Assembly: GCA_021568835.1 (NCBI GenBank)
Contig: JAKGSH010000005.1
Span: forward strand, 1 to 64,000
DNA length: 64,000 nt
Origin: Streptomyces sp. Tue 6430
GTDB lineage: Bacteria; Actinomycetota; Actinomycetes; Streptomycetales; Streptomycetaceae
Reading direction: 5' to 3'
The position numbers were made by a program, and so were the translations under genes. A model generated the notes under the pieces. It worked only from the letters and a program-made list of their open reading frames with translations. It searched no databases and was not told the DNA's origin. Below are positions 1 to 64,000 of the stretch, one piece after another; the stretch's first letter is position 1; the number at the start of each line of letters is the position of its first letter.

Positions 1-139
1 CGGCCGGTCCCACTCCCCGGACCCGCTCGTGAGCTTTGTCACGCGCCCGAACGGCGTGCGGCAGGGATAGCCGACGCCTGCGTCCGGCCTCTTACCGCAA
101 CGAAGAGACGTGTTCCGGCACGACGCAGACGGAGAGGGA

Positions 140-1333
140 GTGATGCGAGTGCCCAGGCAGCCGGTACCGGTCCGGGCCGCGGTGCCCGAGGCCCGGGAGC
201 CTCGCCCGCGGCCGCGACGGCGGCGTCCGCGGGCCGGGAAGCCGCGCCGGCGGACCAGGACGAGCTGCTCGCGCGCTTCGACGCCCTCGTCGCCGACGGC
301 GGGACGGTCGAACCGCGCGACTGGATGCCCGACGGGTACCGCCGCATGCTGATCCGCCAGATCGCCCAGCACGCCCACTCCGAGATCATCGGCATGCAGC
401 CCGAGGGCGCCTGGCTCACCCGGGCCCCTCCCTGCACCGCAAGTCGGTCCTCGTCGCCAAGGTCCAGGACGAGGCCGGCCACGGCCTGTACCTGTACTCG
501 GCCGCCGAGACGCTGGGCGTGGACCGCGCCGACCTGCTGGAGGCCCTGCACCGGGGACAGCAGCGGGCCTCCGCCACGTTCAACCACCCCGCGTTGACCT
601 GGGCGGACACCGGGCCATCGCCTGGCTGACGGACGGCGCCGCCGTCATCAACCAGGCCCCCTGTGCCGCACGTCCTACGGGCCGTACGCCCGGGCGATGC
701 GCCGCGTCTGCCAGGAGGAGGCCTTCCACGTGCGCAGGGCTACGACCTGATGCGCGCGCTGTGCGAGGGGACGCCGGAGCAGAAGGAGATGGCGCAGGAC
801 GCGGTGAACCGCTGGTGGCTGCCGGCCGTCGCGCTGATGTTCGGCCCGCCCGACACCGAGGCAGGCGGCGCCGACGCGCGGACGGCCGCACCCGGCGCCG
901 CGGTCTCCCGCCGCGCGATGGCCTGGGGCATCAAACGCCACACCAACGACGAACTGCGACAGCGCTTCGTCGACACGTGCGTCCCGCAGGCCGAACGCCT
1001 CGGCCTGACGCTGCCCGACCCGGCGATCCGCTGGAACGACGAGCGCGGCCACTACGACTTCACCCCGATCGGCTGGGACACCTACCGCGAGGCGCTGGGC
1101 GACGACACCCACTGGGCGCGGCAGCGGATCGCGCACCGCAGGGCCGCGCACGACGGCGGCGCCTGGGTGCGGGAGGCGACCGCCGCGTACGCCGCCCGCG
1201 CGGAGGCGGAGGCGGAGGCGGAGGCGGAGGCGGAGGCGGAGGCGGAGAGGGAAGCCGAGGCCGCGGCGGACGCGGCACCGGCGAGGCGCGGTCCGGCGGC
1301 GCCACCCCGCAGCGGACGGAGGAGCACGCATGA
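140..1333 (+). CDS. paaA: Phenylacetyl-CoA 1,2-epoxidase subunit PaaA (frameshifted as given)
   Basis: Catalytic di-iron subunit of the multicomponent enzyme that epoxidises the ring of phenylacetyl-CoA. The reconstructed protein contains the family blocks [36 protein letters not shown] (an ExxH iron-ligand motif), EEAFHVRQGY (a second ExxH), and [10 protein letters not shown]. Reading it needs restored bases near 425, 612, 660, 735 and after the repeat at 1201; another shift is likely close to the start. The start is the GTG/ATG pair at 140/143 behind a GGAGAGGGAG ribosome site. The end is taken as the TGA at 1331-1333, which overlaps the paaB ATG. The C-terminal tail is an unusual run of alternating Ala-Glu. 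Family assignment is secure; exact ends are less so. Confidence 0.88.
1201..1247. repeat. Hexanucleotide repeat (CGGAGG)n within paaA
   Basis: About seven perfect copies of CGGAGG, encoding an alternating Ala-Glu tail at the PaaA C-terminus. Such a tract can change length in whole codons. The reading frame also appears to shift just after it, so copy number or base calls here may be unreliable. Confidence 0.85.
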
Positions 1334-1605
1334 CCCGCGACCGGGAGGGCGCACCGGCGTCCTGGGAGGTCTTCCTGCGGACCCGCCGGGGACTGGCGCA
1401 CCAGCACGCGGGATCGGTGCGCGCGGCCGACCCGGACGCGGCGCTGGCGCTGGCCCGCGACCTGTACGCCCGCCGCGGCGATCCGCTCTCGCTGTGGGTG
1501 GTCCGCTCGGACGCCGTGCACACGACCTCCCGGACGAGCGCGACCCGTACTTCGCCGCCGCCCGCCACAAGCCGTACCGCTGTCCCGAGCACTTCGCGCC
1601 CCTGA
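1330..1605 (+). CDS. paaB: Phenylacetyl-CoA epoxidase subunit PaaB (frameshifted as given)
   Basis: Small subunit of the PaaABCE complex. The N-terminal half is clear: WEVFLRTRRGLAHQHAGS matches the family's start, followed by a region ending SLWVV. A base lost near 1525 moves the rest to another frame, where DERDPYFAAARHKPYRCPEH is the normal family C-terminus. The stop is taken as the TGA at 1603-1605, giving about 92 codons, close to the usual 90-95. The ATG overlaps the paaA stop (ATGA), indicating translational coupling. The last few residues are uncertain. Confidence 0.85.
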   Translation: MTRDREGAPASWEVFLRTRRGLAHQHAGSVRAADPDAALALARDLYARRGDPLSLWVVRSDAVHTTSRTSATRTSPPPATSRTAVPSTSRP

Positions 1606-1622
1606 CCGAGAAAGGACCGAGG

Positions 1623-2480
1623 GTGACCACGCCGAGTGACACGCGCGCGGACCCCGCGGCGCGGGCCGCCGCGACCGGTGCCGCTCCGGCGGCGGCCGAC
1701 GGCACCTCCTCCGCTCCCGGAGCCCCCACGGACACCGATCTGGCCCTGTACCTGCTGCGCCTCGGTGACGACGCCCTCGTCCTCGGGCAGCGCCTGTGCC
1801 AGTGGATCACGCGCGCGCCGACCGTCGAGGAGGACCTGGCGCTGTCCAACATCGCCCTGGACCTGATCGGCCACGCCCGCACCCTGCTCACCCGCAGCGG
1901 ACAGCTCGACGGGACCGGCCGCACCGAGGACGACCTCGCCTTCACCCGCTCGGCGCGCCAGTTCACCAACGCCCTGCTCACGGAGCTGCCCGACGACGAC
2001 TTCGCGATGACCGTGGCCCGCCAGCTGGCCTACACGCACTACGCGGTCCTCCACCACGAGGCGCTGGCGGACTGCGCCGACGCCGAACTGGCCGCCTTCG
2101 GGGCGCGGGCCGCCAAGGAGGTCGCCTTCCACCGGTCGCACGCGGACCGCTGGATCCTGCGGCTGGGACGCGGCACCCCGGAGAGCGCCCGCCGCATGCG
2201 ACGGGGTCTCGAGCGGGTGTGGCCGTACACCGCTGAACTCTTCGACGAGGACGACGTGGTCCGACGCCTGGCCGCCGCCGGCACGGTGCCCTCACCGGCG
2301 TCCCTGCGCGGCGAGTGGGAACGGCGCGTCACCGAGGTCGTCACCGACGCGGGGCTCACCGTGCCCACGGCCCCCTGGTCGGCCAGGGGCGGCCGCTCCG
2401 GCCTGCACACCGAGGAGTTCGACCCGCTGATCGCCGAACTCCAGTCGGTGCACCGGCAGTTCCCCGGAGGCACCTGGTGA
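1623..2480 (+). CDS. paaC: Phenylacetyl-CoA epoxidase structural subunit PaaC
   Basis: Ferritin-like structural partner of PaaA, 285 residues with a GTG start at 1623 behind AGAAAGGA. An N-terminal Ala-rich extension of about 35 residues precedes the conserved core. Core landmarks are LYLLRLGDDALVLGQRLCQW, LALSNIALDLIGHAR, and the helix with KEVAFHRSHADRWILRLG. The frame is intact. The same frame is open upstream through part of paaA and paaB, but that is an artefact of the frameshifts. It overlaps paaD by four bases (GTGA), so the genes are probably co-translated. Confidence 0.93.
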   Translation: MTTPSDTRADPAARAAATGAAPAAADGTSSAPGAPTDTDLALYLLRLGDDALVLGQRLCQWITRAPTVEEDLALSNIALDLIGHARTLLTRSGQLDGTGRTEDDLAFTRSARQFTNALLTELPDDDFAMTVARQLAYTHYAVLHHEALADCADAELAAFGARAAKEVAFHRSHADRWILRLGRGTPESARRMRRGLERVWPYTAELFDEDDVVRRLAAAGTVPSPASLRGEWERRVTEVVTDAGLTVPTAPWSARGGRSGLHTEEFDPLIAELQSVHRQFPGGTW

Positions 2481-2988
2481 ACGATCCGGCACCGACCAGG
2501 ATCCCCCTCCCGGTGGACGAGGTGCGCGAGCGGGTGGAGGCCGTCCCGGACCCGGAACTGCCGGTGATCGGCCTGGGCGACCTCGGTGTGGTGGCCTCGG
2601 TCGCCCCGGGCGCCGACGGAGTCCTCGAGGTGGAGATCACGCCCACCTACCTGGGCTGCCCCGCGCTTCCCGCGATCACCTCCGCGGTACGGGAGGTGCT
2701 GACCGCCTGCGGCCACCCCGACGGCCGCGTACGACAGGTCCTGTCCCCGCCCTGGACGACGGACCGCATCACCCCGAGGGACGGCGCAGGCTCGCCGCGA
2801 ACGGCATCGCCCCGCCGGTGTCCCCGGCCCCCGCCGGACCGGTCCCGGTCGAGCTGGGCGGGGTGCCCTGCCCGCACTGCCGTTCGCGGGCCACCCGGCC
2901 GCACCTGCCCTTCGGACCGTCCCGGTGCCAGTCGGTGATGTGGTGCACGGCGTGCCGCGAACCCTTCCCCCACCTGACCGCGCTGTGA
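2477..2988 (+). CDS. paaD: PaaD, Fe-S assembly factor for phenylacetyl-CoA epoxidase (frameshifted as given)
   Basis: MIP18/SufT-like (DUF59) protein needed to mature the PaaABCE enzyme. The N-terminal domain shows VPDPELPVIGLGDLGVV and the Cys of PTYLGCPAL. A base lost near 2775 shifts the frame; the restored C-terminus carries the PaaD-specific paired cysteines, CPHC then CTAC in the stretch around 2865-2960, ending ...PHLTAL with TGA at 2986-2988. Length is about 170 residues, normal for the family. It starts with GTG overlapping the paaC stop. Confidence 0.88.
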
Positions 2989-2996
2989 GGCAGACC

Positions 2997-4196
2997 GTGA
3001 ACACCGCCACCCCGCCCACCGCCCGGCACGAGGCGCCCGACGACCAGGACCGGGGCCAGGACCAGGGCCAGGAGCAGGGCCAGAACCGGGGTCTGCGCCC
3101 GCGCACCGGCTGGCACCGCCTGGAGGTCACCGAGGTGCGCCGCCTCACCGCCGACGCCGTGGCCGTCGGCCTGGCCGTACCGGCCGCGCTGCGCGAGGTC
3201 TTCGCCCACCGGCCCGGCCAGCACGTCGTCGTCCGCCATCACCGCGCCGACGGCGAACTGCGCCGCAGCTATTCGGTGTGCCCGCCGCCGCACGACCCCC
3301 GGGCACTCCGCCTGGTCGTCAAACGGGGCGGCCCCGACGGCTTCGGCGCCCACGCCGTCAGCCGCCTCGCACCCGGTGACCGTCTCCAACTCTCCCCGCC
3401 CACAGGTGACTTCTCCCTGCCGGACCTGCCCGGTGCCCACCACTTCCTCCTCGCCGGCGGCTCGGGCATCACCCCGCTCGCCGCCATGGCCGCCCACGCG
3501 CTGCGCCACGACCCGGCCTGCCGCGTCTCCCTCGTCCATTCCGTCCCCACGTCCGCGGACGCCCTGCTGGCCGACGAACTCGCCGAACTCAAGGACGCGT
3601 TCCTCGACCGGCTCACCGTCCTGTACGTCCTCACCCGCGAGGACCGCGGCCACGGCGACGGCCCCTTCGGCAGACGGATCGACGCCGGGAGCCTGTCCCG
3701 GCTGTTCGCGGCGACGGACGCCCGGCCCGGCCCGGACACCGTGTTCGCCCTGTGCGGCCCGCCCGGTCTGGTCGACACCGCGCGGCAGGCCCTGACGGAC
3801 CGGGGAGCCGACCCGGCCCTGATCCGCCGGGAGTTGTTCACGGCGCCCGGCACGTCCCCGAGGGAACCGGACACGGCCGCACCGGTGCGCACGGCCGCCG
3901 TGGTCCCGGGCGTGGGGGAGGCCCGCGTCACCGCCCTGCTCGGCGGGCGCCACCGCGCCGCCACCGTCCTGCCGCAGGACACGGCGATCCTCGACGCGCT
4001 GCTGCGGGCGGACCCCGACGTGCCGTACGCCTGCCGCGAAGGCGTGTGCGGCAGCTGCCGCGCGAAGGTCCTGTCCGGCCGGGTCGCGGCGGAGGGCCAG
4101 TACGCCCTCGACCAGGGCGACCGCGCCGCCGGCTACACGCTCGTCTGCCGGGCGCGGCCGAGCACCCCCGAGGTCACCCTCGACTTCGACGCATGA
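2997..4196 (+). CDS. paaE: Phenylacetyl-CoA epoxidase reductase PaaE
   Basis: NADPH-dependent reductase that feeds electrons to PaaA, with an intact frame. Domain order: an FAD-binding barrel with RRSYSVCPPP, an NAD(P)-binding domain with GGSGITPLAAMA and ALCGPPGLVD, and a C-terminal plant-type ferredoxin domain in which YACREGVCGSCRAKV and a distal TLVCRARP supply the four cysteines for a [2Fe-2S] cluster. The first ~35 residues are a low-complexity Asp/Gln/Gly stretch (DQDRGQDQGQEQGQ). The GTG at 2997 follows the paaD stop by eight bases. An in-frame GTG at 2925 lies inside paaD and is rejected. Confidence 0.93.
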   Translation: MNTATPPTARHEAPDDQDRGQDQGQEQGQNRGLRPRTGWHRLEVTEVRRLTADAVAVGLAVPAALREVFAHRPGQHVVVRHHRADGELRRSYSVCPPPHDPRALRLVVKRGGPDGFGAHAVSRLAPGDRLQLSPPTGDFSLPDLPGAHHFLLAGGSGITPLAAMAAHALRHDPACRVSLVHSVPTSADALLADELAELKDAFLDRLTVLYVLTREDRGHGDGPFGRRIDAGSLSRLFAATDARPGPDTVFALCGPPGLVDTARQALTDRGADPALIRRELFTAPGTSPREPDTAAPVRTAAVVPGVGEARVTALLGGRHRAATVLPQDTAILDALLRADPDVPYACREGVCGSCRAKVLSGRVAAEGQYALDQGDRAAGYTLVCRARPSTPEVTLDFDA

Positions 4197-4248
4197 CCCG
4201 CACCTGCGGGCAGGCCGCCGTGCCACCACGACGCACCACGACGCCGCA

Positions 4249-4291
4249 CCGCCACTGCGCCGCACCGCCACTGCGCCGCACCGCCACTGCG
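4249..4291. repeat. 16-bp tandem repeat between paaE and the SDR gene
   Basis: Two perfect copies and a partial third of CCGCCACTGCGCCGCA, in the 160-bp gap after paaE. The flanks contain related CACGACGC short repeats. No gene or regulatory role is visible. Confidence 0.8.
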
Positions 4292-4356
4292 CGCCACGGC
4301 GCCGCACCGCCACCGGGCGAAGACGCCGCACGACCACCGAGCGAAGGAGAACCGCC

Positions 4357-5153
4357 TTGACCACCACCGCCCGCACCGCCCGCCACGAGGGAAGACCGCC
4401 CTGGTCACCGGAGGCAGCCGGGGCATCGGCAGAGCCGTCAGCCGCCGCCTCGCCCGTGAGGCGCGCTGGTCGCGGTCCACTACGGACACGACCCGGACGC
4501 CGCCGAACGGACGGTCAAGGAGATCGAGGCCGACGGCGGCCGCGCCTTCCCCGTGCACGCCGAACTCGGGGTGCCCGGTGACGCCGACACCCTGTGGTCG
4601 GCCTTCGACCGGGCCCTGGCCGACCGGGCCCTGGCCGGGCAGGACGCGCCGACCGGCCTCGACATCCTCGTCAACAACGCGGGCATCACCGTCCCGCGCC
4701 CCCTCGCCGACGTCACCGAGGCCGACTTCGACCGGGTCTTCGCGATCAACACCAAGGCTCCGTTCTTCATCATCCAGCGCGCCCTGGAGCGGCTCCGCGA
4801 CGGCGGCAGGATCGTGAACATCTCCTCCGTGGCGACCCGCGTCGCCTTCCCGCGATCGTCTCGTACACCATGACCAAGGCCGCCCTCGACCACCTCACTC
4901 TCTCCCTCGCCCAGGAGCTGGGCCCCGCGGCATCACGGTCAACGCCGTGGCGCCCGGCTACACCGAGACCGAGATCAATCCCACGCTCGCCGTCCCGGAG
5001 ATCCGCCGCCGGTACTCCGAGGCCTCCGTGTTCGGCCGGCTCGGCGACCCGGCGGACATCGCCGACGTCGTCTCCTTCGTCGCGAGCGACGACGCCCGCT
5101 GGGTGACCGGTCAGTGGATCGACGCCTCCGGCGGTGCCCACCTCGGCGTGTGA
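4357..5153 (+). CDS. Short-chain dehydrogenase/reductase (frameshifted as given)
   Basis: NAD(P)-dependent SDR oxidoreductase of about 265 residues after restoring bases near 4393, 4463, 4853 and 4928. Seen motifs: TGGSRGIGRAV (dinucleotide-binding loop), LVNNAGIT, a catalytic block with NISS, then YTMTKAAL (Tyr and Lys), and a C-terminus ending WIDASGGAHLGV. It starts with TTG at 4357 behind GCGAAGGAGA. It lies between the paa genes and kynA, co-directional with both. Substrate is unknown; the position leaves open either aromatic-acid catabolism or a detoxifying role. Confidence 0.85.
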
Positions 5154-5164
5154 CACCGCGGCCC

Positions 5165-5188
5165 GGCGCCCCGCCCCACCGGGGCGCC
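5165..5188. terminator. Short hairpin between the SDR gene and kynA
   Basis: GGCGCCCC at 5165-5172 pairs with GGGGCGCC at 5181-5188 across an 8-nt loop. There is no T-run, so it could be a weak terminator or simply a stable RNA element between the two cistrons. Confidence 0.35.
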
Positions 5189-5246
5189 CCTCCTGCCGAC
5201 CGTTCGCCACCCCGGCCATCCGCCGGCCGCCCCTCCAGGAGTCGCG

Positions 5247-6094
5247 ATGAACGACAGCACGTCCGTGCTCACCGAGCCGGTGACGGACGACTTCCCGACC
5301 CAGCCCTTCACGGGCGCGAGCCCCTACGACGCGTACGTCCACGCCTCCGTCCTCAACTCGCTGCAGCACCCGCTCACCGAAGCCCCGGACGAGATGGCCT
5401 TCCTCGTCACCACCCAGGTGATGGAGCTGTGGTTCACCCTGGTCGTGCACGAGTGGCGCACCGCACGCGTGGCCCTCGCCAAGGACGACCTGCGCGCGGC
5501 CACGGACGCCCTGGTGCGCAGCCGCCGGCGCTGACCGCCCTCAACGGCGCCTGGGCGCCCATCGCCGCGCTGACCCCCGCCCGGTTCAACGGCTTCCGGG
5601 CCGCGTTCGGCCGGGCTTCGGGCTTCCAGTCGGCGATGTACCGGCACCTGGAGTTCCTCCTCGGCGACAAGTCCGCCGGGATGCTGCGCGCCCACCGGGG
5701 CGACCCGGCCGTCCACGAGGCACTCGCGGACACCTACCGCGAACCGTCCCTGTACGACGAGGTGCTCGCCTTCCTGCACCGGCAGGGCCTGCCCGTGCCG
5801 CGGAGCGTCCGCGAGCGGGACGTCACCCGTCCGTACACCTCCGACCCCGCGGTGGTGGACGTGTGGCGGCGCGTCTACGCGGGACCGCAGGAGCACCCCC
5901 ACCTCGCGCTGGGCGAACTGCTCACCGACATCGCCGAACTGGTCACCCGCTGGCGGTTCGAGCACGTCCTGGTGGTGCGCCGCGCCATGGGTTCGAAACC
6001 GGGCAGCGCGGGCTCCGCCGGCCTGGCCTGGCTGGAGAGGCGCGCGGCCCGCCCGGTCTTCCCCGAACTGTGGGAGGTGCGCGGTGACGTCTAG
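5247..6094 (+). CDS. kynA: Tryptophan 2,3-dioxygenase (frameshifted as given)
   Basis: Haem enzyme that opens the indole ring of L-tryptophan to N-formylkynurenine, first step of the kynurenine pathway. Landmarks in order: YVHASVLNSLQHP, DEMAFLVTTQVMELWF, FRAAFGRASGFQSAMYR (substrate-pocket block), and RFEHVLVVRRAMGSKPGSAG, which holds the proximal haem His and the GSxGSAG-type loop. One base is missing near 5525. ATG at 5247 follows CCAGGAG. Length is about 280 residues, typical of the bacterial family. Its stop overlaps the start of the next gene, supporting a two-gene kynurenine module. Confidence 0.9.
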
Positions 6095-7081
6095 GATCTT
6101 TCGTCCGGATCAGGCCGGATCGGGGAGCGGGGTCCCGGGCCGTGCGTCGCAAGGCGCGGGAGGGCGACACGGCGGAGCCACGGCAGCCGACGACGACGCG
6201 GCGGGGCGCGGTGCCGGACCCCGCGAGCCCGGCACGACCCGGACCGGAGGCCCCAGGACCGTCTCCGCCTTCGCGGCCGAGGAGGAGAAGCGGGTCCTCG
6301 GCCTGAAGCCGGTGCTGGCACCGGTGCACGGCCGCTACGGCGACCACCCGCACCAGTCCTACGACGCCTGGCCGGCCGACGATCCCGACGCGCCGCTGGT
6401 CGTCCTGCTGCACGGCGGCTACTGGCGCTACGACCGGATGCACCTCACCCCCTTCGCGGCCCACCTCTCCCGGCAGGGCTTCGAGGTGCTGCTCCCCGGC
6501 TTCCGCCGCTCCGGCGGTGCGGGCGGCTGCCCGAGACCTTCGACGACGTCGCCCGGATCGTGGACACCCTGCCCCAGGGACGGCCCTACGTCCTGGCGGG
6601 CCACTGCTCCGGCGGTCACCTGGCCCTGTGGTGCGCCGCCCGCGGGCTGCTGCCCGCCGGCTCCCGCTGGCACACGCGCACCCTGCCCACGAGCGTGCTC
6701 GCCCTCGCGCCGATCACCGACCTCACCGCCACCCGGCGCGACGGCCTCAGCAACGACGCCGCCCTGCAACTCCTGGGCGGCGAGGAGGGGTTCGACCGCT
6801 GGCTGCCCGAGGTCGACCCGCTGACCCTGCTGCGCGGGGCCGGCACGACCGGGGTGCCCACCGTGCTGCTGCACGGCGCCGTCGACGAGGAGGTCCCGCT
6901 CACGCAGTTCAGCGACTACGCGACCGTCCACCGCGACCTGCGGACGGTCGTCCTGCCCGGCACCGGCCACTACACCCTCATCGAACCGGGCGCGCCCGGC
7001 GCCCGCGCGGTCGCCGACACCCTGCGGGAGCTGTCGGCCGGGTTCGGCCCGACGCCACCGCCCGCGGGACCGGTCACCTGA
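6084..7081 (+). CDS. Alpha/beta hydrolase, kynurenine-formamidase type, with Cys in the nucleophile position (frameshifted as given)
   Basis: About 330 residues after one restored base near 6530. It shows the oxyanion-type HGGYW motif, AGHCSGGHLALW at the nucleophile elbow, LHGAVDEEVPL for the acid and GTGHYTLI for the catalytic His. Coupling to kynA suggests hydrolysis of N-formylkynurenine. In the usual G-H-S-x-G elbow the Ser is here Cys (codon TGC at about 6606), as in dienelactone hydrolases. An Ala/Gly-rich N-terminal extension of ~55 residues precedes the domain; the true start may be downstream of the GTG at 6084. Role is inferred from fold and neighbour. Confidence 0.75.
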
Positions 7082-7252
7082 GGCCTCCGGCCGCACGCCA
7101 CCATTGACGGCTGCGGAAGCGAGCCCGGCCAAGATGTTCTGGAAATCCCCGACCTGGCACGGGGGTATCGGCGCTATGATCCGAATCGCTGCGTCGATGC
7201 GGGGAATGCACGCGAACGTGCGTGCGACCGGGCGCGGTCGGGGGAGGACTTC

Positions 7253-7590
7253 ATGACGCCACAACGGATCATCGAACGACTTGAGGAGATCGAGGACTGG
7301 CAGCTCACCCCACAGCAGTGGGACACCGTGGGCGATGTCCTGAAAAGCCTCGGGGCCGTGCTCGCCGAAGGGGACGACACCGGGACCGTCCACGTCCTCG
7401 CCCGGCTCGAACCGCTGGAGCGGGCGGGGCGGCCCGCCGCGCACGGGCCCGGTTGGGCGCGGACCGGACCCCGATCCCGCCGCAACAGCGGGAACAGCGG
7501 AATCACCTGATCGAACGGCTGACCGTCGACCTGCGCGGTCCGCAGGACCCGCCCCGGAACGAGGGTGCCGACGGGGAGACGGCCGGCTGA
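7253..7590 (+). CDS. CATRA-associated small protein (CATASP-like), first gene of a conflict locus
   Basis: About 113 residues with one base missing near 7440. The N-terminus reads IIERLEEIEDWQLTPQQW and continues with a helix containing VLKSLGAVLAEGD. The shifted C-terminal half reads RTPIPPQQREQRNHLIERL. This matches my memory of the small CATRA-system-associated family: an acidic helical start, a W-x-L-(S/T)-P-x-x-W core, and a C-terminal P-P-x-x-R-E-R-x-N-x-L helix. The RBS GGGGGAGGAC precedes the ATG. It is followed by the CATRA protein and the TPR-CHAT gene, the expected partners. A TATGAT hexamer at 7174 could be a -10 element. Confidence 0.7.
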
Positions 7591-7704
7591 CGGGCTGTTT
7601 CCGGCCATCCCGGTGCGGCGGCGGCCAGGCGGGAGAATCCCTCGGGAAAACCACTGTGCCGTCCGCACCCCTCCTTCGGAAATCCGGGAAGTGGGCTACG
7701 CGGC

Positions 7705-9233
7705 GTGAGCGGAATCACCAGGTCGGCTTTGATCGTGATGGCATTCGCGCCAGCCGATTCGGAAATCGACAACAATTCACGAGAATATCTCGCATCCTTG
7801 TGGCGAGCCTGTCGCTCGCTGGGCATGACCGAACCGATTCCGGGGTTTCGGTTCCCGCCGACCACATCGATTTCGGCTCGGCCGGCCCGGCCGCCGCCTC
7901 GGAATTCACCCTGCTGGCGGCCGCGGAGCGGACGGAGAGCGACGCCCTCTGTTCCGCCTTCGCCTTCGCCGAGCACGACGTCGTCGGTGTCGTCGCCCTG
8001 CTCGCGCCCAACGACACGACGAGGGCCTCACCCGGTGGAGCGACCTCGACGCCCGGTGGAACGCCGCGGTGGCCGCCGCGGGCGGCCCGTCACCGTCGTG
8101 GGGCGTGCTCGGTGAGTTCCGCGTGTTCGAGGCCCTCTACGACCGCGGACTCGGCCTGGGGGACCGCGACTTGTGCGACCTCGTGCGTCGGCACGCGCCC
8201 CGGCCGGGGAGCGAGTCCTGGTGGAACGGCTTCGACCGGACGGAGCACGGATTCGCCGTGTGGCGGTCCGACGCCGCCGGCGGACCGGAGGCCGTGACCG
8301 ACCTCTACGTCCTCGCACCGGCCCGCCAGGAGGACGCCCTCGACGAGTGGGCCTGGGCCGTCGGGGACGGCACGGCCTGAGACCCCTCGCCCGCTATCTG
8401 CTCCAGCTCTCGAAGATCCGCTATCAGCACCTGAGGTACGCGGCGTCGGGGGCGTCGAACGCGCAGACCGTCGAGAGCGACGAGCGGACGACACGGCTCC
8501 TGCGGGAGCTGGAACACGCGACGCGGCATCCCGTCCCCCTGGAACGCGTCCTGAAGGCGTCGGCCCTCCTGGACGAGGCGCAGTTCGGCCCCCAGGGACT
8601 GCTGTGGACGATCACCCGGCAACGCCAGCTGAGCCGTGGCCTCTCCATCGCCGTCGCCAACATGCGCCTGCACACCCCCGACACACGACGGCGCGGCAAG
8701 GGAACCTCCTGGACCGTGACGGACCTCGCCGAGGCCGAATGGCTCATCCGGCAGGTGGAGGAGGACCGCCTCCACCTCGAGGCCGTACGCGAGCGGGCGG
8801 AAGGTGTGCGCACCGCGGTCTCGACGCTCGTCGAGCGCGAACTGGCCCGTCACCGAGGGTGGCTGACGCTCACTCAGACGTCCGTCCTGGGTGCCGTCCT
8901 CACCGCGCTGACGGCGGTGCAGGCGATGCAGTACGAGGTGCCGATGCGCAAGGTGCTCCAGTCCCCGGCCATCGCCGCCGTGTCCGCGCTCGCCCTCGCC
9001 CTGCCCCTGGCCGTGCTGCGCCTGGCGGGCGCCTCGCCGGCGACACGGCGGTACAGGTGGCTCGACTCGGGCGCCGCGGGACTGTTCGGCGCCGCCCTGG
9101 GATGGCTGGCCGCCACCGCCGGGGGATCAGCGGGGGAGGAGGGCCGCCCACCGCCGCGTGGACGATCTCCGCCGCCCTCGTGACCGGTCTGACCACGCTC
9201 CTCGGAACGTACGCCCTGACCCGGCCGAGGTAG
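7705..9233 (+). CDS. CATRA protein: caspase/TPR repeat-associated membrane protein (frameshifted as given)
   Basis: Reconstructed at about 510 residues from four frames, each step consistent with one lost base (near 7870, 8040, 8380, 9145). The N-terminal domain begins SGITRSALIVMAFAPADS with SLWRACRSLGMTEPIPG. The middle holds LLGEF-like, DLYVLAP and RPLARYLLQLSKIRY blocks. A long helical part follows (LEAVRERAEGVRTAV). The C-terminus has LTLTQTSVLGAVLTALTAVQ and three further hydrophobic segments, so about four membrane helices. This architecture matches the CATRA conflict-system family. It is probably the membrane-anchored sensor or effector of the system. Confidence 0.72.
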
Positions 9234-9371
9234 GTCCCCGCCCTGCCCGCCAGCCCCCTCCGCCCGCCCGACGCCGTCCGACCGCACCCCGCGGCCGCGG
9301 AGCCACCGACCCCACGGAACCACCACCCCCACGGAACCACGAACCCTACGGAACCACCGAGGAGTCTCCGC

Positions 9372-12152
9372 ATGCCGCAGGCCGACGGACATCACCCGCA
9401 GGACCCCGGCTCCACGATCAGGGCCTTCGTCGAGGCACTGGACGTCGAGGACCTGATCATGAGGTTCGACGTCGACTTCGATGCCCCGATGCGTCAGGCG
9501 GACGCCACCGGCATGCTGCGACTGGCACGAGCGCACACCAGGAACCCGGCGGCGGGCGCGCGCGGCGTCGCCCGCCGGGTCGGTGCCCACTGGTGCGAGA
9601 TCGTCCAGGCCGACGTCGGCTACGAACTGCTCTCGGCACTGCAGCTGATCGAGGAATCGCAGCGGGACGCGGAACGGCTGATGGCCTGGCACACCGACGG
9701 CGCCCTCGACCCCGCTGACGTCTTCCCCCACTACGCCCTCGCCCGCTGGCACGACGGAGTCGGCCGGATCCGGTACCGCCTGGGCAGCTACACCGCCTCC
9801 CGCCGTGTCTTCGGACGGCGGTCGAGGTGGCCGAGAGGCCGGGCTGTGGTGGGCGCTGCCCGACCTGCTCAGCAACCACACCCGCGCGCAGTTCGAGGAA
9901 CGCGCCCAGGCCGCGCGGGAGAAGGACGGCGGCACCGACGTCGAGGCCTTCGTCCCACCCATGCAGGAGACGCACGACAGGATCCTGCGGCAGGCGGACG
10001 AGCACGGCGTCGACACCGGGGCCGTCCCCGACGGGTCGACCCCCCTGAGGCACCGGGAGTTCCTGCGCGGCTACTCCAACGCCCTCCACAACCTCGCCAC
10101 CGCGCTGCGGCAGGCCGGGAGGTCCAGGAGTCGCTGCGTGTCACCGCACGCTCCAAGGCCGTCTCCGAGGGCCTGGACGACACCTATCGGGTGTCGCAGT
10201 CGCTCATGAACCAGGCCTTCTGCGGCGACCGCCCCCAGGAGCGCTTCGCGAGCCTGCGCGACATCGGGCGCGGCGAGGGGGAACGCGCACGGCGGGGGTG
10301 GGAGCGCGGCCGGCGGATCGCCCGCCAGAACCTCGCGAAGCTCGGCGGCGGCCCCGCCGGTCTGGCCGAACTGGCACGGCTCCTGGACGAGCTGGAGGAC
10401 GACGCGGCCGGTACGGGCCGCCGCGCCGGACTCGACGTCGACTTCTACGCGTACACCGTGCGCGCCTACCGGGAGGCGGCCGCGGCCCTTCCGGAGGCCG
10501 ACCGGCCGGGCGACGTCCTGGACCGCCGGATCAAGATGGCGGAGTCGGTGCGCGAGGCGATCGCCCTGCCCGTGTACAAGCGCGCCTACGCCGAGCACGT
10601 GAGGCCCGCGTATCTGCGCGCCATCGGCAAGGAGGTGTCCCGGGGCGGCCACCAGCAGGAGCACCTGGAGCAGATCGTGTCCCTGGTGGAGAAGTCCTCG
10701 GGCCGCGAGCTCCTGGACCTGCTCGCCTCGTCCCGCCCACCGGTCCTGGACCGCCCCGCCCACCCGCTGCCCACCCGCGCCGAGACCGACGAGACCGAGG
10801 GGACCGGGGAGACCGGCGCGACCGAAGTGGCAGAGGGGCAGAGGGGGCCGGTGAGGCCGACGGGACCGGGAAGGACACGTGGGGGAGCCGCCTGCCGGCC
10901 CTGCGGGCCCAGGCCCCCGACCCGGAGACGATGAGGGAGATGAGGGAACTGCTCGTCGAGCGGGCGCAGCAGTACGAGGACCACTTCCTCCACCACCCGC
11001 TGACATCGGCGACACACGACGACGACATCGCTCACCAGCTCGTGCAGTACACCCTCAACCACGAAGGCTCCTGCGTCGTGCGGTACTTCCGTTTCGGCAC
11101 GTCGGACGCGCCTCTGAACGGCGAGGAGGCGTCCGCGCCCGACTCCCTCGGCATCATGGTCTGCCGCAACGGACTGCTGACGCTGCTGCCCCCGATCCCC
11201 TACGCGGAGGTCACCGCCTCGCGCGACAGGTCTCCGCGGACCTCCTCGACGAGGATTCCCTGGCGCCGCGGGAGGAGACCTGCCGTCGCATCTGGAGCCT
11301 CCTCGTCGGACCGTTCTGGGAGAGCGCCGACCGCGGTGGCCCGCTGACCCACCTCACCCTGATCCCGACCGACGACATCTTCGCGATCCCCCTGCACGTC
11401 GCCACCGAGCCGGACGACGACCGGCCGCTCGCCGCCCGGGTCCCGCTCTCGCACTCGGTGAGCGTCGCCGCCTTCGTCACCCGCGGCCGGCACCTGCTCA
11501 AGAAGCAGCTCATGGAGGACGACGACGACCTCGCGGCGCTGCTGTCGACCGACAGGAGGGCGACGGGCAGGGAGATCGTGAAAGCCGGCTGGCGCGCCGC
11601 CCACGTCCACGTGGCCGGCAGGGTCCCCGCCGCCCTCGCGGGCAGGATCGCGGGCGAGTTCGGGGCGGACTGGGAGGGACTTGAGCAACTCGTGTCGGTG
11701 AAGCCGGAGTTCTTCGTGTACGCCGGCCACGGTGTGTACGTCGACGAGCCCGAGGCGTCGGGCCCGTTGATCCACCTGGGGAAGACGGACATGCTGTCCC
11801 AGTTCGACCTCGCCCTGCGCGTCAGCCTGCCGAGGAACAAGCTCACCGTGCTGGGCGCCTGCCTGGCCGGACAGGGCATGGGCTCCGAGGGCGGTGACGT
11901 TCTGGGGTTCATGCGGTCCCTGATCATCAGCGGTGCCGGTGCCATCGGCGTGCCCCTGTGGTCCGTGCAGGACTCGGCGATGGTCTCGACGGTGGGCGCC
12001 CTGCTGCGCGGGAGCCGGGAGGCTCTGGGACCGTCGTCCACCGGGGTCTTCGACGTGGTGCAGGCGTTGCACGATCATTACCGGAGAGCATGGAGACGGC
12101 CGTGTCGGTGGAGGCACGGGTCGACCGTCTTCCTCTCGCTCTGTACCTATGA
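9372..12152 (+). CDS. TPR-CHAT (caspase-like) peptidase of the CATRA system (frameshifted as given)
   Basis: About 930 residues. The first ~460 are helical and TPR-like: an ALARWHDGVGRIRYRLGSY block, VFGRAVEVAERAGLWWAL after restored bases, and a REFLRGYSNALHNLATALRQ block. A Glu/Thr/Gly-rich linker follows around 10780-10870. The C-terminal CHAT domain shows LTLIPTDDIFAIPLHVA, FFVYAGHGVYV (catalytic His, codon 11728) and LTVLGACLAGQG (catalytic Cys, codon 11860), then GAGAIGVPLWSV. The end is restored as ...DRLPLALYL with TGA at 12150-12152. ATG at 9372 follows GAGGAG. Frame changes fall near 9827 (two), 10123, 10850, 11220 and 12090, all deletion-like. Likely a protease that is switched on during stress or infection (inference from family). 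Confidence 0.82.
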
Positions 12153-12213
12153 CCGGTTCGCGTCGGGCGCCGCCCCCGCGGTCCGGACACGACGCGCAGA
12201 AACAGGAGAGACC

Positions 12214-12958
12214 ATGGGCGCTCACGAGCGGACCGTCAGGAGACGGACGGCACTCGCGGACTACGAGGCACTGCGCGAGCGCCGCCCGGAACTCTTCCTG
12301 AACCCGCCCGGCGCCGCCTTCACGATCCTCCTCGACCCCGCCGAGCAGGAGCGGGCGTCCGACGAGGCGTCACGGGCGGCGGTCGCGGCCGGCCTGCCCG
12401 AGAGCGCGGGGGACATCGGCGTCGTCTACCGCGACGCCTACTTCTGTCTGGTGCGTGACGCCGTCCGGTTCGTGGACGACAGGCTGGGCACGTACATCCG
12501 CATCGTGCCCGCGGCCGCGTCCGGGGAGCCGCGGTGCTCCCCGTCCTCGCCGACGGACGCGTCGTCCTGCTGCGCCACTTCCGCCACGCGGACCGCGCCT
12601 GGCACTGGGAGATCCCCGCGGATTCGGTGATCCGGGGAGGACGGGTCCGGTACGGCCACCCGGGAACTCCAGGAGGAACTGGGCGTCCACGTCGGGAGCC
12701 TCACGTATCTCGGCCCCATGTCCCCGACACCGGCCTGCGGGTGGGAACCGACCACTTGTACCTCGCGCACCTCGACGGGGCGCGGCCGGCGGACGACCCC
12801 GTGACGGGGCCAGGGCCGAGGGGATCGACGGCTACGAGGCCGTCTCGCAGGACGAGTTCCGCTCCATGGTCGCCGGTCGTCTGATCTCCGACGCCTACAC
12901 CCTGTCCGCGTACGCGCTGGCCACGGCCCGAGGACTGCTGAAGACGGACGAGTCCTGA
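12214..12958 (+). CDS. NUDIX hydrolase in the CATRA locus (frameshifted as given)
   Basis: About 250 residues. An N-terminal domain (TALADYEALRERRPELFLNP, then YRDAYFCLVRDAVRF) precedes a NUDIX domain. With a G restored near 12637 the NUDIX box is perfect, running from GFGDPGEDGSG through RELQEELGV. Family members hydrolyse nucleoside diphosphates linked to another moiety. ATG at 12214 follows CAGGAGAG, 62 bases after the CHAT gene. It ends just before a hairpin terminator, so it is the last gene of the unit. It could process a nucleotide signal for the CHAT system, but that is inference; several lost bases make the central reading provisional. Confidence 0.72.
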
Positions 12959-13032
12959 AGCACGGCACCGGGGCTTCGGCACGGCCACGTGACGTCCGGT
13001 TCGTGACGTCCGGTTCGTGACCGCGTCGGCAG

Positions 13033-13059
13033 GGGGCATGGCCGGCCTGGCCATGCCCC
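13033..13059 (+). terminator. Hairpin terminator after the CATRA-NUDIX genes
   Basis: GGGGCATGGCC at 13033-13043 pairs perfectly with 13049-13059 over a 5-nt loop and is followed by TTCT. It sits about 75 bases after the NUDIX stop. The rest of 12959-13328 has a repeated GTGACGTCCGGTTC near 12988-13018 but no gene that I can support. Confidence 0.6.
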
Positions 13060-13328
13060 TTCTGCGGTGGGCTTCGTCGTCCGTGCCGTCCGGCCGGTTC
13101 CCGGTCGTGCGGTCGAGTCGCCGGGCTGCCGTGTCGTCCGGCCGCTGCCGCTGCCGCTGTCGCCGGCACGGCTCCGGCACCGGTCGGTGTGTGGGGGCCC
13201 CGGTGCACGGCGGATGCCGGCACGTCCGACGGTGCCCGCGGTCCGCACCGCGAACGGCTGACGGGCACCTTCCGGGGCAGGACGCCGCTTCCTAGCATGT
13301 CATGTACATGATTATCAGAGGAGGCTCC

Positions 13329-14677
13329 TTGTCAGGGCTGACACGCTCGGGAACGGCAATGATCATCGCCCTCGCCTCGCTCCACGGGGCCGCCCCCGCC
13401 GACGCCTCACCGGCTCCTCCCGCGGTGGCGTCGTTCTCCCCGCACACGGTCGACGCCTCCCTGCCGGGAGCGGCCTTCGCCGTTGCGGGTGACGTCGAGG
13501 GGGACGGCCGCCAGGAAGTCGTGGCCACGGGGTTCGGCCGCTTCGAGGCCGTGCCGGGAGGCCCACCGATCCCTCCGGCGGCGGGTGCCCTCGCCGTCTA
13601 CCGGCAGAGCGGACGAGACCTCGGCGCCTGGTCGAAGCGGCTGGTGTTCGACACCGACGCCGCGATCCCCTTCCCCAACGAACCGGGAGTGGCCGACGTC
13701 GACCGCGACGGAGACCGTGACATCGTCGTCCCGGGCGGGTTCCTCGGCTGCACCACGCCGTGCGGATCCCTCACCTGGTGGGAACACCGTGCCGACGGGG
13801 TCTGGAAGCGCCACGACATCGTGACGCCGGGCAGCTCCCCCCTCTTCTACCACCGCGCCGTCCTCGTGGACTTCGACGGGGACGGCCGCAAGGATCTGGT
13901 GACCGTCGGCGAGTCCTTGCAGCCCGTCACCAGGATCGAGGGCCGGCCTCCGGCCAACGCCTGGATCCAGGTGTTCCGGGGCGTCGACGGGCCCGACCGC
14001 TTCAGCCGGGAGCCGGTCGACCTCGCGGCAGGTGGCGGTGCCCTCCCCGTCGTGGCGGACGTCGACTCCGACGGCGACCTCGACGTGGCCTCCGCGCAGT
14101 ACTTCGAGCCGGGAGCCGCGTTCATGTGGCTGGAGCGCACCACGGCGCCGGACACGGACCACCCGTTCGGCAGCTTCACGCCGCACGTCATCGACACCAC
14201 GCAGGGCAGGGCGATCCAGTTGCGGCCCGTGCGGAACCTTTACGGCGACGGCGGTACCGTCTGGGTCGGCTCCAATCACACCAACACCGTCTTCCCGCCG
14301 GGCTCGACCGACCCGACCTCCCAGGTGGTCTCGTTCTCGGTGCCGGCCGACCCGCGTTCCCCGTGGGGCACGACCCCCCTGTCGACGGGCATCGTCTCGC
14401 GCGGCCGGGCAGGTCAAGCCGCGCCCGGCGTGTTCGGCAGCGGTGACCTGGACGGGGACCGCGACATCGACCTGCTGGTCTCCGGTGACGGTGACGACCG
14501 GCTGTTCTGGCTGGAGCAGAAGGACGACCACACCTTCGACACCCGTGTTCTCGCCACCGCCGCCGGTCAGGCGGGAGGTGCCGTGGTCACCGATCTCGAC
14601 CGCAGGTGGCCCCGCGCAACGAGGCCGTCTTCACCGTGTTCGAGTCCGACAGCGTCGTGGTCTGGTCCCGAAGCTGA
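13329..14677 (+). CDS. Secreted FG-GAP/VCBS-repeat protein
   Basis: About 450 residues. The TTG at 13329 is chosen over the ATG at 13302 because AGAGGAGG sits five bases before it and it gives a clean signal peptide (hydrophobic stretch MIIALASLHG, then APADA). The mature part has repeated calcium-binding-like loops: GDVEGDGRQEVV, ADVDRDGDRDIVV, VDFDGDGRKDLV, ADVDSDGDLDVA and GDLDGDRDIDLL. Such D-x-D-x-D-G repeats build beta-propellers in extracellular proteins. One base is missing near 14606; the restored end is ...VVVWSRS. Function beyond an extracellular propeller is not deducible. Confidence 0.85.
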
Positions 14678-14720
14678 GGTCCGTGCCCGCCGTGCCCGCG
14701 GGACCACGGGCGGGTCACCG

Positions 14721-14790
14721 CCGCCCGGTCACCGGCCCGACGGCGGTGACCGGGCGGGCGGCCACGGGGCTCTCCCGGGCCGCCCGCCCG
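14721..14790. terminator. Paired hairpins between convergent genes
   Basis: Two perfect stems overlap in the gap between the FG-GAP gene (+) and the secreted hydrolase (-). One has a 14-bp stem, 14721-14734 with 14744-14757. The other has a 13-bp stem, 14751-14763 with 14778-14790. As they share bases, only one can fold at a time. They suit a bidirectional terminator. Confidence 0.65.
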
Positions 14791-14891
14791 GCGACGTACT
14801 CACACCGCCGGTGTGCTCTGAACGGCCACGGTCTCTCCGCGTTCAGCCGGCCTGGCCGTCACCGAACCGCCGCCGTCGTGCGTCGGAGTGT

Positions 14892-15827
14892 TCAGGGCTT
14901 GGCGGAGTACACGACACCGGCCAGGTTCTGGGCCGCGGAGCCCCACACCTGGTCGTACAGGGAGGAGTCGACGCCGAGCGTGTGGAGCAGCCAGGCGGTC
15001 GTGATGCCGTAGGTCAGCTTCAGCTGGGCGGCGCGGGTGATGGTTCCGCTGTCGCAGCCGATGCCGGAGCTGTCCTCGAACCCGCAGTGGAACCCACCGG
15101 TGATGACGCGCAACTGAGTGGTGGACGGCTTGGCGTCGTACATCTTCTGCTGGTTGCCCGCCACGCCGGCGATGCTGTCGGCGCTGCCGCCGACGTACTG
15201 GACGGGGATGCTCAGCGTGCCGGAGGCGCTGACGGCCGAGGGGTTGGTCTCCGCCGCCGCGAGGGTGGAGACGGACTTGACGGCCGGGTTCCGGCTCGCG
15301 GCGAGCAATGCCGATCCGCCGCCCATGGAGTGCCCCGAGAGGGCGAGCCGACCGGTGCTGACCGCGCCCGCGAACCGCGAGCCGGTGGTGCTGTTCTGGG
15401 TGGTGAGCCAGGTGAGCGCCGCGTTCAGATCGTCGGCGAACGCCGAGTGGCTGGGGAGGAGACCGCCCTGGGACTTGGGCACGACGGTGATGACGCCCCA
15501 GGAGGCGTAGTGCTTGAGCAGGCTCTCGTACTGGGTGATGGCCTGGAAGAAGCCGTGCCCGAAGGCGAGGCCGGGGTGGGAACCGGCGGCGACCGGCGCG
15601 TTCGCCCCGGCCGTCGTACCGGGGTACCAGACACGTGCGCTGAACGAGCGGCCCGAGGCGGAGACGGTGAGATCGGTGTAGGCGACGGGGAACGACCCCG
15701 TGGTGGAGGGGTCCGCCGCCCGGACCGGGGCCGCCGCCTTCGACGCGTGGGCGGCCGGTGCGAGGGAGAGGGCGGCTGCCGCGCACAGCAGCAGCGCGGT
15801 CAGGGACCGCAGGAGTGTACGGAACAC
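14892..15827 (-). CDS. Secreted alpha/beta hydrolase (dienelactone hydrolase/cutinase-like)
   Basis: 311 residues, intact frame. GTG at 15827 lies behind AAAAGGTGAT and gives the signal peptide LLRSLTALLLCAAAALSLAP ending at AHA. The enzyme core shows FGHGFFQ, LSGHSMGGGSAL (nucleophile Ser in G-x-S-x-G), and GGFHCGFED with the likely catalytic His. Two Cys pairs near the C-terminus may form disulfides. The fold is that of the PETase/cutinase/chlorophyllase-like secreted hydrolases; substrate unknown. It is convergent with the FG-GAP gene. Confidence 0.85.
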   Translation of the reverse strand: MFRTLLRSLTALLLCAAAALSLAPAAHASKAAAPVRAADPSTTGSFPVAYTDLTVSASGRSFSARVWYPGTTAGANAPVAAGSHPGLAFGHGFFQAITQYESLLKHYASWGVITVVPKSQGGLLPSHSAFADDLNAALTWLTTQNSTTGSRFAGAVSTGRLALSGHSMGGGSALLAASRNPAVKSVSTLAAAETNPSAVSASGTLSIPVQYVGGSADSIAGVAGNQQKMYDAKPSTTQLRVITGGFHCGFEDSSGIGCDSGTITRAAQLKLTYGITTAWLLHTLGVDSSLYDQVWGSAAQNLAGVVYSAKP

Positions 15828-16297
15828 GAGATCACCTTTTCTGTGGGGAGGAAGCAGTGATGTCCGGTGGTACGTCTCCGTGGTGTCCGGGTGTTCTGGG
15901 GCTCTGGGATTGTGGGCTCCGGGGCCGGAGACCCACTCCACCGCGGGCACACCCGTGAGTCCGAGCGGTGTACGGGAGAAAGCCCATCGAGCGGGGAACC
16001 GCGCCGGACCCGGAGCGAACCCGGCCGGACCGGGACCGGTCCGTGCGCACCGACGGGGCACGACGCGCACAGCCGGGCGGCTCTGGACCGGCTGGTCGCG
16101 AGGGGTCGGGAGGGGGCGCGGCGGGTCCCGCCCCCCGCGGCCACCGGTCGCCGGGACGCTCACGCCCGAAGCACGCGGGGAAGCCGCCGCGCGGCGTGCG
16201 GCCGACCGGAGGGTCGTGGCGGTCGAGCAGGCCGGGCCGGCAGCCGACCGGTGTCCTGCGCCCTGCATGGGGACGACGCCCTCGCAGGCGGATTTCG
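15828..16297. other. Intergenic, no gene seen
   Basis: 470 bases upstream of the secreted hydrolase and downstream of a tetR gene. Open frames here lack family resemblance and a ribosome site. It presumably holds the hydrolase promoter; I could not pick one out. Confidence 0.5.
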
Positions 16298-16951
16298 TCA
16301 TCGGTCGTCTCGCGCTCGGAACTCGGCGAGCAGCGGGACGACGAGACGTTCGAGATTCTCGCGCCGGGCCCGGGGATCGACCCCGGTGAGCTGCACGGGG
16401 CTGTTCGGCGTCGGGACGTGCGCGACGAGCGCCAGGTGCGGCAGGAGCACCAGGAGGAACGACAGCAGCGCGTCCAGGTCGGCGTCCTCGCGCAGGTCCC
16501 CGGCGCCGACGGCACGTTCCAGGAGGGGGCGGAGACCGGCCAGGTACATGGCGTTCACGGGCTGCCTGACCGCGTCCCGGACCGCCGGATCCAGCTCCAT
16601 GATGGTGGCGGCGGCCACCCCGCGCTCCAGCGGCTGCCCGGCGAAGTACTCGAGCCAGGCCTCCAGCGCGTCGACGAGGTGTGTGGTGAAGTCGTCGGTC
16701 CCGTCGTAGCCGTCGAGCCAGGGCTGCATGTGCGCGTAGACGCGCAGGGAGGTCTGCTCGGCCACGTAGGAGAAGAGGTCGAGCTTGCCGGAGAAGTACT
16801 GGAACAGGGAGCCCTTGGCGACGCCGGCCTCGCGGGCGATGACGTTCAGGCTGCCCGTGGAGTAGCCGTGGGCGCCGAACTCGTCCATCGCCGCGACCAG
16901 GACCCGCTCGCGGCGGGCGGGCGACAGCCGGGTCCAGGTGGGAGTGGGCAT
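16298..16951 (-). CDS. TetR-family transcriptional regulator
   Basis: 217 residues. The DNA-binding part is clear: RRERVLVAAMDEFGAHGYST then VIAREAGVAKGSLFQYFSGK. The ligand-binding part is helical and of the type with LEYFAGQPLERG. The ATG at 16951 is preferred over one at 16981 because it follows AAGGGGTG and because the upstream DNA is an operator-like palindrome. It probably represses itself and may control the secreted hydrolase downstream on the same strand (inference). Confidence 0.85.
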   Translation of the reverse strand: MPTPTWTRLSPARRERVLVAAMDEFGAHGYSTGSLNVIAREAGVAKGSLFQYFSGKLDLFSYVAEQTSLRVYAHMQPWLDGYDGTDDFTTHLVDALEAWLEYFAGQPLERGVAAATIMELDPAVRDAVRQPVNAMYLAGLRPLLERAVGAGDLREDADLDALLSFLLVLLPHLALVAHVPTPNSPVQLTGVDPRARRENLERLVVPLLAEFRARDDR

Positions 16952-16966
16952 GGACACCCCTTCATG

Positions 16967-16996
16967 TGACCGGACGGTCATGTGACCGCCCGGTCA
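16967..16996. promoter_or_regulatory. Two tandem palindromic operators before tetR
   Basis: TGACCGGACGGTCA at 16967-16980 and TGACCGCCCGGTCA at 16983-16996. Both are perfect TGACCG-NN-CGGTCA palindromes with centres 16 bp apart, just upstream of the tetR start. This is the usual arrangement for cooperative binding of two TetR dimers. Confidence 0.75.
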
Positions 16997-17170
16997 TGGT
17001 GGAGGCGCCCCTCGCCGCAAGTCAACGGACCTGACGGGTATGGCTGTTAATGGCTCCACGGGGAATGTCCCTGGCCTCCCTCGGCGCCGGTTGCCTGCTC
17101 ACCGCTCCCGTCCCGGACGGACGACGGGCGAACGGCCCGCCGGAAGCAAAGCCGTGCCCGCGGACCGGTC

Positions 17171-17244
17171 GTCGTGGCCACCGTGGCGCGCAGAGCCGTC
17201 GTGGCCACCGTGGCGCGCAGAGCCGTCGTGGCCACCGTGGCGCG
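17171..17244. repeat. 27-bp direct repeat, 2.7 copies
   Basis: A 27-bp unit beginning GTCGTGGCCACCGTGGCGCG is repeated at 17171, 17198 and (partial) 17225, in the gap between a tetR gene and a large regulator. Three copies of CCGCGTCAGC follow at about 17283-17320. Nothing else is recognisable in 16997-17319. Confidence 0.8.
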
Positions 17245-17319
17245 GGGCCCGCAACAGCCTCTGCGCCGAGCGGTCCCGTTCCCCGCGTCAGCTGCTTCCC
17301 GCGTCAGCCGTTCCCCGCG

Positions 17320-19629
17320 TCAGCCGGTGCCGACGGCGGTCTCGTCGAGCGCGGCGAGGGCGGCGGCGGCTTCGACCTGCAGGGGGCTTCGCAGCGCGGC
17401 GAGGGCGTCGTGGGCGGTGCGCAGCGTCTCGCGGGCCTCCGGACGCCCCAGGGCGGCGAGCACCCGCCCCAGGTCGAGCCGGGCCTGCTCCGCCCAGGCC
17501 GCCATCTGCGCGGTGTCGAAGGCGGCGAGGGCCTGCCGCAGCGGTGCTTCGGCCTCGTCCCGGCGTCCCAGGGCCGCCAGGTCGTTGCCGATCTGCTGCC
17601 GGGCGACCGCGTGGTACACCGTGATCACCTGGTCCGTCCGGCCGGGGACCCCCGCGCGGCAGATTTGCTCGCTGCGGCGGTGGACGTCCAGCGCCTCGGC
17701 CGCCCGGCCGGTCAGGCGCAGCAGGGTGCCCAGGGTGTTGAGGATCGACAGTTCGGCCAGCCGGCTCTGCGGTGACTTCTGCGGGGCGAGGCAGCGGGCC
17801 CCCTCACGCAGGCGTTCCTGGGCCTCCTCCGTGCGGCCCAGCCGGTGCAGTGCGCCCGCGCCGTAGCCGAGTGCCCAGCCTTCCTGAAGCCCGTCCCCGC
17901 ACGCGCGGGCCGCCGCGAGTGCGGCGTCGGCGCTCGTCAGGGCGGCGTGCGGGTCGTGGACACAGTGGCTGTGGGCCCAGGCGAGGTAGTTGAGGTGCAC
18001 TGCCTCCTCCTGCCTGCTGCCCAGCAGACGGGCGGAGTCGGCCGAGAGCCGGAACACCTCCACCCACTGCTCCCAGTGCTGGTTGAGGTCGGAGAACCAG
18101 TGCATCGCCTCCGCCGTGTCCAGCACCTGCCGGTACCCGCCGGTGCCATGGGCCCTGCGCAGCGCGGCGAGCCACTGGCCCCGCTCGGTCTCCAGCCAGG
18201 CCCGTGCCTCCTCCCGGCCCGCGGGCGCCCCGTCCGGGTCCGGGTCGCCCTGCGGGGTGGCCCGTTCGTGGTCGACGTCGAAGTGCAGCGCGGCGACGGT
18301 GGCCCGGCGCAGCATCCAGGACGCGGTCCGGTCGAGGGCGGCGTCGCGGACCTCGGGGCCGTCCTCGGCCTCGACCTGCTCGACCGCGTACAACCTGAGC
18401 AGGTCGTGGAAGCGGTACCGCTCGGCGACGGCATCGCTCTGGAGCAGTCCGGCGTCGGTCAGTTCCTCGGCGCGGGCGACCGCCTCGTCGTAGGGCAGAT
18501 CGGCCAGGAGCGCCGCGGCCCGGGGGCTGAAGTCCGCACCGGCGGCCAGCGCGGCGCGCCGCAGCAAGGTCCGCGAGGCCGGCGGAAGCTGCCGGTAGGA
18601 GAGCGCGAAGGCGGCCCGCACCCGCAGGCTGCCGGCCTGGAGGCCGTCCAGCCGCCGGCCCTCGGCGGCGAGACGGGCGACGAGCTTGCCGAGGCGTTCG
18701 TGCGGCCGGCTCAGGAGCCGCTGGCCGGCGATCCGGACGGCCAGCGGCAGGTGTCCGCACAGGTCGGCGAGATCGCGTGCGGCCTGGGCCTCCGCCCGCA
18801 CCCGCTCCGGGCCGATGATGCGGGTCAGCAGTTCCACCGACTCCTCGCGTCGCAGCAGGGCCAGATCGGTGCGGTGCACGGACTCCAGACCCGCCAGGGT
18901 GTGGCGGCTGGTGACGAGGGTCAGGGACGGTCCGGCCCCCGGCAGCAGCGGGGCGACCTGGGATTCGTCGGCGGCGTTGTCCAGCAGCAGGAGCATGCGC
19001 CGCTCGCCGGCCAGGGAGCGCCACAGACCGGCACGGTCGTCGGTGCCGGCCGGTATCACCGCGTCGGCGACCCCCACCGCGCCGAGCAACCGGGCCAGCG
19101 CGTCCCGGGCGGTGACCGGTTCGGGGTCCATGCCGTGCAGGTCCAGGGCGAACCGCCCGTCGGGGAAGTGCGGGGCGAGGCAGTGCGCGGCACGCACCGC
19201 GAACGCGGTCTTGCCCAGACCCGGCTGCCCGGTGACCACGGTGGCCACCGGCCGGTCCGGACCGGCCTCCCGCACCAGGTCCAGCAGCCGGGCGAGGGCC
19301 GGTCCGCGGGCGGTGAAGTCCTGGATGTCGCGCGGCAGCGCCAAGGTGCCGGGGCCGGCCGGGCCGGTGGCCGGCCCGGGACGCGGCCTGCCGAGGGCGG
19401 CAGACTCCTCCAGCCCCGCCGCCTCGTCGCCGTCCAGTTCCAGCGCTTCGGCCAGCGCCTGCACCGTACGGCGCTGCGGCCCCCGGGTACGTCCGCGTTC
19501 CATGTCGGCCAGCGCCCTGACGCTCACCCCGGCCGCGTGGGAAAGCGCCTCCTGGCTCAGTCCGGCGCGGACCCGCAGAGCCCGCACCCGCTGCCCGAAG
19601 TCCCCTGGGGAAGGCGTGCCGTCGCGCAC
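17320..19629 (-). CDS. HTH-NB-ARC-TPR transcriptional regulator
   Basis: 769 residues, one of the longest intact frames here. Residues 9-65 form an XRE-type helix-turn-helix (FGQRVRALRVRAGLSQEAL). GQPGLGKT at 134-141 is Walker A and a MLLLLDNA block is Walker B of an NB-ARC ATPase, with TSRHTLAGL as the sensor region. The C-terminal ~350 residues are helical repeats of the TPR kind (ALGYGAGALHRLGRTEEAQE; ILNTLGTLLRLTGRAAEAL). Related proteins act as ATP-gated regulators of secondary metabolism or morphology in Streptomyces. Start is GTG at 19629. A perfect palindrome just upstream suggests autoregulation. Confidence 0.88.
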   Translation of the reverse strand: MRDGTPSPGDFGQRVRALRVRAGLSQEALSHAAGVSVRALADMERGRTRGPQRRTVQALAEALELDGDEAAGLEESAALGRPRPGPATGPAGPGTLALPRDIQDFTARGPALARLLDLVREAGPDRPVATVVTGQPGLGKTAFAVRAAHCLAPHFPDGRFALDLHGMDPEPVTARDALARLLGAVGVADAVIPAGTDDRAGLWRSLAGERRMLLLLDNAADESQVAPLLPGAGPSLTLVTSRHTLAGLESVHRTDLALLRREESVELLTRIIGPERVRAEAQAARDLADLCGHLPLAVRIAGQRLLSRPHERLGKLVARLAAEGRRLDGLQAGSLRVRAAFALSYRQLPPASRTLLRRAALAAGADFSPRAAALLADLPYDEAVARAEELTDAGLLQSDAVAERYRFHDLLRLYAVEQVEAEDGPEVRDAALDRTASWMLRRATVAALHFDVDHERATPQGDPDPDGAPAGREEARAWLETERGQWLAALRRAHGTGGYRQVLDTAEAMHWFSDLNQHWEQWVEVFRLSADSARLLGSRQEEAVHLNYLAWAHSHCVHDPHAALTSADAALAAARACGDGLQEGWALGYGAGALHRLGRTEEAQERLREGARCLAPQKSPQSRLAELSILNTLGTLLRLTGRAAEALDVHRRSEQICRAGVPGRTDQVITVYHAVARQQIGNDLAALGRRDEAEAPLRQALAAFDTAQMAAWAEQARLDLGRVLAALGRPEARETLRTAHDALAALRSPLQVEAAAALAALDETAVGTG

Positions 19630-19670
19630 CGTCGCTGTCTCCCGTCGTCCGGCCCGTCCGCACGCGAGCC

Positions 19671-19706
19671 CCCGGCAGAAGTATCGCCGCCGGTACTTCT
19701 GCCGGG
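19671..19706. promoter_or_regulatory. 13-bp inverted repeat upstream of the HTH-NB-ARC gene
   Basis: CCCGGCAGAAGTA at 19671-19683 pairs perfectly with 19694-19706 (10-nt spacer). It lies 42-77 bases before the regulator start and is a candidate operator for it or for the divergent lipoprotein gene. The remainder of 19630-19972 shows no gene. Confidence 0.55.
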
Positions 19707-19972
19707 AGAACCGCCTGGGCCGTGGAGACCGGAAGTGATCGACTGAAGGCCGACGCGGAACGCCCCTCCCGGCCCCGCGCGGTCAGGGCGCCCCGGCGCA
19801 CGGAACCGGCGGAGAACGAGTCCGCGCGGGCCGATCCGCGCGAGTCCGTCCGCACCCCGCCCTCCGGCCACCGGCCCGGCAAGGGCGACCGACCACCACG
19901 AAAAGCAAGCAGGACGACATCGGCCGACGGCACCGCGCCGCGGCCCCGAACCACCTCACGGGGGAACTCTCC

Positions 19973-20689
19973 ATGAACACCCAGCGCCACCGCTCCACGC
20001 TGCTCGCCGTCGCGGGCACGGCTCTCGCCCTGTCCCTCACCGCGTGCCAGAGCGACACGGACTCCGGGTCGACGTCCGCGCCGACCACTTCGGCCACGGT
20101 GGCCTCCTCCCCGGCGACCGCCGGTAAGGACACCGGCACGTCCGACGCGGCGGGGGCGGCCGACTCCGCGGACTCGGCCGGATCGAAGGGCTCCACCGGC
20201 ACCTCCGCGGGCTCCACCGGCGCCTCCGCCGGCACGACCGGCTCGACCGGCGAGCAGGTGACCGCCTCCGCTCCGGTCTGCACCGCGCGGGACGTCCGCG
20301 TCACCGCCGCCACGCAGGACGGTCCGCCCTACACCCACATCGTCCTGACGGCCCGGAACACCACCCGGCACTCCTGCCGGCTGGCGGGCTTCCCGCACAT
20401 CCAGTTCCTGGAGAGCCACAAAAAGGACGTCCCGTCCGTCGCCAAGAGCAAGCCGGCCGCGCCGGTCGTGCTCACGGCGGGGGCCCCGGCCTACGCCCTG
20501 GTGAAGCTGTCGGACGGCGGGGTCGACGAGGACAACGAACCCGTGTCGGCGTTCTCCGTCATGCTGGAGGGCGACTCCACGGTCATCGCCGTCACCGCGC
20601 CCGGCAGCGACGGCATCGCCGTCGATCCGGTGAAGGCCCTCACCGGCTACTGGACCCCCGAACTCCGCAACGGCGCCGACGACTTCTGA
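19973..20689 (+). CDS. DUF4232 lipoprotein
   Basis: 238 residues. A signal peptide ends in the lipobox LTAC (Cys 25), so the protein is anchored outside the membrane. A Ser/Thr/Ala/Gly-rich linker (26-100) leads to a DUF4232 domain: CTARDVRVTAATQDG, HIVLTARNTTRHSCRLAGFP (paired Cys), and a C-terminal VTAPGSDGIAVDP. The family is widespread in Streptomyces with no known activity. ATG at 19973 follows GGGGGAAC. Divergent from the HTH-NB-ARC regulator. Confidence 0.88.
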   Translation: MNTQRHRSTLLAVAGTALALSLTACQSDTDSGSTSAPTTSATVASSPATAGKDTGTSDAAGAADSADSAGSKGSTGTSAGSTGASAGTTGSTGEQVTASAPVCTARDVRVTAATQDGPPYTHIVLTARNTTRHSCRLAGFPHIQFLESHKKDVPSVAKSKPAAPVVLTAGAPAYALVKLSDGGVDEDNEPVSAFSVMLEGDSTVIAVTAPGSDGIAVDPVKALTGYWTPELRNGADDF

Positions 20690-20851
20690 GTCCTGTACCA
20701 GGTGACGACGGCCGCCTCGGGTGAGACGGTCGCACCGGCCTCGGCGCCACGTCCGGGCCCACGCCGGTGCGACCGCGACACCTGCGGCGGCCCGGCACCG
20801 TCACCGACCTCGAGCACCGGACCGTGGACACTGCCCGCGACCGGTTCCCGG

Positions 20852-20892
20852 GGATGCCCCGGCGAACGCTCCGGCCGTTCGCCGGGGCATCC
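20852..20892 (+). terminator. Strong hairpin in a gene-free stretch
   Basis: A perfect 17-bp stem (20852-20868 with 20876-20892), 7-nt loop CTCCGGC, about 160 bases after the DUF4232 stop. No T-run, as is common in actinobacterial terminators. The rest of 20690-21241 contains no supportable gene. Confidence 0.55.
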
Positions 20893-21241
20893 ACGACGGA
20901 GGGACCGCGGCCGGTGCTCCTGGCCTGTGCGCCGCTCGCGCGACCGGCCCCGCGCCGCCTCGTGCGGCCGTGACCCGGCCCGACGGCAGTTCCTGCGTGT
21001 CCGGTCGCCCCCACCGCCGCGTACACCGTGCTCGAGCCGGCCGGAGCCGCCCACCCCTCTTCAGCCACGCTGCCCGGCGACGTCCGCAGAGCGGACATCG
21101 CCGTTGGCGGGCGCGGGAACGGAGGCACGGACGAGGAGTTCTTCGTCCCGAAGCGACCCGGGCGGTCGGCCAGGGGCCGGTGCGCCCCTCACCCCGTGCG
21201 ACGGTCCGCAGGCTTCCGCCCTTCTTCCCCGCACCTGCCGC

Positions 21242-21456
21242 TCACGACCGTGTGGCAGTGCCGCACCCCGCGTCGCCGGCCTCCCGCATGCGCGTTTCCA
21301 TCGACGTGCTCCGGTCGTACGGGTCGACCTCGGGGCCGTCTCCCGGGCGCGAGACCGCCCGCTCCGCGCCGAACTCCGGGGTGAGGTAGCCGGTGAAGGT
21401 GTCGCAGCCGCCGTCGGTGGTGTCCACCTTGTAGGAGACGAGGGAGGGGGTGCTGC
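21242..21456 (-). pseudogene. Possible coding remnant of unknown origin
   Basis: Directly after the reductase stop, the minus strand reads on in another frame as LVSYKVDTTDGGCDTFTGYL, then TPEFGAERAVSRPGDGPEVD and PYDRSTSMETRMREAGDAG. Its composition is protein-like, with acidic residues and few Arg runs, unlike the shadow frames. There is no start, and I do not recognise the family. It may be the tail of a truncated gene. Confidence 0.2.
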
Positions 21457-22023
21457 TCAGCGCCTCGTCTCGTACCTGGTCAGGACCACGCCGCCGGGAA
21501 ACGTCCGCGTCTCCACCAGGTTCAGGTTCACCCAGCTGTCCAGCGCGGTGAAGAACGGCGTGCCGCCGCCCACCAGGACCGGATGGGCGGCGATCGCGTA
21601 CTCGTCGATCAGCCCGGCGCGCATGGCCGCCCCGGCGAGCGTCGCGCCGCCGATGTTCATCGGGCCGCCGTCCTCGGCCTTGAGCCGGCTGATCTCGGCG
21701 ATCGCGTCACCGGTGACCAGGCGGGTGTTCCAGTCGACCTTGTCGATGGTCGAGGAGAACACCACCTTCGGCGTGTCCCGCCAGTTCCGCGCGAACTCGA
21801 TCTCCGCCGGGGTGGCGTCGGGCTGCCGGTCGCCGGTCGGCCAGTAGGAGCTCATCGTCTGCCACAGCTTGCGCCCGTACAGCGACAGGCCACTCGCCCG
21901 CTCGTGGTCGAGCCACCACTGGAACAGCTCGTGGCTCGGCGGTCCGCTCCAGCCGATGTCGTCGCCGGCCGCGGCGATGTAGCCGTCCAGAGTCAGGTTC
22001 ATGCCGTAGATCAGTTTCCGCAT
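21457..22023 (-). CDS. RibD/dihydrofolate-reductase-like protein
   Basis: 188 residues of the RibD C-terminal-domain family (NADPH-dependent reductases resembling DHFR). Seen: MRKLIYGMNLTLDGYIA, LYGRKLWQTM, VFSSTIDKVDWNTRLV, MNIGGATLAGAAMRAGLIDE and PVLVGGGTPFF, all standard family landmarks. ATG at 22023 follows GGAAGG. In Streptomyces such single-domain copies are common and of unknown substrate. Frame intact. Confidence 0.87.
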   Translation of the reverse strand: MRKLIYGMNLTLDGYIAAAGDDIGWSGPPSHELFQWWLDHERASGLSLYGRKLWQTMSSYWPTGDRQPDATPAEIEFARNWRDTPKVVFSSTIDKVDWNTRLVTGDAIAEISRLKAEDGGPMNIGGATLAGAAMRAGLIDEYAIAAHPVLVGGGTPFFTALDSWVNLNLVETRTFPGGVVLTRYETRR

Positions 22024-22325
22024 GGCCCGGCCTTCCGTCCGTGGGTGTCCGGCGTATGGACCGGAGCGGCGCGGGAAACTCATCGGTGCGCGGTCCGGGC
22101 TCGCCGGTAGTCCTCGTGCTCGGGGCTCAGCGTGGTGCACTCGGCCGACACGGGCAAGCCGCCTGATCTCGACCTCGCTCTCGCCCTCACCCTCGCCCTC
22201 GCCCTCGCGAGGAAATGCCACGGGTCCGAGACTGATCACGGGTGACGAGGCCGTGGGACGGCCGAGAACGCCCAGGTCACGCAGGATCGGCAGGTCACGA
22301 GCGGCGATCCCCCACCCTGCTGCCG

Positions 22326-23757
22326 CTACTCCGTCAAAGGGACCCAGGCACGCTCACCCGCGTCGTTCGTGCCGTACCAGTAGTGCGGCATTCCCTCGAT
22401 GCCGCTGGTGTGGAACGGGCGGCCGTGGTCGTCGATGCGGATGGTGCCGGTGCGGCCCTCGGAGGACCAGTCGAGTTCGAGGTACCAGCGGGCGTCGTAG
22501 GCCTGTGTCGTCGCCTCGACCAGCAGCACCTCCGGGTCCTCGGCGGAGACGCGGTAGGGGAAGTGCACGGCGGGGACGGTCTGTCCGATGCCGGCGCCGT
22601 CCTTCGGGCGGGCGAGGGGGCGGTCGGCGTCGAGGTCCACGGTGAAACGGCGGGGCGTGAGGTCGCTGCCGCAGCCCTGGCCCATGGCGTACGCCCTCCC
22701 GGCGGCCGGGTTGCCGCGACCGGCGACGCGCACGTGGAGCGCTTCGAGGACCACGGCCGTGGAGGACCGCCCCTGCACCGAGATCTGCACCATCGTGTGC
22801 CGCCCGTGCACCGCGCCCTGCGTCGCCGCCCATGCCCCGGCGTCCTGTTCCACCGGCGGCGGAGGCACCTGTGCGGGCGGCTTGTCGATGACGTAGTCGT
22901 GGTCGCAGCCCTTGTCCCAGACCAGAGAGTCCGTGGTCCAGGCGAGGGGCACGCCGGTGGCCGGCTTCGCAGCGGAGGCGGGACCGCTGCCGGCGGTGGA
23001 CGGGGTGGGGGTTTCCTGCCGAGGGCCGGAGGACGTGAAGCTTCGGGAAGAGGAGGGGGAGGGAGGAGTGGCGGCCGACGGGCCCGCCGAGCGGTGGGGT
23101 GTGCCGGAAGCGGTCGGCCGCGGGCCCGCTGTGCGGGAGGCATCCGCCTCGGAGGAGCGGCCGTCCGGCAGGGCGGACGTGCTCAGCACCGTGACGAGCA
23201 GCGCGCAGGCGACGGCGGTGGACGCCAGGACCCGTCGGCGGCGGTACCAGGGGCGGGGAGCGCGGGAGGGGATGGGGTGGGGGTGAGGGAGGGAACGAGG
23301 GAGGAGGAGTGAGGGGGCTGGTCCGGTCGGAACCGTTCCCGGGTGGCTCCGCGGAGCGGCTCTCCCCGACGGATGCCCCGTCCGCGTTCGGCTCCGGCCC
23401 CGGCTTCGTGTCCGGCTCCGTGTTCGGTTCCGGCCCTGGCTCCGTGTCCGGTTCCGATGCCGAAGCCGGCGTCGGAACCGCCGTCTCCGCCAAGTCGGCC
23501 GTACGCACCCCCTGTCGAGCCGCCACCGCCGACAACCACAGTCGGTGCAGCTCGAGCCGCTCCTCCCGCGTCGCCTCGCAGAAGGCCGCGAGCCGTTCCA
23601 CCGGCGCGAAGTCCTGCGGCACCGCCTCGCCCGTGCAGTACCGGTGCAGCGTGGAGGTGTTCATGCTGACGCGGCGGGCCAGCGAGCCGTAACTCCGGTC
23701 CGTGCGGTCCTTCAGCCTGCGCAGCAGCGCCGCGAACTCCTCGACGTCGTCCCGCAT
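22326..23757 (-). CDS. Helix-turn-helix membrane protein with extracytoplasmic domain (frameshifted as given)
   Basis: About 475 residues. N-terminal XRE-like domain: FAALLRRLKDRTDRSYGSLA then STLHRYCTGEAVP. A repetitive Glu/Pro/Thr linker (DTEPGPEPNTEPD) leads to a Pro-rich stretch and, after one lost base near 23250, a membrane helix VLASTAVACALLVTVL. The outer domain contains KGCDHDYVIDKPPAQVPPPP, a block with HTMVQISVQG, and WYLELDWSSEGRTGTIRIDD. This layout recurs in Streptomyces as transcriptional-regulator-like proteins of unknown role. Start ATG 23757 with GGAGGG nine bases upstream. Confidence 0.75.
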
Positions 23758-24021
23758 CGGCACCGTCCCTCCGTCGTCCACCTGCGATCCCGTATCCCAG
23801 GCACTCGTATCCCTGCACGTCAGATGGGCTGGGACGGTTCCACCCTCACCGAAGGGCGACAGTCGTTGTGCCGGGCTCCGGTGACCGCCGATGCTCTTGG
23901 TGTCGCACCGAGCACGGTTGCGGGACCAACCCGTGTTGCCCCTGCCGGCCGGCGGCGTCCGCAGCGGATCACGATGCGACGCCGCAGGCTCAGCCGATCC
24001 ACTCGATTCTTGGAGGTTTTG

Positions 24022-24399
24022 ATGGAGTCCGTCGTCCGGAAGGCGGCAGGCCTAGCGGGCGTGGGCATGATCGTCGCAGCCATGTCCGTGGCAGGCGCGT
24101 CGGCAGCCCACGCGGAGTCCCCCACCCAGGGGTGCCCGTATCCCTACGTCTGCTTCTACGTGGACGAGCACGCCTATGAGGCGGGCACGCCGATCGCGAA
24201 GTACCGCGATGTCACCAGTTCCTACCAAACGGTCAGGGCTCGTCCGCACTACTACGTCGTGAACACCCGGAACGACGACGTGGCGTATCTACGGCTCCAG
24301 GACGGAACCTCGATCTGCCTGCGGCCGAACAGCCAAACCGTGTTCGCGAACGCCTACAGCGTCACCGGAATAAAGATCTCCAGCAGTTCCACCTGCTGA
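24022..24399 (+). CDS. Secreted peptidase-inhibitor I36-type protein
   Basis: 125 residues: signal peptide (GVGMIVAAMSVAGASAAHA) then a small Cys-containing domain CPYPYVCFYVDEHAYEAG with a C-terminal STC. The domain resembles the beta/gamma-crystallin-like I36 family, which includes the Streptomyces metalloprotease inhibitor SMPI. The ATG at 24022 follows TGGAGG. The family call rests on length, signal and Cys/Tyr pattern. Inhibitory activity is not shown. Confidence 0.65.
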   Translation: MESVVRKAAGLAGVGMIVAAMSVAGASAAHAESPTQGCPYPYVCFYVDEHAYEAGTPIAKYRDVTSSYQTVRARPHYYVVNTRNDDVAYLRLQDGTSICLRPNSQTVFANAYSVTGIKISSSSTC

Positions 24400-24475
24400 A
24401 TCCACTCGAACGGTCGGCGCCCCTGCACAGTTCAGCAGGGAGGGACCGCCCACTGTTGCCGGTGTGGCGGCAACG

Positions 24476-24506
24476 GTCGTCGTGGACGCCCGGCGTCCAC
24501 GACGAC
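24476..24506. terminator. Perfect hairpin after the I36-type gene
   Basis: GTCGTCGTGGACG at 24476-24488 pairs with 24494-24506 across a 5-nt loop, 77 bases after the stop. It is the probable terminator. Between it and the next gene (24507-24830) I see no gene. Confidence 0.65.
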
Positions 24507-24829
24507 CCGGGTGTCGCACAGGCCGGGGCACAACGACCGCCCGACGGCAGTACGGCGACGACACCCTCCCGCACCTGCGTACCGGGACGCCTCTGTGCCC
24601 GAACGCCCGAGGTACGGCGTCCGGTACCTCACAGCACCCGCGCGGCGTCCCACAGCACCCGCTGCGCCCGCCGTCACACGACGGCCCCGGGGTGAAGACA
24701 CCGGCCGGCTCCTGTCCGGTCGGGCACGCCGGCCGCCTTGTCCTCGAATCGGACGTGGACGAGGTGGCGGCACCTCGGCAGGTGCCTTCGGCACGAAAGC
24801 CGGGACCGGCCGAGAGCACCCGCACACGG

Positions 24830-24872
<43 letters not shown>

Positions 24873-24885
24873 AAGGAAGACACAC

Positions 24886-25409
24886 ATGAACAGGAAGTTC
24901 CCCGCACACCGCCGTCCGGGCCGCCGCGCGGCCTTCGCCGCCGGCCTCGTCCTGGCTGTCGGACTCGGTGCGTCGACACAGGTGTCGGCGCAGGCGTCCG
25001 TCCCGCCCCCGCGAAGACGTCCACCGCCGCACCGCAGTCGGTCAGCGGCACGCCCGGTCAAGCGGTGACCCGGGTCGGCGACTTCTACGGCGCGTACGTC
25101 GACGCGAAGGGCGACTACACGGACCCCGACGTCACGCTGGCCACGGCGCTCCGCCGGCACTACCTGACGCCCGACTTCGCCGAGCGGCTGGCGGCCTGGG
25201 AGAACGAGAACCAGGTGGACGGCGTCCTGCGTGCCCAGAACGTCCCGGCGCGGTGGACGGTGACCGACAACGGCACCGTGGGCAACGGCCATGAGGTCGT
25301 CGTCACCCTGACCTTCGGCAGCGGGGAGACGACGCGGAGGACCAAGCTCTTCGTGCTGGTGGAGCGGTACGACCACATCGTCGACATCGCCACCACGAGC
25401 GCCCGCTGA
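24886..25409 (+). CDS. Small secreted protein of unknown function (frameshifted as given)
   Basis: About 175 residues after one restored base near 25008. Signal peptide with twin-Arg-like start (RRPGRRAAFAAGLVLAVGLG) ending around VSAQA. The mature part reads VGDFYGAYVDAKGDYTDPDV, HYLTPDFAERLAAWENENQV, and VVVTLTFGSGETTRRTKLFV. The FY-x-x-Y start recalls DUF3828-like secreted domains, but I cannot assign it. ATG at 24886 follows AAAAGGAAG, downstream of the AACCAG repeat. Confidence 0.7.
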
Positions 25410-25417
25410 CGGCGCGG

Positions 25418-25467
25418 CCGCTCCGCCCGCCCTCTCCCGGCCGGGGCGGGCAGGGCGGGCGGAGCGG
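25418..25467 (+). terminator. Hairpin terminator
   Basis: CCGCTCCGCCCGCCC at 25418-25432 pairs perfectly with 25453-25467 (20-nt loop), beginning nine bases after the secreted-protein stop. Confidence 0.65.
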
Positions 25468-25591
25468 CACGGGGGCGGCGGCCCCACCCTCCACGGTCGA
25501 TTGGGCTGTTTGCAGCAACAGGAGGCGGCGTCTGCATCCGCGGCCGGTGAGGCTTGACCCGCACCGCCGTCGCCCACCTCCAGGAGCCCCG

Positions 25592-26831
25592 ATGCCTCTG
25601 CGTCCCGCACGGCCTCTTCGTGCCGTCCTACGACCACGTCCGGGGGCCCGGCCGGGATCCCGCCCGGGATCCGTGTTCGTCATCGCGGCCGCCTCTTTGG
25701 CGGTACTGGTGCCGGCCGCCGCGGGCGCCGCTGCCGGGACGGCGGGCGACCGCACCCCGCAGCGGCCGGTGGACGACCGCGCGCTGCAACGCCAGATCGA
25801 CCGGTTCGTGGACGAGCCGGGTGGTCCGCCCGCGATCGTCGCCGTGCTGCGCGACGGCCGGCAGACCCGCGTCCTGCGGGCCGGCGTCGCCGACCTGGCA
25901 ACGGGCCGCCCGCCGCGGGCGAGCGACCACATGCGGATCGCGAGCACGGCCAAGGCCTTCAGCGGAGCGGTGGCACTGTCCCTCGTCGACCGCGGCGCAC
26001 TGGACCTGGACGACACCTTGCGCGAGCGCCTTCCGCAACTCCCGGACGCGTGGGGCCCGGTGACGCTGCGGCAACTGCTGAACCACACCAGCGGCCTGCC
26101 GGACTACTCGCGCGACCCCGAGTTCATCGCGGTGGTCGCGGCCGACCCGCGCCACCGCTTCGACCCCGCCACCTGCTCGACCACGTGGCCGACGAGCCCC
26201 TGCGGTTCAGCCCGGGCAGCCGCTACGAGTACTCCAACTCCGACAACATCGCCGTCGCGCTGATGGCGGAAGCGGTCACCGGCACCCGTACGAACAACTC
26301 CTGCGGCGACTCGTGTACGGGCCGCTGGAACTGCGCGACACCAGCCTTCCGCAGGGCTACCGCATGCCCGAGCCCTACCTGCACGGGTACGACGTGAGTG
26401 ACCCCGCGTCTCCGGAGGACGTCAGCGAGCTCGTCAGCGCCTCCGGGGCGTGGGCGTCCGGGGGCATCGTCTCCACTCCGCTCGACATGACCCGCTTCGT
26501 CCGCGGCTACGTCTCGGGCGCGCTCTACGGCAAGGGCGTCGTACGGGAGCAGCGCCGGTGGATCGCGGGTGCGTCCGAACCCGCCGGTCCGGGGCGCAAC
26601 GCCGCGGGACCGGGCGTCTTCCGCTACACGACACGGTGTGGCGTCGTGCTGGGCCACACCGGCAACTTCCCGGGCTACACACAGCTGGTGGCCGCCACGT
26701 CCGACGGCCGGCGCTCACTGACGTTCTCGGTCACGAGCCAGATCAACAGGGCCGGCGATCCCGCGCGGCTCGAGCGGCTGCGCGCCGTCCAGGAGGACTT
26801 CGTCTGCGCGCTGCTGCGCGACGGGCGGTGA
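25592..26831 (+). CDS. Secreted serine hydrolase of the beta-lactamase/D-Ala-D-Ala carboxypeptidase family (frameshifted as given)
   Basis: About 413 residues with bases missing near 26175 and 26283. Signal-type hydrophobic segment SVFVIAAASLAVLVPAA. Catalytic motifs in order: RIASTAKAFS (S-x-x-K), YEYSNSDN (Y-x-N), and GHTGNFPGY (H-T-G box). Between them lie LRQLLNHTSGLPDYS and ASGAWASGGIVSTPLDMTRF. All are typical of class C-like serine hydrolases such as R61-type carboxypeptidases and esterases. ATG at 25592 follows CCAGGAG. Probably cell-wall or ester directed; substrate unknown. Confidence 0.88.
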
Positions 26832-26894
26832 GCGCGCGGTCGTCACCCCCGGACCCCCGGCCGGGTCCCCGCCGGGCGGAAGCCCGAAAGGGAG

Positions 26895-26932
26895 CCGGCA
26901 CACCGCCCACCGGACACGACCCGGTGTGCCGG
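26895..26932 (+). terminator. Hairpin after the serine hydrolase
   Basis: CCGGCACACCG at 26895-26905 pairs with 26922-26932 across 16 nt, 63 bases after the stop. The gap up to 27124 has no gene. Confidence 0.45.
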
Positions 26933-27124
26933 GTCAGGAGTTCTGTCCAGATGCGCAGGACTGTGGAGCGACGCGTGCCGGGCGGCCGGAGGCCGGGTTG
27001 ATCCGCAGTGGGAGCGGCGTCGAGCGTCACGCCGAATTCGGGTGGCTGCTCGTCGAGCCGGCGGCGCCCTCGGCGTGTCTTTCGCGGACGGTCCCGTGAC
27101 GGCGGGGACCGGGACGCGTGAGCG

Positions 27125-28238
27125 TCAGTCCTCGGTGTCGAGTCGGACGTCCTCGATCCCTTCGTCCAGGAAGGCGGCCAGGTCCTGGGCTTCGGCGCGG
27201 ACGGCTTCTTGTTCCGCGACGCTGAGGGGGCGGAAGGGGCTGACGCGGAGCCGGTGGTCGCGCACGGTCCAGGTGGCGGTGACGCGCCCGTCGACGAGGA
27301 CCGTACGGTGGCCTGCCACGGACAGACCGAGGTGGGGGGCGTCGATGATGCGGCTGCGGTCGTGGTATCCGAGGACGGCGTTGTCGAAGGCCGGGAGGAA
27401 CCGGACGGGGGCCGGGGTGTCGGGTGGGGCGGGGTGCGTCGGGCAGATCGAGCAGTTCGCGGCCGCGTTCGTCGCGGAAGACGACGAGTTCCTCCCGGCA
27501 GGCCTTGACGGCGGCGGGAAGACCGGCGAGGCCGCACCAGGCACGGAGGTCCGCGCCGGCGGCGGGCCCGTAGGCGGCGAGGTAGCGGCGCAGCAGCCGC
27601 TGCCCGACGGGATCGCCGTCCCCGGCGGGCAGGGGGTCGATGTCCCGTTCCAGCCAGGTGGCCAACGGCAGGTTGCGCACGCCTGCCCGTTGCCGCCACA
27701 GGCCGCGGGGCGGGAGTTGGGCCATGGGGATGAGGGCTGCGACGAGCAGTTCGCCCAGGACGCGGCGTGGTGGACCGGGCCAGCGGTCTTCCAGGGCCCG
27801 CACGAGTTCGGTCATGGTGCGGGGCCGCTCGTCGGCCATGACCGCGCGGCCGGCGGCGGCGACCTCGTCCACGTCGATGCCGGCCAGTTCGCGCCGGTAG
27901 GTGCCCAGTACTCGCTGCCGGAGCATGGTGTCGTGGCGGGCCCGCCAGGCGAGCGCGTCGTCGGCGGTGACGAGGTGGACGGTGCGGCGCATCAGGTGGG
28001 TGCGCACCACCGCGCGGCCGGTCAGCGCGTCGTCCAGCCGGCTGGGTTCGAAGCCGGACAGGCGGGACCACAGGCCGACGAAGGGTTCCTGGGGTTCCTG
28101 CGCCTGCAGGCCGCACAGGTGGGCCACCGCCTCGGGCGCGGAGGTGTCGGCGCGCGCGAGCAGGTGCTGGCGGGCGAGGGTGGCGCGGTTGAGGGCGCGG
28201 CTGTCGAGGACGGTCCGTCCTGGCTCCCGTGTCCGCAC
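27125..28238 (-). CDS. Winged-helix DNA glycosylase-like protein (AlkZ/AlkX, HTH_42 family; frameshifted as given)
   Basis: About 372 residues. Three tandem winged-helix-type regions form the HTH_42 fold. Near the N-terminus LCGLQAQEPQEPFVGLWSRL contains Gln-Ala-Gln at about residues 45-47, the position of the catalytic Q-x-Q motif of the AlkZ interstrand-crosslink glycosylases. Later: AVVRTHLMRRTVHLV, MAQLPPRGLWRQ, and a C-terminal DGRVTATWTVRDHRLRVSPF. GTG at 28238 follows GGAAAGG. Two bases are missing around 27420. Could act in alkylation repair, or as AlkX-like self-resistance; no toxin cluster is adjacent. Confidence 0.75.
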
Positions 28239-28346
28239 GGTGACCCCTTTCCTTCCGTTGCCGTAGGTGTTCGGTGCCTGCGCCGTCCGGGCCGCGCGTG
28301 TCGCTGCGGCGGCCCGGACGGCGCGCTCCATGTCGGGCCGGCCGGT

Positions 28347-28769
28347 TCAGCCGTGGTACGGGGCGGTGACGTCCAGGACCCAGGTGACGCCGAAGCGGTC
28401 GGTGAGCATGCCGTACAGCGGCGCCCACGGCGCGGGCTCCAGCGGACGCACGACGGCCGAGCCCTCGGCGAGCTTGCCCCACAGGGCACTGATCTCCTCG
28501 GCGTCGTCACCGCGCACGGAGACGAAGAACGGGTTCTCGCCCTGGTTCCAGGGCAGCTGCGCGGGCACGTCGTAGGCCATGACGTGGAAGCCGTTGTCAC
28601 CGGTCACCTCGCCCCACATCACCCAGTCCGCCTCGCTCTCGTTCTGTACGGCGCCCGCGTCCCTGTAGGTGACCGCGACGGTGCGTCCGCCGAAGACGGA
28701 CCGGTAGAAGTCCAGCGCCTCGCGCGCGGTGCCCCGGAAGTTCAGGTGAGTGGTGGTCGTGACGGACAT
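28347..28769 (-). CDS. VOC (glyoxalase/PhnB-like) family protein
   Basis: 140 residues, intact. Typical PhnB-type start THLNFRGTAREALDFYRSVF with GGRTVAVTY; then ENPFFVSVRGDDAEEISALW and a C-terminal DRFGVTWVLDV, the metal-binding fold of vicinal-oxygen-chelate enzymes. ATG at 28769 follows AAGGAGCAGG. Divergent from the WYL regulator gene, which may control it. Confidence 0.85.
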   Translation of the reverse strand: MSVTTTTHLNFRGTAREALDFYRSVFGGRTVAVTYRDAGAVQNESEADWVMWGEVTGDNGFHVMAYDVPAQLPWNQGENPFFVSVRGDDAEEISALWGKLAEGSAVVRPLEPAPWAPLYGMLTDRFGVTWVLDVTAPYHG

Positions 28770-28918
28770 GGCCTGCTCCTTGCCTCGATGTGACGAATGC
28801 GCCGCCGACCCGGCCGGTCCGGATGGCGACTGCCGTGACCAGGGCGATGCCTCCTGAGCGGCTTGTACGCCACATTGGCAGGAGTACCGGACAGGGTGTG
28901 TCCGCTACTGCGGGGACC

Positions 28919-29911
28919 ATGGATCCCATGCAGAAGACCTCCTCCCGGCTCCTCGCGCTGCTCTCGCTGCTCCAGACCCCCCGTGACTGGTCCGGAGAGG
29001 ACCTCGCCGGGCGTCTGGACGTCACCTCGCGCACCGTGCGCCGCGACATCGACCGGCTGCGCGACCTCGGCTACCCGATCACCACCGTCAAAGGACCGGC
29101 CGGCGGTTACCGGCTGGAGGCCGGCACCCGCATGCCGCCCTCCTGTTCGACGACGGCCAGGTCGTCGCCCTGGCCGTCGCGCTCCAGACCGCGGCCACCG
29201 GCACCGCCGTCGCCGAAGACGCCGCCCGGCCCTGGCCACCCTCCGCCAGGTCATGCCACCCCACCTGCGCCACCGCATCGACCTGCTGCGCGTCACCGCC
29301 GTCCGGCCGCCCGCGGCCGGCGACACCCCGAGGTGGACCCCCAGGTCCTGATGGAACTCAGCCGCGTCATCCACGCCCGCCAGGAACTGCGCCTCGACCA
29401 CACCCCGGGCCCGAACACCGCGGCCGGCGCCCCCCGCCGCGTACAACCCCACCACCTGGTCACCTGGCGCCACCGCTGGTACCTCGTGGCCTGGGACCTC
29501 GACCGCGGGACTGGCGCACCTTCCGCGTCGACCGCATCCGGCCCCGCACGCCCCCGGCCCCCGCTTCACCCGCGCGAACTCCCCGGCGGTGACGTCTCCA
29601 CTTTCCTCACCAGCCGGTTCCGCGGCAACGACGGCACCAGCACCGACTGGCCCTGCCGGGGCGAGGTCATCCTCCACCTCCCGGCCGCCGACGTCGCCCC
29701 CTTCGCCCGGGACGGAACCGTCGAGGAACTCGGCCCCCACCACTGCCGGCTCACCCTCGGCTCCTGGTCCTGGACCGGACTCGCCGCCGTCCTCGGCCAC
29801 TTCGACACCGACGTCGAAGTCGTCGGCCCACCACAACTGGCCACGGCGTTCGCGGACCTCGCCGCCCGCTACGCCCGCGCCGCAGGACCGGGGACCGGTC
29901 CGCCGCCGTGA
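28919..29911 (+). CDS. YafY/WYL-domain transcriptional regulator (frameshifted as given)
   Basis: About 330 residues. N-terminal HTH_11 domain: RLLALLSLLQTPRDWSGEDL, RLDVTSRTVRRDIDRLRDLG and VKGPAGGYRLEAGTRMPPL. The WYL part includes RRVQPHHLVTWRHRWYLVAW and a WCX tail PHHCRLTLGSWSWTGLA. Missing bases near 29142, 29226, 29330, 29510 and 29550 make this one of the most damaged genes. The start is ATG 28919 or 28928. Divergent from the VOC gene, a very common pairing in Streptomyces. Confidence 0.82.
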   Translation: MDPMQKTSSRLLALLSLLQTPRDWSGEDLAGRLDVTSRTVRRDIDRLRDLGYPITTVKGPAGGYRLEAGTRMPPSCSTTARSSPWPSRSRPRPPAPPSPKTPPGPGHPPPGHATPPAPPHRPAARHRRPAARGRRHPEVDPQVLMELSRVIHARQELRLDHTPGPNTAAGAPRRVQPHHLVTWRHRWYLVAWDLDRGTGAPSASTASGPARPRPPLHPRELPGGDVSTFLTSRFRGNDGTSTDWPCRGEVILHLPAADVAPFARDGTVEELGPHHCRLTLGSWSWTGLAAVLGHFDTDVEVVGPPQLATAFADLAARYARAAGPGTGPPP

Positions 29912-30058
29912 GGACGAACCTCACCACGCGGGGGTGGCGGCCGAGGGGCCTCGACGTTCTTACGGATCACGCAAGAGCCGGGCGGCATGAGCGTCGTCCC
30001 GCCTTCGACGTCGTGGGGCGGTACCCGCGGGGCGGGCCGTGGAAGTCGCGCCGGTGGG

Positions 30059-32089
30059 TCAGCTCGTCGTCTCGTGGTCGGACGGCTGGGCGCCGCGAGG
30101 GCCGGGAACCGGGTCGACCGCGGGCGCGAGCCCGTACTGGGCGGCCTGCGCGGTGAACATGCCCTGGTACAGGCCGCCCTCGCGGGCCATCAGGTCCTCG
30201 TGAGTGCCGTCTTCGACGACGCGCCCCTGGTCGAGGACGTAGATGCGGTCGGCCTTCATGGTCGCGGCGAGCCGGTGGGTGACGAGCACGACCGCGTGCC
30301 CCTGCTCGGCCAGGGACCACAGCCCTTGGAACGAGGCGATTTCCGCATGCGGATCGAGGGCGCTGGTCGGCTCGTCCACCAGCAGGAACGGCGCCTGCCG
30401 GTACCGCGTCCGAGCGGTCCCCAGTTTCTGCCACTGCCCACCCGAGAGCTGGACACCGCGCTCGTAGCCCTTGAACACGATCGAGTCCCAGCCGTGCGGC
30501 AGGCCCTCGATCAGGTCGAGCACGCCCGCATCTCCGGCGGCCTCGCGGACGCGGTCCATGTCCCGGGGACGATCGCCGGCGCCGATGGCCACGTTCGCGG
30601 CCGCCGTCATCTCCCAGCGCGGGAAGTCCTGCGCCAGCAAACCGACCGAGGCGAACACCTGGGCACGGTCCGCTTCGCGCAGCTCAACCGGCCGGCCCGA
30701 GTCCGCCTCCCACCACACGCCTCCTTCCGTGGGAAGGAGCAGGCCGGCCAGCACCTTCGTCAAGGTGGTCTTCCCCGAGCCGTTCGCACCCACCAGGGCC
30801 GTCACCTTCCCCCGGGGGATCCGCACGCTCACGCCCTCCAGGGCGGGGGAGTGCGCCCCCGGGTAGGTGAACGACACCGCCTCCGTCCGCACCTCCCGCA
30901 CCGGCGTGGGCAGCGGTGTTCCGGTGAGCGGGATGGCGTTCTCACCCGCCACCTTGATGGCGTCCTCCGTGTCGGTGAGGTACAGCAGTTCCTCGTACAG
31001 CCGGTTGACCTGCTGCACCAGCGACGTGAGCCGCGCCGTCGAGGTGCGGATGGCGATCACCGCGGTCCCGCCGACGGCGAGCGGCAGACCACCGGTCGCC
31101 AGGAGCCACCACAGCACGCCGTAGCAAGCCAGTGACGCCACGCCGGCGAACGCTCCCGCGACCAGGTCCGTGGACGCCTGCGCCCGGGCCAGGCGTCGCT
31201 GCTCCGCCTCCGTCTGCCTCGACATCTCCTCGTAGCCGGACAGCAGTTTCGTGCCGGCGGCGTGCACCCGGATCTCCCCGGCGGCGTGCGGGCGCGTCAG
31301 GTAGGCCAGCAGCGAGGCGATCGCCCTGCGGTGGTCGACCCAGTTCAGGCGGGAGAGGTACTCGCGGCGCGCGGAGCGGACCGCACCCCATCCCTTGGGC
31401 AGGGCGATCGCCAGCAGCATCGGCAACAGCGCCCAGTGCAGCGCCGCGAGCACGACCGCGGCCGCCGCCATGCCGATGACCACGTTCCCCACGCCCACCG
31501 ACAGCCGGAGCATGCTGCGGGCGGAGTCGGTGCCGAACTTCCCCGCCTCCAGGACCCGTTGGACCTCCGGCCGCTCGGTCGCCTCCACCTCCACACCGGT
31601 GACGGCCGTGTAGTACCGGGCGGAGACCGCCCGCTCCACCTGCGGTTCCAGCCTGCCGGACATGGCCGTCGACCACGCCGACAGCACCGCTGTCGCCACC
31701 GCCGCGATCGCGAGCACCGCCAGCGACGGCAGAGTCTCGCGGAGTTTGTCCGCGGTCGGACCGTCGGCGAACAACTGTGTGAGAACACCGTTGACCGCCA
31801 CCAGCCCCCAGCCGGCCGTCACACCCTGCCCGAGCTGGGCCACCACGACCGCGGCGAGCGCCCGCCGGTCCGTCTGCCAGCCGGTGCGCAGCACCATGCC
31901 CACCATGCGGGGCAGCTCGGCTGCCATGTGACCGAAGCCCAGCCGGGTCAGCGGGCCTTCGTGGCGGACGTAAGCCTGGTCGTAGCGCAATCGGCCCCCG
32001 TACAGCTCGCGCTCCGCGTCCGAGATGTTGTCCGTGGCCGTGACCTTCGGCGGGTTCTGGGTCTCTTCACTGCCTGGTTCGACGGGCAT
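30059..32089 (-). CDS. ABC transporter, fused permease and ATP-binding protein
   Basis: 676 residues, intact. Membrane domain in roughly residues 80-350 (hydrophobic segments at VLAIAAVATAVLSAW, VVIGMAAAAVVLAALHWALL and LACYGVLWWLLATGG). ATPase domain: GANGSGKTT at 434-442 (Walker A), QLSGGQWQK (signature), and FLLVDEPTSALDP (Walker B), then the His switch VLVTHRL. This is the exporter type seen near peptide and lantibiotic genes, but no precursor peptide is visible beside it. ATG at 32089. An IS630 remnant lies just upstream. Confidence 0.88.
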   Translation of the reverse strand: MPVEPGSEETQNPPKVTATDNISDAERELYGGRLRYDQAYVRHEGPLTRLGFGHMAAELPRMVGMVLRTGWQTDRRALAAVVVAQLGQGVTAGWGLVAVNGVLTQLFADGPTADKLRETLPSLAVLAIAAVATAVLSAWSTAMSGRLEPQVERAVSARYYTAVTGVEVEATERPEVQRVLEAGKFGTDSARSMLRLSVGVGNVVIGMAAAAVVLAALHWALLPMLLAIALPKGWGAVRSARREYLSRLNWVDHRRAIASLLAYLTRPHAAGEIRVHAAGTKLLSGYEEMSRQTEAEQRRLARAQASTDLVAGAFAGVASLACYGVLWWLLATGGLPLAVGGTAVIAIRTSTARLTSLVQQVNRLYEELLYLTDTEDAIKVAGENAIPLTGTPLPTPVREVRTEAVSFTYPGAHSPALEGVSVRIPRGKVTALVGANGSGKTTLTKVLAGLLLPTEGGVWWEADSGRPVELREADRAQVFASVGLLAQDFPRWEMTAAANVAIGAGDRPRDMDRVREAAGDAGVLDLIEGLPHGWDSIVFKGYERGVQLSGGQWQKLGTARTRYRQAPFLLVDEPTSALDPHAEIASFQGLWSLAEQGHAVVLVTHRLAATMKADRIYVLDQGRVVEDGTHEDLMAREGGLYQGMFTAQAAQYGLAPAVDPVPGPRGAQPSDHETTS

Positions 32090-32349
32090 CGACGTGTTCC
32101 CCCTCGTGGACGTGATGGCGGTGTCGGCGTGTCCAACGACGCCGCCACGATTTCGAACACCTGTCTTTCGGTCGGGTTGTGCGCCCTGGTATCGAGCGGT
32201 TTTCTGAAGGTGGGCAGTGCACCGACCCTTGCCGCGCAAGAGCGCGCGGCTGAGGGCGGGTTGGCCGAAACGCCGACGTTCGGGCGGACCGCCGTACATG
32301 CTCAACGGGTGTTCGAAGCTGGTGTCCCGCCCTGCTTGCCCGAGTCCGC

Positions 32350-32562
32350 GGTCGTGCCCCTCGTCGCCGGGACGCTGGAGTCGACGCCGAAGAACGCCAC
32401 GCACCGGTCGACCCGGACGATGGCCGAAGAGAGGTGCCTGTCGCAGTCGACCGTGTCGCGGAGCCGGCGCGCCTTCGGCCCGCAGCCGCACCGCACCGGG
32501 ACGGTCGAGCTGTCCACGGACCCGTACGTCGTCGACGAGGTGTGCGACGTGGTGGGCCTGCC
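32350..32562 (+). pseudogene. IS630-family transposase remnant
   Basis: The plus strand encodes TLESTPKNATHRSTRTM, LSQSTVSRSRRAFGPQPHR and TVELSTDPYVVDEVCDVVGL, a recognisable segment of IS630 transposases, covering the helix-turn-helix and the stretch before the first catalytic Asp. The reading then dissolves after residue VGL, and no start or DDE domain follows. About 70 codons survive. The rest of 32090-32805 shows no other gene that I can support. Confidence 0.8.
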
Positions 32563-32805
32563 TCGGGATGGGCGATCCGTCGGGGCACCGAAGCGCAGTC
32601 GCGCACGGTGTGGTCGTCCCGTCGGCGAGCGACGTCCGGGTCGGTGTGCCGCAGGTCGTGCGCGGCGGCGACGAGCCGCCGGCTGTCCGGTCGCCCGTCG
32701 ACCTCCCTGCGTGTCACGGCGACCGAACGAGCCCTGAAATCAGCCCGGTTGACGGTGCGTCGATAAGCCAGGGGAGCGTGGAACCGGAACGCTGGGACAG
32801 CGGAC

Positions 32806-33221
32806 TCAGTCTGTGGAGTGCTGGGCGTCCTTCAGGGCGACCGACGGGAGCGCGGCCTCGTGGGCGGCGAGTTCTTCGGGGGTCCCGACGAACGCGGGGC
32901 CGCAGCCGGGGGAAGGCGGTCGACGACCATGGTGACGGCCTGTTCCGGCGTCGCTGCGAAACCCACGGACTCGGTCCGCAGGGGACCGGCGACCAGGTAC
33001 TCGCCCCCTGCCGCGGGCATGATGTAGGGGACGTCCCACGTCCACCCCCTCTCCGTGCAGCGGCTGAAGTGCAGCTCTCCCATTCCCGTCCAGGGGAACA
33101 GCTGACGCAGGCGGGGCTCGGCGTAGGCGACTTCAAGCAGTTCAGGGCGGACGCGTCCGTCGGCACGGACCTTCTGCCACCCTGCTTCGACGAGGGGGCG
33201 GCTCGGGGGCGTCGTGTCCAT
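32806..33221 (-). CDS. DUF6193-family protein (frameshifted as given)
   Basis: About 138 residues after one restored base near 32905. Sequence blocks: VRPELLEVAYAEPRLRQLFP, MGELHFSRCTERGWTWDVPY, GGEYLVAGP and VDRLPPGCGPAFVGTPEEL. These match the DUF6193 family (annotated in some Streptomyces as natural-product biosynthesis proteins) of unknown activity. Start ATG 33221; the ribosome site is weak. Stop at 32806. Confidence 0.72.
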
Positions 33222-33665
33222 GAACGACACTCTGCCCGACGGGCACTCAACCGGCCGGCCGAAGTGCTCAGTTGCACCGCCGATCCAGGACCTGATCGCG
33301 TCCTGTTCGCATCGAGAGCCCCGAAGCGTGGTGGCCGTGCCGCCCCGATGCCGGAACGGACGAGGGCGCGAAGCGGCCGACACGATGGGGTGTACCGGTC
33401 CTCTCCGCCGCCGGCCCCGGCGCGCACTCGTCTCCCGCCCGGCTCGGCCTGGCTCAGCCTGGCCGGGCCAGCCCGGCTCAGCCCTGTACCTAGGCCGTGT
33501 CCACTGCACTGCCCCGCACGTTCCCGGCCTGCGCCAGAAGCAGCGCCGACGCCCGCCCAGCGGTGCCGGCGGAACAGCGCGGACCCGGCCTCCACGGCGC
33601 CGGCCTGACGAGCGAACCCGGAGCCCTCACCGCGGCACGTCGGCGCCCCTGACGGCCCCGGCGCG
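33222..33665. other. Intergenic, no gene seen
   Basis: 444 bases between a DUF6193 gene and tetR, both on the minus strand. Around 33430-33485 there are clustered GGCTCGGCCTGGCTCAGCCT-like imperfect repeats able to fold, possibly a terminator for tetR. Open frames lack coding character. Confidence 0.4.
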
Positions 33666-34241
33666 TCACCGCCCGGGCGCTCCGACGCGGAGCGCGTCCA
33701 TGACGAGGTCCAGCAGGAGGGTCGCCCGGGGCTGCCAGTCGCCGTGCGGATCGAGTGTCCACAGGCCCCCGATGGCGAGGAACAGGTCGTCCACCGTGAT
33801 CCCGGGGCGGATGGCGCCGGCCTGCTCGGCGGCGCGGAGCAGGCGCTCGGCCGCCTCCGTCACCGGGGCGTGGCCCGGCTTCTGCGTGCCCGGCGCGCCG
33901 GTCGCCTGCCGGATCGCATCGGCCAGCCCCGCCTTGGTCATGGCGAACCGGGCGAGCCCGTCCATCCACTCGCGCAGCGCCCGGTCGGGTTCCCGGCCGC
34001 ACAGCAGCGGGGCCGCGGTGTCGGCGACCTGCTGCATCTCGTGGCGGTAGATCTCCAGGACCAGGGCCTCACGGGTGGGGAAGTGGCGGTAGAAGGTCCC
34101 CTGCCCGACACCCGCCTTCTTGGCGATCGTGCTCAGCGGGGTGTCCGCCGAGCGGGTCAGTTCGGCCAGCGCCACCTCCAGGATGCGCGCGCGGTTGCGC
34201 TGTGCGTCCGAGCGCAGAGGCGCTTCCTTGTGCTGGCCCAC
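33666..34241 (-). CDS. TetR-family regulator divergent from the Mo-hydroxylase operon
   Basis: 191 residues. HTH: RARILEVALAELTRSADTPL then IAKKAGVGQGTFYRHFPTRE. The C-terminal domain is of the common SbtR/TetR_C type with RLLRAAEQAGAIRPGITVDD. ATG at 34241 follows GCGAGGAGGG. Between it and the divergent operon lies a perfect 21-bp inverted repeat with two operator-like cores, so it is very likely the operon's repressor (inference from position). Confidence 0.87.
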   Translation of the reverse strand: MGQHKEAPLRSDAQRNRARILEVALAELTRSADTPLSTIAKKAGVGQGTFYRHFPTREALVLEIYRHEMQQVADTAAPLLCGREPDRALREWMDGLARFAMTKAGLADAIRQATGAPGTQKPGHAPVTEAAERLLRAAEQAGAIRPGITVDDLFLAIGGLWTLDPHGDWQPRATLLLDLVMDALRVGAPGR

Positions 34242-34281
34242 TGGCCCTCCTCGCGGTGGTGGCCGAAACCCGGTCCTTGTT

Positions 34282-34332
34282 AAGCGGACAGTTGTCCGTT
34301 ACGTTTTCCGGGTAACGGACAACTGTCCGCTT
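34282..34332. promoter_or_regulatory. Large palindrome between tetR and the Mo-hydroxylase operon
   Basis: A perfect 21-bp inverted repeat, 34282-34302 with 34312-34332, spacer GTTTTCCGG. Each arm contains its own near-palindrome: CGGACAGTTGTCCG at 34285-34298 and CGGACAACTGTCCG at 34316-34329. Two adjacent dyads suit two TetR dimers. The A/T-rich spacer could carry promoter elements. Confidence 0.8.
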
Positions 34333-34489
34333 GTTCCCATCGTATCGGCGTGCCGTCCGTGCGGGACAGCCCGGGGCGGCCGGACACGGCCCACCTGCCC
34401 CGCATCCTGCACGGTCGTGCACCGGCGCCGCCAGCCGCAGCGCCCCCGCCCCGCCCGACCCGCCTGACCACGTGAGAGAGAAGGCTTCC

Positions 34490-35032
34490 ATGGCCTCATC
34501 GACGTCCAGCGCCCTCACCCTGTCCGTCAACGGCGAGAAGTATCCGCTGACCGTCGACCACCGCACCACCCTGCTCGACGCCCTGCGGGAACGGCTCGAC
34601 CTGACCGGCACCAAGAAGGGCTGCGACCAGGGGCAGTGCGGTGCCTGCACCGTCCTGGTCGACGGCCGCCGCAGCGTGGCCTGCCTGCAACTGGCGGTCG
34701 CGGCCGAAGGACGCGAGATCACCACCGTCGAGGGCGTGGCCGACGGCGACGAACTGCACCCGGTGCAGCAGGCGTTCCTCGACCTCGACGGCTTCCAGTG
34801 CGGCTACTGCACACCCGGTCAGATCTGCTCGGCCATCGCCGTGATCGCCGAACACGCCGCGGGCTGGCCGAGCGCCGCCACCCACGACCTGCGGCCCGAG
34901 GCGGGACCGCCGCCCCTGACCCCCGAGGAGATCCGCGAGCGGATGAGCGGCAACCTGTGCCGCTGCGGCGCGTACGTCTCCATCGTCCAGGCCGTGGCCC
35001 GCGCCGCCGAGACGAACGGAGCGTCCGCATGA
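34490..35032 (+). CDS. Molybdenum hydroxylase, [2Fe-2S] subunit
   Basis: 180 residues. Small subunit of the xanthine dehydrogenase/aldehyde oxidoreductase family. Plant-type cluster: KKGCDQGQCGACTVLVDG with a later Cys in VACLQL. Second cluster: FQCGYCTPGQICSA and GNLCRCGAY. It passes electrons from the Mo centre to FAD. ATG at 34490 follows GAGAGAGAAGG; its stop overlaps the next start (ATGA). PaoA/YagT-like by length and by its PaoB-like neighbour; the acidic Pro-rich insert near DLRPEAGPPPLTPEE is ordinary for that type. Confidence 0.9.
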   Translation: MASSTSSALTLSVNGEKYPLTVDHRTTLLDALRERLDLTGTKKGCDQGQCGACTVLVDGRRSVACLQLAVAAEGREITTVEGVADGDELHPVQQAFLDLDGFQCGYCTPGQICSAIAVIAEHAAGWPSAATHDLRPEAGPPPLTPEEIRERMSGNLCRCGAYVSIVQAVARAAETNGASA

Positions 35033-36020
35033 GGGAGTTCGGCTACCGGCGCGCCCACGACGTCCCCGGCGCCGTGGCGCTGCTCGACGGTGACACGGAC
35101 GCCCGCTTCCTGGGCGGCGGCACCAATCTGATCGACCTGATGAAGACCGGCGTCGAGCGGCCCGCCCGGCTCGTCGACGTACGCGAACTACCCCTGAACC
35201 GGATCGAGTCGACACAGGACGGCGGACTGCGTATCGGTGCGACCGTCACCAACAGCGATCTGGCCGCCCACCCCGAGGTCCGGCGCCGCTACCCGGCCCT
35301 GGCCCAGGCGGTACTGGCCGGCGCCTCCGGGCAACTGCGCAACATGGCCACCGTCGGCGGCAACCTGCTCCAGCGCACCCGCTGCGGCTACTTCACCGAC
35401 GTCAACTCGCCCTGCAACAAGCGTGATCCGGGCAGCGGTTGCCCCGCCCTCACCGGTGAGCACCACAACCACGCCGTCCTCGGCGCCTCCGGTCACTGCG
35501 TCGCCACCCACCCTCCGACATGGGCGTGGCCCTGACCGCCTTCGACGCCCGCGTCTCCTACGAGACCGCCGACGGACCGGGCGAGCTGCCGCTCACCGAC
35601 CTCTATCTGCCCGTGGGGGAGACACCGCACCGGGAGACCGCCCTGCCGCGGGGCGCCCTGATCACCGCCGTCACCCTGCCGCCCGGCGCCACGGCGGCCA
35701 ACTCCCGCTACCGCAAGGTGCGCGAGCGGGCCTCGTACGCCTTCGCCATCGGCTCGGTCGCCGCCGCCCTCGACCTCAGGGACGGTGTCGTGCACGACGT
35801 GCGCCTGGCCTTCGGGGCCGTCGCCTCCCGCCCCTGGCGGGCCCGTACGGCCGAACGCGCCCTGACCGGCGCCCCGGCCGACGCCGAGACCTTCGCGGCC
35901 GCCGCGGACGCCGAACTGGCGGCCGCGAGGCCCCTGCCCCGCAACGGATACAAGGTGACCCTGATGCGCAACCTCGTCGTGGCCGTCCTCAGCGAACTCG
36001 CCGAGGAGGCCGCCCGATGA
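35029..36020 (+). CDS. Molybdenum hydroxylase, FAD subunit with extra [4Fe-4S] (frameshifted as given)
   Basis: About 330 residues with one base missing near 35514. FAD-binding motifs: FLGGGTNLIDLMK, VTNSDLAAHPEV and RNMATVGGNLLQRTRCGYF. The insertion TDVNSPCNKRDPGSGCPA after RTRC supplies the cysteines of the additional [4Fe-4S] cluster seen in PaoB-type subunits, distinguishing it from plain xanthine dehydrogenase. The C-terminal CO-dehydrogenase-flavoprotein domain ends with RNGYKVTLMRNLVVAVL. Overlaps both neighbours by four bases. Confidence 0.88.
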
Positions 36021-38149
36021 CCACCGCCATCACCGGCCGGTCCGCCGCCGGGCGCGCGACCGGCACCGCCCACACCCGCGTGGAAGGCCGCGACAAGGTC
36101 ACCGGCGCGGCCCGTTACGCCGGCGAGATCCCCTTCGCCGAACTCGCCCACGGCTGGCTGGTGCTGTCCACCGTCGCCCGCGGCCGCGTCCGCGCCCTGG
36201 ACACCGACACCGTCCTGGCGATGCCCGGCGTCCTCACCGTGCTCCACCACCACAACGCCCCGCGCCTCGAGACCGGCTTCGTCGGCATGATGGGCGCCCC
36301 GCCGGACCCGAGCACCGGCCTCTTCCAGCACGACCGGGTGCCCCACCTGGGCTGGCCCGTGGCCCTGGTCGTCGCCGAGACGTCCGAACAGGCCAGGGAG
36401 GCCGCCGAGACCCTCGCCGTGACGTACGACGAGGAGCCGCACGACGTCGCGTTCTCGGCCGCACGCGAGGCCGAGGCGTACCCGGTCGACGGACACCTGC
36501 CGGCCGTGGCGCGGAAGGGCGACCTGGACCGGGAACTCGCGGCGTCCGCCGTCGTGGTGGACGCGCGGTACACCACCCCGGAGGAGCACCACAACCCGAT
36601 GGAGCCGCACGCGGCGACCGCCCGCTGGGAGGGCGGCCGGCTGGAGGTCGTCGACTCCAACCAGGGCACCACCTGGGTCGCGGGAGAGCTCGCGAACCTG
36701 TTCTCCCTCGATCCCGGCGCCGTGCGCGTGCGCTCCGAACACGTCGGCGGCGGCTTCGGCAGCAAGGGCGGGCGCGCCCACCAGGTGGCCGCCGTGATGG
36801 CCGCGACCGTGCTGCAGCGGCCCGTCCGGGTCGTCATGACCCGCCGGCAGATGTTCTCGCTCGCCGGCTACCGCAGTCCCACCGCGCAGCGCGTCCGCCT
36901 CGGCGCCGATCCGGACGGGCGGCTGCGTGCCCTGGAGCACCGCTCCCTGAACCAGACCTCCACCGTGCACGAGTTCGTCGAGCCGAGCGCCGCGGTCGGC
37001 CGGTCGATGTACGCCGCCGACGCCCACCACACGGTCAACCAACTGGTGCGGCTCGACGTCCCCACCCCGACCTGGATGCGCGCCCCGGGCGAGGCGCCGG
37101 GCTCGTTCGCGCTGGAGTCGGCGCTCGACGAACTCGCCGAGAAGTGCGGTGTCGACCCGATCGCACTGCGCCTGCGCAACGAACCCGAGGTGGGGCCGGT
37201 CTCCGGACTGCCGTTCGCCGGGCGGAACCTGGTCGCCTGCTTCCGGGAAGGGGCCCGCAGGTTCGGCTGGGCGGAGCGGGACCCGCGCCCGGGCGTGCGC
37301 AGAGAGGGGCGCTGGCTGCTCGGCACGGGCACCGCGGCCGCCTCCTTCCCGGTGATGGCCATGCCCTCCACGGCGTCCGTGACAGCAGAGGCGGACGGCA
37401 CCTTCACGGTCCGGATCAACGCCGCCGACATCGGCACCGGCGCCCGGACCGCGCTCACCCTGGTCGCCGCCGACGCCCTGGAGGTGCCCACCGACCGCGT
37501 ACGGGTGCGGATCGGCGACAGCGACCTCGGCCCCGCGATGATCGCCGGCGGCTCCGCGGGCACCCGCTCCTGGAGCTGGGCCGTCACGGCCGCGGCCGAG
37601 GAACTGCGCCGCACCCTCGCGCCGGGCGGGGACGTCCCGCCGCAGGGCATCACCGTGCGGTCGGACACGACCGAGGCCGTCGGCGCGCTCGCCCAGAAGG
37701 AACGGCACTCCTTCGGGGCCCAGTTCGCCGAGGTCGCCGTCGACCCGGCCACCGGCGAGGTCCGGGTGCGCCGCATGCTGGGCGTCTTCGCGGCCGGCCG
37801 GATCGTCAACCCGCTCACCGCCCGCAACCAGCTCGTCGGCGGAATGATCTGGGGCCTGTCCATGGCCCTGCACGAAGAGGCCGTCCGGGACCCGGCGAGC
37901 GGCGGTGCCTACGGCGCCGACCTGGCCGGCTACCACGTCGCCGCGCACGCCGACGTCCCGCACGTCGAGGCCGACTGGGTCGACGACCCCGACCCCGACG
38001 ACCCGATCGGCATCAAGGGCATCGGCGAGGTCGGCATCGTGGGCGCGGCCGCCGCGATCGCCAACGCCGTCTGGCACGCGACCGGCGTACGCCACCGCGA
38101 CCTGCCGATCCGGCCCGACCGCGTCCTGTCGGCGGGCGACGATGCTTGA
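36017..38149 (+). CDS. Molybdenum hydroxylase, molybdopterin-binding catalytic subunit
   Basis: 710 residues, intact. Landmarks: GRDKVTGAARYAGEIPF (start of the a/b hammerhead), EEHHNPMEPHAATARW, EHVGGGFGSKGG and a block with MRAPGEAPG that bind the cofactor, and near the end PIGIKGIGEVGIVGAAAAIA, where the Glu of GIGEVG is the catalytic base. With its partners it should oxidise aldehydes or N-heterocycles with water as oxygen donor; substrate not deducible. Start overlaps the FAD-subunit stop and its end overlaps the XdhC gene. Confidence 0.92.
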   Translation: MTTAITGRSAAGRATGTAHTRVEGRDKVTGAARYAGEIPFAELAHGWLVLSTVARGRVRALDTDTVLAMPGVLTVLHHHNAPRLETGFVGMMGAPPDPSTGLFQHDRVPHLGWPVALVVAETSEQAREAAETLAVTYDEEPHDVAFSAAREAEAYPVDGHLPAVARKGDLDRELAASAVVVDARYTTPEEHHNPMEPHAATARWEGGRLEVVDSNQGTTWVAGELANLFSLDPGAVRVRSEHVGGGFGSKGGRAHQVAAVMAATVLQRPVRVVMTRRQMFSLAGYRSPTAQRVRLGADPDGRLRALEHRSLNQTSTVHEFVEPSAAVGRSMYAADAHHTVNQLVRLDVPTPTWMRAPGEAPGSFALESALDELAEKCGVDPIALRLRNEPEVGPVSGLPFAGRNLVACFREGARRFGWAERDPRPGVRREGRWLLGTGTAAASFPVMAMPSTASVTAEADGTFTVRINAADIGTGARTALTLVAADALEVPTDRVRVRIGDSDLGPAMIAGGSAGTRSWSWAVTAAAEELRRTLAPGGDVPPQGITVRSDTTEAVGALAQKERHSFGAQFAEVAVDPATGEVRVRRMLGVFAAGRIVNPLTARNQLVGGMIWGLSMALHEEAVRDPASGGAYGADLAGYHVAAHADVPHVEADWVDDPDPDDPIGIKGIGEVGIVGAAAAIANAVWHATGVRHRDLPIRPDRVLSAGDDA

Positions 38150-39265
38150 TCTGGCCGGGGCCCTGCACGCCTGGGCCGAGGAGGGCCGTGACTTCGCCGT
38201 CGCCACGGTCGTCGCCGTCGGCGGCAGCGCACCGCGTCCGCCCGGGGCGGCCCTGGCCGTCGACGCCGACGGCACGGCGATCGGCTCGGTCTCCGGGGGC
38301 TGCGTCGAGGGCGCCGTGTACGACCTGTGCCGCCAGGCCCTGCGCGACGGCGAGCCGCTGACCGAGCGGTTCGGCTACAGCGACGAGGACGCCTTCGCGG
38401 TGGGACTGACCTGCGGCGGGACGATCGACGTGCTGGTCGTTCCGTTCTCCGCCGGGCGGGCGGTGCACGACGCCGCGCTGTCCGCCGCGGCGGACGGTGA
38501 GCCGGTGGCCCTGGCCCGGGTGGCGCGGGGCCCTGTCGGGCTGCTCGGCCGGGCCCTGCTCGTGCGCCCCGACGGCTCGTACGGGGGCGGGCTCGGCGGC
38601 GGCCCGGAGCTGGACCGCACCGCGCGCTCCGAGGCCCGCGCCCTGCTGGACGCCGGCCGGACCGGCACGGTGGAACTCTCCGAGGACGGCACGCACTGCC
38701 CGGGCGGTGTCACCCTGCTCGTGGAGTCGGCCGTGCCGCCGCCCCGCATGATCGTCTTCGGCGCGATCGACTTCGCGGCGGCGCTCGTGCGGGCGGGACG
38801 GTTCCTCGGCTACCACGTCACGGTGTGCGACGCCCGGCCCGTCTTCGCCACCCGAGCCCGTTTCCCGGACGCCGACGAGATCGTCGTCGACTGGCCCGAC
38901 CGGTATCTGCGGGGCACGGCCACCGACGGGCGGACGGTGCTGTGCGTCCTGACCCACGACGCGAAGTTCGACGTGCCCCTGCTGCGGGAGGCGCTGCGCC
39001 GGCCGGCCGCCTACATCGGCGCGATGGGCTCGCGCCGCACCCACGAGGACCGGGAGCGGCGGTTGCGGGAGGCGGGCGTCGTCGAACGCGAGCTGGCCCG
39101 GCTGAGGTCCCCGATCGGGCTGGATCTGGGGGCCCGTACCCCGAGGAGACCGCCGTGTCCATCGCGGCGGAGATCATCGCGGAGCGGCGCGGCGGGACGG
39201 GGGTCCCACTCACCGGCGTGGCCAGCCCGATCCACCGTCCGGACAAGGAGCCACAGCCGGCCTGA
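38142..39265 (+). CDS. XdhC/CoxI-family maturation factor (frameshifted as given)
   Basis: About 375 residues with one base missing near 39140. XdhC proteins bind and sulfurate the molybdenum cofactor and deliver it to the apo-enzyme. N-terminal domain: VATVVAVGGSAPRPPGAALA, SVSGGCVEGAVYD, and LTCGGTIDVLV with the conserved Cys. C-terminal Rossmann domain: MIVFGAIDFAAALVRAGRFL, VCVLTHDAKFDVPLL-like segment, and YIGAMGSRRTHEDRERRL. ATG at 38142 overlaps the catalytic subunit stop, so all four genes form one operon. Confidence 0.9.
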
Positions 39266-39325
39266 GCGGTGACACCGGCAGTCTGCCTGAGTGGTGACAC
39301 CGGCCGGGCCGACTCCCGGCACCGT

Positions 39326-39388
39326 CCGCCCCGGCTCCCCGCCGCACCGACACCGGATCCGGGGCCCGCCGACGGGGAGCCGGGGCGG
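39326..39388 (+). terminator. Terminator of the Mo-hydroxylase operon
   Basis: A perfect 16-bp stem, 39326-39341 with 39373-39388, loop 31 nt, 60 bases after the XdhC stop. Just before it, GAGYGGTGACACCGGC is repeated (39265 and 39289). No gene is visible in 39266-39611. Confidence 0.65.
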
Positions 39389-39611
39389 CAGGGGGAGGTA
39401 CGGAAGGGCGGCCGCGGCGAAGGGGCGCGGCCGATGGAGTGCGTGTGGTGAATGAGTGACGGCTAAGTCATGCCCCGACAAGCCGAGCGGCGGAAGCCCC
39501 TTCCGCTGCTGTCGTGTTCCTGGGTGAGAAGATCCGTCAGCCCTTCGGAGGCGGCTCTGCGCCAAGCGAATTCGCTGGTCCGGAAAAGGGCCCGTACGAG
39601 ATGCTGCACGC

Positions 39612-40196
39612 GTGATCCAGCGAGAAGCCGCCGTTCGGGCTGTCGAAGAACAGCTGGAGCGCGACTACCAGCAGTGGCGGGCTGTGGGCCCGGACGCGGT
39701 GAAGATGGCTGTGGTTCATGTCGAGGAGCACGAACTGGTGTGGATCGTCTCCTGGCAGTCCGAGGAGTTCGCACGCACCCGGAACTGGAAGTCCATGCTG
39801 ATCGGCAATGGGCCGTACCTGGTCGACCGCGTCGACGGGGGACTGCATCGGATCGGCGTCCTCTCCTCGGCAACCGGAGCATGGGAGGACGACTACCGGG
39901 CCCGGATACGCGGGCTGCCGGTGCGCACCCCGGTAGACGATCTGCACGATGCGCTGCGCGAGGTCGCCGCTGCCCACGGGCGCATGCACGCGGTGCGCAC
40001 ACTGCGCCAGAGGCTGCCCGTGCTCTCGCCCGCGGAGGCCATCGAGTACGTGAGCGCGTTGCCGGCCGGTGACCCACCCGCGCGCCTCGTCGCCGTCGCC
40101 ACCAGGGAACTCGTGGAGCCTCTCGACCCGGTGTTCGCGGTGCAGACCGTGGTGAGCGGTGCGGTGGTCCAAGGCGGTCAGGGACCCGACGCATGA
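39612..40196 (+). CDS. YrhB/Imm35-like domain protein
   Basis: 194 residues from GTG at 39612. The N-terminal half fits the YrhB (Imm35) pattern: helix AAVRAVEEQLERDYQQW, a beta segment VVHVEEHELVWIVSWQS, and MLIGNGPYLVDRVDGGLHRI, the family's G-N-G-P-x-x-V-D signature. Such domains occur as immunity proteins and as stand-alone proteins. The C-terminal ~100 residues are helical and unassigned. No toxin gene is beside it. Confidence 0.65.
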   Translation: MIQREAAVRAVEEQLERDYQQWRAVGPDAVKMAVVHVEEHELVWIVSWQSEEFARTRNWKSMLIGNGPYLVDRVDGGLHRIGVLSSATGAWEDDYRARIRGLPVRTPVDDLHDALREVAAAHGRMHAVRTLRQRLPVLSPAEAIEYVSALPAGDPPARLVAVATRELVEPLDPVFAVQTVVSGAVVQGGQGPDA

Positions 40197-40544
40197 CGGG
40201 AAGGCCGGTCGGGGAAGTGGTGGACGCGTTGCGTCCGGTGTCGGTGATGAGGACTCCCGCCCTCCTGCCCCGGCGATGTCCCGGCGGGGGCCGGCTCGCA
40301 TCGTCAGGGGGTTCGCAGGCAGCCGGGTGCTTTCCGCGGACCCTCGAATTCAGGCTGGGGGCCGGGCCCGTCCTCAGGCTGCTGAGGCCCCGAGCCGTGG
40401 CCGGACACCAACTGCAGAGCATCCGCGCCCCCAGGGGCTCACCGGCACCACGACGCATTTGTCGAGAACATCACCTGTTCGAAGGGTCTGCGGGTTCGTA
40501 CGCTCCACTGAGCGCCGGAGCTGCCGGCGCGGCAGGGGGGAAGC

Positions 40545-40955
40545 ATGCGTATGCGTTCGCACACCGTCCGGATTCTGGCTGTCGCCGCTCTGGCCGCCGG
40601 CGGACTGACGGCCGCGACCACTTCGACGGCCACGGCGGGGACCACCACGGCCCTGTCCTGCTACGGCAGCGCGAAGTCCTACTCCAAACCGGCGGGGAAC
40701 CGGTGGTACCCGAACAACGGGTCCACCACCCTCACCGCCACCAGCAACTGCAACGACATCAACATCAAGCCCAACACGACGACCCTGATCGCGGTCTGCT
40801 TCTACGCGTCTTCCGGCAGCAGGTACTGCCAGAGCTCCTTCAAGACCGCCTACGCGGGCCAGTGGACCGTGGTCGCCACCGACGTCCTGGACGGCACCCG
40901 CTTCATCTTCGACTTCGGCTCCACCACGGCGAACTCCGGCGTCTGGGCCGCCTGA
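40545..40955 (+). CDS. Small secreted protein, unknown function
   Basis: 136 residues: signal peptide (VRILAVAALAAGGLTAATTS, cleavage near TATA) then a Ser/Thr/Asn-rich domain with three cysteines, LSCYGSAKSYSKPAGNRWYP, SNCNDINIKP, and VCFYASSGSRYCQSSFKTAY. Typical of small extracellular Streptomyces proteins with no assigned role. ATG at 40545 follows GGGGGGAAGC. The stretch 40197-40544 before it has no gene that I can support. Confidence 0.75.
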   Translation: MRMRSHTVRILAVAALAAGGLTAATTSTATAGTTTALSCYGSAKSYSKPAGNRWYPNNGSTTLTATSNCNDINIKPNTTTLIAVCFYASSGSRYCQSSFKTAYAGQWTVVATDVLDGTRFIFDFGSTTANSGVWAA

Positions 40956-41159
40956 CCCCCACAAGGCCCGGACCCGGGCGCCTGAGCCCGGGGCAGGGGA
41001 GCCCGGTGAGGGCCGGGGCGCTGCTGTGGGGTCCGGGGTGGAGGGCGAGCAGGCACAAGAGGCGTGCGGCGGGCTCGTCCGGGGAGTGGCAGGACCAGGG
41101 GACACCGCCCGCACGTCGGTCGCGGAGGGTGATCCCGGACCTTCCCGGAGCGGAGGCGC

Positions 41160-41945
41160 TCAGGTGGCTCGGAGTCGGAAGTGCAGCAGGTCGGCGGCAT
41201 CAGCAGGGGCTGGCTTGCCGTCCGGATCGGTGACCGCGGTCACGGCCAGGCCGACGCTCGTCGCCAGCTTTTCGAACTGGTGCCGGGTGTACCAATGCAT
41301 GATCCACGGGCGGTCTTCGATGGTGCTGTCTGAGCCGCGGTGGCGTTCGTAGCGTAAAAGTGTCGTCTGTGTCCGGGCTGTCTCGTCGCGTTGCTCGGCG
41401 ACGACGGACACCCGGAGTTCGGCGCCGTCGGGCGCGGTGGCCGTGCGCACCCGGCCGATGTGTTCGGCGGGGGTCGGTGCGGGGGTGAACAGGGGCACCA
41501 GGGCGGTGCCGCCCTCAGCCAGGTGAGCGCGGATGCCGCGCAGGGCGGCGAGCCCTGTGGCGTCGTCGGGGAGCAGGGTGAAGGTCGGCCCGGCGAGGAA
41601 GATCGCCCGGTAGCGACGGGGCAGGTGCAAAGCCTCCATGCGCTGGTGGAACACGGTGGCACGGATGTCTTGTGCGTCTGCCCGTCGTCGGAGCCGCTCC
41701 AGCATGTCGGCGGAGGAGTCGACGCCGTCGACGTCCAGGCCGCGTCGGCACAGTTCGAGCAGGGGCTCACCGTCTCCACACCCCAGCTCCAGCGCCGGCA
41801 TGCCGGCTTGCTGAATGAAGGCTGCGTAGGGTTCGGGATCCTGGGAGAAGGACTTCAGCGGTCCGTAGAGTTCCGCGACGATGCCGGTGTAGAAGTCAGC
41901 TGGGTCCACGCTGGTCACCCTACGCAGTCCTGTCCGTACGTTCAC
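41160..41945 (-). CDS. Class I SAM-dependent methyltransferase
   Basis: 261 residues, intact. PALELGCGDGEPLLELCRRG is motif I (glycine-rich SAM loop), GVDSSADMLERLRRRA motif II, and LHLPRRYRAIFLAGPTFTLL motif III region. C-terminus ends WYTRHQFEKLATSVGL, as in Methyltransf_25-type proteins. Target unknown. It lies next to an ISL3 remnant. Confidence 0.85.
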   Translation of the reverse strand: MNVRTGLRRVTSVDPADFYTGIVAELYGPLKSFSQDPEPYAAFIQQAGMPALELGCGDGEPLLELCRRGLDVDGVDSSADMLERLRRRADAQDIRATVFHQRMEALHLPRRYRAIFLAGPTFTLLPDDATGLAALRGIRAHLAEGGTALVPLFTPAPTPAEHIGRVRTATAPDGAELRVSVVAEQRDETARTQTTLLRYERHRGSDSTIEDRPWIMHWYTRHQFEKLATSVGLAVTAVTDPDGKPAPADAADLLHFRLRAT

Positions 41946-41963
41946 GTGGATAATGCGAGGGCA

Positions 41964-42212
41964 TCACTGCAGCACGAGCATCTTGCGGAGCAGTTCGAAT
42001 CCGGCTCGTCCGTAGAGTTGCCTCTTGATTTTTTTGATGCGGTTCACTACGGCTTCGGCGCCGCCGGAGCCGTAGTGCAGGGTAAGTCCGGCCATCACGG
42101 CGTCGAGGTCCCGGAGCAGGTGGAGTGCGAAGCCGGTGAGGCCCGGCGGCTGACTGCTGTCGACGGCGTCGATCCAGGCGGGGAGCGGGGGACCGAGGCG
42201 GTGGGCCATCAT
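41964..42212 (-). pseudogene. ISL3-family transposase C-terminal remnant
   Basis: 82 codons on the minus strand. The last part, AVVNRIKKIKRQLYGRAGFE followed by LLRKMLVL, is the conserved C-terminus of ISL3 transposases (normally ...EGxxNRIKxIKRQMYGRAxFxLL). The DDE core is gone. The 5' side runs into the cupin gene's tail at about 42290. Confidence 0.78.
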
Positions 42213-42297
42213 CTCGCCGAAGTCGGTCCGGGTGGCACCGGCCCTGGCGTGATCATGGCGATCTGCCTGGCCGCCGAGCGGGGGCCGCCCATGTGGT

Positions 42298-42794
42298 TCA
42301 GCCGGCGGCCAGTGCGGCGTTCCACGCGGGGCTGTCGACGTAGTGGTTGTCGAAGCGCTCCGAGGACGCCTTGATCTCCTCGAAGCCGGCTTCGCCGCGC
42401 ATCACCCGGCCCAGGAGCCGCAGATAGTCGAAGCGCGCCATTCCCGGAGTGAAGGTGAACAGCACGTCCGCCGTGCACCCCGGGGCGGCGGCGAAGGCAT
42501 GCGGGGTGTGCGGCGGTACGAGCAGGAAGTCACCGGCGCTCAGTACGGTGATCGCCTCCCCCAGCAGGACGCGCAGGGATCCGTCGATGACGTAGAACAT
42601 CTCCGCAGCCCGCGTGTGGAAATGCGCCGGCGCTCCACCGCGCCCTCCGCGAAGGTCGAGCGGTAGCTGGTCAGCAGCCCGCCTGTCGCCTCGGAGTCCG
42701 CCAGCAGCGTCATCGTGCTGCTCGGGTCGCTCGTCGTCTCCGCCTCTGCGGCCCGGGTCACGATCGGCGCGAAGTCGGTACGGATGCTGCTCAT
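42298..42794 (-). CDS. Cupin-domain protein (frameshifted as given)
   Basis: About 166 residues after one restored base near 42635. Cupin motif 1, GAPAHFHTRAAEMFYVIDG, with the metal-binding His pair and Glu, and motif 2, DFLLVPPHTPHAFAA. The C-terminus (FDNHYVDSPAWNAALAAG) is intact. Small single-domain cupins bind a metal and act as dioxygenases, isomerases or binding proteins; none can be chosen. ATG at 42794 follows GGGAGCG. Confidence 0.8.
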
Positions 42795-43081
42795 CGAGTG
42801 CGCTCCCTTGGTAGCCGGCGTTTTCGTCGCCCTTGTGATCACTATTCTGGACGGCGGGTTGACCGAGTGCTTGGGGCAATCCGTCCGCAGATTCCCGGGT
42901 CAATTTCACGACACGAGTCCTGGACCTCCGGCGCCACCGGCCTTGGTCGGAGCACTGCCTCGCCGAACACGTCGCCTACGACGAGAGCACAGCCCTCCCG
43001 CCCGCTCCGGTCGTCCCCCGTGCGGCTGCTGCTCGACACACCCCCCGCCATCGAACCGGAGCGGCCCAGCCACACGAGGAG

Positions 43082-43672
43082 TCACTCCGGCAAAGGAATC
43101 AACCGGCCGCTCATACGCGGGTCGTCCACCTCGCCCGGGTGCGTCAGCCGGATACCGAAAGCGTTCTCGACGAGCGACAGGACGCCATGGAGAGGGGACC
43201 GCCCGCCAGGGACGAGTCCCAACGGCCGCATGTGCTCATCGAGCCGTGTCGGGTCCTGCCCGGTCGGTTCGATCTCCTGGAGCGTGTGAAAGTCGACGAT
43301 GACGTCGCCGTCGACCGCGTACTTGAACCAGTGCATCGGCTTTTCGTTGTAGTGCAGGGCAACGGCCTCGGTGCCGACGGACACGGCGCTCAGGATCTTC
43401 TCCTCGAGCCCGTGCACACCGCCCTGCTCCCAAGCCCAGGTCCATGGGCCGTCGATGCCCGTGGTGACGACCGGTTCCTCATAGTCGAGGAGATCGTCGC
43501 CGAAGTCGTCCGACAGATCCATGCCGTCGCGAAGCGCCAGGGTCGCCTGGTCGACCCCCATGCGGGTGAGCAGCTCGACAGGGCTCAAGCCCCGTACGAA
43601 GGTCAACGTGTAGAGGGGGAAGTCACCTGCCCGGAACAGTTCCAGGCCGCGCCCTGGGTGTGCACTCGTCAT
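43082..43672 (-). CDS. DUF6461-family protein
   Basis: 196 residues from ATG 43672. An in-frame ATG at 43702 would add 10. Blocks: YTLTFVRGLSPVELLTRMG, WTWAWEQGGVHGLEE, and a segment with NEKPMHWFKYAVDGDVIVDF followed by HTLQEIEPTG. These fit DUF6461, a Streptomyces-enriched family of about 200 residues without known function. No neighbour points to a role. The gap 42795-43081 upstream of the cupin gene shows nothing. Confidence 0.72.
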   Translation of the reverse strand: MTSAHPGRGLELFRAGDFPLYTLTFVRGLSPVELLTRMGVDQATLALRDGMDLSDDFGDDLLDYEEPVVTTGIDGPWTWAWEQGGVHGLEEKILSAVSVGTEAVALHYNEKPMHWFKYAVDGDVIVDFHTLQEIEPTGQDPTRLDEHMRPLGLVPGGRSPLHGVLSLVENAFGIRLTHPGEVDDPRMSGRLIPLPE

Positions 43673-44502
43673 TCGGCGGATGCTGTCGCACGCCACTGAC
43701 ACCCCAGCCGACCGGCGCCGCTTGTCAGATCAACTGCATCGGATGTCTTTCTCGTGGCTCCGCGACGGGGCCTTCGGCCTTCGGGTCCGGCATGACTTCC
43801 CCCCCTTGCTGTCCATGATCCGGGAGTGTCACCGGGTCCGGAGGTGTCGACGGACCGCTGATGAGGGGCGTGAGCTCCGGCTTCGCCGCCCGGTGCAAGC
43901 GCCACACCCGGGCTCTGCTCTGCCTCGCCGGGTACGGGGCCGGCCCTCTCTCCGCGATGCCCCGCGACAGGGCCTCTCCGCGCGTCCCGACCCGCCGCGG
44001 CCAGGCGAGGGGGCCAGACCGCTGAATCGGCCCTCCGGCCGAAGCCGCCGACGAGCGGCATCCCCTTCACACGCCGGACACCGAAAGGGTTGCGGGCGAA
44101 GCCAGTGACATCCCTCACGTCCCCGGTCCCCGTCAACGTGCCGGGATAGTACGTCACGCGTGGGTGACATAGGCGGATCTGGTGTACATAAACAGGCATG
44201 CACGGCTCCTCGGCCGGGTGTGCCGACCGGGGTCACCGGTCTCGGGCCGCTGGACCGCCTCTGCCGTCCTTCTGACGGAGCGTGAGGCGCCGCCGACGTC
44301 CGGCACGACGGCTCGGCACAATCCCGGGCCGGATTCAAGGCGCTCTCGCCTACTAGGCGAGGTAGTGGGAGCGCCCGTTGCCGTGCCCTCACGCGGTTTT
44401 TAACAATGACGGCCCCACAAGGCGTCCCGCAGGTCAAGCGCACTGCCTGTGCGAAACCGAGCCTGCCGGAGGCGCAAGGAGAGTCGACCGAACGAGGTCC
44501 GT
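43673..44502. other. Gene-free stretch with a nested hairpin
   Basis: 830 bases without a supportable gene. A nested inverted repeat sits at 44339-44375: an outer GGCGCTC/GAGCGCC and an inner CTCGCC/GGCGAG with loop TACTA, about 130 bases before the CAP-protein gene. It may be a leader structure. A TGTACATAAACAGGCATG stretch near 44181 is A/T-richer than average and may be promoter DNA. Confidence 0.4.
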
Positions 44503-45357
44503 ATGAGGAACCAACGGAAGCACCGCAGGAAGATGCGCCGCCGACCCATAGCCGTCGCCGTCCTGGCGATGGGCGCGGTGGCGGTGCCGTCGGCCGCCAT
44601 GGCATGCATGGACGGCGCGGGATCCGAGGCCGTCACCGTCACGTCCGGCGACTTCTGGACGGACGGGAGGAAGACGTCCTGGGACGGACACCGGGGGCGG
44701 GACGTCTGGACCGCGAAGCCCACGGCGACGTCTTCGCCCCCGGCCTCGCCCACCACCTCTCCCGGGACGGCGGCGCCCGCCCCGGCGAAGCCCGAGGCGC
44801 CCGCCTCGAAGACGCCCACCCCACCCGCCCCGACGAGGACCACCACCGCGTCGAAGACGGCCACCGCGCCCCCCTCGACGACGACCGCCGCACCGAAGCC
44901 GCCCGCCCCCACGGCCCCCGCAGCCGGCACGTCCCCTGCAGCCGGCACGCCCCCTGTTGCCGGCACGGCGACCTCCGCGTCCGCCGCCGTCGCCCGCGTG
45001 GTCGCCTTGGTCAACGGCGAGCGCGCCAAGGCCGGTTGCTCCCCGGTCACCCTGAACGCGAAGCTCTCGCAGGCCGCCCAGAACCACAGCGCGGACATGG
45101 CGAGCCACACCACCATGTCGCACACCGGTTCCGACGGGTCCGACCCGGGACAGCGGATCACGCGCGCGGGCTACCTCTGGAGCACCTACGGCGAGAACGT
45201 CGCCTACGGGTACTCCACGCCCGAGCAGGTCATGGCGGGCTGGATGGCCAGCGCCGGCCACAAGCGCAACATCCTGGACTGCGGCTTCAAGGAGATCGGT
45301 GTGGGGCTGGCGCAGCCCGGCAACTACTGGACGCAGGACTTCGGCACGGCCCGCTGA
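44503..45357 (+). CDS. Secreted CAP-domain (SCP/PR1-like) protein
   Basis: 284 residues, intact. Signal segment PIAVAVLAMGAVAVPSAAMA, then a Pro/Thr/Ala-rich linker (about 70-160) and a C-terminal CAP domain: VVALVNGERAKAGCSPVTLN, AAQNHSADMASHTTMSHTG, YGENVAYGYSTPEQVMAGWM and AGHKRNILDCGFKEIGVGL. The two His/Glu positions of the CAP cavity are present and two Cys may pair. Streptomyces homologues are extracellular, function unclear. ATG at 44503. Its stop is 48 bases from the convergent esterase gene. Confidence 0.88.
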   Translation: MRNQRKHRRKMRRRPIAVAVLAMGAVAVPSAAMACMDGAGSEAVTVTSGDFWTDGRKTSWDGHRGRDVWTAKPTATSSPPASPTTSPGTAAPAPAKPEAPASKTPTPPAPTRTTTASKTATAPPSTTTAAPKPPAPTAPAAGTSPAAGTPPVAGTATSASAAVARVVALVNGERAKAGCSPVTLNAKLSQAAQNHSADMASHTTMSHTGSDGSDPGQRITRAGYLWSTYGENVAYGYSTPEQVMAGWMASAGHKRNILDCGFKEIGVGLAQPGNYWTQDFGTAR

Positions 45358-45405
45358 CGCCCCCGGGGCCTACAGACCATCCCGCCGCCCGCCACCGGGT
45401 GGGGT

Positions 45406-46771
45406 TCAGAGCCTGTCGGCCGCCCGGACCCGGTTGAGGTGGACAAGGACGTCGTAGGCCCGGCCGATCGCGAGAGTGGGCAGGGGGTCGGAGGTGAAGG
45501 TCGAACCGGCGTCGTAGACCGGCCGGGGCCGGTCGAGCCAGGCCCGCGCCTCGGCGGGTACCGCCCGCAGGTCTACGTAGAAGTCTCGGTACCCGACCCG
45601 GTCCAGGGTGTGCTCGTGCATGCCGGGACGTGCCGCCGGAACGGTGACGGGCTTCCAGTCGCCGTCGAGGGAGGCGTCTTTGGTGAGTAAGGAGCCGCCG
45701 GCGAAGGCGAAGCCGATCGCCGCGTAGCCGCGGCCCAGGCGGTCGCGCAGCACGGCGCCCTGGGTGCGCGGGTACATGTCGGGATGGGTGGACAGGTAGC
45801 CGACGTGGCCGTTGTGGGCGGACAGCAGCATCCTGTGGCCGGTCTGGCGCTGCCACCACAGCACGTTGTCGGCCATGGCCTGGTCGCGCAGGCGCTCCGC
45901 GGCTGTGACCGAGACCGGGTCCGCGAGGTCGACGGTGGCGAAGGCGAAGGTCTGCGCGATGTTCCGGGCGTGCTGCACGGTCCACGCGTAGTCCTCGCCG
46001 CCGGCCTCCTGGTGCCCGGCAACCAGGTCGAGGGCCTCCTGCGCCCGCGCGGCGTTCTCCTTGCGCTCCGGGAGCGGCTTGCGCAGGTGGGCGAAGATGT
46101 CGTCGAAGGGGCGCAGCCCCGCGTACAACTCCTTGAGCCGGGGCAGTGCCTCCGGCCTGGCCGTGCCGACGGACGACAGGACCCGTTCGAAGATGTGATC
46201 GCCGAGTTTCGGTGCCCCGAGGTCGTCGCCCATGAAGTGGACCCGGCGGTCGGGACGGCGACCGTTGTGGTCGCGCATCCAGCCGATCAGACGGACGAAC
46301 TCCTCGCGCTCCCAGGGGGATCCGGCCAGCGTCTCCCGTGCGATCCGTCGCGGATCGCCGGGGCCGCCCTGGAGGTACTCGTCGATCCTGAGCCCGGCCG
46401 ACCAGCTCATCTCCAGGGCGAAGGTGGTGAAGCCGCGTTCCTCGACGAGGTACTGGAAGACGCGGTGCTTCATGGCGAAGAACTCGTGCGAACCGTGCGT
46501 GGCCTCGCCGAGGCCCACCGCTTCCGCGCCTCCGACCATGGCGTCCAGCGCCCGCAGGTCCGCCGTCGAACCGCCGGGATCCGTGGAGCGCAGCGGGTGC
46601 GTGGCCCGCTCCAGGGAGCGTACGACGCCCGCGGGGGACGCGGGGGGCGCCGGGTACGAAGGGTGGGGACGGGGCCGCGGAAGCCGCCGGGGCGGCCACC
46701 GTCGTGGCGGCGAGCGCCGCCGTGAGGGCGAACAGCCCTCGTCGGCCGATCGACTTCCTGTACTCGTGCAT
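45406..46771 (-). CDS. Exported erythromycin-esterase-like protein (frameshifted as given)
   Basis: About 455 residues with one base missing near 46650. N-terminus KSIGRRGLFALTAALAATTV looks like a twin-arginine or Sec signal ending in PAASAA, so it acts outside the cell. Catalytic landmarks of the Ere/succinoglycan-biosynthesis fold: GLGEATHGSHEFFAMKH (Glu and His), FALEMSW (second Glu), and MLLSAHNGHVGY. Known relatives hydrolyse macrolides, but most members have unknown substrates. Divergent from a trypsin-like gene with two perfect palindromes between them. Confidence 0.82.
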
Positions 46772-46870
46772 GGTGATCACTCTTCGTGTGCGGCGGCTCC
46801 CCGAGCCGATGCAGTGATCTTCGTGCGCTGCGGCGCGGAGCGCGCTGAGGCCTCCCACCGTCTTGGTCCG

Positions 46871-46946
46871 GGGGACATTCCCCCGCAGCCGGCGGGGGAA
46901 TGTCCCCACCGCTTCCGGGTGCCGGCCGGATGGTCCGGCCGGCACC
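46871..46946. promoter_or_regulatory. Two adjacent perfect palindromes between divergent genes
   Basis: First: a 16-bp stem 46871-46886 with 46892-46907, loop AGCCG. Second: 13-bp stem GGTGCCGGCCGGA at 46918-46930 with 46934-46946, loop TGG. Both lie in the shared upstream region of the esterase (starts 46771) and the protease (starts 46997), so an operator or leader role is more likely than termination. Confidence 0.75.
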
Positions 46947-46996
46947 GGAACGAACAGGGTTGAACCACCAAGGTGTACGAAGGAAGGGAACCCTGG

Positions 46997-47812
46997 ATGT
47001 TCAGCATGAAGTCGGTCCGCCGCAGGGCGGCCCGCACGGTCGCGGTCGGCGCACTCGCGGTGGCGACGTGCGCCACGCTGATGGCCGGCAGTGCCGGGGC
47101 CATCGTCAACGGGACCGAGCCGACGGAGCACTACCCGTTCATGGCGGTGATCCCGGAGTCGGCACCCGAGCAGGGGCTGTACGACGGCAACTGCGGAGCC
47201 TCGCTGATCGATCCGCAGTGGGTGCTGACGGCGGCCCACTGCCTGCAGGACGACGGACTCCAGCTGGACGGCCTCGTCCGGATCGGCAGCACGGACCGCA
47301 AGTCCGGGGGGACCGTCCGGGCCATCGAGCGGACCTTCGTCCACCCCGGCTACCTGAACGGTGACGGGAAGGCCGCCAACAAGGACGACATCGCCCTGGT
47401 CCGCCTGGACCGCCCCGTCTCCGAGAAGCCCGTCCGGATCGCGGAACGGGCCGGACGACCCGGCACCCTGACCCGGATCCTCGGATTCGGCACGACCTCT
47501 GACACCGAACTGAACTTCCCGGAGCGACTGCGGGAACTCCGGACCCGCCGGGGCGCCGAGACCGAATGCGCCCCCGGATACGCCGACCGGACCCGGCTGT
47601 GCACGATCAGCCGCGTGCCCGCGGCCATGGCCTGCTTCGGGGACTCCGGCGGGCCGCAGCTCCAGAAGGACCGACACGGGCGGTGGGAGCTCATCGGAGT
47701 GACCTCGGGCCCGGGCGCCCCTGGCGTCCCGTGCTCAGCCGGGCCGGGCCTCTACACCAGCGTGCCCGCCTACGCGGGCTGGACCCGGCGGACCATCAGG
47801 CACAACTCCTGA
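46997..47812 (+). CDS. Secreted trypsin-like serine protease (S1A)
   Basis: 271 residues. ATG 46997 follows AAGGAAGGGA; the upstream GTG at 46973 overlaps that ribosome site. Signal peptide [19 protein letters not shown] is followed directly by IVNGTEP, a mature trypsin N-terminus at about residue 36, so there is no long propeptide. Triad: WVLTAAHC (His 81), DDIALV (Asp 131), and [10 protein letters not shown] (Ser 217). Six Cys can form the usual disulfides. Extracellular proteolysis. Confidence 0.9.
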
Positions 47813-48509
47813 TCCCAGCGGCAACCGAGGACCTGCGGCCGACGCTCACCCGCTGGAAGAAATTTCGGCGGCGCCGGAAGTGAGGCGCAGGGTGAAGGCG
47901 TCGGCGTTGCCGGCCCTGAAACCGTCATGGACGGTCCGTAGTGGGGAGTGGCGCGGTATTCCCGCCTACGACTTCGGCGCCGTCCGATCCCCGGGCGTTA
48001 TGGAAGGCACCGGTTTCGACACAAAGAGCCGCAGCCGGCCTGGGCAGCGACGGCCGGGCCGGAAACCGCGCCCGGTCCACCCGGGAAGGAACAGATACGC
48101 CGAAGAGGCCGGCCTCGGCCCCTCCGCGGTGCGGGAGTGCGGGAGTGCGGGCGGGGGCAGTCCGCGTCCGGCTCCGCGACGAAGCCGTGCAGGTGGCTGC
48201 TGACCTCCGTCGGCCACCCGGCGTCGTCGGCCGGTACGCCTCGGCGAAGCGGGTCACGGAGCCGGCGACGGACAGCCCGACGTCCCCAGCGCCTTGCCTC
48301 GACGACGCCCACGCCCTTGCGGGCCTCGACCTGCGCCAGGACACCGCCGTACCGGCCGAGAGCGGTACGGCGGTACGGCGGTACCGCAGTGCCGATGACG
48401 AGGACCGATCCGGTGCCGCAGCCCCGAAAACCTTCGCGCGTCGGGGCATCGTGCCGGGAGCGGCGGGGCCACACCGTGCGGGCACGGGGCGTATGTTCCG
48501 TGACGGTCG
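47813..48509. other. Gene-free stretch, possibly decayed coding DNA
   Basis: About 700 bases. One minus-strand stretch near 48165-48265 reads PLRRGVPADDAGWPTEVSSH then LHGFVAEPDADC, which has protein-like composition, but it lacks a start and I cannot place it. Around 48345-48400 GGTACGGC-type short repeats cluster. No intact gene. Confidence 0.35.
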
Positions 48510-49318
48510 TCAGTACGCCCCGAATGACCAGAAGACGCCTACCTCTTCGTCGTTGACCGCGACCACGCCCAGGTCCTCGAATATGTCGAGGCCGGCGATG
48601 TACTCGCGGGTGTGGAAGCAGTGGGACGCGGTGCCCTGGAGGCCGGATGTGAGGAAGTCCGGTGCCGGACCGGAGGCGGCGGCCGTCGCGTTGGTCCAGT
48701 AGCGGGCACCGGGCCCGTACCGGTCGAGCAGCAACCGGGCATCCGCCAGCAGGGCGTCCCGGTCGGGGCGGGAGCGGACGGGAGCCGGCTCGCTCTGCCA
48801 TTCCTCCGCCATGACGGCCAGCGCGGCGACTGCCGCCTCCGCCTCCAGGGAGTACAGACGGGCGGGCGACTCCGCCGGGTCCGGTGGGTCGAAGGGGTAG
48901 GCGGGCACGGTCCGGCGGGCGGAGTTGGTGCGGTCCCGGTCCAGCCGGACCCAGCCGCGGGATCGGCCACTCTCCGGTGCAGCACGGCATGGACGTCGTG
49001 CGCCCAGTCCTCGTGCCGTCGGGGACCGGTGGCCACGAAGGTGTACGTGTCGTCCAGCAGCCGCAGCGCCGCCGCGTTCCAGGGGCTGCGGCGGGAGCGG
49101 AACTCCACCAGCAAGCTGCCGACTTCCCGGCCGAAGGCGTCCTTCGGCTCGCGTGGGACGCTCCGGAGCCGGTCGAGGACCCAACGGACGAGCTCGTCCC
49201 CTCCTTCCGCCGCGAGGCCGAGCGGCTCCAGCGGGAGCGCGGCGCCCGACGCGTCCCACAGCGCCTCCAGATGGGCGTCCAGCAGGTCCAGGGCCGACCG
49301 GTCGGCAGGTGCAGGCAT
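48510..49318 (-). CDS. Hypothetical protein (frameshifted as given)
   Basis: About 270 residues after one restored base near 48955. N-terminus LDLLDAHLEALWDASGAALP; middle FGREVGSLLVEFRSRRSPWN and ALRLLDDTYTFVATGPRRHE; C-terminus ARLYSLEAEAAVAALAVMAE then LTSGLQGTASHCFHTREYIA and DEEVGVFWSFGAY. No membrane segment or known motif. I do not recognise a characterised family. ATG at 49318. Confidence 0.6.
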
Positions 49319-49589
49319 CTCGCCACTTTAGGCTGCCGCCGTCAGGCGGCGCCGGCCCGGGGCGAACGGTGGGAGGTTCACTGCGCCGGTCCGTCACCGC
49401 CGTGATCTCCTCGGAGTGGGCTCCGCGGGCACGGCCGTTGTCCTTCCTGGGATATGCCGGGTCGGTGTCGGTGGGCGGGCCCGGCCGGAGGTGTCTGAGC
49501 AGGTGTGTGCGGGTGCCCCAGTCACCTCCGAGCTTCGGTACGGGACCGTCGCGTAACACCGAACGTTTTACGGTCCCCGGGCATGGCCG

Positions 49590-50532
49590 TCACTTCCCGG
49601 TCTGGTCGGCGGACGGTGGTTGAGGGGGGACGGGCGGGGTGAACAGTGCCCGGACGGTTTTCGTGGCCAGTTCTCGCAGCCAGGCGTGGGCGAGGTCGTT
49701 GTCGTAGCGCTGGTGCCACAGCAGGTACAGGGAGACGTCGGGCAGCGGGAGGGGCGGTGGCATTGCGACCAGGCCGAGTTGTTCGCGGACCGTGCGGGTG
49801 ACCGCGTCGGGGAGGGTGACGACCAGGTCGGTGTCGAGGGCGAGTTGCAGGGCGAAGGCGGCGGTGGGCCCCGCGGCGACGACGCGTCGTGCGAGACCGC
49901 GTGTGGTCAGGACGTCGTCGATCGGGTCGTGGAGGTTTCCGCGCCGAGAAACGGTGAGGTGTTCGGCGGCTGCGTAACGCTTGAGGCTCAGCGCGCCTGT
50001 GGTGAGCGGGTGGCCCGGCGGGTGACGACGACCAGCCGGTCCCTGCCGACGAGGCGGTGGCGGATGTCGGGAGCGTCGGAGTGCCGGAGCTCGATCCGAG
50101 GTCGATCTCGCCCCGGCGCAGCTCGGCGTCGTCGGTCCCGGGTTCGGCGGACAGGCGCAGCCGGACGCCGGGAGCCTGTCGGCGCACGGCCGTGGTCAAC
50201 GCGGTGCCGCACGCGGCGGTCAGGGTGTCGTGCCAGCGCACGGTGAACACCCGGTCCAGAGCCGCCAGGTCGAGTTCCCGCTGCGCGGAGAGAAGCCGGT
50301 GGGCCTGCTGCACCAGGGCGTGGACCTCGGCGCGCATGGCCAGCGCGCGGGTGGTGGGAACCATGCTGCGGCCGGTGCGGACCAGGATCTGGTCACCGGT
50401 GGCCTTGCGGATGCGCCCCAGGGAGCGGCTCATCGCCGGTGCGGTGACATGCAGGCGTGCTGCCGCGCCGGCGACGCTGCCCTCCTCCAGCAGGGCGTCC
50501 AGTGCCGTGAGCAGGTTCAGATCCAATTGCAT
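49590..50532 (-). CDS. LysR-family regulator (frameshifted as given)
   Basis: About 315 residues after bases restored near 50090, 50010 and 49945. N-terminal winged helix: LDLNLLTALDALLEEGSVAG, ARLHVTAPAMSRSLGRIRKA and GDQILVRTGRSMVPTTRAL. The effector domain reads on as LVVVTRRGHPL, ALQLALDTDLVVTLPDAV and HQRYDNDLAHAWLRELATKT, stop at 49590. Divergent from the phosphatase-like/reductase pair, which it probably controls. ATG at 50532. The gap 49319-49589 has no gene. Confidence 0.83.
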
Positions 50533-50544
50533 GAAAGTAACTCT

Positions 50545-50567
50545 ACAAGTGAAAAGCATGCACTTGT
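50545..50567. promoter_or_regulatory. Candidate LysR-binding dyad
   Basis: ACAAGTG at 50545-50551 and CACTTGT at 50561-50567 form a perfect dyad with a 9-nt spacer in the 114-bp gap between the divergent genes, the usual place for a LysR recognition site. Confidence 0.55.
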
Positions 50568-50646
50568 TGTTAATGATCGGGCGGCCTACCTTCGAAGTGC
50601 GGGGGCGAGATCATCACCCCGTCCCACCGATCCCCAGGAGCCCACC

Positions 50647-51459
50647 ATGAGCACAGCCATGCCCTTCGACACCGCTGCGACGCTCCTGTCCGACGTGACA
50701 GCCGCGGTGAAGGCCGCCGGCCTCACCCTGCGCGACCGTCACACCCCGCACGCCCGGGGCGCGAGCCTGGCGGAGGTCGTGGGCGAGATCCACGCCAACG
50801 ACGACGCGGTGCTGGACGTGCTGCGGGAACCGCTGCTGCGGGCCTGGCGAGGGTCGCAGTGGGCCGAGGACGAGCTGGCCGGCGGCGCGCTCCCGCCCGG
50901 GCACTGGTGGGTCGTCGACCCCGCCGAGGGCAACATCAACCACGTCCACGGCATGGAGGACTGGGCCGTCACCGCCACCCTGGTCCACGACAACCAGCCG
51001 GTACTCACCGTCGTCCACCTGCCGCTGACCGGCGACACCTACACCGCGGTCGCCGGCGGCGGCACCCGCCTCAACGGCCGGCCCTTGAGGGTGTCCGCCA
51101 AGACCGACCTGAACGCCGCACTCACCGGCACCGGCCAGGCCAAGCCGGGCGAGGACGAGCGCACCTTCCGGCGGATCGGTGACTCAGTCACCGCGATGCT
51201 CGTCAACGGCCTGGTCGTGCGGGTCTCCGTTCCCGCCACGATGCAGCTCATCCACGTCGCCGCCGGCCGCACGGACGCGTTCTGGCAGTTCTCCGACGTC
51301 CGCTCCGGCCTGGTCGCCGGCGCCCTGCTGGTCTCCGAGGCCGGAGGCACCGTCACCGACCTGACGGGCGAACCCTGGCACACCGGCAGCCGCGACTTCC
51401 TGGCCGCCGCCCCCGGCATCCACGGCGCCGCCCTCAAGGTCCTCTCGCCGATCGCCTGA
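50647..51459 (+). CDS. Inositol-monophosphatase-family protein with altered metal motif
   Basis: 270 residues, intact. The fold's central motif is present but changed: WVVDPAEGNINHVHGMEDWA, where the usual D-P-(I/L)-D-G-T has become D-P-A-E-G-N. The upstream metal motif reads WAEDEL. C-terminus RSGLVAGALLVSEAGGTVTD, with the ligand region as SDVRSGLVAG. These changes may alter metal or substrate use. Leading gene of the pair divergent from lysR; AGGAG six bases before the ATG at 50647. Confidence 0.82.
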   Translation: MSTAMPFDTAATLLSDVTAAVKAAGLTLRDRHTPHARGASLAEVVGEIHANDDAVLDVLREPLLRAWRGSQWAEDELAGGALPPGHWWVVDPAEGNINHVHGMEDWAVTATLVHDNQPVLTVVHLPLTGDTYTAVAGGGTRLNGRPLRVSAKTDLNAALTGTGQAKPGEDERTFRRIGDSVTAMLVNGLVVRVSVPATMQLIHVAAGRTDAFWQFSDVRSGLVAGALLVSEAGGTVTDLTGEPWHTGSRDFLAAAPGIHGAALKVLSPIA

Positions 51460-51509
51460 CCGCGATCCCCTGCTCTTCTCCACCCCGACACCGCAAGGAG
51501 CGTCACCGC

Positions 51510-52153
51510 ATGACCAGCATCGGCATCCTGGGCGACGGCCGCGTCGGCACCCGCCTCGCCGGCAAGCTCTCCGCAGCCGGACACCACGTCACCCTCGGTG
51601 TCCGGAAGCCCGAGAACACCGCCGCCCGCCCCACCGGGCTCCCGCCGCGAAGCACCTTCGCCGACCACCGCACCACCGCCCGCACCGCGGACATCGTGAT
51701 CAACGCGACACCCGGCGACAGCTCCCTGGACCGCCTCACCGGCCTGCGCACCGAACTCGCGGGCAAGATCCTCATCGACGTCTCCAACGCCACCCGCGAC
51801 GACGGCGACGGCCTGCCCGGCGACCTGTGCTACCCCGGCAGCAGCCTCGCCGAGAAGCTCCAGACCGCGCTCCCCGACACCCACGTGGTCAAGACCCTCA
51901 ACACCATGCTTTTCATGGTCATGACCGCTCCCGGCATCCTGGCCACCCCACCCACCGCCTATCTCTCGGCGATGACGAACAAGCGAAGAGGACCGTCGCC
52001 GCCCTGCTCGGTGACCTGGGCTGGCCGCCCGAACGGATCGAAGACCTCGGCGACATCACCACGGCCCGCGCCACCGAGGCCATGATCCTGGTCGTCCCCC
52101 ACATCCTGCGCCGACACGGCTTCAAGCCCTTCGCCGTCTCTCTCGCCCGCTGA
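51510..52153 (+). CDS. F420/NADP-oxidoreductase-like protein (frameshifted as given)
   Basis: About 215 residues after one restored base near 51980. N-terminal Rossmann fold SIGILGDGRVGTRLAGKLSA, with LGVRKPENTA where the 2'-phosphate of NADP would bind; then IVINATPGDSSLDRL, KILIDVSNATRDD, HVVKTLNTMLFMVM and the C-terminal GWPPERIEDLGDITTARATE. Matches the NPD family of F420- or NADP-dependent reductases. ATG at 51510 follows CAAGGAGCG, 50 bases after the phosphatase-like gene; likely one operon. Confidence 0.83.
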
Positions 52154-52549
52154 CCCGCCAAGACCGGATTCAGACGAGAACCGGGCAGCGGGCTCGCGCG
52201 AGGGGGCCGACCGCCGACAGGGATCACGGCTGCCGGGCTTCCCGTCGTCCCCTGTCCCGGCGTGCGCACCGCCTCGGTGACCTGCCGGACCGCCGCATCG
52301 GGGATCGCCACGGCAGCCGTCTCGAGGACGAGCGGCAGTGCGGGAGAGCCTTCGGAGGGCGGAAGTGGGGGGTGGGTGCATGGCAGAACATCTCCAGTCC
52401 CGAGCTGGCTGCCGGGCCTGTCCGGCCCACCCCCATAGCGCGAGTCCCTCACGATCTCCGGCCGGCCAGTCGCACCGCACCGTATCCCGAGCCACTGACA
52501 ACACGGCTGGCCCGTAGGCGAGTACTACGGAGCGCGGCCACGGCGGTCA

Positions 52550-52975
52550 GCTGCATGAGTGGGGTGACGTCGTCGCGGTTTCCGCCGGTCAGCGATACCG
52601 CCAGCGGGATGCCGTGCCCTTCGGTGACCAGATGGTGCCTGGAGCCTGTCCGGGCACGGTCGACCGGGCGCGGTCCTGTTTTGGTCCGCCTTTGAGTGCC
52701 CTGACGTGCGAGCTGTCGATCACCGCCCTCGACCAGTCCAGCGCGTCGGTGGCGTTCGGCTCGGCCAGGAGCGATTCGTGCAGACGCTGCCAGACTCCCG
52801 CGTCGTTCCGGTCACGCAGGCGCCGTCGGCAGGTCATGCCGGAGCCGAAGCCCAGCTCCTGGGGCAGGAACTCCCACAAAACGCCGGTGTACAGCACGAA
52901 CAGGATGCCCGGCAGAGCACCGCAGGTCCGACCCGCCAGTCCGCCCAGCCCGCGCGAGAGCGTCGGGTGCACGCA
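52550..52975 (-). pseudogene. IS5-family transposase remnant
   Basis: Minus strand: FVLYTGVLWEFLPQELGFGS, GMTCRRRLRDRNDAGVWQRL and WSRAVIDSSHVRALKGGPK, the N-terminal and first catalytic Asp region of IS5 transposases. After a shift near 52670, GHGIPLAVSLTGGNRDDVTP LMQL follows. The element lacks its first ~40 codons and the second half of the DDE domain. The flank 52154-52549 shows no other gene. Confidence 0.82.
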
Positions 52976-53003
52976 TCAGCGGATGTCAGTGCCGTTTGGC
53001 ACG

Positions 53004-53663
53004 ATGGCGATCATGAGTCACAACATCGCGTACTCCACTGCGGACAAGGCCGACGTCCTGGCCTATCTGGGCAGCAACGGCGATCTGAGCGCAGACCGAC
53101 GACGCCGCCTCGAGTCGATGCGCAAGGCCGCGCAGGCCACCCAGGACGACCTCGACCGCCAAGGCGTCGACTGGGGCCTGTCCGTCCCCGACGCCCTCGA
53201 TCACCTCGTCGCCGGGCGCGCCGACTCGGATGCGCAGTGCGCGGGCAACGCCTACCACTGCGCTGTGCAGCACATCATCGACCACAACGCGTCCGACCCG
53301 ATGCACCTGGGCACCTACTCGAAGCCCTCGACGTTCTTCGGCCTGGTCGACGACGAGATGCGACGCCTCGGCGTACCCGCCGACCTGCTGCCCCACGGCT
53401 ACCTCTACGGCGGGCTGCCCGCCGACTTCCCGTTCGTCCCGCACTCGATCGACGGCTACCCCGCCATCGGCCATCTGCCGCTCGCCAAGACCAAGCCCGC
53501 CGCCGAGGCCTACCGCGCCGTCCTGGACCGGATGGCCCCTGACTTCCGGTACGACGTGCAAGAGCTGATCGAAAAGCTTGAGGAGGAGCACACCGAGTGG
53601 GAGTACGCCACGAAGAACATCGACTGGTACACCCAGGACACCCTCTTCTTCAAACTCACCTGA
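53004..53663 (+). CDS. Hypothetical protein (DUF7691-like)
   Basis: 219 residues from ATG 53004 (a second ATG at 53013 is equally plausible). N-terminus HNIAYSTADKADVLAYLGSN; then a helical core with GNAYHCAVQHIIDHNASDP, FFGLVDDEMRRLGVPADLLP, and C-terminus WEYATKNIDWYTQDTLFFKL. I recall a Streptomyces family of this start (DUF7691), but am only moderately sure. Frame intact. No function known. It lies directly beside the IS5 remnant. Confidence 0.7.
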   Translation: MAIMSHNIAYSTADKADVLAYLGSNGDLSADRRRRLESMRKAAQATQDDLDRQGVDWGLSVPDALDHLVAGRADSDAQCAGNAYHCAVQHIIDHNASDPMHLGTYSKPSTFFGLVDDEMRRLGVPADLLPHGYLYGGLPADFPFVPHSIDGYPAIGHLPLAKTKPAAEAYRAVLDRMAPDFRYDVQELIEKLEEEHTEWEYATKNIDWYTQDTLFFKLT

Positions 53664-54110
53664 TCCACCGCCCTGCAGGGCGGTCGGCACCGTTTCACGT
53701 CACGCTCGGCTCGCACTGCTGTCCCGCCTCGTGAACATCGAGCCGGCCGAGGATCGGCGAGCAGTCGCAGGACCTGGTCGGCGTAACCGTCGCATCGGAC
53801 CGCGGCGCCGGCTACGTGCCGCGCGCCGTCGAGCCGGAACCGCGCCCGGTGTTCGCCGAGTTCGCGGTGGCCCGTCTCGCCCGGCCGCGTCCGGTCGTCC
53901 TGTATCCCGGCGTCTTCGTCACCATCCGGGCGACCGCGAACGACCGGCGGCATCTGGCTGCCGTTGCCCGTGCGTGTACGCGATGTCCCGCGGGTTCGTC
54001 CGGGCCCTGTCTCCCGGTTGCCGCAGGCCAGACAGGCAGACGGCGGCAATGGATCCGTACAGATCATGATGGGCCTCGGGATTCCTGAAGAACCGTCATG
54101 GTTCCTCCAC

Positions 54111-54166
54111 AGACGCACAGACGCACAGACGCACAGACGCGCAGACGCGCAGACGCGCAGACGCAC
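54111..54166. repeat. 8-bp tandem repeat, seven copies
   Basis: Seven copies of AGACGCAC or its variant AGACGCGC, in order three, three, one. Eight is not a multiple of three, so it cannot be stable coding sequence. It sits in a ~750-bp stretch (53664-54412) with no supportable gene. Confidence 0.9.
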
Positions 54167-54412
54167 AGGCCGAGGGCGGCGAGGTGCAGGGGCAGGTCCC
54201 ATGCCGGAGAACCTGAGGCGCGGCGAACCCGCGGAGTGGTGCACAGCCCGCCGGCCGTGGTCCGGGTGGGCATCCGCCGGGGATGGAGCAGCCTGGCATG
54301 GACCGGGACGTGTACGGGGCCGCGCTCGACCGGATCCCGGAAAAGACTCACGGGTACCCCAGGGAGAACGCCCTGGGCAGGGCAGTGGGAACCGTTGATA
54401 GATTCACCCGTC

Positions 54413-54832
54413 GTGCGATCAAGTGAGTACGACCTCGACTTCCGTGACCGGGCCGGCCGGACCCGATCCTGGGGCGTCGGCCTGCTGGTCGTGGCCGGGC
54501 TGCTGTGGACCTGGTGCACCCTGCTGCTCCTTGCCCCGTACGAGGTGGACCGCAAGCCCGACGACCGGTACCCCGTTGCATGCGAGTCGCGGCTGCTGAC
54601 GGAGCACGGCACGGCCAACGAGGGTCTGGGCCACGGCGACCACTGCCAGAACGAGCGCGACTGGCCGGAGGCCGTGGCCGTGCTGGGACTGTCCGTGCCG
54701 GTGTCCGTGGCCGGAGCGGTCCTGTTCACCAGCGGCAGCGTCAGTCGGCGGATGAGCGCCCACGCCGAGGCGATGCGCGAACTGGACCGGATCGCCGACG
54801 AGCGCGAGGCGCGGGCCGCCCGCGCGCGGTGA
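54413..54832 (+). CDS. Small membrane protein with two helices
   Basis: 139 residues from GTG at 54413 (a TTG at 54395 is possible). Two membrane segments: VGLLVVAGLLWTWCTLLLLA (about 21-41) and VAVLGLSVPVSVAGAVLFTS (about 87-107). The loop between contains two Cys (VACESR, DHCQNERDW), so it is probably outside. The C-terminus is a charged helix HAEAMRELDRIADEREARAA. Unassigned family. Confidence 0.65.
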   Translation: MRSSEYDLDFRDRAGRTRSWGVGLLVVAGLLWTWCTLLLLAPYEVDRKPDDRYPVACESRLLTEHGTANEGLGHGDHCQNERDWPEAVAVLGLSVPVSVAGAVLFTSGSVSRRMSAHAEAMRELDRIADEREARAARAR

Positions 54833-54983
54833 CGCCCGGGGGAGTCGAGACCGCACCCGCGCACGAGGGCGCTCGCCCCTGGAGCCGATCCGGCATGGGA
54901 CTGGCAGGTCCGCACGTTCAGGAGTCGTGTATTCGCCGTAGCCGTCGGTCGATCGTCACCCGGTGTCCGTGCTCTGCGGCATG

Positions 54984-55382
54984 ATGACCGGTGTGAACAC
55001 CGAGAAACTGATAGATGTCTGGCAGCGGCTTCTCGCCGATCCTCGCAAGTCGTGGGTGCTGTTCGAGCATGGCACTTGTGTCGTGCTGGCCGCCCCGGAA
55101 GGGGAGCTTGCCGAACAGGCCACCGACCTCCTGAAGAGGTTCGGCCCGGCGCATGCCGGATCTTCGGCAGGAGACTTCGGGGTGATCGACCTCAAGGACG
55201 TAGAGGGATGGGTCGTCACCGGGCATCACAACGACGTTCTTACCTACGTCAGCCCTGATGAGCCTCAGGATCGGTCGGAGATCGCTGTCGGGCTGTTCGG
55301 ACGCTCCAAGCGCCACCGGGACGGCACCGAGCTTCACGTCGTCCACGTCGAGGACAAACGAGGCTCAGCGGACCCAGCCTGA
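54984..55382 (+). CDS. Hypothetical protein
   Basis: 132 residues. VNTEKLIDVWQRLLADPRKS, SWVLFEHGTCVVLAAPEGEL, DFGVIDLKDVEGWVVTGHHN and SEIAVGLFGRSKRHRDGTEL. Alpha/beta composition, no signal or membrane segment. Start may be ATG 54981/54984 or GTG 54993. Not recognised. Confidence 0.6.
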   Translation: MTGVNTEKLIDVWQRLLADPRKSWVLFEHGTCVVLAAPEGELAEQATDLLKRFGPAHAGSSAGDFGVIDLKDVEGWVVTGHHNDVLTYVSPDEPQDRSEIAVGLFGRSKRHRDGTELHVVHVEDKRGSADPA

Positions 55383-55820
55383 GTTCCGCGCTTCATCGCT
55401 GGTGGACTCGGAGGGCGACCGGATTCATTGCCTGTCCGGGCTGACGGGCCTGAGGTCCCCCGCTGCTCGGGAGGGTCCGATCAACTGGTCAGAGGCGATC
55501 TCCGTCCAGAACGCCGCCTCGACATGACGCTGATGCCCCGGATGCCCCGGAGACCTCGGCTTCGGAGGTAGCGCCCGGTCCGCTGCCTGCTGACGGCGCG
55601 TCATCCAACACCTCGACGCGTACGAGGTGTTGCGACGACCAGTTGAACCCACCGTGGAAGCACAGCGCCACGGACGCATCAGTAACCGGCGGTGGCCCAT
55701 GCCTCAGGCGTAGTTCCGGTCGGATACCTCTTGACCGGATCGACCGAGCCGATCGTCGCCTTCGCCGAGACCGGGCAGTGGAGCCGATCGAACGGTGGCA
55801 AGATCCGAGGCGTTCGCAGC
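55383..55820. other. No intact gene seen
   Basis: 438 bases. A minus-strand frame near 55560-55671 reads ALCFHGGFNWSSQHLVRVEV, which looks like coding sequence but has no recognisable family. The rest lacks coding character. Confidence 0.3.
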
Positions 55821-56760
55821 ATGAGGCTAAGCTCCCTCCTCATGCCCACAACCGCGCGCAGGTCTGTCTTCGGTGCCACCGTTCTGGCCCTCTTCCTTGC
55901 CGCCGGGACCGGCTGCTCGTCCGGCTCCGGCCGGGCCGACAGCGATTCCGAAGTGCTGGAGGCATTGGGCGCTCTGGCCGAGGACAGCAGTGCGAGCGCG
56001 ATTGCCTACCTCGATGCGGCGAAGGCACGTGAGCTGGGAAAGGGCTACGAGAGAGGGCTGGGTTCCGTCGGCCTGCCGGGCGGCCCACTCTCGGGTACGC
56101 GCCCGGGCCTTGGGGCGACGCCTTGAACGTGACTCAGGTGGACGCCTCCGTCGACAGCGGGAGCGCGGGCCGCTGGTCGGGCTCGTTCGACGTGAAGGCC
56201 ATCACCGCCGAGCTGAAATCGAACGGATACAAACAGACCGGAGACGACGAGACCTGGACGAACTCCGGTGAGAAGGGCCTGTCGTTGAGGTTCTCGAAGC
56301 AGGAGATCTCCTACACCGTCGAGGAGACATCTCCATGGCGGCCGTCAACCCGAAGAACGGCGCCTCACTGGGCGACAAGAAGGAGTACCAGGGCGTCGCC
56401 GAGTGCCTGGGCGATGTCTACCGCGCCGACTTCTCTGCCCTCACCTCCGACAAACCCGTACACCTGTCCGCACTCGGCCAGCACGCTGCGACTGGCGTGA
56501 CTGCCACCACTGCCGCCAAGAACACCGAGATCCTCTGTCTCATGGCCAAGGACGCTGCAACCGCCGACCGGGCTGCGGCGAACCTGCGCGCGGTGGTCAC
56601 CGAGGAGTCACCGACCTTCGACGGCACCGAAGTGACCGTTGTGCAGGGCGACCGACCTGTGGTCCGGGCGGTTGTCCCGGACACCGGCGCCCAGCGGCCG
56701 GGCCGGTTGCTCCTCTTGGACACAGACCTGTGGGGGGCCATCGCAAGCTCCGAGTTCTGA
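55821..56760 (+). CDS. Putative lipoprotein (frameshifted as given)
   Basis: About 313 residues after bases restored near 56122 and 56330. Signal peptide FGATVLALFLAAGTGC with a lipobox ending at Cys, then a Ser/Gly-rich spacer. The outer part contains VDSGSAGRWSGSFDVKAITA, EKGLSLRFSKQEISYTVEET, NGASLGDKKEYQGVAECLGD and HLSALGQHAATGVTATTAAK. Appears to be a surface-anchored protein of unknown role. ATG at 55821. Confidence 0.68.
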
Positions 56761-56849
56761 CCGAACCGAGAACCTCGTGGACGCTGTCATGACCGGGGCC
56801 GGAGTCGCTGCCGGCTGACGTCGCACGGTCTGCGGTCCCGGGCGCGGAG

Positions 56850-57320
56850 GGTCGGCCTACGTCCACGACCGGCTGATGCCCGGTGACCGGGTGGGCGTCG
56901 GCGGCGTGCGCAACCACTTCCTCTCGTGCCGGCCGACCGCTACCTGTTCATCGCAGGCGGTATCGGGATCACCCCGCTGCTGCCGATGATGCAGTAGGCC
57001 GACATGACGGGCGTTGAACGGGAGTTGCTGTACGGCGGCCGCACCCGCGCCTCGATGGCGTTCCGCTCGGACCTCACGCACGCCCATGGTGAGCGCGTGC
57101 ACATCAGCCCCCGGGACGAGTGCGGCCGGCCGGACCTGGCCGCGTGGCTGAGAGAGCCGCTGCCCGGAACCAAGGTGTACTGCTGCGGTCCGGCCCCGCT
57201 CCTGGCCGCCGTCCAGTAGGCGTGTGCCCGCTGGCCCGGCCACAGCCTCCGCACCGAACGGTTCACCGCCGCGGACCGGTCCGAGCCCGTGCGCCGGACG
57301 CCCTGCCCGTCCCATGCCCT
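56850..57320 (+). pseudogene. PDR/VanB-type oxidoreductase remnant with two TAG stops
   Basis: Reads as the middle of a phthalate-dioxygenase-reductase-like enzyme: HDRLMPGDRVGVGGVRNHF, RYLFIAGGIGITPLLPMMQ, stop, ADMTGVERELLYGGRTRASM, DLAAWLREPLPGTKVYCCGP, APLLAAVQ, stop, ACARWPGHSLRTERF. The FAD domain start and the C-terminal [2Fe-2S] domain are missing, and a base is lost near 56925. A GAFEAVLDEG-like piece near 57445 might be a displaced start of the ferredoxin domain. Confidence 0.8.
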
Positions 57321-57480
57321 GACGGCACAGCGGACCCTGACCATCAGCTGATCTCGGCGTGCCGGCCGGGGCCGCCGCGCCGGCCTCGGCCCGGTTGTCA
57401 GTGGTCTGCAGCATGATGCGGGGCAGGTGACGGCCTGCCCGACAGGGGGCTTTCGAGGCCGTCCTGGACGAGGGGGTGCT

Positions 57481-58858
57481 GTGCGCAGACCGGTCACGGG
57501 CGAGGTGCACGTTCACTACGGTCAGATCTACGTCGAGAGCGATCCGGCCGGCACGACCCCGGGTCTCCCGGAGGCGTTCGCGGGCCAGAACGGCGGGTTG
57601 TGCGGGGCCGCGGTCCCGGGCGCGCTCTGGCTGAACACCGGACTGCACACGGGCGACGTCGGCTTCGTCGTGGAGGTCCACGACACACCCCGGCGCTGGA
57701 CCCGGCTTGGGAGGACGTGGTGGAGGTGTCCTTCCGGCCGGTGTCGGAACGCACCAGCCTGGTGCAGTGGGCGGGTGAGGCCGTGTGGGACCTGGACCTT
57801 CCCCGGACCGACTACCGGGTGCGGTACTGCGCCCGGGGGATGGACCGGGGACGCGAACGCGACACCAGAGTGAGCGGGGAGCCGCAGGCCGACAGCTACC
57901 TCCTGCAGTTCTGGCCCGCGCCGCCCCGCCCGGACCGGGTGATCCGCCAGACCTCACAAAACGCCGCGTACTGGCACCGCTACGCGCGTGAACTTCCGCC
58001 CCCGCCCACCCCCGAGCAGCGCGCCGAGACCGAGCGCCTGGCCCGCCAGGCGCAGGAACGGGCCGCCGAGGAACGGCGAGTGCACCACGAGCGCCGGCAG
58101 TGGGGCGGACGGCTGCCGAGCCAGGCACTACGCGACGTCCGCGAGAGCAACGTCCTCGGTCTGCTCCTCTTCGACAGCGACCTGGTGCACGCCCTCGACG
58201 CGGCGGGTCCCAGCGTTCAGCGTGCGGTGGCGTCGCTGGCCGCGCGGCGGGCCTGCGAGGCGGCGGGCCTGACCGACGTGCGTGGGTCGCCGAGGCGCTC
58301 ACCGCGTTGGCGCACAAGCGTCCGCTGCCGCCGCCGTTCGACGACACGGCCCGGATGTGGGAGACCCTGCGCTGCGATCCGCGCGTACCGGAGCGTTCGG
58401 TGCTCGAGGCGATACCTCCGGAGCGACCGCCCTACCGGCCGCCGATCCCTGCGGACCGGGTGCTGCACCAGCAGCAGGCCCCTCCGGCGGCGGCGGCCGG
58501 AAGAAAGAGAAAGTGGGTCTCGGCCACGAAGTCGAGGGAGGACACACCGAGCCGGCCGGGCCTCGGCCGGAGACTGGGCGCGCTCGAACCGGCGGCGCCC
58601 GCCGACCGGAGCACGACACCGGCCGCAGGCACGGGACACGATGCCGCCGTGGTGGTCCACACCTGCGGCAGCCCGCGCGAACCCTCGCAGATCGCACAGC
58701 CCTACTTCGCCCTCCCCGCGGTGCTGGCGGCAGCCGAGCCCGTCCCGCTCAAGGCGGCACTGGACGCGGTGTGGCACGCCCTGAACACCTATGGCGAGCA
58801 CTACCCGGAACTGCTGGAAGAGGCCCGGTCGGCGTGCGCCGAGGGGGCGGGGGAGTAG
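57481..58858 (+). CDS. Hypothetical protein (frameshifted as given)
   Basis: About 460 residues with bases missing near 57688 and 58275. N-terminal beta-rich part: EVHVHYGQIYVESDPAG, LCGAAVPGALWLNTGLHTGD, VGFVVEVHDTPP, TDYRVRYCARGMDRGRERDT and DSYLLQFWPAPPRPDRVIRQ. A charged helical segment follows (RAETERLARQAQERAAEERR), then SNVLGLLLFDSDLVHALDAA. The C-terminal ~90 residues are low complexity before a helical end. Resembles unnamed Streptomyces proteins. GTG start at 57481. Confidence 0.65.
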
Positions 58859-59036
58859 ACCGTCACCGGAGGAGGCGCTGTAGAGCGATTTTCGTCAATG
58901 GTGGCTTTCTGCTGCCCTGTCAAGCGGGCGGGACGTCAACGCGCTGATCAGCACACTGTCGTGCCTGCGCTGTTCTGGTTGATTCCTCCTGGGCTGCTGC
59001 AGACCACCGCCCGCCCGTCACGTATCTGGAGTTCGC

Positions 59037-59400
59037 ATGGCCCATGTTCCGCAGCCCCGCCTGGATGCGCGGGCCATCGACCGGGCCGCCGGTGTACTGC
59101 TCGGCGCGGCCGTGGGCGACGCGTCGGGTGTGCCCTACGAGTTCAGGACGACGCTGCGCGACGACCAGCAGCCGCGCATGATCGGCGGTGGCCTGGGGCC
59201 GTACGGGCCCGGCGATTACTCCGACGACACCCAGATGCAGGTCTGCATCGCCAAGGTCGCGGCCGGCGGCGTAGACCTGCGCACCCCGGAGGCACTTGAC
59301 GCGATCGCCACCCGCTTCCAGGGCCGGCTGAGCGGTGGCGCCAGTGACGTCGGCTCCCAGACCCGCGCCGTTCTGGGTGCCGCCCGCAGCGCTCACGGCT
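59037..59400 (+). pseudogene. ADP-ribosylglycohydrolase, 5' fragment
   Basis: Good start (CTGGAG then ATG at 59037) and about 118 clean codons: RAAGVLLGAAVGDASGVPYE, MIGGGLGPYGPGDYSDDTQM with the metal-binding DD-T, RTPEALDAIATRFQGRL and DVGSQTRAVLGAARSAHG. Real family members run to ~300 residues with further Asp ligands; here similarity ends near 59400 in DNA that belongs to an opposing gene. Cannot be an active enzyme. The short gap 58859-59036 has nothing. Confidence 0.8.
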
Positions 59401-59444
59401 CCAGCGCCGTCGACAATGCGCGGGACGCTCACCGTTGCAGTCAT
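59400..59444 (-). pseudogene. 5' end of an opposing gene, truncated
   Basis: On the minus strand a strong ribosome site AGGAAGAGGA precedes ATG at 59444, reading MTATVSVPRIVDGAGA and then passing antisense into the ADP-ribosylglycohydrolase fragment. The start looks like that of a SDR or zinc-type reductase gene of the sort commonly paired with a divergent tetR, but only about 14 codons remain. Confidence 0.5.
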
Positions 59445-59485
59445 GGTTGTTCCTCTTCCTGGTGTCCTGATCAGCAGATCCGCCC

Positions 59486-59533
59486 TAAGCGGATTGCCTG
59501 TCCATTTAACGTAGCGGATAGGCTATCCGTTTA
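59486..59533. promoter_or_regulatory. Two similar operator-like dyads before tetR
   Basis: Two related 22-bp stretches follow each other: one from TAAGCGGATTGCC to CATTTA (59486-59508) and one from TAGCGGATAGGC to CGTTTA (59512-59533). The second has a perfect CGGATA/TATCCG dyad; the first is a degenerate copy. They lie between the truncated minus-strand start and tetR. Confidence 0.65.
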
Positions 59534-59600
59534 CAAGGGGAAGTGAGAAGGGTGTCCGGTACGCTGAGGTTCTGGCCGCCGAAGGAAGGAAGCATCCGCC

Positions 59601-60229
59601 GTGAGTGCTGAGCCCGCCCCTGCCCGACGTGCCGACGCCGAGCGCAACCGGTCGAAGATCATCGCGGTCGCCCGCGAGGCCTTCACCGAACCCGGTGCCG
59701 CACCGTCGATGGCCGAGATCGCCCGACGTGCCGGCGTCGGCATGGCCACGCTCTACCGCAACTTCCCCGGCAGGCTCGAACTGGTGGAGGAACTCTTCCG
59801 TCACACCGTCGACGACATGTGCCAAGCCGCCGAATCCGTCAGTGGCGACACGCCTGGCGAGGCCTTCTTCGCCTGGCTCATGCGCTTCCACGCCATCGGC
59901 GCCCGCAAAGGACCTCTCGCCTCCGTCCTCCTCTCCGAATCCGCCAACGGCACCCCATCCTCCGCGCCAGCCGCTCCCGCACCATCGCGGCCGGCGAACC
60001 CCTCTTCCGCGCCGCGCAACGCAGCGGAGAAGTACGCGACGACGTCTCTCTCGGGCAGATCCTCGACGGCCTCGTCGCGCTCGCCGGCATCGACAACGGC
60101 CCGGACTTCCCCGGCGCCCTGATCCGCATCCTGCTCGACGGTCTGCATCCGAATCCGCACACGACGAGCGGATCGCCGACTGCCGGTGAAGGCATGGACA
60201 TCCCCACGACCACAAGAGGGAGCGAGTGA
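59601..60229 (+). CDS. TetR-family regulator (frameshifted as given)
   Basis: About 209 residues with one base missing near 59955. HTH: RSKIIAVAREAFTEPGAAPS and IARRAGVGMATLYRNFPGRL. Then ELVEELFRHTVDDMCQAAES and, after the shift, RAAQRSGEVRDDVSLGQILD and GLVALAGIDNGPDFP. GTG at 59601 follows GAAGGAAGGA. Its divergent partner is reduced to a stub, so it may now have no local target. Confidence 0.84.
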
Positions 60230-60366
60230 TCGGCGTCCGTCTCCCCGTAAGACCCCGTTCCTACCTGCGCCGCCGCAGGATCCGCTGCACCATTCGGGAC
60301 AAGGCCGACCACTGCCTACTGCGCGTGGCAGAGGTTCTGGAACGGAACGAGGCCTGGCATGGATGA
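60226..60366 (+). CDS. Small ORF coupled to tetR
   Basis: 46 codons from GTG 60226, overlapping the tetR stop (GTGA): reads VIGVRLPVRPRSYLRRRRIR then CTIRDKADHCLLRVAEVLER. Basic start, then an amphipathic helix with two Cys. Coupling and codon use favour translation; no family recognised. Confidence 0.4.
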   Translation: MIGVRLPVRPRSYLRRRRIRCTIRDKADHCLLRVAEVLERNEAWHG

Positions 60367-60474
60367 AGCGCTTTCAGACGGCGACCGCTGGTGGGCCCGT
60401 GCCCAGGGCGTGAGACGCCCGCACCCGGCAGCACCGACCACCGCCGGCCCGCGCGATGCTCGTAAGATGCCTGG

Positions 60475-60765
60475 ATGTCAAAGCCGTTACGGATGAGTCG
60501 CCGCACGTGGGGCGCCGCGTGGGCGGTGCTGTGCGCGGCCGCCATAGCCGCCACCGCCGCACTCAACGCCTCCCCGGCGCCTGACCCGCAGCCCGAGAAG
60601 TCCGTCAGCGCCGAGTGCGCCGAGTACATCGCGGACATCGAGAAGCAACTGGCCAAAGCCAAGCAGGAAGGCAAGGACGACGGCATGTTGTCCTTCACGC
60701 GAAGCCCGGTCGGCGCGTACGACTGCAGCGGTGAAATCCTCGACCACTTCAGCGCCGACCGGTGA
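60475..60765 (+). CDS. Small secreted or membrane-anchored protein
   Basis: 96 residues. N-terminal hydrophobic segment WGAAWAVLCAAAIAATAALN, then SVSAECAEYIADIEKQLAKA, a charged helix, and a Cys-containing end YDCSGEILDHFSADR. Two Cys may pair outside. Its stop overlaps the start of the next small gene (GTGA), so the two are co-translated. Confidence 0.65.
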   Translation: MSKPLRMSRRTWGAAWAVLCAAAIAATAALNASPAPDPQPEKSVSAECAEYIADIEKQLAKAKQEGKDDGMLSFTRSPVGAYDCSGEILDHFSADR

Positions 60766-60947
60766 GCCGAGCCAAAGGACTCGCCGCGGTATCGGGGCTG
60801 ATCTGCGCCGGTGCCGTGACGGTCATCGCCCTGAGCGCTGGACCGGGACCGGAGCCGCAGCCCGCACCGCCGCGGGTGTACTCCTCCTGCCTGGCAGCCG
60901 ACACCAAGCCGATGCCTGCGGGCGCCGACCCGTGCGACGGCCGTTGA
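60762..60947 (+). CDS. Small secreted or membrane-anchored protein, paired with the previous gene
   Basis: 61 residues from GTG 60762. Hydrophobic segment LAAVSGLICAGAVTVIALSA, Pro-rich spacer, then VYSSCLAADTKPMPAGADPC with two Cys. Same plan as its upstream partner, suggesting a pair acting together outside the membrane. Confidence 0.6.
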   Translation: MSRAKGLAAVSGLICAGAVTVIALSAGPGPEPQPAPPRVYSSCLAADTKPMPAGADPCDGR

Positions 60948-61579
60948 GGAGCCACTGAGCCAACCGGTCGCCGACCGACCCGCAAACCGCTGAGGACGGC
61001 GCAGCAGGACGCTGGGGTCCCGGTCGGCAGACGGATGGGCCGGGACCTTCCCGCCCTCGGTCTCACGCTTGGACAGAAGGTGACCGAGGCGCAGTTGCGC
61101 TCCCTGTCCGGCAAAGACCGGCACCCTGACGCGCACCCCGTCCAGGACGACGTCCATCGCCGGCAGAGGGATTCCGGCCTGGGGCAGGGGTGTTGGGCCC
61201 GTGCGCGGGATCATGACGAACCTCGTCCGCCCCTGGCCCCGTCGGCACCCGCGTGAACCTCGCCGGCGGCCCCTGCGTGGCCGGTCGGGTGGCGATGACC
61301 GTGCTGGGCGGGTTCGGGGCGGCCGAGGAGGTGGCGGCGGCGGTCGCGCACCCGGCGGGGCGGCCCGGGTGACGGGCGGCGAGTTCGCCGGGGACGGCGG
61401 GCACGCGGGGTGTACGTCAGGCGAGCGTCTCCCGGACGCGGTGGAGGTAGCTGAAGTACCGGCAGGAGAGCGCCGAGCTCCGCCTGGTAGGCGGGCAGCC
61501 GGCGCTCGGAGAGTTTTGTTGGTGCGGTTGTCGTACGGATGATCTAGGGTCGCGCTGTTCTCAGGGGAGGGGATGACGC
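60948..61579. other. No gene seen
   Basis: 632 bases. A minus-strand stretch around 61045-61150 reads AMDVVLDGVRVRVPVFAGQG and KRETEGGKVPAHPSADRD, possibly residual coding, but without a start or family. The DNA just before 61580 (GGGGAGGGG) is the ribosome site of the next gene. Confidence 0.35.
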
Positions 61580-62311
61580 ATGGTGCGTAGGGGGCGGTGG
61601 GCTGTGGTGTGCGCGGCCGCGGTACTGGTGATGGCGGGGTGCGGGCAGCGAGCCGCGCAGTACGGGCCTGACTTCGCGAGCGCAGAGGAACTACCGGAGA
61701 AACTCGGTGCGGACGGCACCACCATCACGGTCGGCGATCCCGACGCGCCGGTGACAGTGCACCTGTACGAGGATCCCCGCTGTCCGTACTGCGAGGAGTT
61801 CGAGACCACCGGCGGCGGTCCGCACCTGCGGGAAGCGATGCTCGACCGTTGGGCCAGAGCCGAGTACACCCTCGCCTCCTTCCTGGACGACCGGGTCGGC
61901 GGCACCGGGTCGAAGAAGGCGGTCAACGCGCTGCGCGCCGCGCTGGAGGAAGGCAAGTTCGTGGAGTACCACGAGGTGCTCTACGCCGACCAGCCCGAGG
62001 AGAGCATCGACGGCTACACGGACACCTACCTGCTTCAACTGGCCGACAAGGTGGAGGGGCTGCGCGGCCCCGAGTTCGACGCGGCGGTGAGAACCATGAA
62101 GTATCGCGGCTTCGTCACCGCCTCCCAGAACGCCTACGAGAAGGCCGGGGGAGCCAAGGAACCCGAAGGTCCAGGTACACCCACCGCCGAGATCAACGAC
62201 AAGCGGATCCCGCTGCAGTACAACGCCCTCCTCCTGGAGAGCGACACCTTCGCCGAACTGCTGCAGAAGATCCACGACCAGCCCGGAGAGTGGGACGACA
62301 CCACTCTGTGA
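61580..62311 (+). CDS. Thioredoxin-fold (DsbA-like) lipoprotein
   Basis: 243 residues, intact. Lipobox VMAGC with Cys 21, so membrane-anchored outside. A DsbA-type redox site CPYC at 68-71 within VTVHLYEDPRCPYCEEFE, then a long helical insert and the C-terminal TPTAEINDKRIPL, where a cis-Pro-like turn would sit. Streptomyces homologues belong to the thioredoxin_4 family; probable role in disulfide formation or isomerisation of exported proteins. ATG 61580 follows GGGGAGGGG. Confidence 0.85.
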   Translation: MVRRGRWAVVCAAAVLVMAGCGQRAAQYGPDFASAEELPEKLGADGTTITVGDPDAPVTVHLYEDPRCPYCEEFETTGGGPHLREAMLDRWARAEYTLASFLDDRVGGTGSKKAVNALRAALEEGKFVEYHEVLYADQPEESIDGYTDTYLLQLADKVEGLRGPEFDAAVRTMKYRGFVTASQNAYEKAGGAKEPEGPGTPTAEINDKRIPLQYNALLLESDTFAELLQKIHDQPGEWDDTTL

Positions 62312-62468
62312 ACCACCGGGCCCTGCGCCGCCGGCTCAAGCGGCTCGCAAGGAAGAACAGCGCTGCCGCGGCCTGCCGGTGCCGTACGACGGCGCGGGCC
62401 GCCGCAGGGGCCGTGGGCTTCGAGCCGCGCCGCGACATCGAGTTCACCGTCCTCCTCGTCGTGCCTGG

Positions 62469-62756
62469 TCACTGGCCCCGCTCCGTGCTGCTGCTCCCGG
62501 CTGGCCCGGTGTCCGTCGGCGCCCCTGTGGACGGCCGCGCCCCGTCGGTGTCCTCGGCGGTGCCGGTGCGGCGGGCGCGTGCCCGGTCGGCGAGCTGATG
62601 GAGGTGGTCGATCCATGCCTGCATGAACGCCTCCCGTCCCTCCTCCCCGGCCCCGAGCAGCCGCAGCAACTCCTGTCCGGTGCCGACCTGTTCGGCCAGC
62701 GCCGACGCCAGCCAGGCAGCGAACGCGACGATTTCGGGGGCGTTCGCCGCACTCAC
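62469..62756 (-). CDS. Hypothetical small helical protein
   Basis: 95 residues from GTG 62756: APEIVAFAAWLASALAEQVG, TGQELLRLLGAGEEGREAFM, QAWIDHLHQLADRARARR, then a disordered Gly/Thr/Pro tail. The helical half has good coding character; ribosome site weak. Unassigned. The opposite strand has open frames with poorer composition. Confidence 0.5.
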   Translation of the reverse strand: MSAANAPEIVAFAAWLASALAEQVGTGQELLRLLGAGEEGREAFMQAWIDHLHQLADRARARRTGTAEDTDGARPSTGAPTDTGPAGSSSTERGQ

Positions 62757-62838
62757 GGCATGAACGACCGGCCTGCGGGCCTGAGGTGAGCCCCGGCCGT
62801 GTGGAACCGGGCGTTCGGAGCCGCGCGTCCCCCCGTAC

Positions 62839-63460
62839 ATGCTGATCGTCCTGGGGATGTTCTTCGCCGTCGCGCCCGCCGCCGTCTGGATGACGATCGC
62901 CCGCACCCGTGCCGTCGGCTTCGCGATCGGCGGCACGCTGCTCGCCGGAGCCGGTCTGCTGATCAGTGTCCAGCAGGGCTGGATCGATGCCCCAAACCCG
63001 ACGCCCATCTCGTGTTCACGGCTCTCGCGCCCTTGCTCATCGCCTGCGGCGCGGGACTGGAAGGACGGCACGAGAACTCTCCTCCCCGGAATGGACATCC
63101 CGCCGCAACGGAGCGATCGGCTTCCTGGGGACGCAGTTCGCCCTCACCCTCGTGGTCGGCCTCCTGTACGCGTTGATGATCAGCGAAGGCTCAGACGCCC
63201 CGCCGTCCAAGGCCCTCCCCTCATTGCCGCCGGGCATCAGCATGGTCAACGAAGGCACCAGCTGCGGTTCCGGAGGCTGCTGGCGCGCTGCGACGGTCAC
63301 CAGCGAGGACGGCCTGTCCCGCCCGGAGATCATCCGCGAACTGGGCCTTCAGCAGGAGAGCTGCCGCTCCAGCGGCTGGCTGCTCGACTGGCGTGACGTG
63401 TGCGTCGGAGCCAGGGACAATGGTGAGAACGTCACGATCTACGCCAGCTGGGGATACTGA
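62839..63460 (+). CDS. Small membrane protein (frameshifted as given)
   Basis: About 208 residues with bases missing near 62998 and 63085. Membrane segments: MLIVLGMFFAVAPAAVWMTI, VGFAIGGTLLAGAGLLISVQ, VFTALAPLLIACGAGL and FLGTQFALTLVVGLLYALMI. The C-terminal domain is outside or cytosolic, with MVNEGTSCGSGGCWRAATVT and LQQESCRSSGWLLDWRDVCV (four Cys). The stop at 63458-63460 falls where the IS5-family element seems to begin, so the original end may have been displaced. Confidence 0.6.
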
Positions 63461-63472
63461 GAGGTCGTTTTC

Positions 63473-64000
63473 TCTCGTTGTCTCATCCAGGATCTGTGGT
63501 TGGTGCGGTTTTGCCCGGTCGCGCCAGGAGATGGTGTTCACGTTGGTGAGGCGGCGGGCCATGAGGTCGGTCATGGCGAGGTGGATCATGGCTTCGGAGC
63601 GGGCGGGCAGGGTTTCGTGGTCGCGGGCCAGTCGGCGGTGGAGCATCAGCCAGCCGTAGGTCCGCTCGACCGCCCAGCGTTTCGGGATCAGGGGGAATCC
63701 TCTGGTGCCGGGGTGCGTGGGACGATCTCCATGTCGATGCCGAGGGTGGCTGCGTGTTCGACGAGGTGTCGGCGGTAGCCGCCGTCGGCCCAGGTCTTGC
63801 GGACGGTGGGATGCTCCGCGGCGATGTGTTCGACGAGGGCCTGTCCGGCGTCGGAGTCCTGCACGCTCGCCGCGGTGACCAGCACCGTCAGCAGCAGACC
63901 GAGGGTGTCGGTGACGATGCTCCGCTTCCTGCCCACGATCTTCTTCCCGACGTCGATGCCCTGCCCGGCGGCCGGGACGCTGGTGGAGGTCTTCACGCTC
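63473..64000 (-). mobile_element. IS5-family transposase, cut by the window end
   Basis: Minus strand: GKKIVGRKRSIVTDTLGLLL, VLVTAASVQDSDAGQALVEH, TVRKTWADGGYRRHLVEHAA and, after a shift near 63695, RWAVERTYGWLMLHRRLARD with ETLPARSEAMIHLAMTDLMA. This covers the second Asp and the Glu of the DDE triad and the C-terminus of IS5/ISxac-like transposases. The N-terminus lies beyond 64000. The DNA end near 63463-63480 (GAGGTCGTTTTCTC) is a plausible terminal inverted repeat. Confidence 0.82.

Follow-up and report, generated by a model that had tools for sequence, protein, structure and literature searches.

Two perfect inverted repeats between divergent esterase and protease genes of a Streptomyces, and a promoter signature that recurs upstream of hydrolases

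The locus and its inverted repeats

The window, which is the whole stretch of 64,000 nucleotides of Streptomyces sp. Tue 6430 that was analysed, contains an intergenic region of 225 nt (46772–46996), bounded by the ATG of an erythromycin-esterase-family gene at 46771 (minus strand) and the ATG of an S1 protease gene at 46997 (plus strand). Two inverted repeats lie within it, separated by a 10-nt spacer (46908–46917). The genes, the repeats and the promoter elements discussed below are as follows.

45406–46771, minus strand: erythromycin-esterase-family gene (PF05139, E 8.7e-72), with the start codon at 46771 and the domain ORF (45406–46539) in another frame
46816–46822, minus strand: GAAGATC, putative element spaced from box A as a -10 would be; the GATC-type block is largely conserved in 25 aligned esterase upstreams
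46870–46884, minus strand: box A, GGGGG-N5-CCCCC, a short semi-palindrome recognised from counts in esterase upstreams, including the greater part of hairpin 1's left arm
46871–46907, no strand: hairpin 1, 16-bp perfect inverted repeat with a loop of 5 (repeat scan); arms 46871–46886 and 46892–46907, 100% complementary
46894–46910, plus strand: box B, GGGGGAATGTCCCCACC, the diverged protease-side copy of GGGG-N4-CCCC-ACC (alignment of 36 selected promoters; best own-genome hit of profile R2), including the greater part of hairpin 1's right arm
46918–46946, no strand: hairpin 2, 13-bp perfect inverted repeat with a loop of 3 around GGATGG (repeat scan and alignments); arms 46918–46930 and 46934–46946, 100% complementary
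46928–46933, plus strand: GGATGG element, at the predicted protease -35 region or immediately 5' of it; ATGG in 36 of 36 rows of alignment A1
46955–46960, plus strand: predicted -10 of the protease promoter, CAGGGT, proposed from the A and T found in 36 of 36 A1 rows and from the ATG spacing in S33 loci
46980–46989, plus strand: protease ribosome-binding site, identified by eye
46997–47812, plus strand: ORF of the S1 (trypsin-family) protease (PF00089, E 1.9e-30), with a signal-peptide-like start judged by eye

The frame that opens at the esterase start codon, which is the signal-peptide frame, is out of register with the domain ORF, and the esterase gene is therefore interrupted in this assembly; the difference between the two frames (46531–46771) may be a true interruption or an assembly error. 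In S. viridiviolaceus (L027), a close relative, reading from the esterase start likewise breaks down, and the esterase domain was not found at E 1e-20 in the 5,034-nt locus. The protease and the esterase domain are adjacent in 8 of 57 protease loci (53 distinct upstream sequences), and because of this proportion the pairing is considered real in one lineage and not general. Two of the eight, L032 from S. diastatochromogenes and L064 from genome G224, have identical upstream sequence; in L040 and L077, which have one upstream sequence between them, the esterase match extends over only 95 residues. When the intergenic region was searched against the DNA of 199 genomes of the genus, three matches of at least about 100 nt were found outside its own genome, each covering a single side (the esterase side in G004 and G076, the protease side in G150), the rest being short. 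The esterase in G004 and G076 is preceded by different genes, and the esterases of loci L004 and L005 have different upstream neighbours.

Both perfect repeats exceed chance. Perfect arms of at least 11 bp (loops of 3–10) occur 11 times in the window, compared with 0–2 times in 12 first-order Markov simulations; arms of at least 13 bp appeared in one of the 12 runs and arms of at least 16 bp in none. The sequence-only reading, which had described two perfect palindromes of 16 and 13 bp lying 10 bases apart in a 225-bp region, was thus accurate as to their positions and perfection. Other perfect arms of 21, 17, 15, 14 and again 13 bp are found elsewhere in the window, two of them longer than those of hairpin 1. 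The 21-bp repeat (34282–34332, loop 9) lies between divergent ORFs, the left of which looks by eye like a TetR-type regulator, and may be an operator; the 17-bp repeat (20852–20892, loop 7) lies 3' of a predicted lipoprotein ORF, between convergent ORFs, and may be a terminator; and the repeats at 24475–24507 and 14721–14757 have perfect arms of 15 and 14 bp, respectively. In the same intergenic region of L032 (about 3849–3885) and L064, the two boxes flank an unrelated perfect hairpin of 17 bp.

The presence of further long perfect repeats in the window would agree with scattered repetitive palindromes, REP-like or mobile, having been inserted here; however, a search of the home genome with the 225 bp at E 0.001 returned nothing beyond the region itself and its arms, and such an origin is extremely improbable. 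The stems could also be terminators or insulators between the divergent genes, or leftovers of a lost neighbour, and GC-rich stems lacking a T-run can act as terminators in Streptomyces. However, both flanking genes are transcribed away from the region, a terminator scan found no intrinsic terminator (a stem followed by a T-run) within it, and the core elements described below are retained 5' of the protease where the esterase is absent, which makes this explanation very unlikely. The region is a shared divergent promoter, and the objection to terminators already raised from its placement stands.

Conserved elements underlying the two hairpins

On the esterase side, GGGG-N4-CCCC occurs within the first 300 nt of 19 of 29 distinct esterase upstreams, compared with a mean of 2.0 and a maximum of 7 in 200 Markov simulations, and the strict box is missing from 10 of the 29. 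Measured by eye, box and -10-like element are 48 nt apart in the window, where the latter is GAAGATC, and equally far apart upstream of the distant esterase L148, where it is GAATCGT. The promoters of close esterases keep the box and lack GGATGG, and the same kind of box is found in both gene families where the esterase and the protease are not neighbours. By these comparisons, the left arm of hairpin 1 is a box of the esterase itself. In the upstream region of the esterase L090 (G305), a reversed GGATGG (CCATCC) is kept, as if a protease promoter had once adjoined the esterase; the protease that was found in G305 is on the same contig, at a distance of about 52 kb.

On the protease side, 58 upstream sequences were collected, of which nine were dropped (four duplicates, one with a misplaced start and four from other genera). 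The 49 aligned rows reveal an upstream layout of GGGGG-N4-CCCC-ACC, about 17–19 nt, GGATGG, about 20–21 nt and nAGG(C/G)T, which is standard in 36 of them. These 36 rows constitute alignment A1, within which ATGG, the A and T of the -10 and four more positions are invariant, an invariance that is partly due to selection since the other 13 rows were excluded for their differing layout. An exact GGATGG is located at -66 to -76 in 37 of the 58 upstreams (35 of 54 distinct ones), elsewhere in 5, and is absent from 16. The A1 promoters share box B, ATGG and the -10-like element whether or not an esterase adjoins. The right arm of hairpin 1 corresponds to the GGGG-N4-CCCC-ACC box, and hairpin 2 to a GC-rich dyad around GGATGG, whose core is conserved over the 36 rows while its outer arms vary. 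In L029 (S. niphimycinicus), tandem GGGACCGGGGG-type units lie immediately 5' of the protease box.

The possibility that both genes are controlled by the two stems as such, folded in RNA or extruded as cruciforms, has been weighed against these results. The predicted RNA fold of the window region is very stable (z -7.2), but z is only -0.9 to -3.3 in five relatives. The arms of hairpin 2 are mostly retained in the six closest loci, and the proportion of paired cells is slightly above that of shuffles in both stems: 71.1% against 69.8% for the hairpin 2 dyad in 36 rows (31 of 500 shuffles as high) and 89.6% against 87.2% for hairpin 1 in 6 rows (34 of 500 as high). Slid versions of the stems pair less (24–51% and 50–69%), as expected, since it was the window that defined the stems. 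Changes on both sides of a pair do not exceed those in shuffles, with 3 against 4.2, i.e., fewer, in hairpin 2 and a single one in hairpin 1 (223 of 500 shuffles), where 9 of 16 pairs are invariant and six rows give little power; with the same reservation for hairpin 1, neither stem shows covariation in excess of shuffles. A search of Rfam returned four matches, all far below the gathering scores (best E 0.32). Of the six close loci compared, the window alone has a perfect hairpin 1; in the other five its arms are two separate short boxes, one per gene. In addition, the predicted protease -10 and start site lie 3' of both hairpins, so the protease transcript would contain neither of them. Control by the hairpins themselves is unlikely on this evidence. 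The earlier proposal of a switch co-regulating two exported hydrolases can be retained in part, in that the region is shared and the repeats coincide with conserved sites of both genes, which lends co-regulation partial support; its other part, a switch made of the hairpins themselves, is not supported, given a stem that is perfect at one locus only and the negative covariation results.

How the perfect stem may have arisen is suggested by the centre of its left arm, which is ACATT in the window, the exact complement of AATGT in the right arm, while five close relatives have different left-arm centres, four of the TNNT kind. The simplest account would be a template switch (quasi-palindrome) event by which one arm was copied from the other. 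Hairpin 1 may thus represent two near-self-complementary boxes standing side by side, of which the esterase-side one acquired a centre exactly complementary to the protease-side one.

Recurrence of the bipartite site in Streptomyces genomes

The strict pattern GGGGNNNNCCCNACC-N17..19-CSGGATGG was found at 42 places in 39 of 295 Streptomyces genomes, with one match for the reverse-read control. When the spacing was left free (box, N4–34, CSGGATGG), the same 295 genomes gave 88 matches, of which 41 have a spacing of 17 and 20 a spacing of 16, with 0–4 at each other spacing, while the reverse-read control, counted by eye, gave 18 over all 31 spacings. The 61 matches at spacings 16–17 compare with about 1 expected. 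The set A2 left out three of 30 fetched pattern loci (L151 and L163 by judgement, L158 for its spacing of 18). In 28 of 29 matches, one position not covered by the search pattern is a G.

A hydrolase relative lies just downstream in 44 of the 48 fetched loci with spacing 16–17, which cover 48 of the 61 matches (49 loci were fetched, and one with spacing 18 was set aside). These 44 comprise S33 (24), S41 (6), M20 (5), erythromycin esterase (4), S1 (3) and beta-lactamase fold (2), the family names being taken from one exemplar each, with six of the loci having supplied the exemplars and with an identity of only 35–37% in two of the S33 matches (L243 and L245). Three of the other four loci have no exemplar match and one has a kinase. 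The 48 loci include orthologues and are not 48 independent events. S33, S41, M20 and the beta-lactamase fold, which make up 37 of them, played no role in deriving the pattern. The hydrolases are apparently exported, judging by eye from their signal-peptide-like N-termini. In S33 loci, the ATG follows GGATGG by 32 nt in 18 of 24 cases and by 33 nt in 5, and by neither in one (L245). This spacing fits leaderless transcripts that would begin at the ATG, just past the predicted -10.

Beyond the genus, seven matches were counted by eye in 354 genomes, compared with 11 in 40 genomes of the genus, and the control gave none. No hydrolase was seen downstream of these seven sites: three (L217, L218 and L222) are inside predicted ORFs, and the remaining ones stand before genes for an ABC transporter, an MMPL protein and a Sensor-domain kinase and before another ABC-type gene. 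In the open-access literature, no description of a GGGG-N4-CCCC-ACC/CSGGATGG promoter was found.

The window promoter does precede a hydrolase gene, the S1 protease (PF00089, export judged by eye), but its own form departs from the pattern. The centre of box B is five bases long, and 15 nt, not 16–17, separate its inner half from CSGGATGG (by eye); because of these two features strict patterns miss the window copy, and the exact GGGG-N4-CCCNACC with 16 or 17 nt and CSGGATGG has no match in its own genome (G000), the window included. The strict pattern gave 0 matches in that genome (control 1), and up to three mismatches gave 2 (control 1), nothing useful. By contrast with these strict patterns, profile R2, built from 27 other promoters of which three are from protease relatives, ranked the window protease promoter first in its own genome (E 1.4e-4). 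It may be regarded as a weak, diverged and drifting member of the class. A search for the motifs elsewhere in the genome had been named earlier as a check on the switch, and it yielded no second convincing full site among the 150 of about 28,000 profile candidates that were scored; a regulon in this genome is therefore unsupported. The six S33 homologues in this genome (33–38% identical) have no box in their 330-nt upstream stretches, as judged by eye. Three box-only sites, L211 (G000:C2:2397549), L212 (G000:C2:61102) and L213 (G000:C2:840904), carry GGGGTTAACCCCACC or GGGGCAGGCCCCACC without a downstream GGATGG.

Proposed activation, candidate regulators and meaning

It is considered likely, from the comparisons above, that the region is the local form of an activator-dependent promoter class for secreted Streptomyces hydrolases, not an RNA hairpin switch. 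The 225 nt would consist of two back-to-back promoters, each gene having a GGGG-N4-CCCC box upstream, and the protease promoter would add GGATGG about 30 bp further down from the box, followed by the -10. A putative activator would bind the box and/or GGATGG as double-stranded DNA and, once bound, recruit RNA polymerase where the -35 region is weak, and exported hydrolases would be expressed as a set. Alternatively, the box and GGATGG could be the core of an alternative sigma-factor promoter that works without a separate activator, for which the strict spacing and the failure to find any sigma-70 consensus here (TTGACA, 16–18 nt, TATAAT-like) can be cited. However, the box is situated at about -67 (by eye), far beyond the usual sigma footprint, and close esterase promoters retain it without GGATGG, so this arrangement is improbable.

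Several known systems resemble the activator-dependent promoter in part. One published account (PMC7567727) describes MalT-type promoters with a GGA(T/G)G-type core that overlaps the -35 and a distance of 34.4 ± 1.0 nt from the motif end to the start site. Similar to the MalT/LAL promoters of the E. coli mal genes and the Actinoplanes MalT region, GGATGG here ends 32–33 nt short of the ATG in 23 of 24 S33 loci, whose starts are apparently leaderless; unlike the MalT/LAL sites, it is GGATGG and not GGA(T/G)GA, it is without the TCATCC partner, and a GGGG-N4-CCCC box is added. Neither the GGA(T/G)GA core nor TCATCC-N5-GGATGA occurs at this site, and GGATGG can be described as occupying the MalT-box position while being, by its letters, no MalT box. 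PAS-LuxR operators, whose consensus CTVGGGAWWTCCCBAG is linked to PimM, are likewise GGG-N4-CCC palindromes in Streptomyces, and this consensus has no occurrence in the 225 nt. The CutRS secretion-stress regulon governs exported proteases in Streptomyces, and PMC12802291 gives the CutR site as TAWATAAA. CutR was considered on account of secretion stress and ruled out, TAWATAAA being absent from the region. The motifs of AdpA, PhoP, DasR, ClgR and LexA and the DosR core are also absent from the 225 nt.

A bipartite site lies directly 5' of a "Sensor" (PF13796) histidine kinase gene in genomes G219 and G667, and in G443 it lies on an ABC transporter divergent from a Sensor-domain kinase. The kinase gene is followed by one for a response regulator in G219, with a LuxR-type (GerE) domain by Pfam, and in G443, as judged from sequence alone; next to the G667 kinase no such gene was seen, and the kinase exemplar has no match in 19 spacing-16 loci. 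LuxR/NarL-type response regulators with a Sensor kinase are comparable in that the bipartite site adjoins such kinase genes, the binding link being putative. The G219 kinase operon, which we take by gene order to be AbrC-like, was considered as an autoregulating system and set aside, its site lying between two kinase genes and being treated as possibly due to chance.

A wider proposal, given somewhat less than an even chance, is that an undescribed class of promoters, widespread in Streptomyces (GGGG-N4-CCCC-ACC, 16–17 nt, CSGGATGG, about 20 nt, nAGGNT), is controlled by one putative activator, perhaps a response regulator of the LuxR type that partners a Sensor-domain kinase, which would jointly switch on unrelated families of exported hydrolases (S33, S41, M20 and S1 enzymes, erythromycin esterases and proteins of the beta-lactamase fold), the window being a diverged member with two promoters back to back. 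Streptomyces are heavy secretors and are used for industrial enzymes, and to our knowledge the coordination of many of their extracellular peptidases is little understood. The locus illustrates that a striking perfect hairpin can arise from two neighbouring sequence boxes, and the finding worth following is the recurring promoter signature of hydrolase genes. A searchable signature common to six hydrolase families may provide a handle on the regulator and its signal, and would allow the secreted enzymes that are made together to be predicted.
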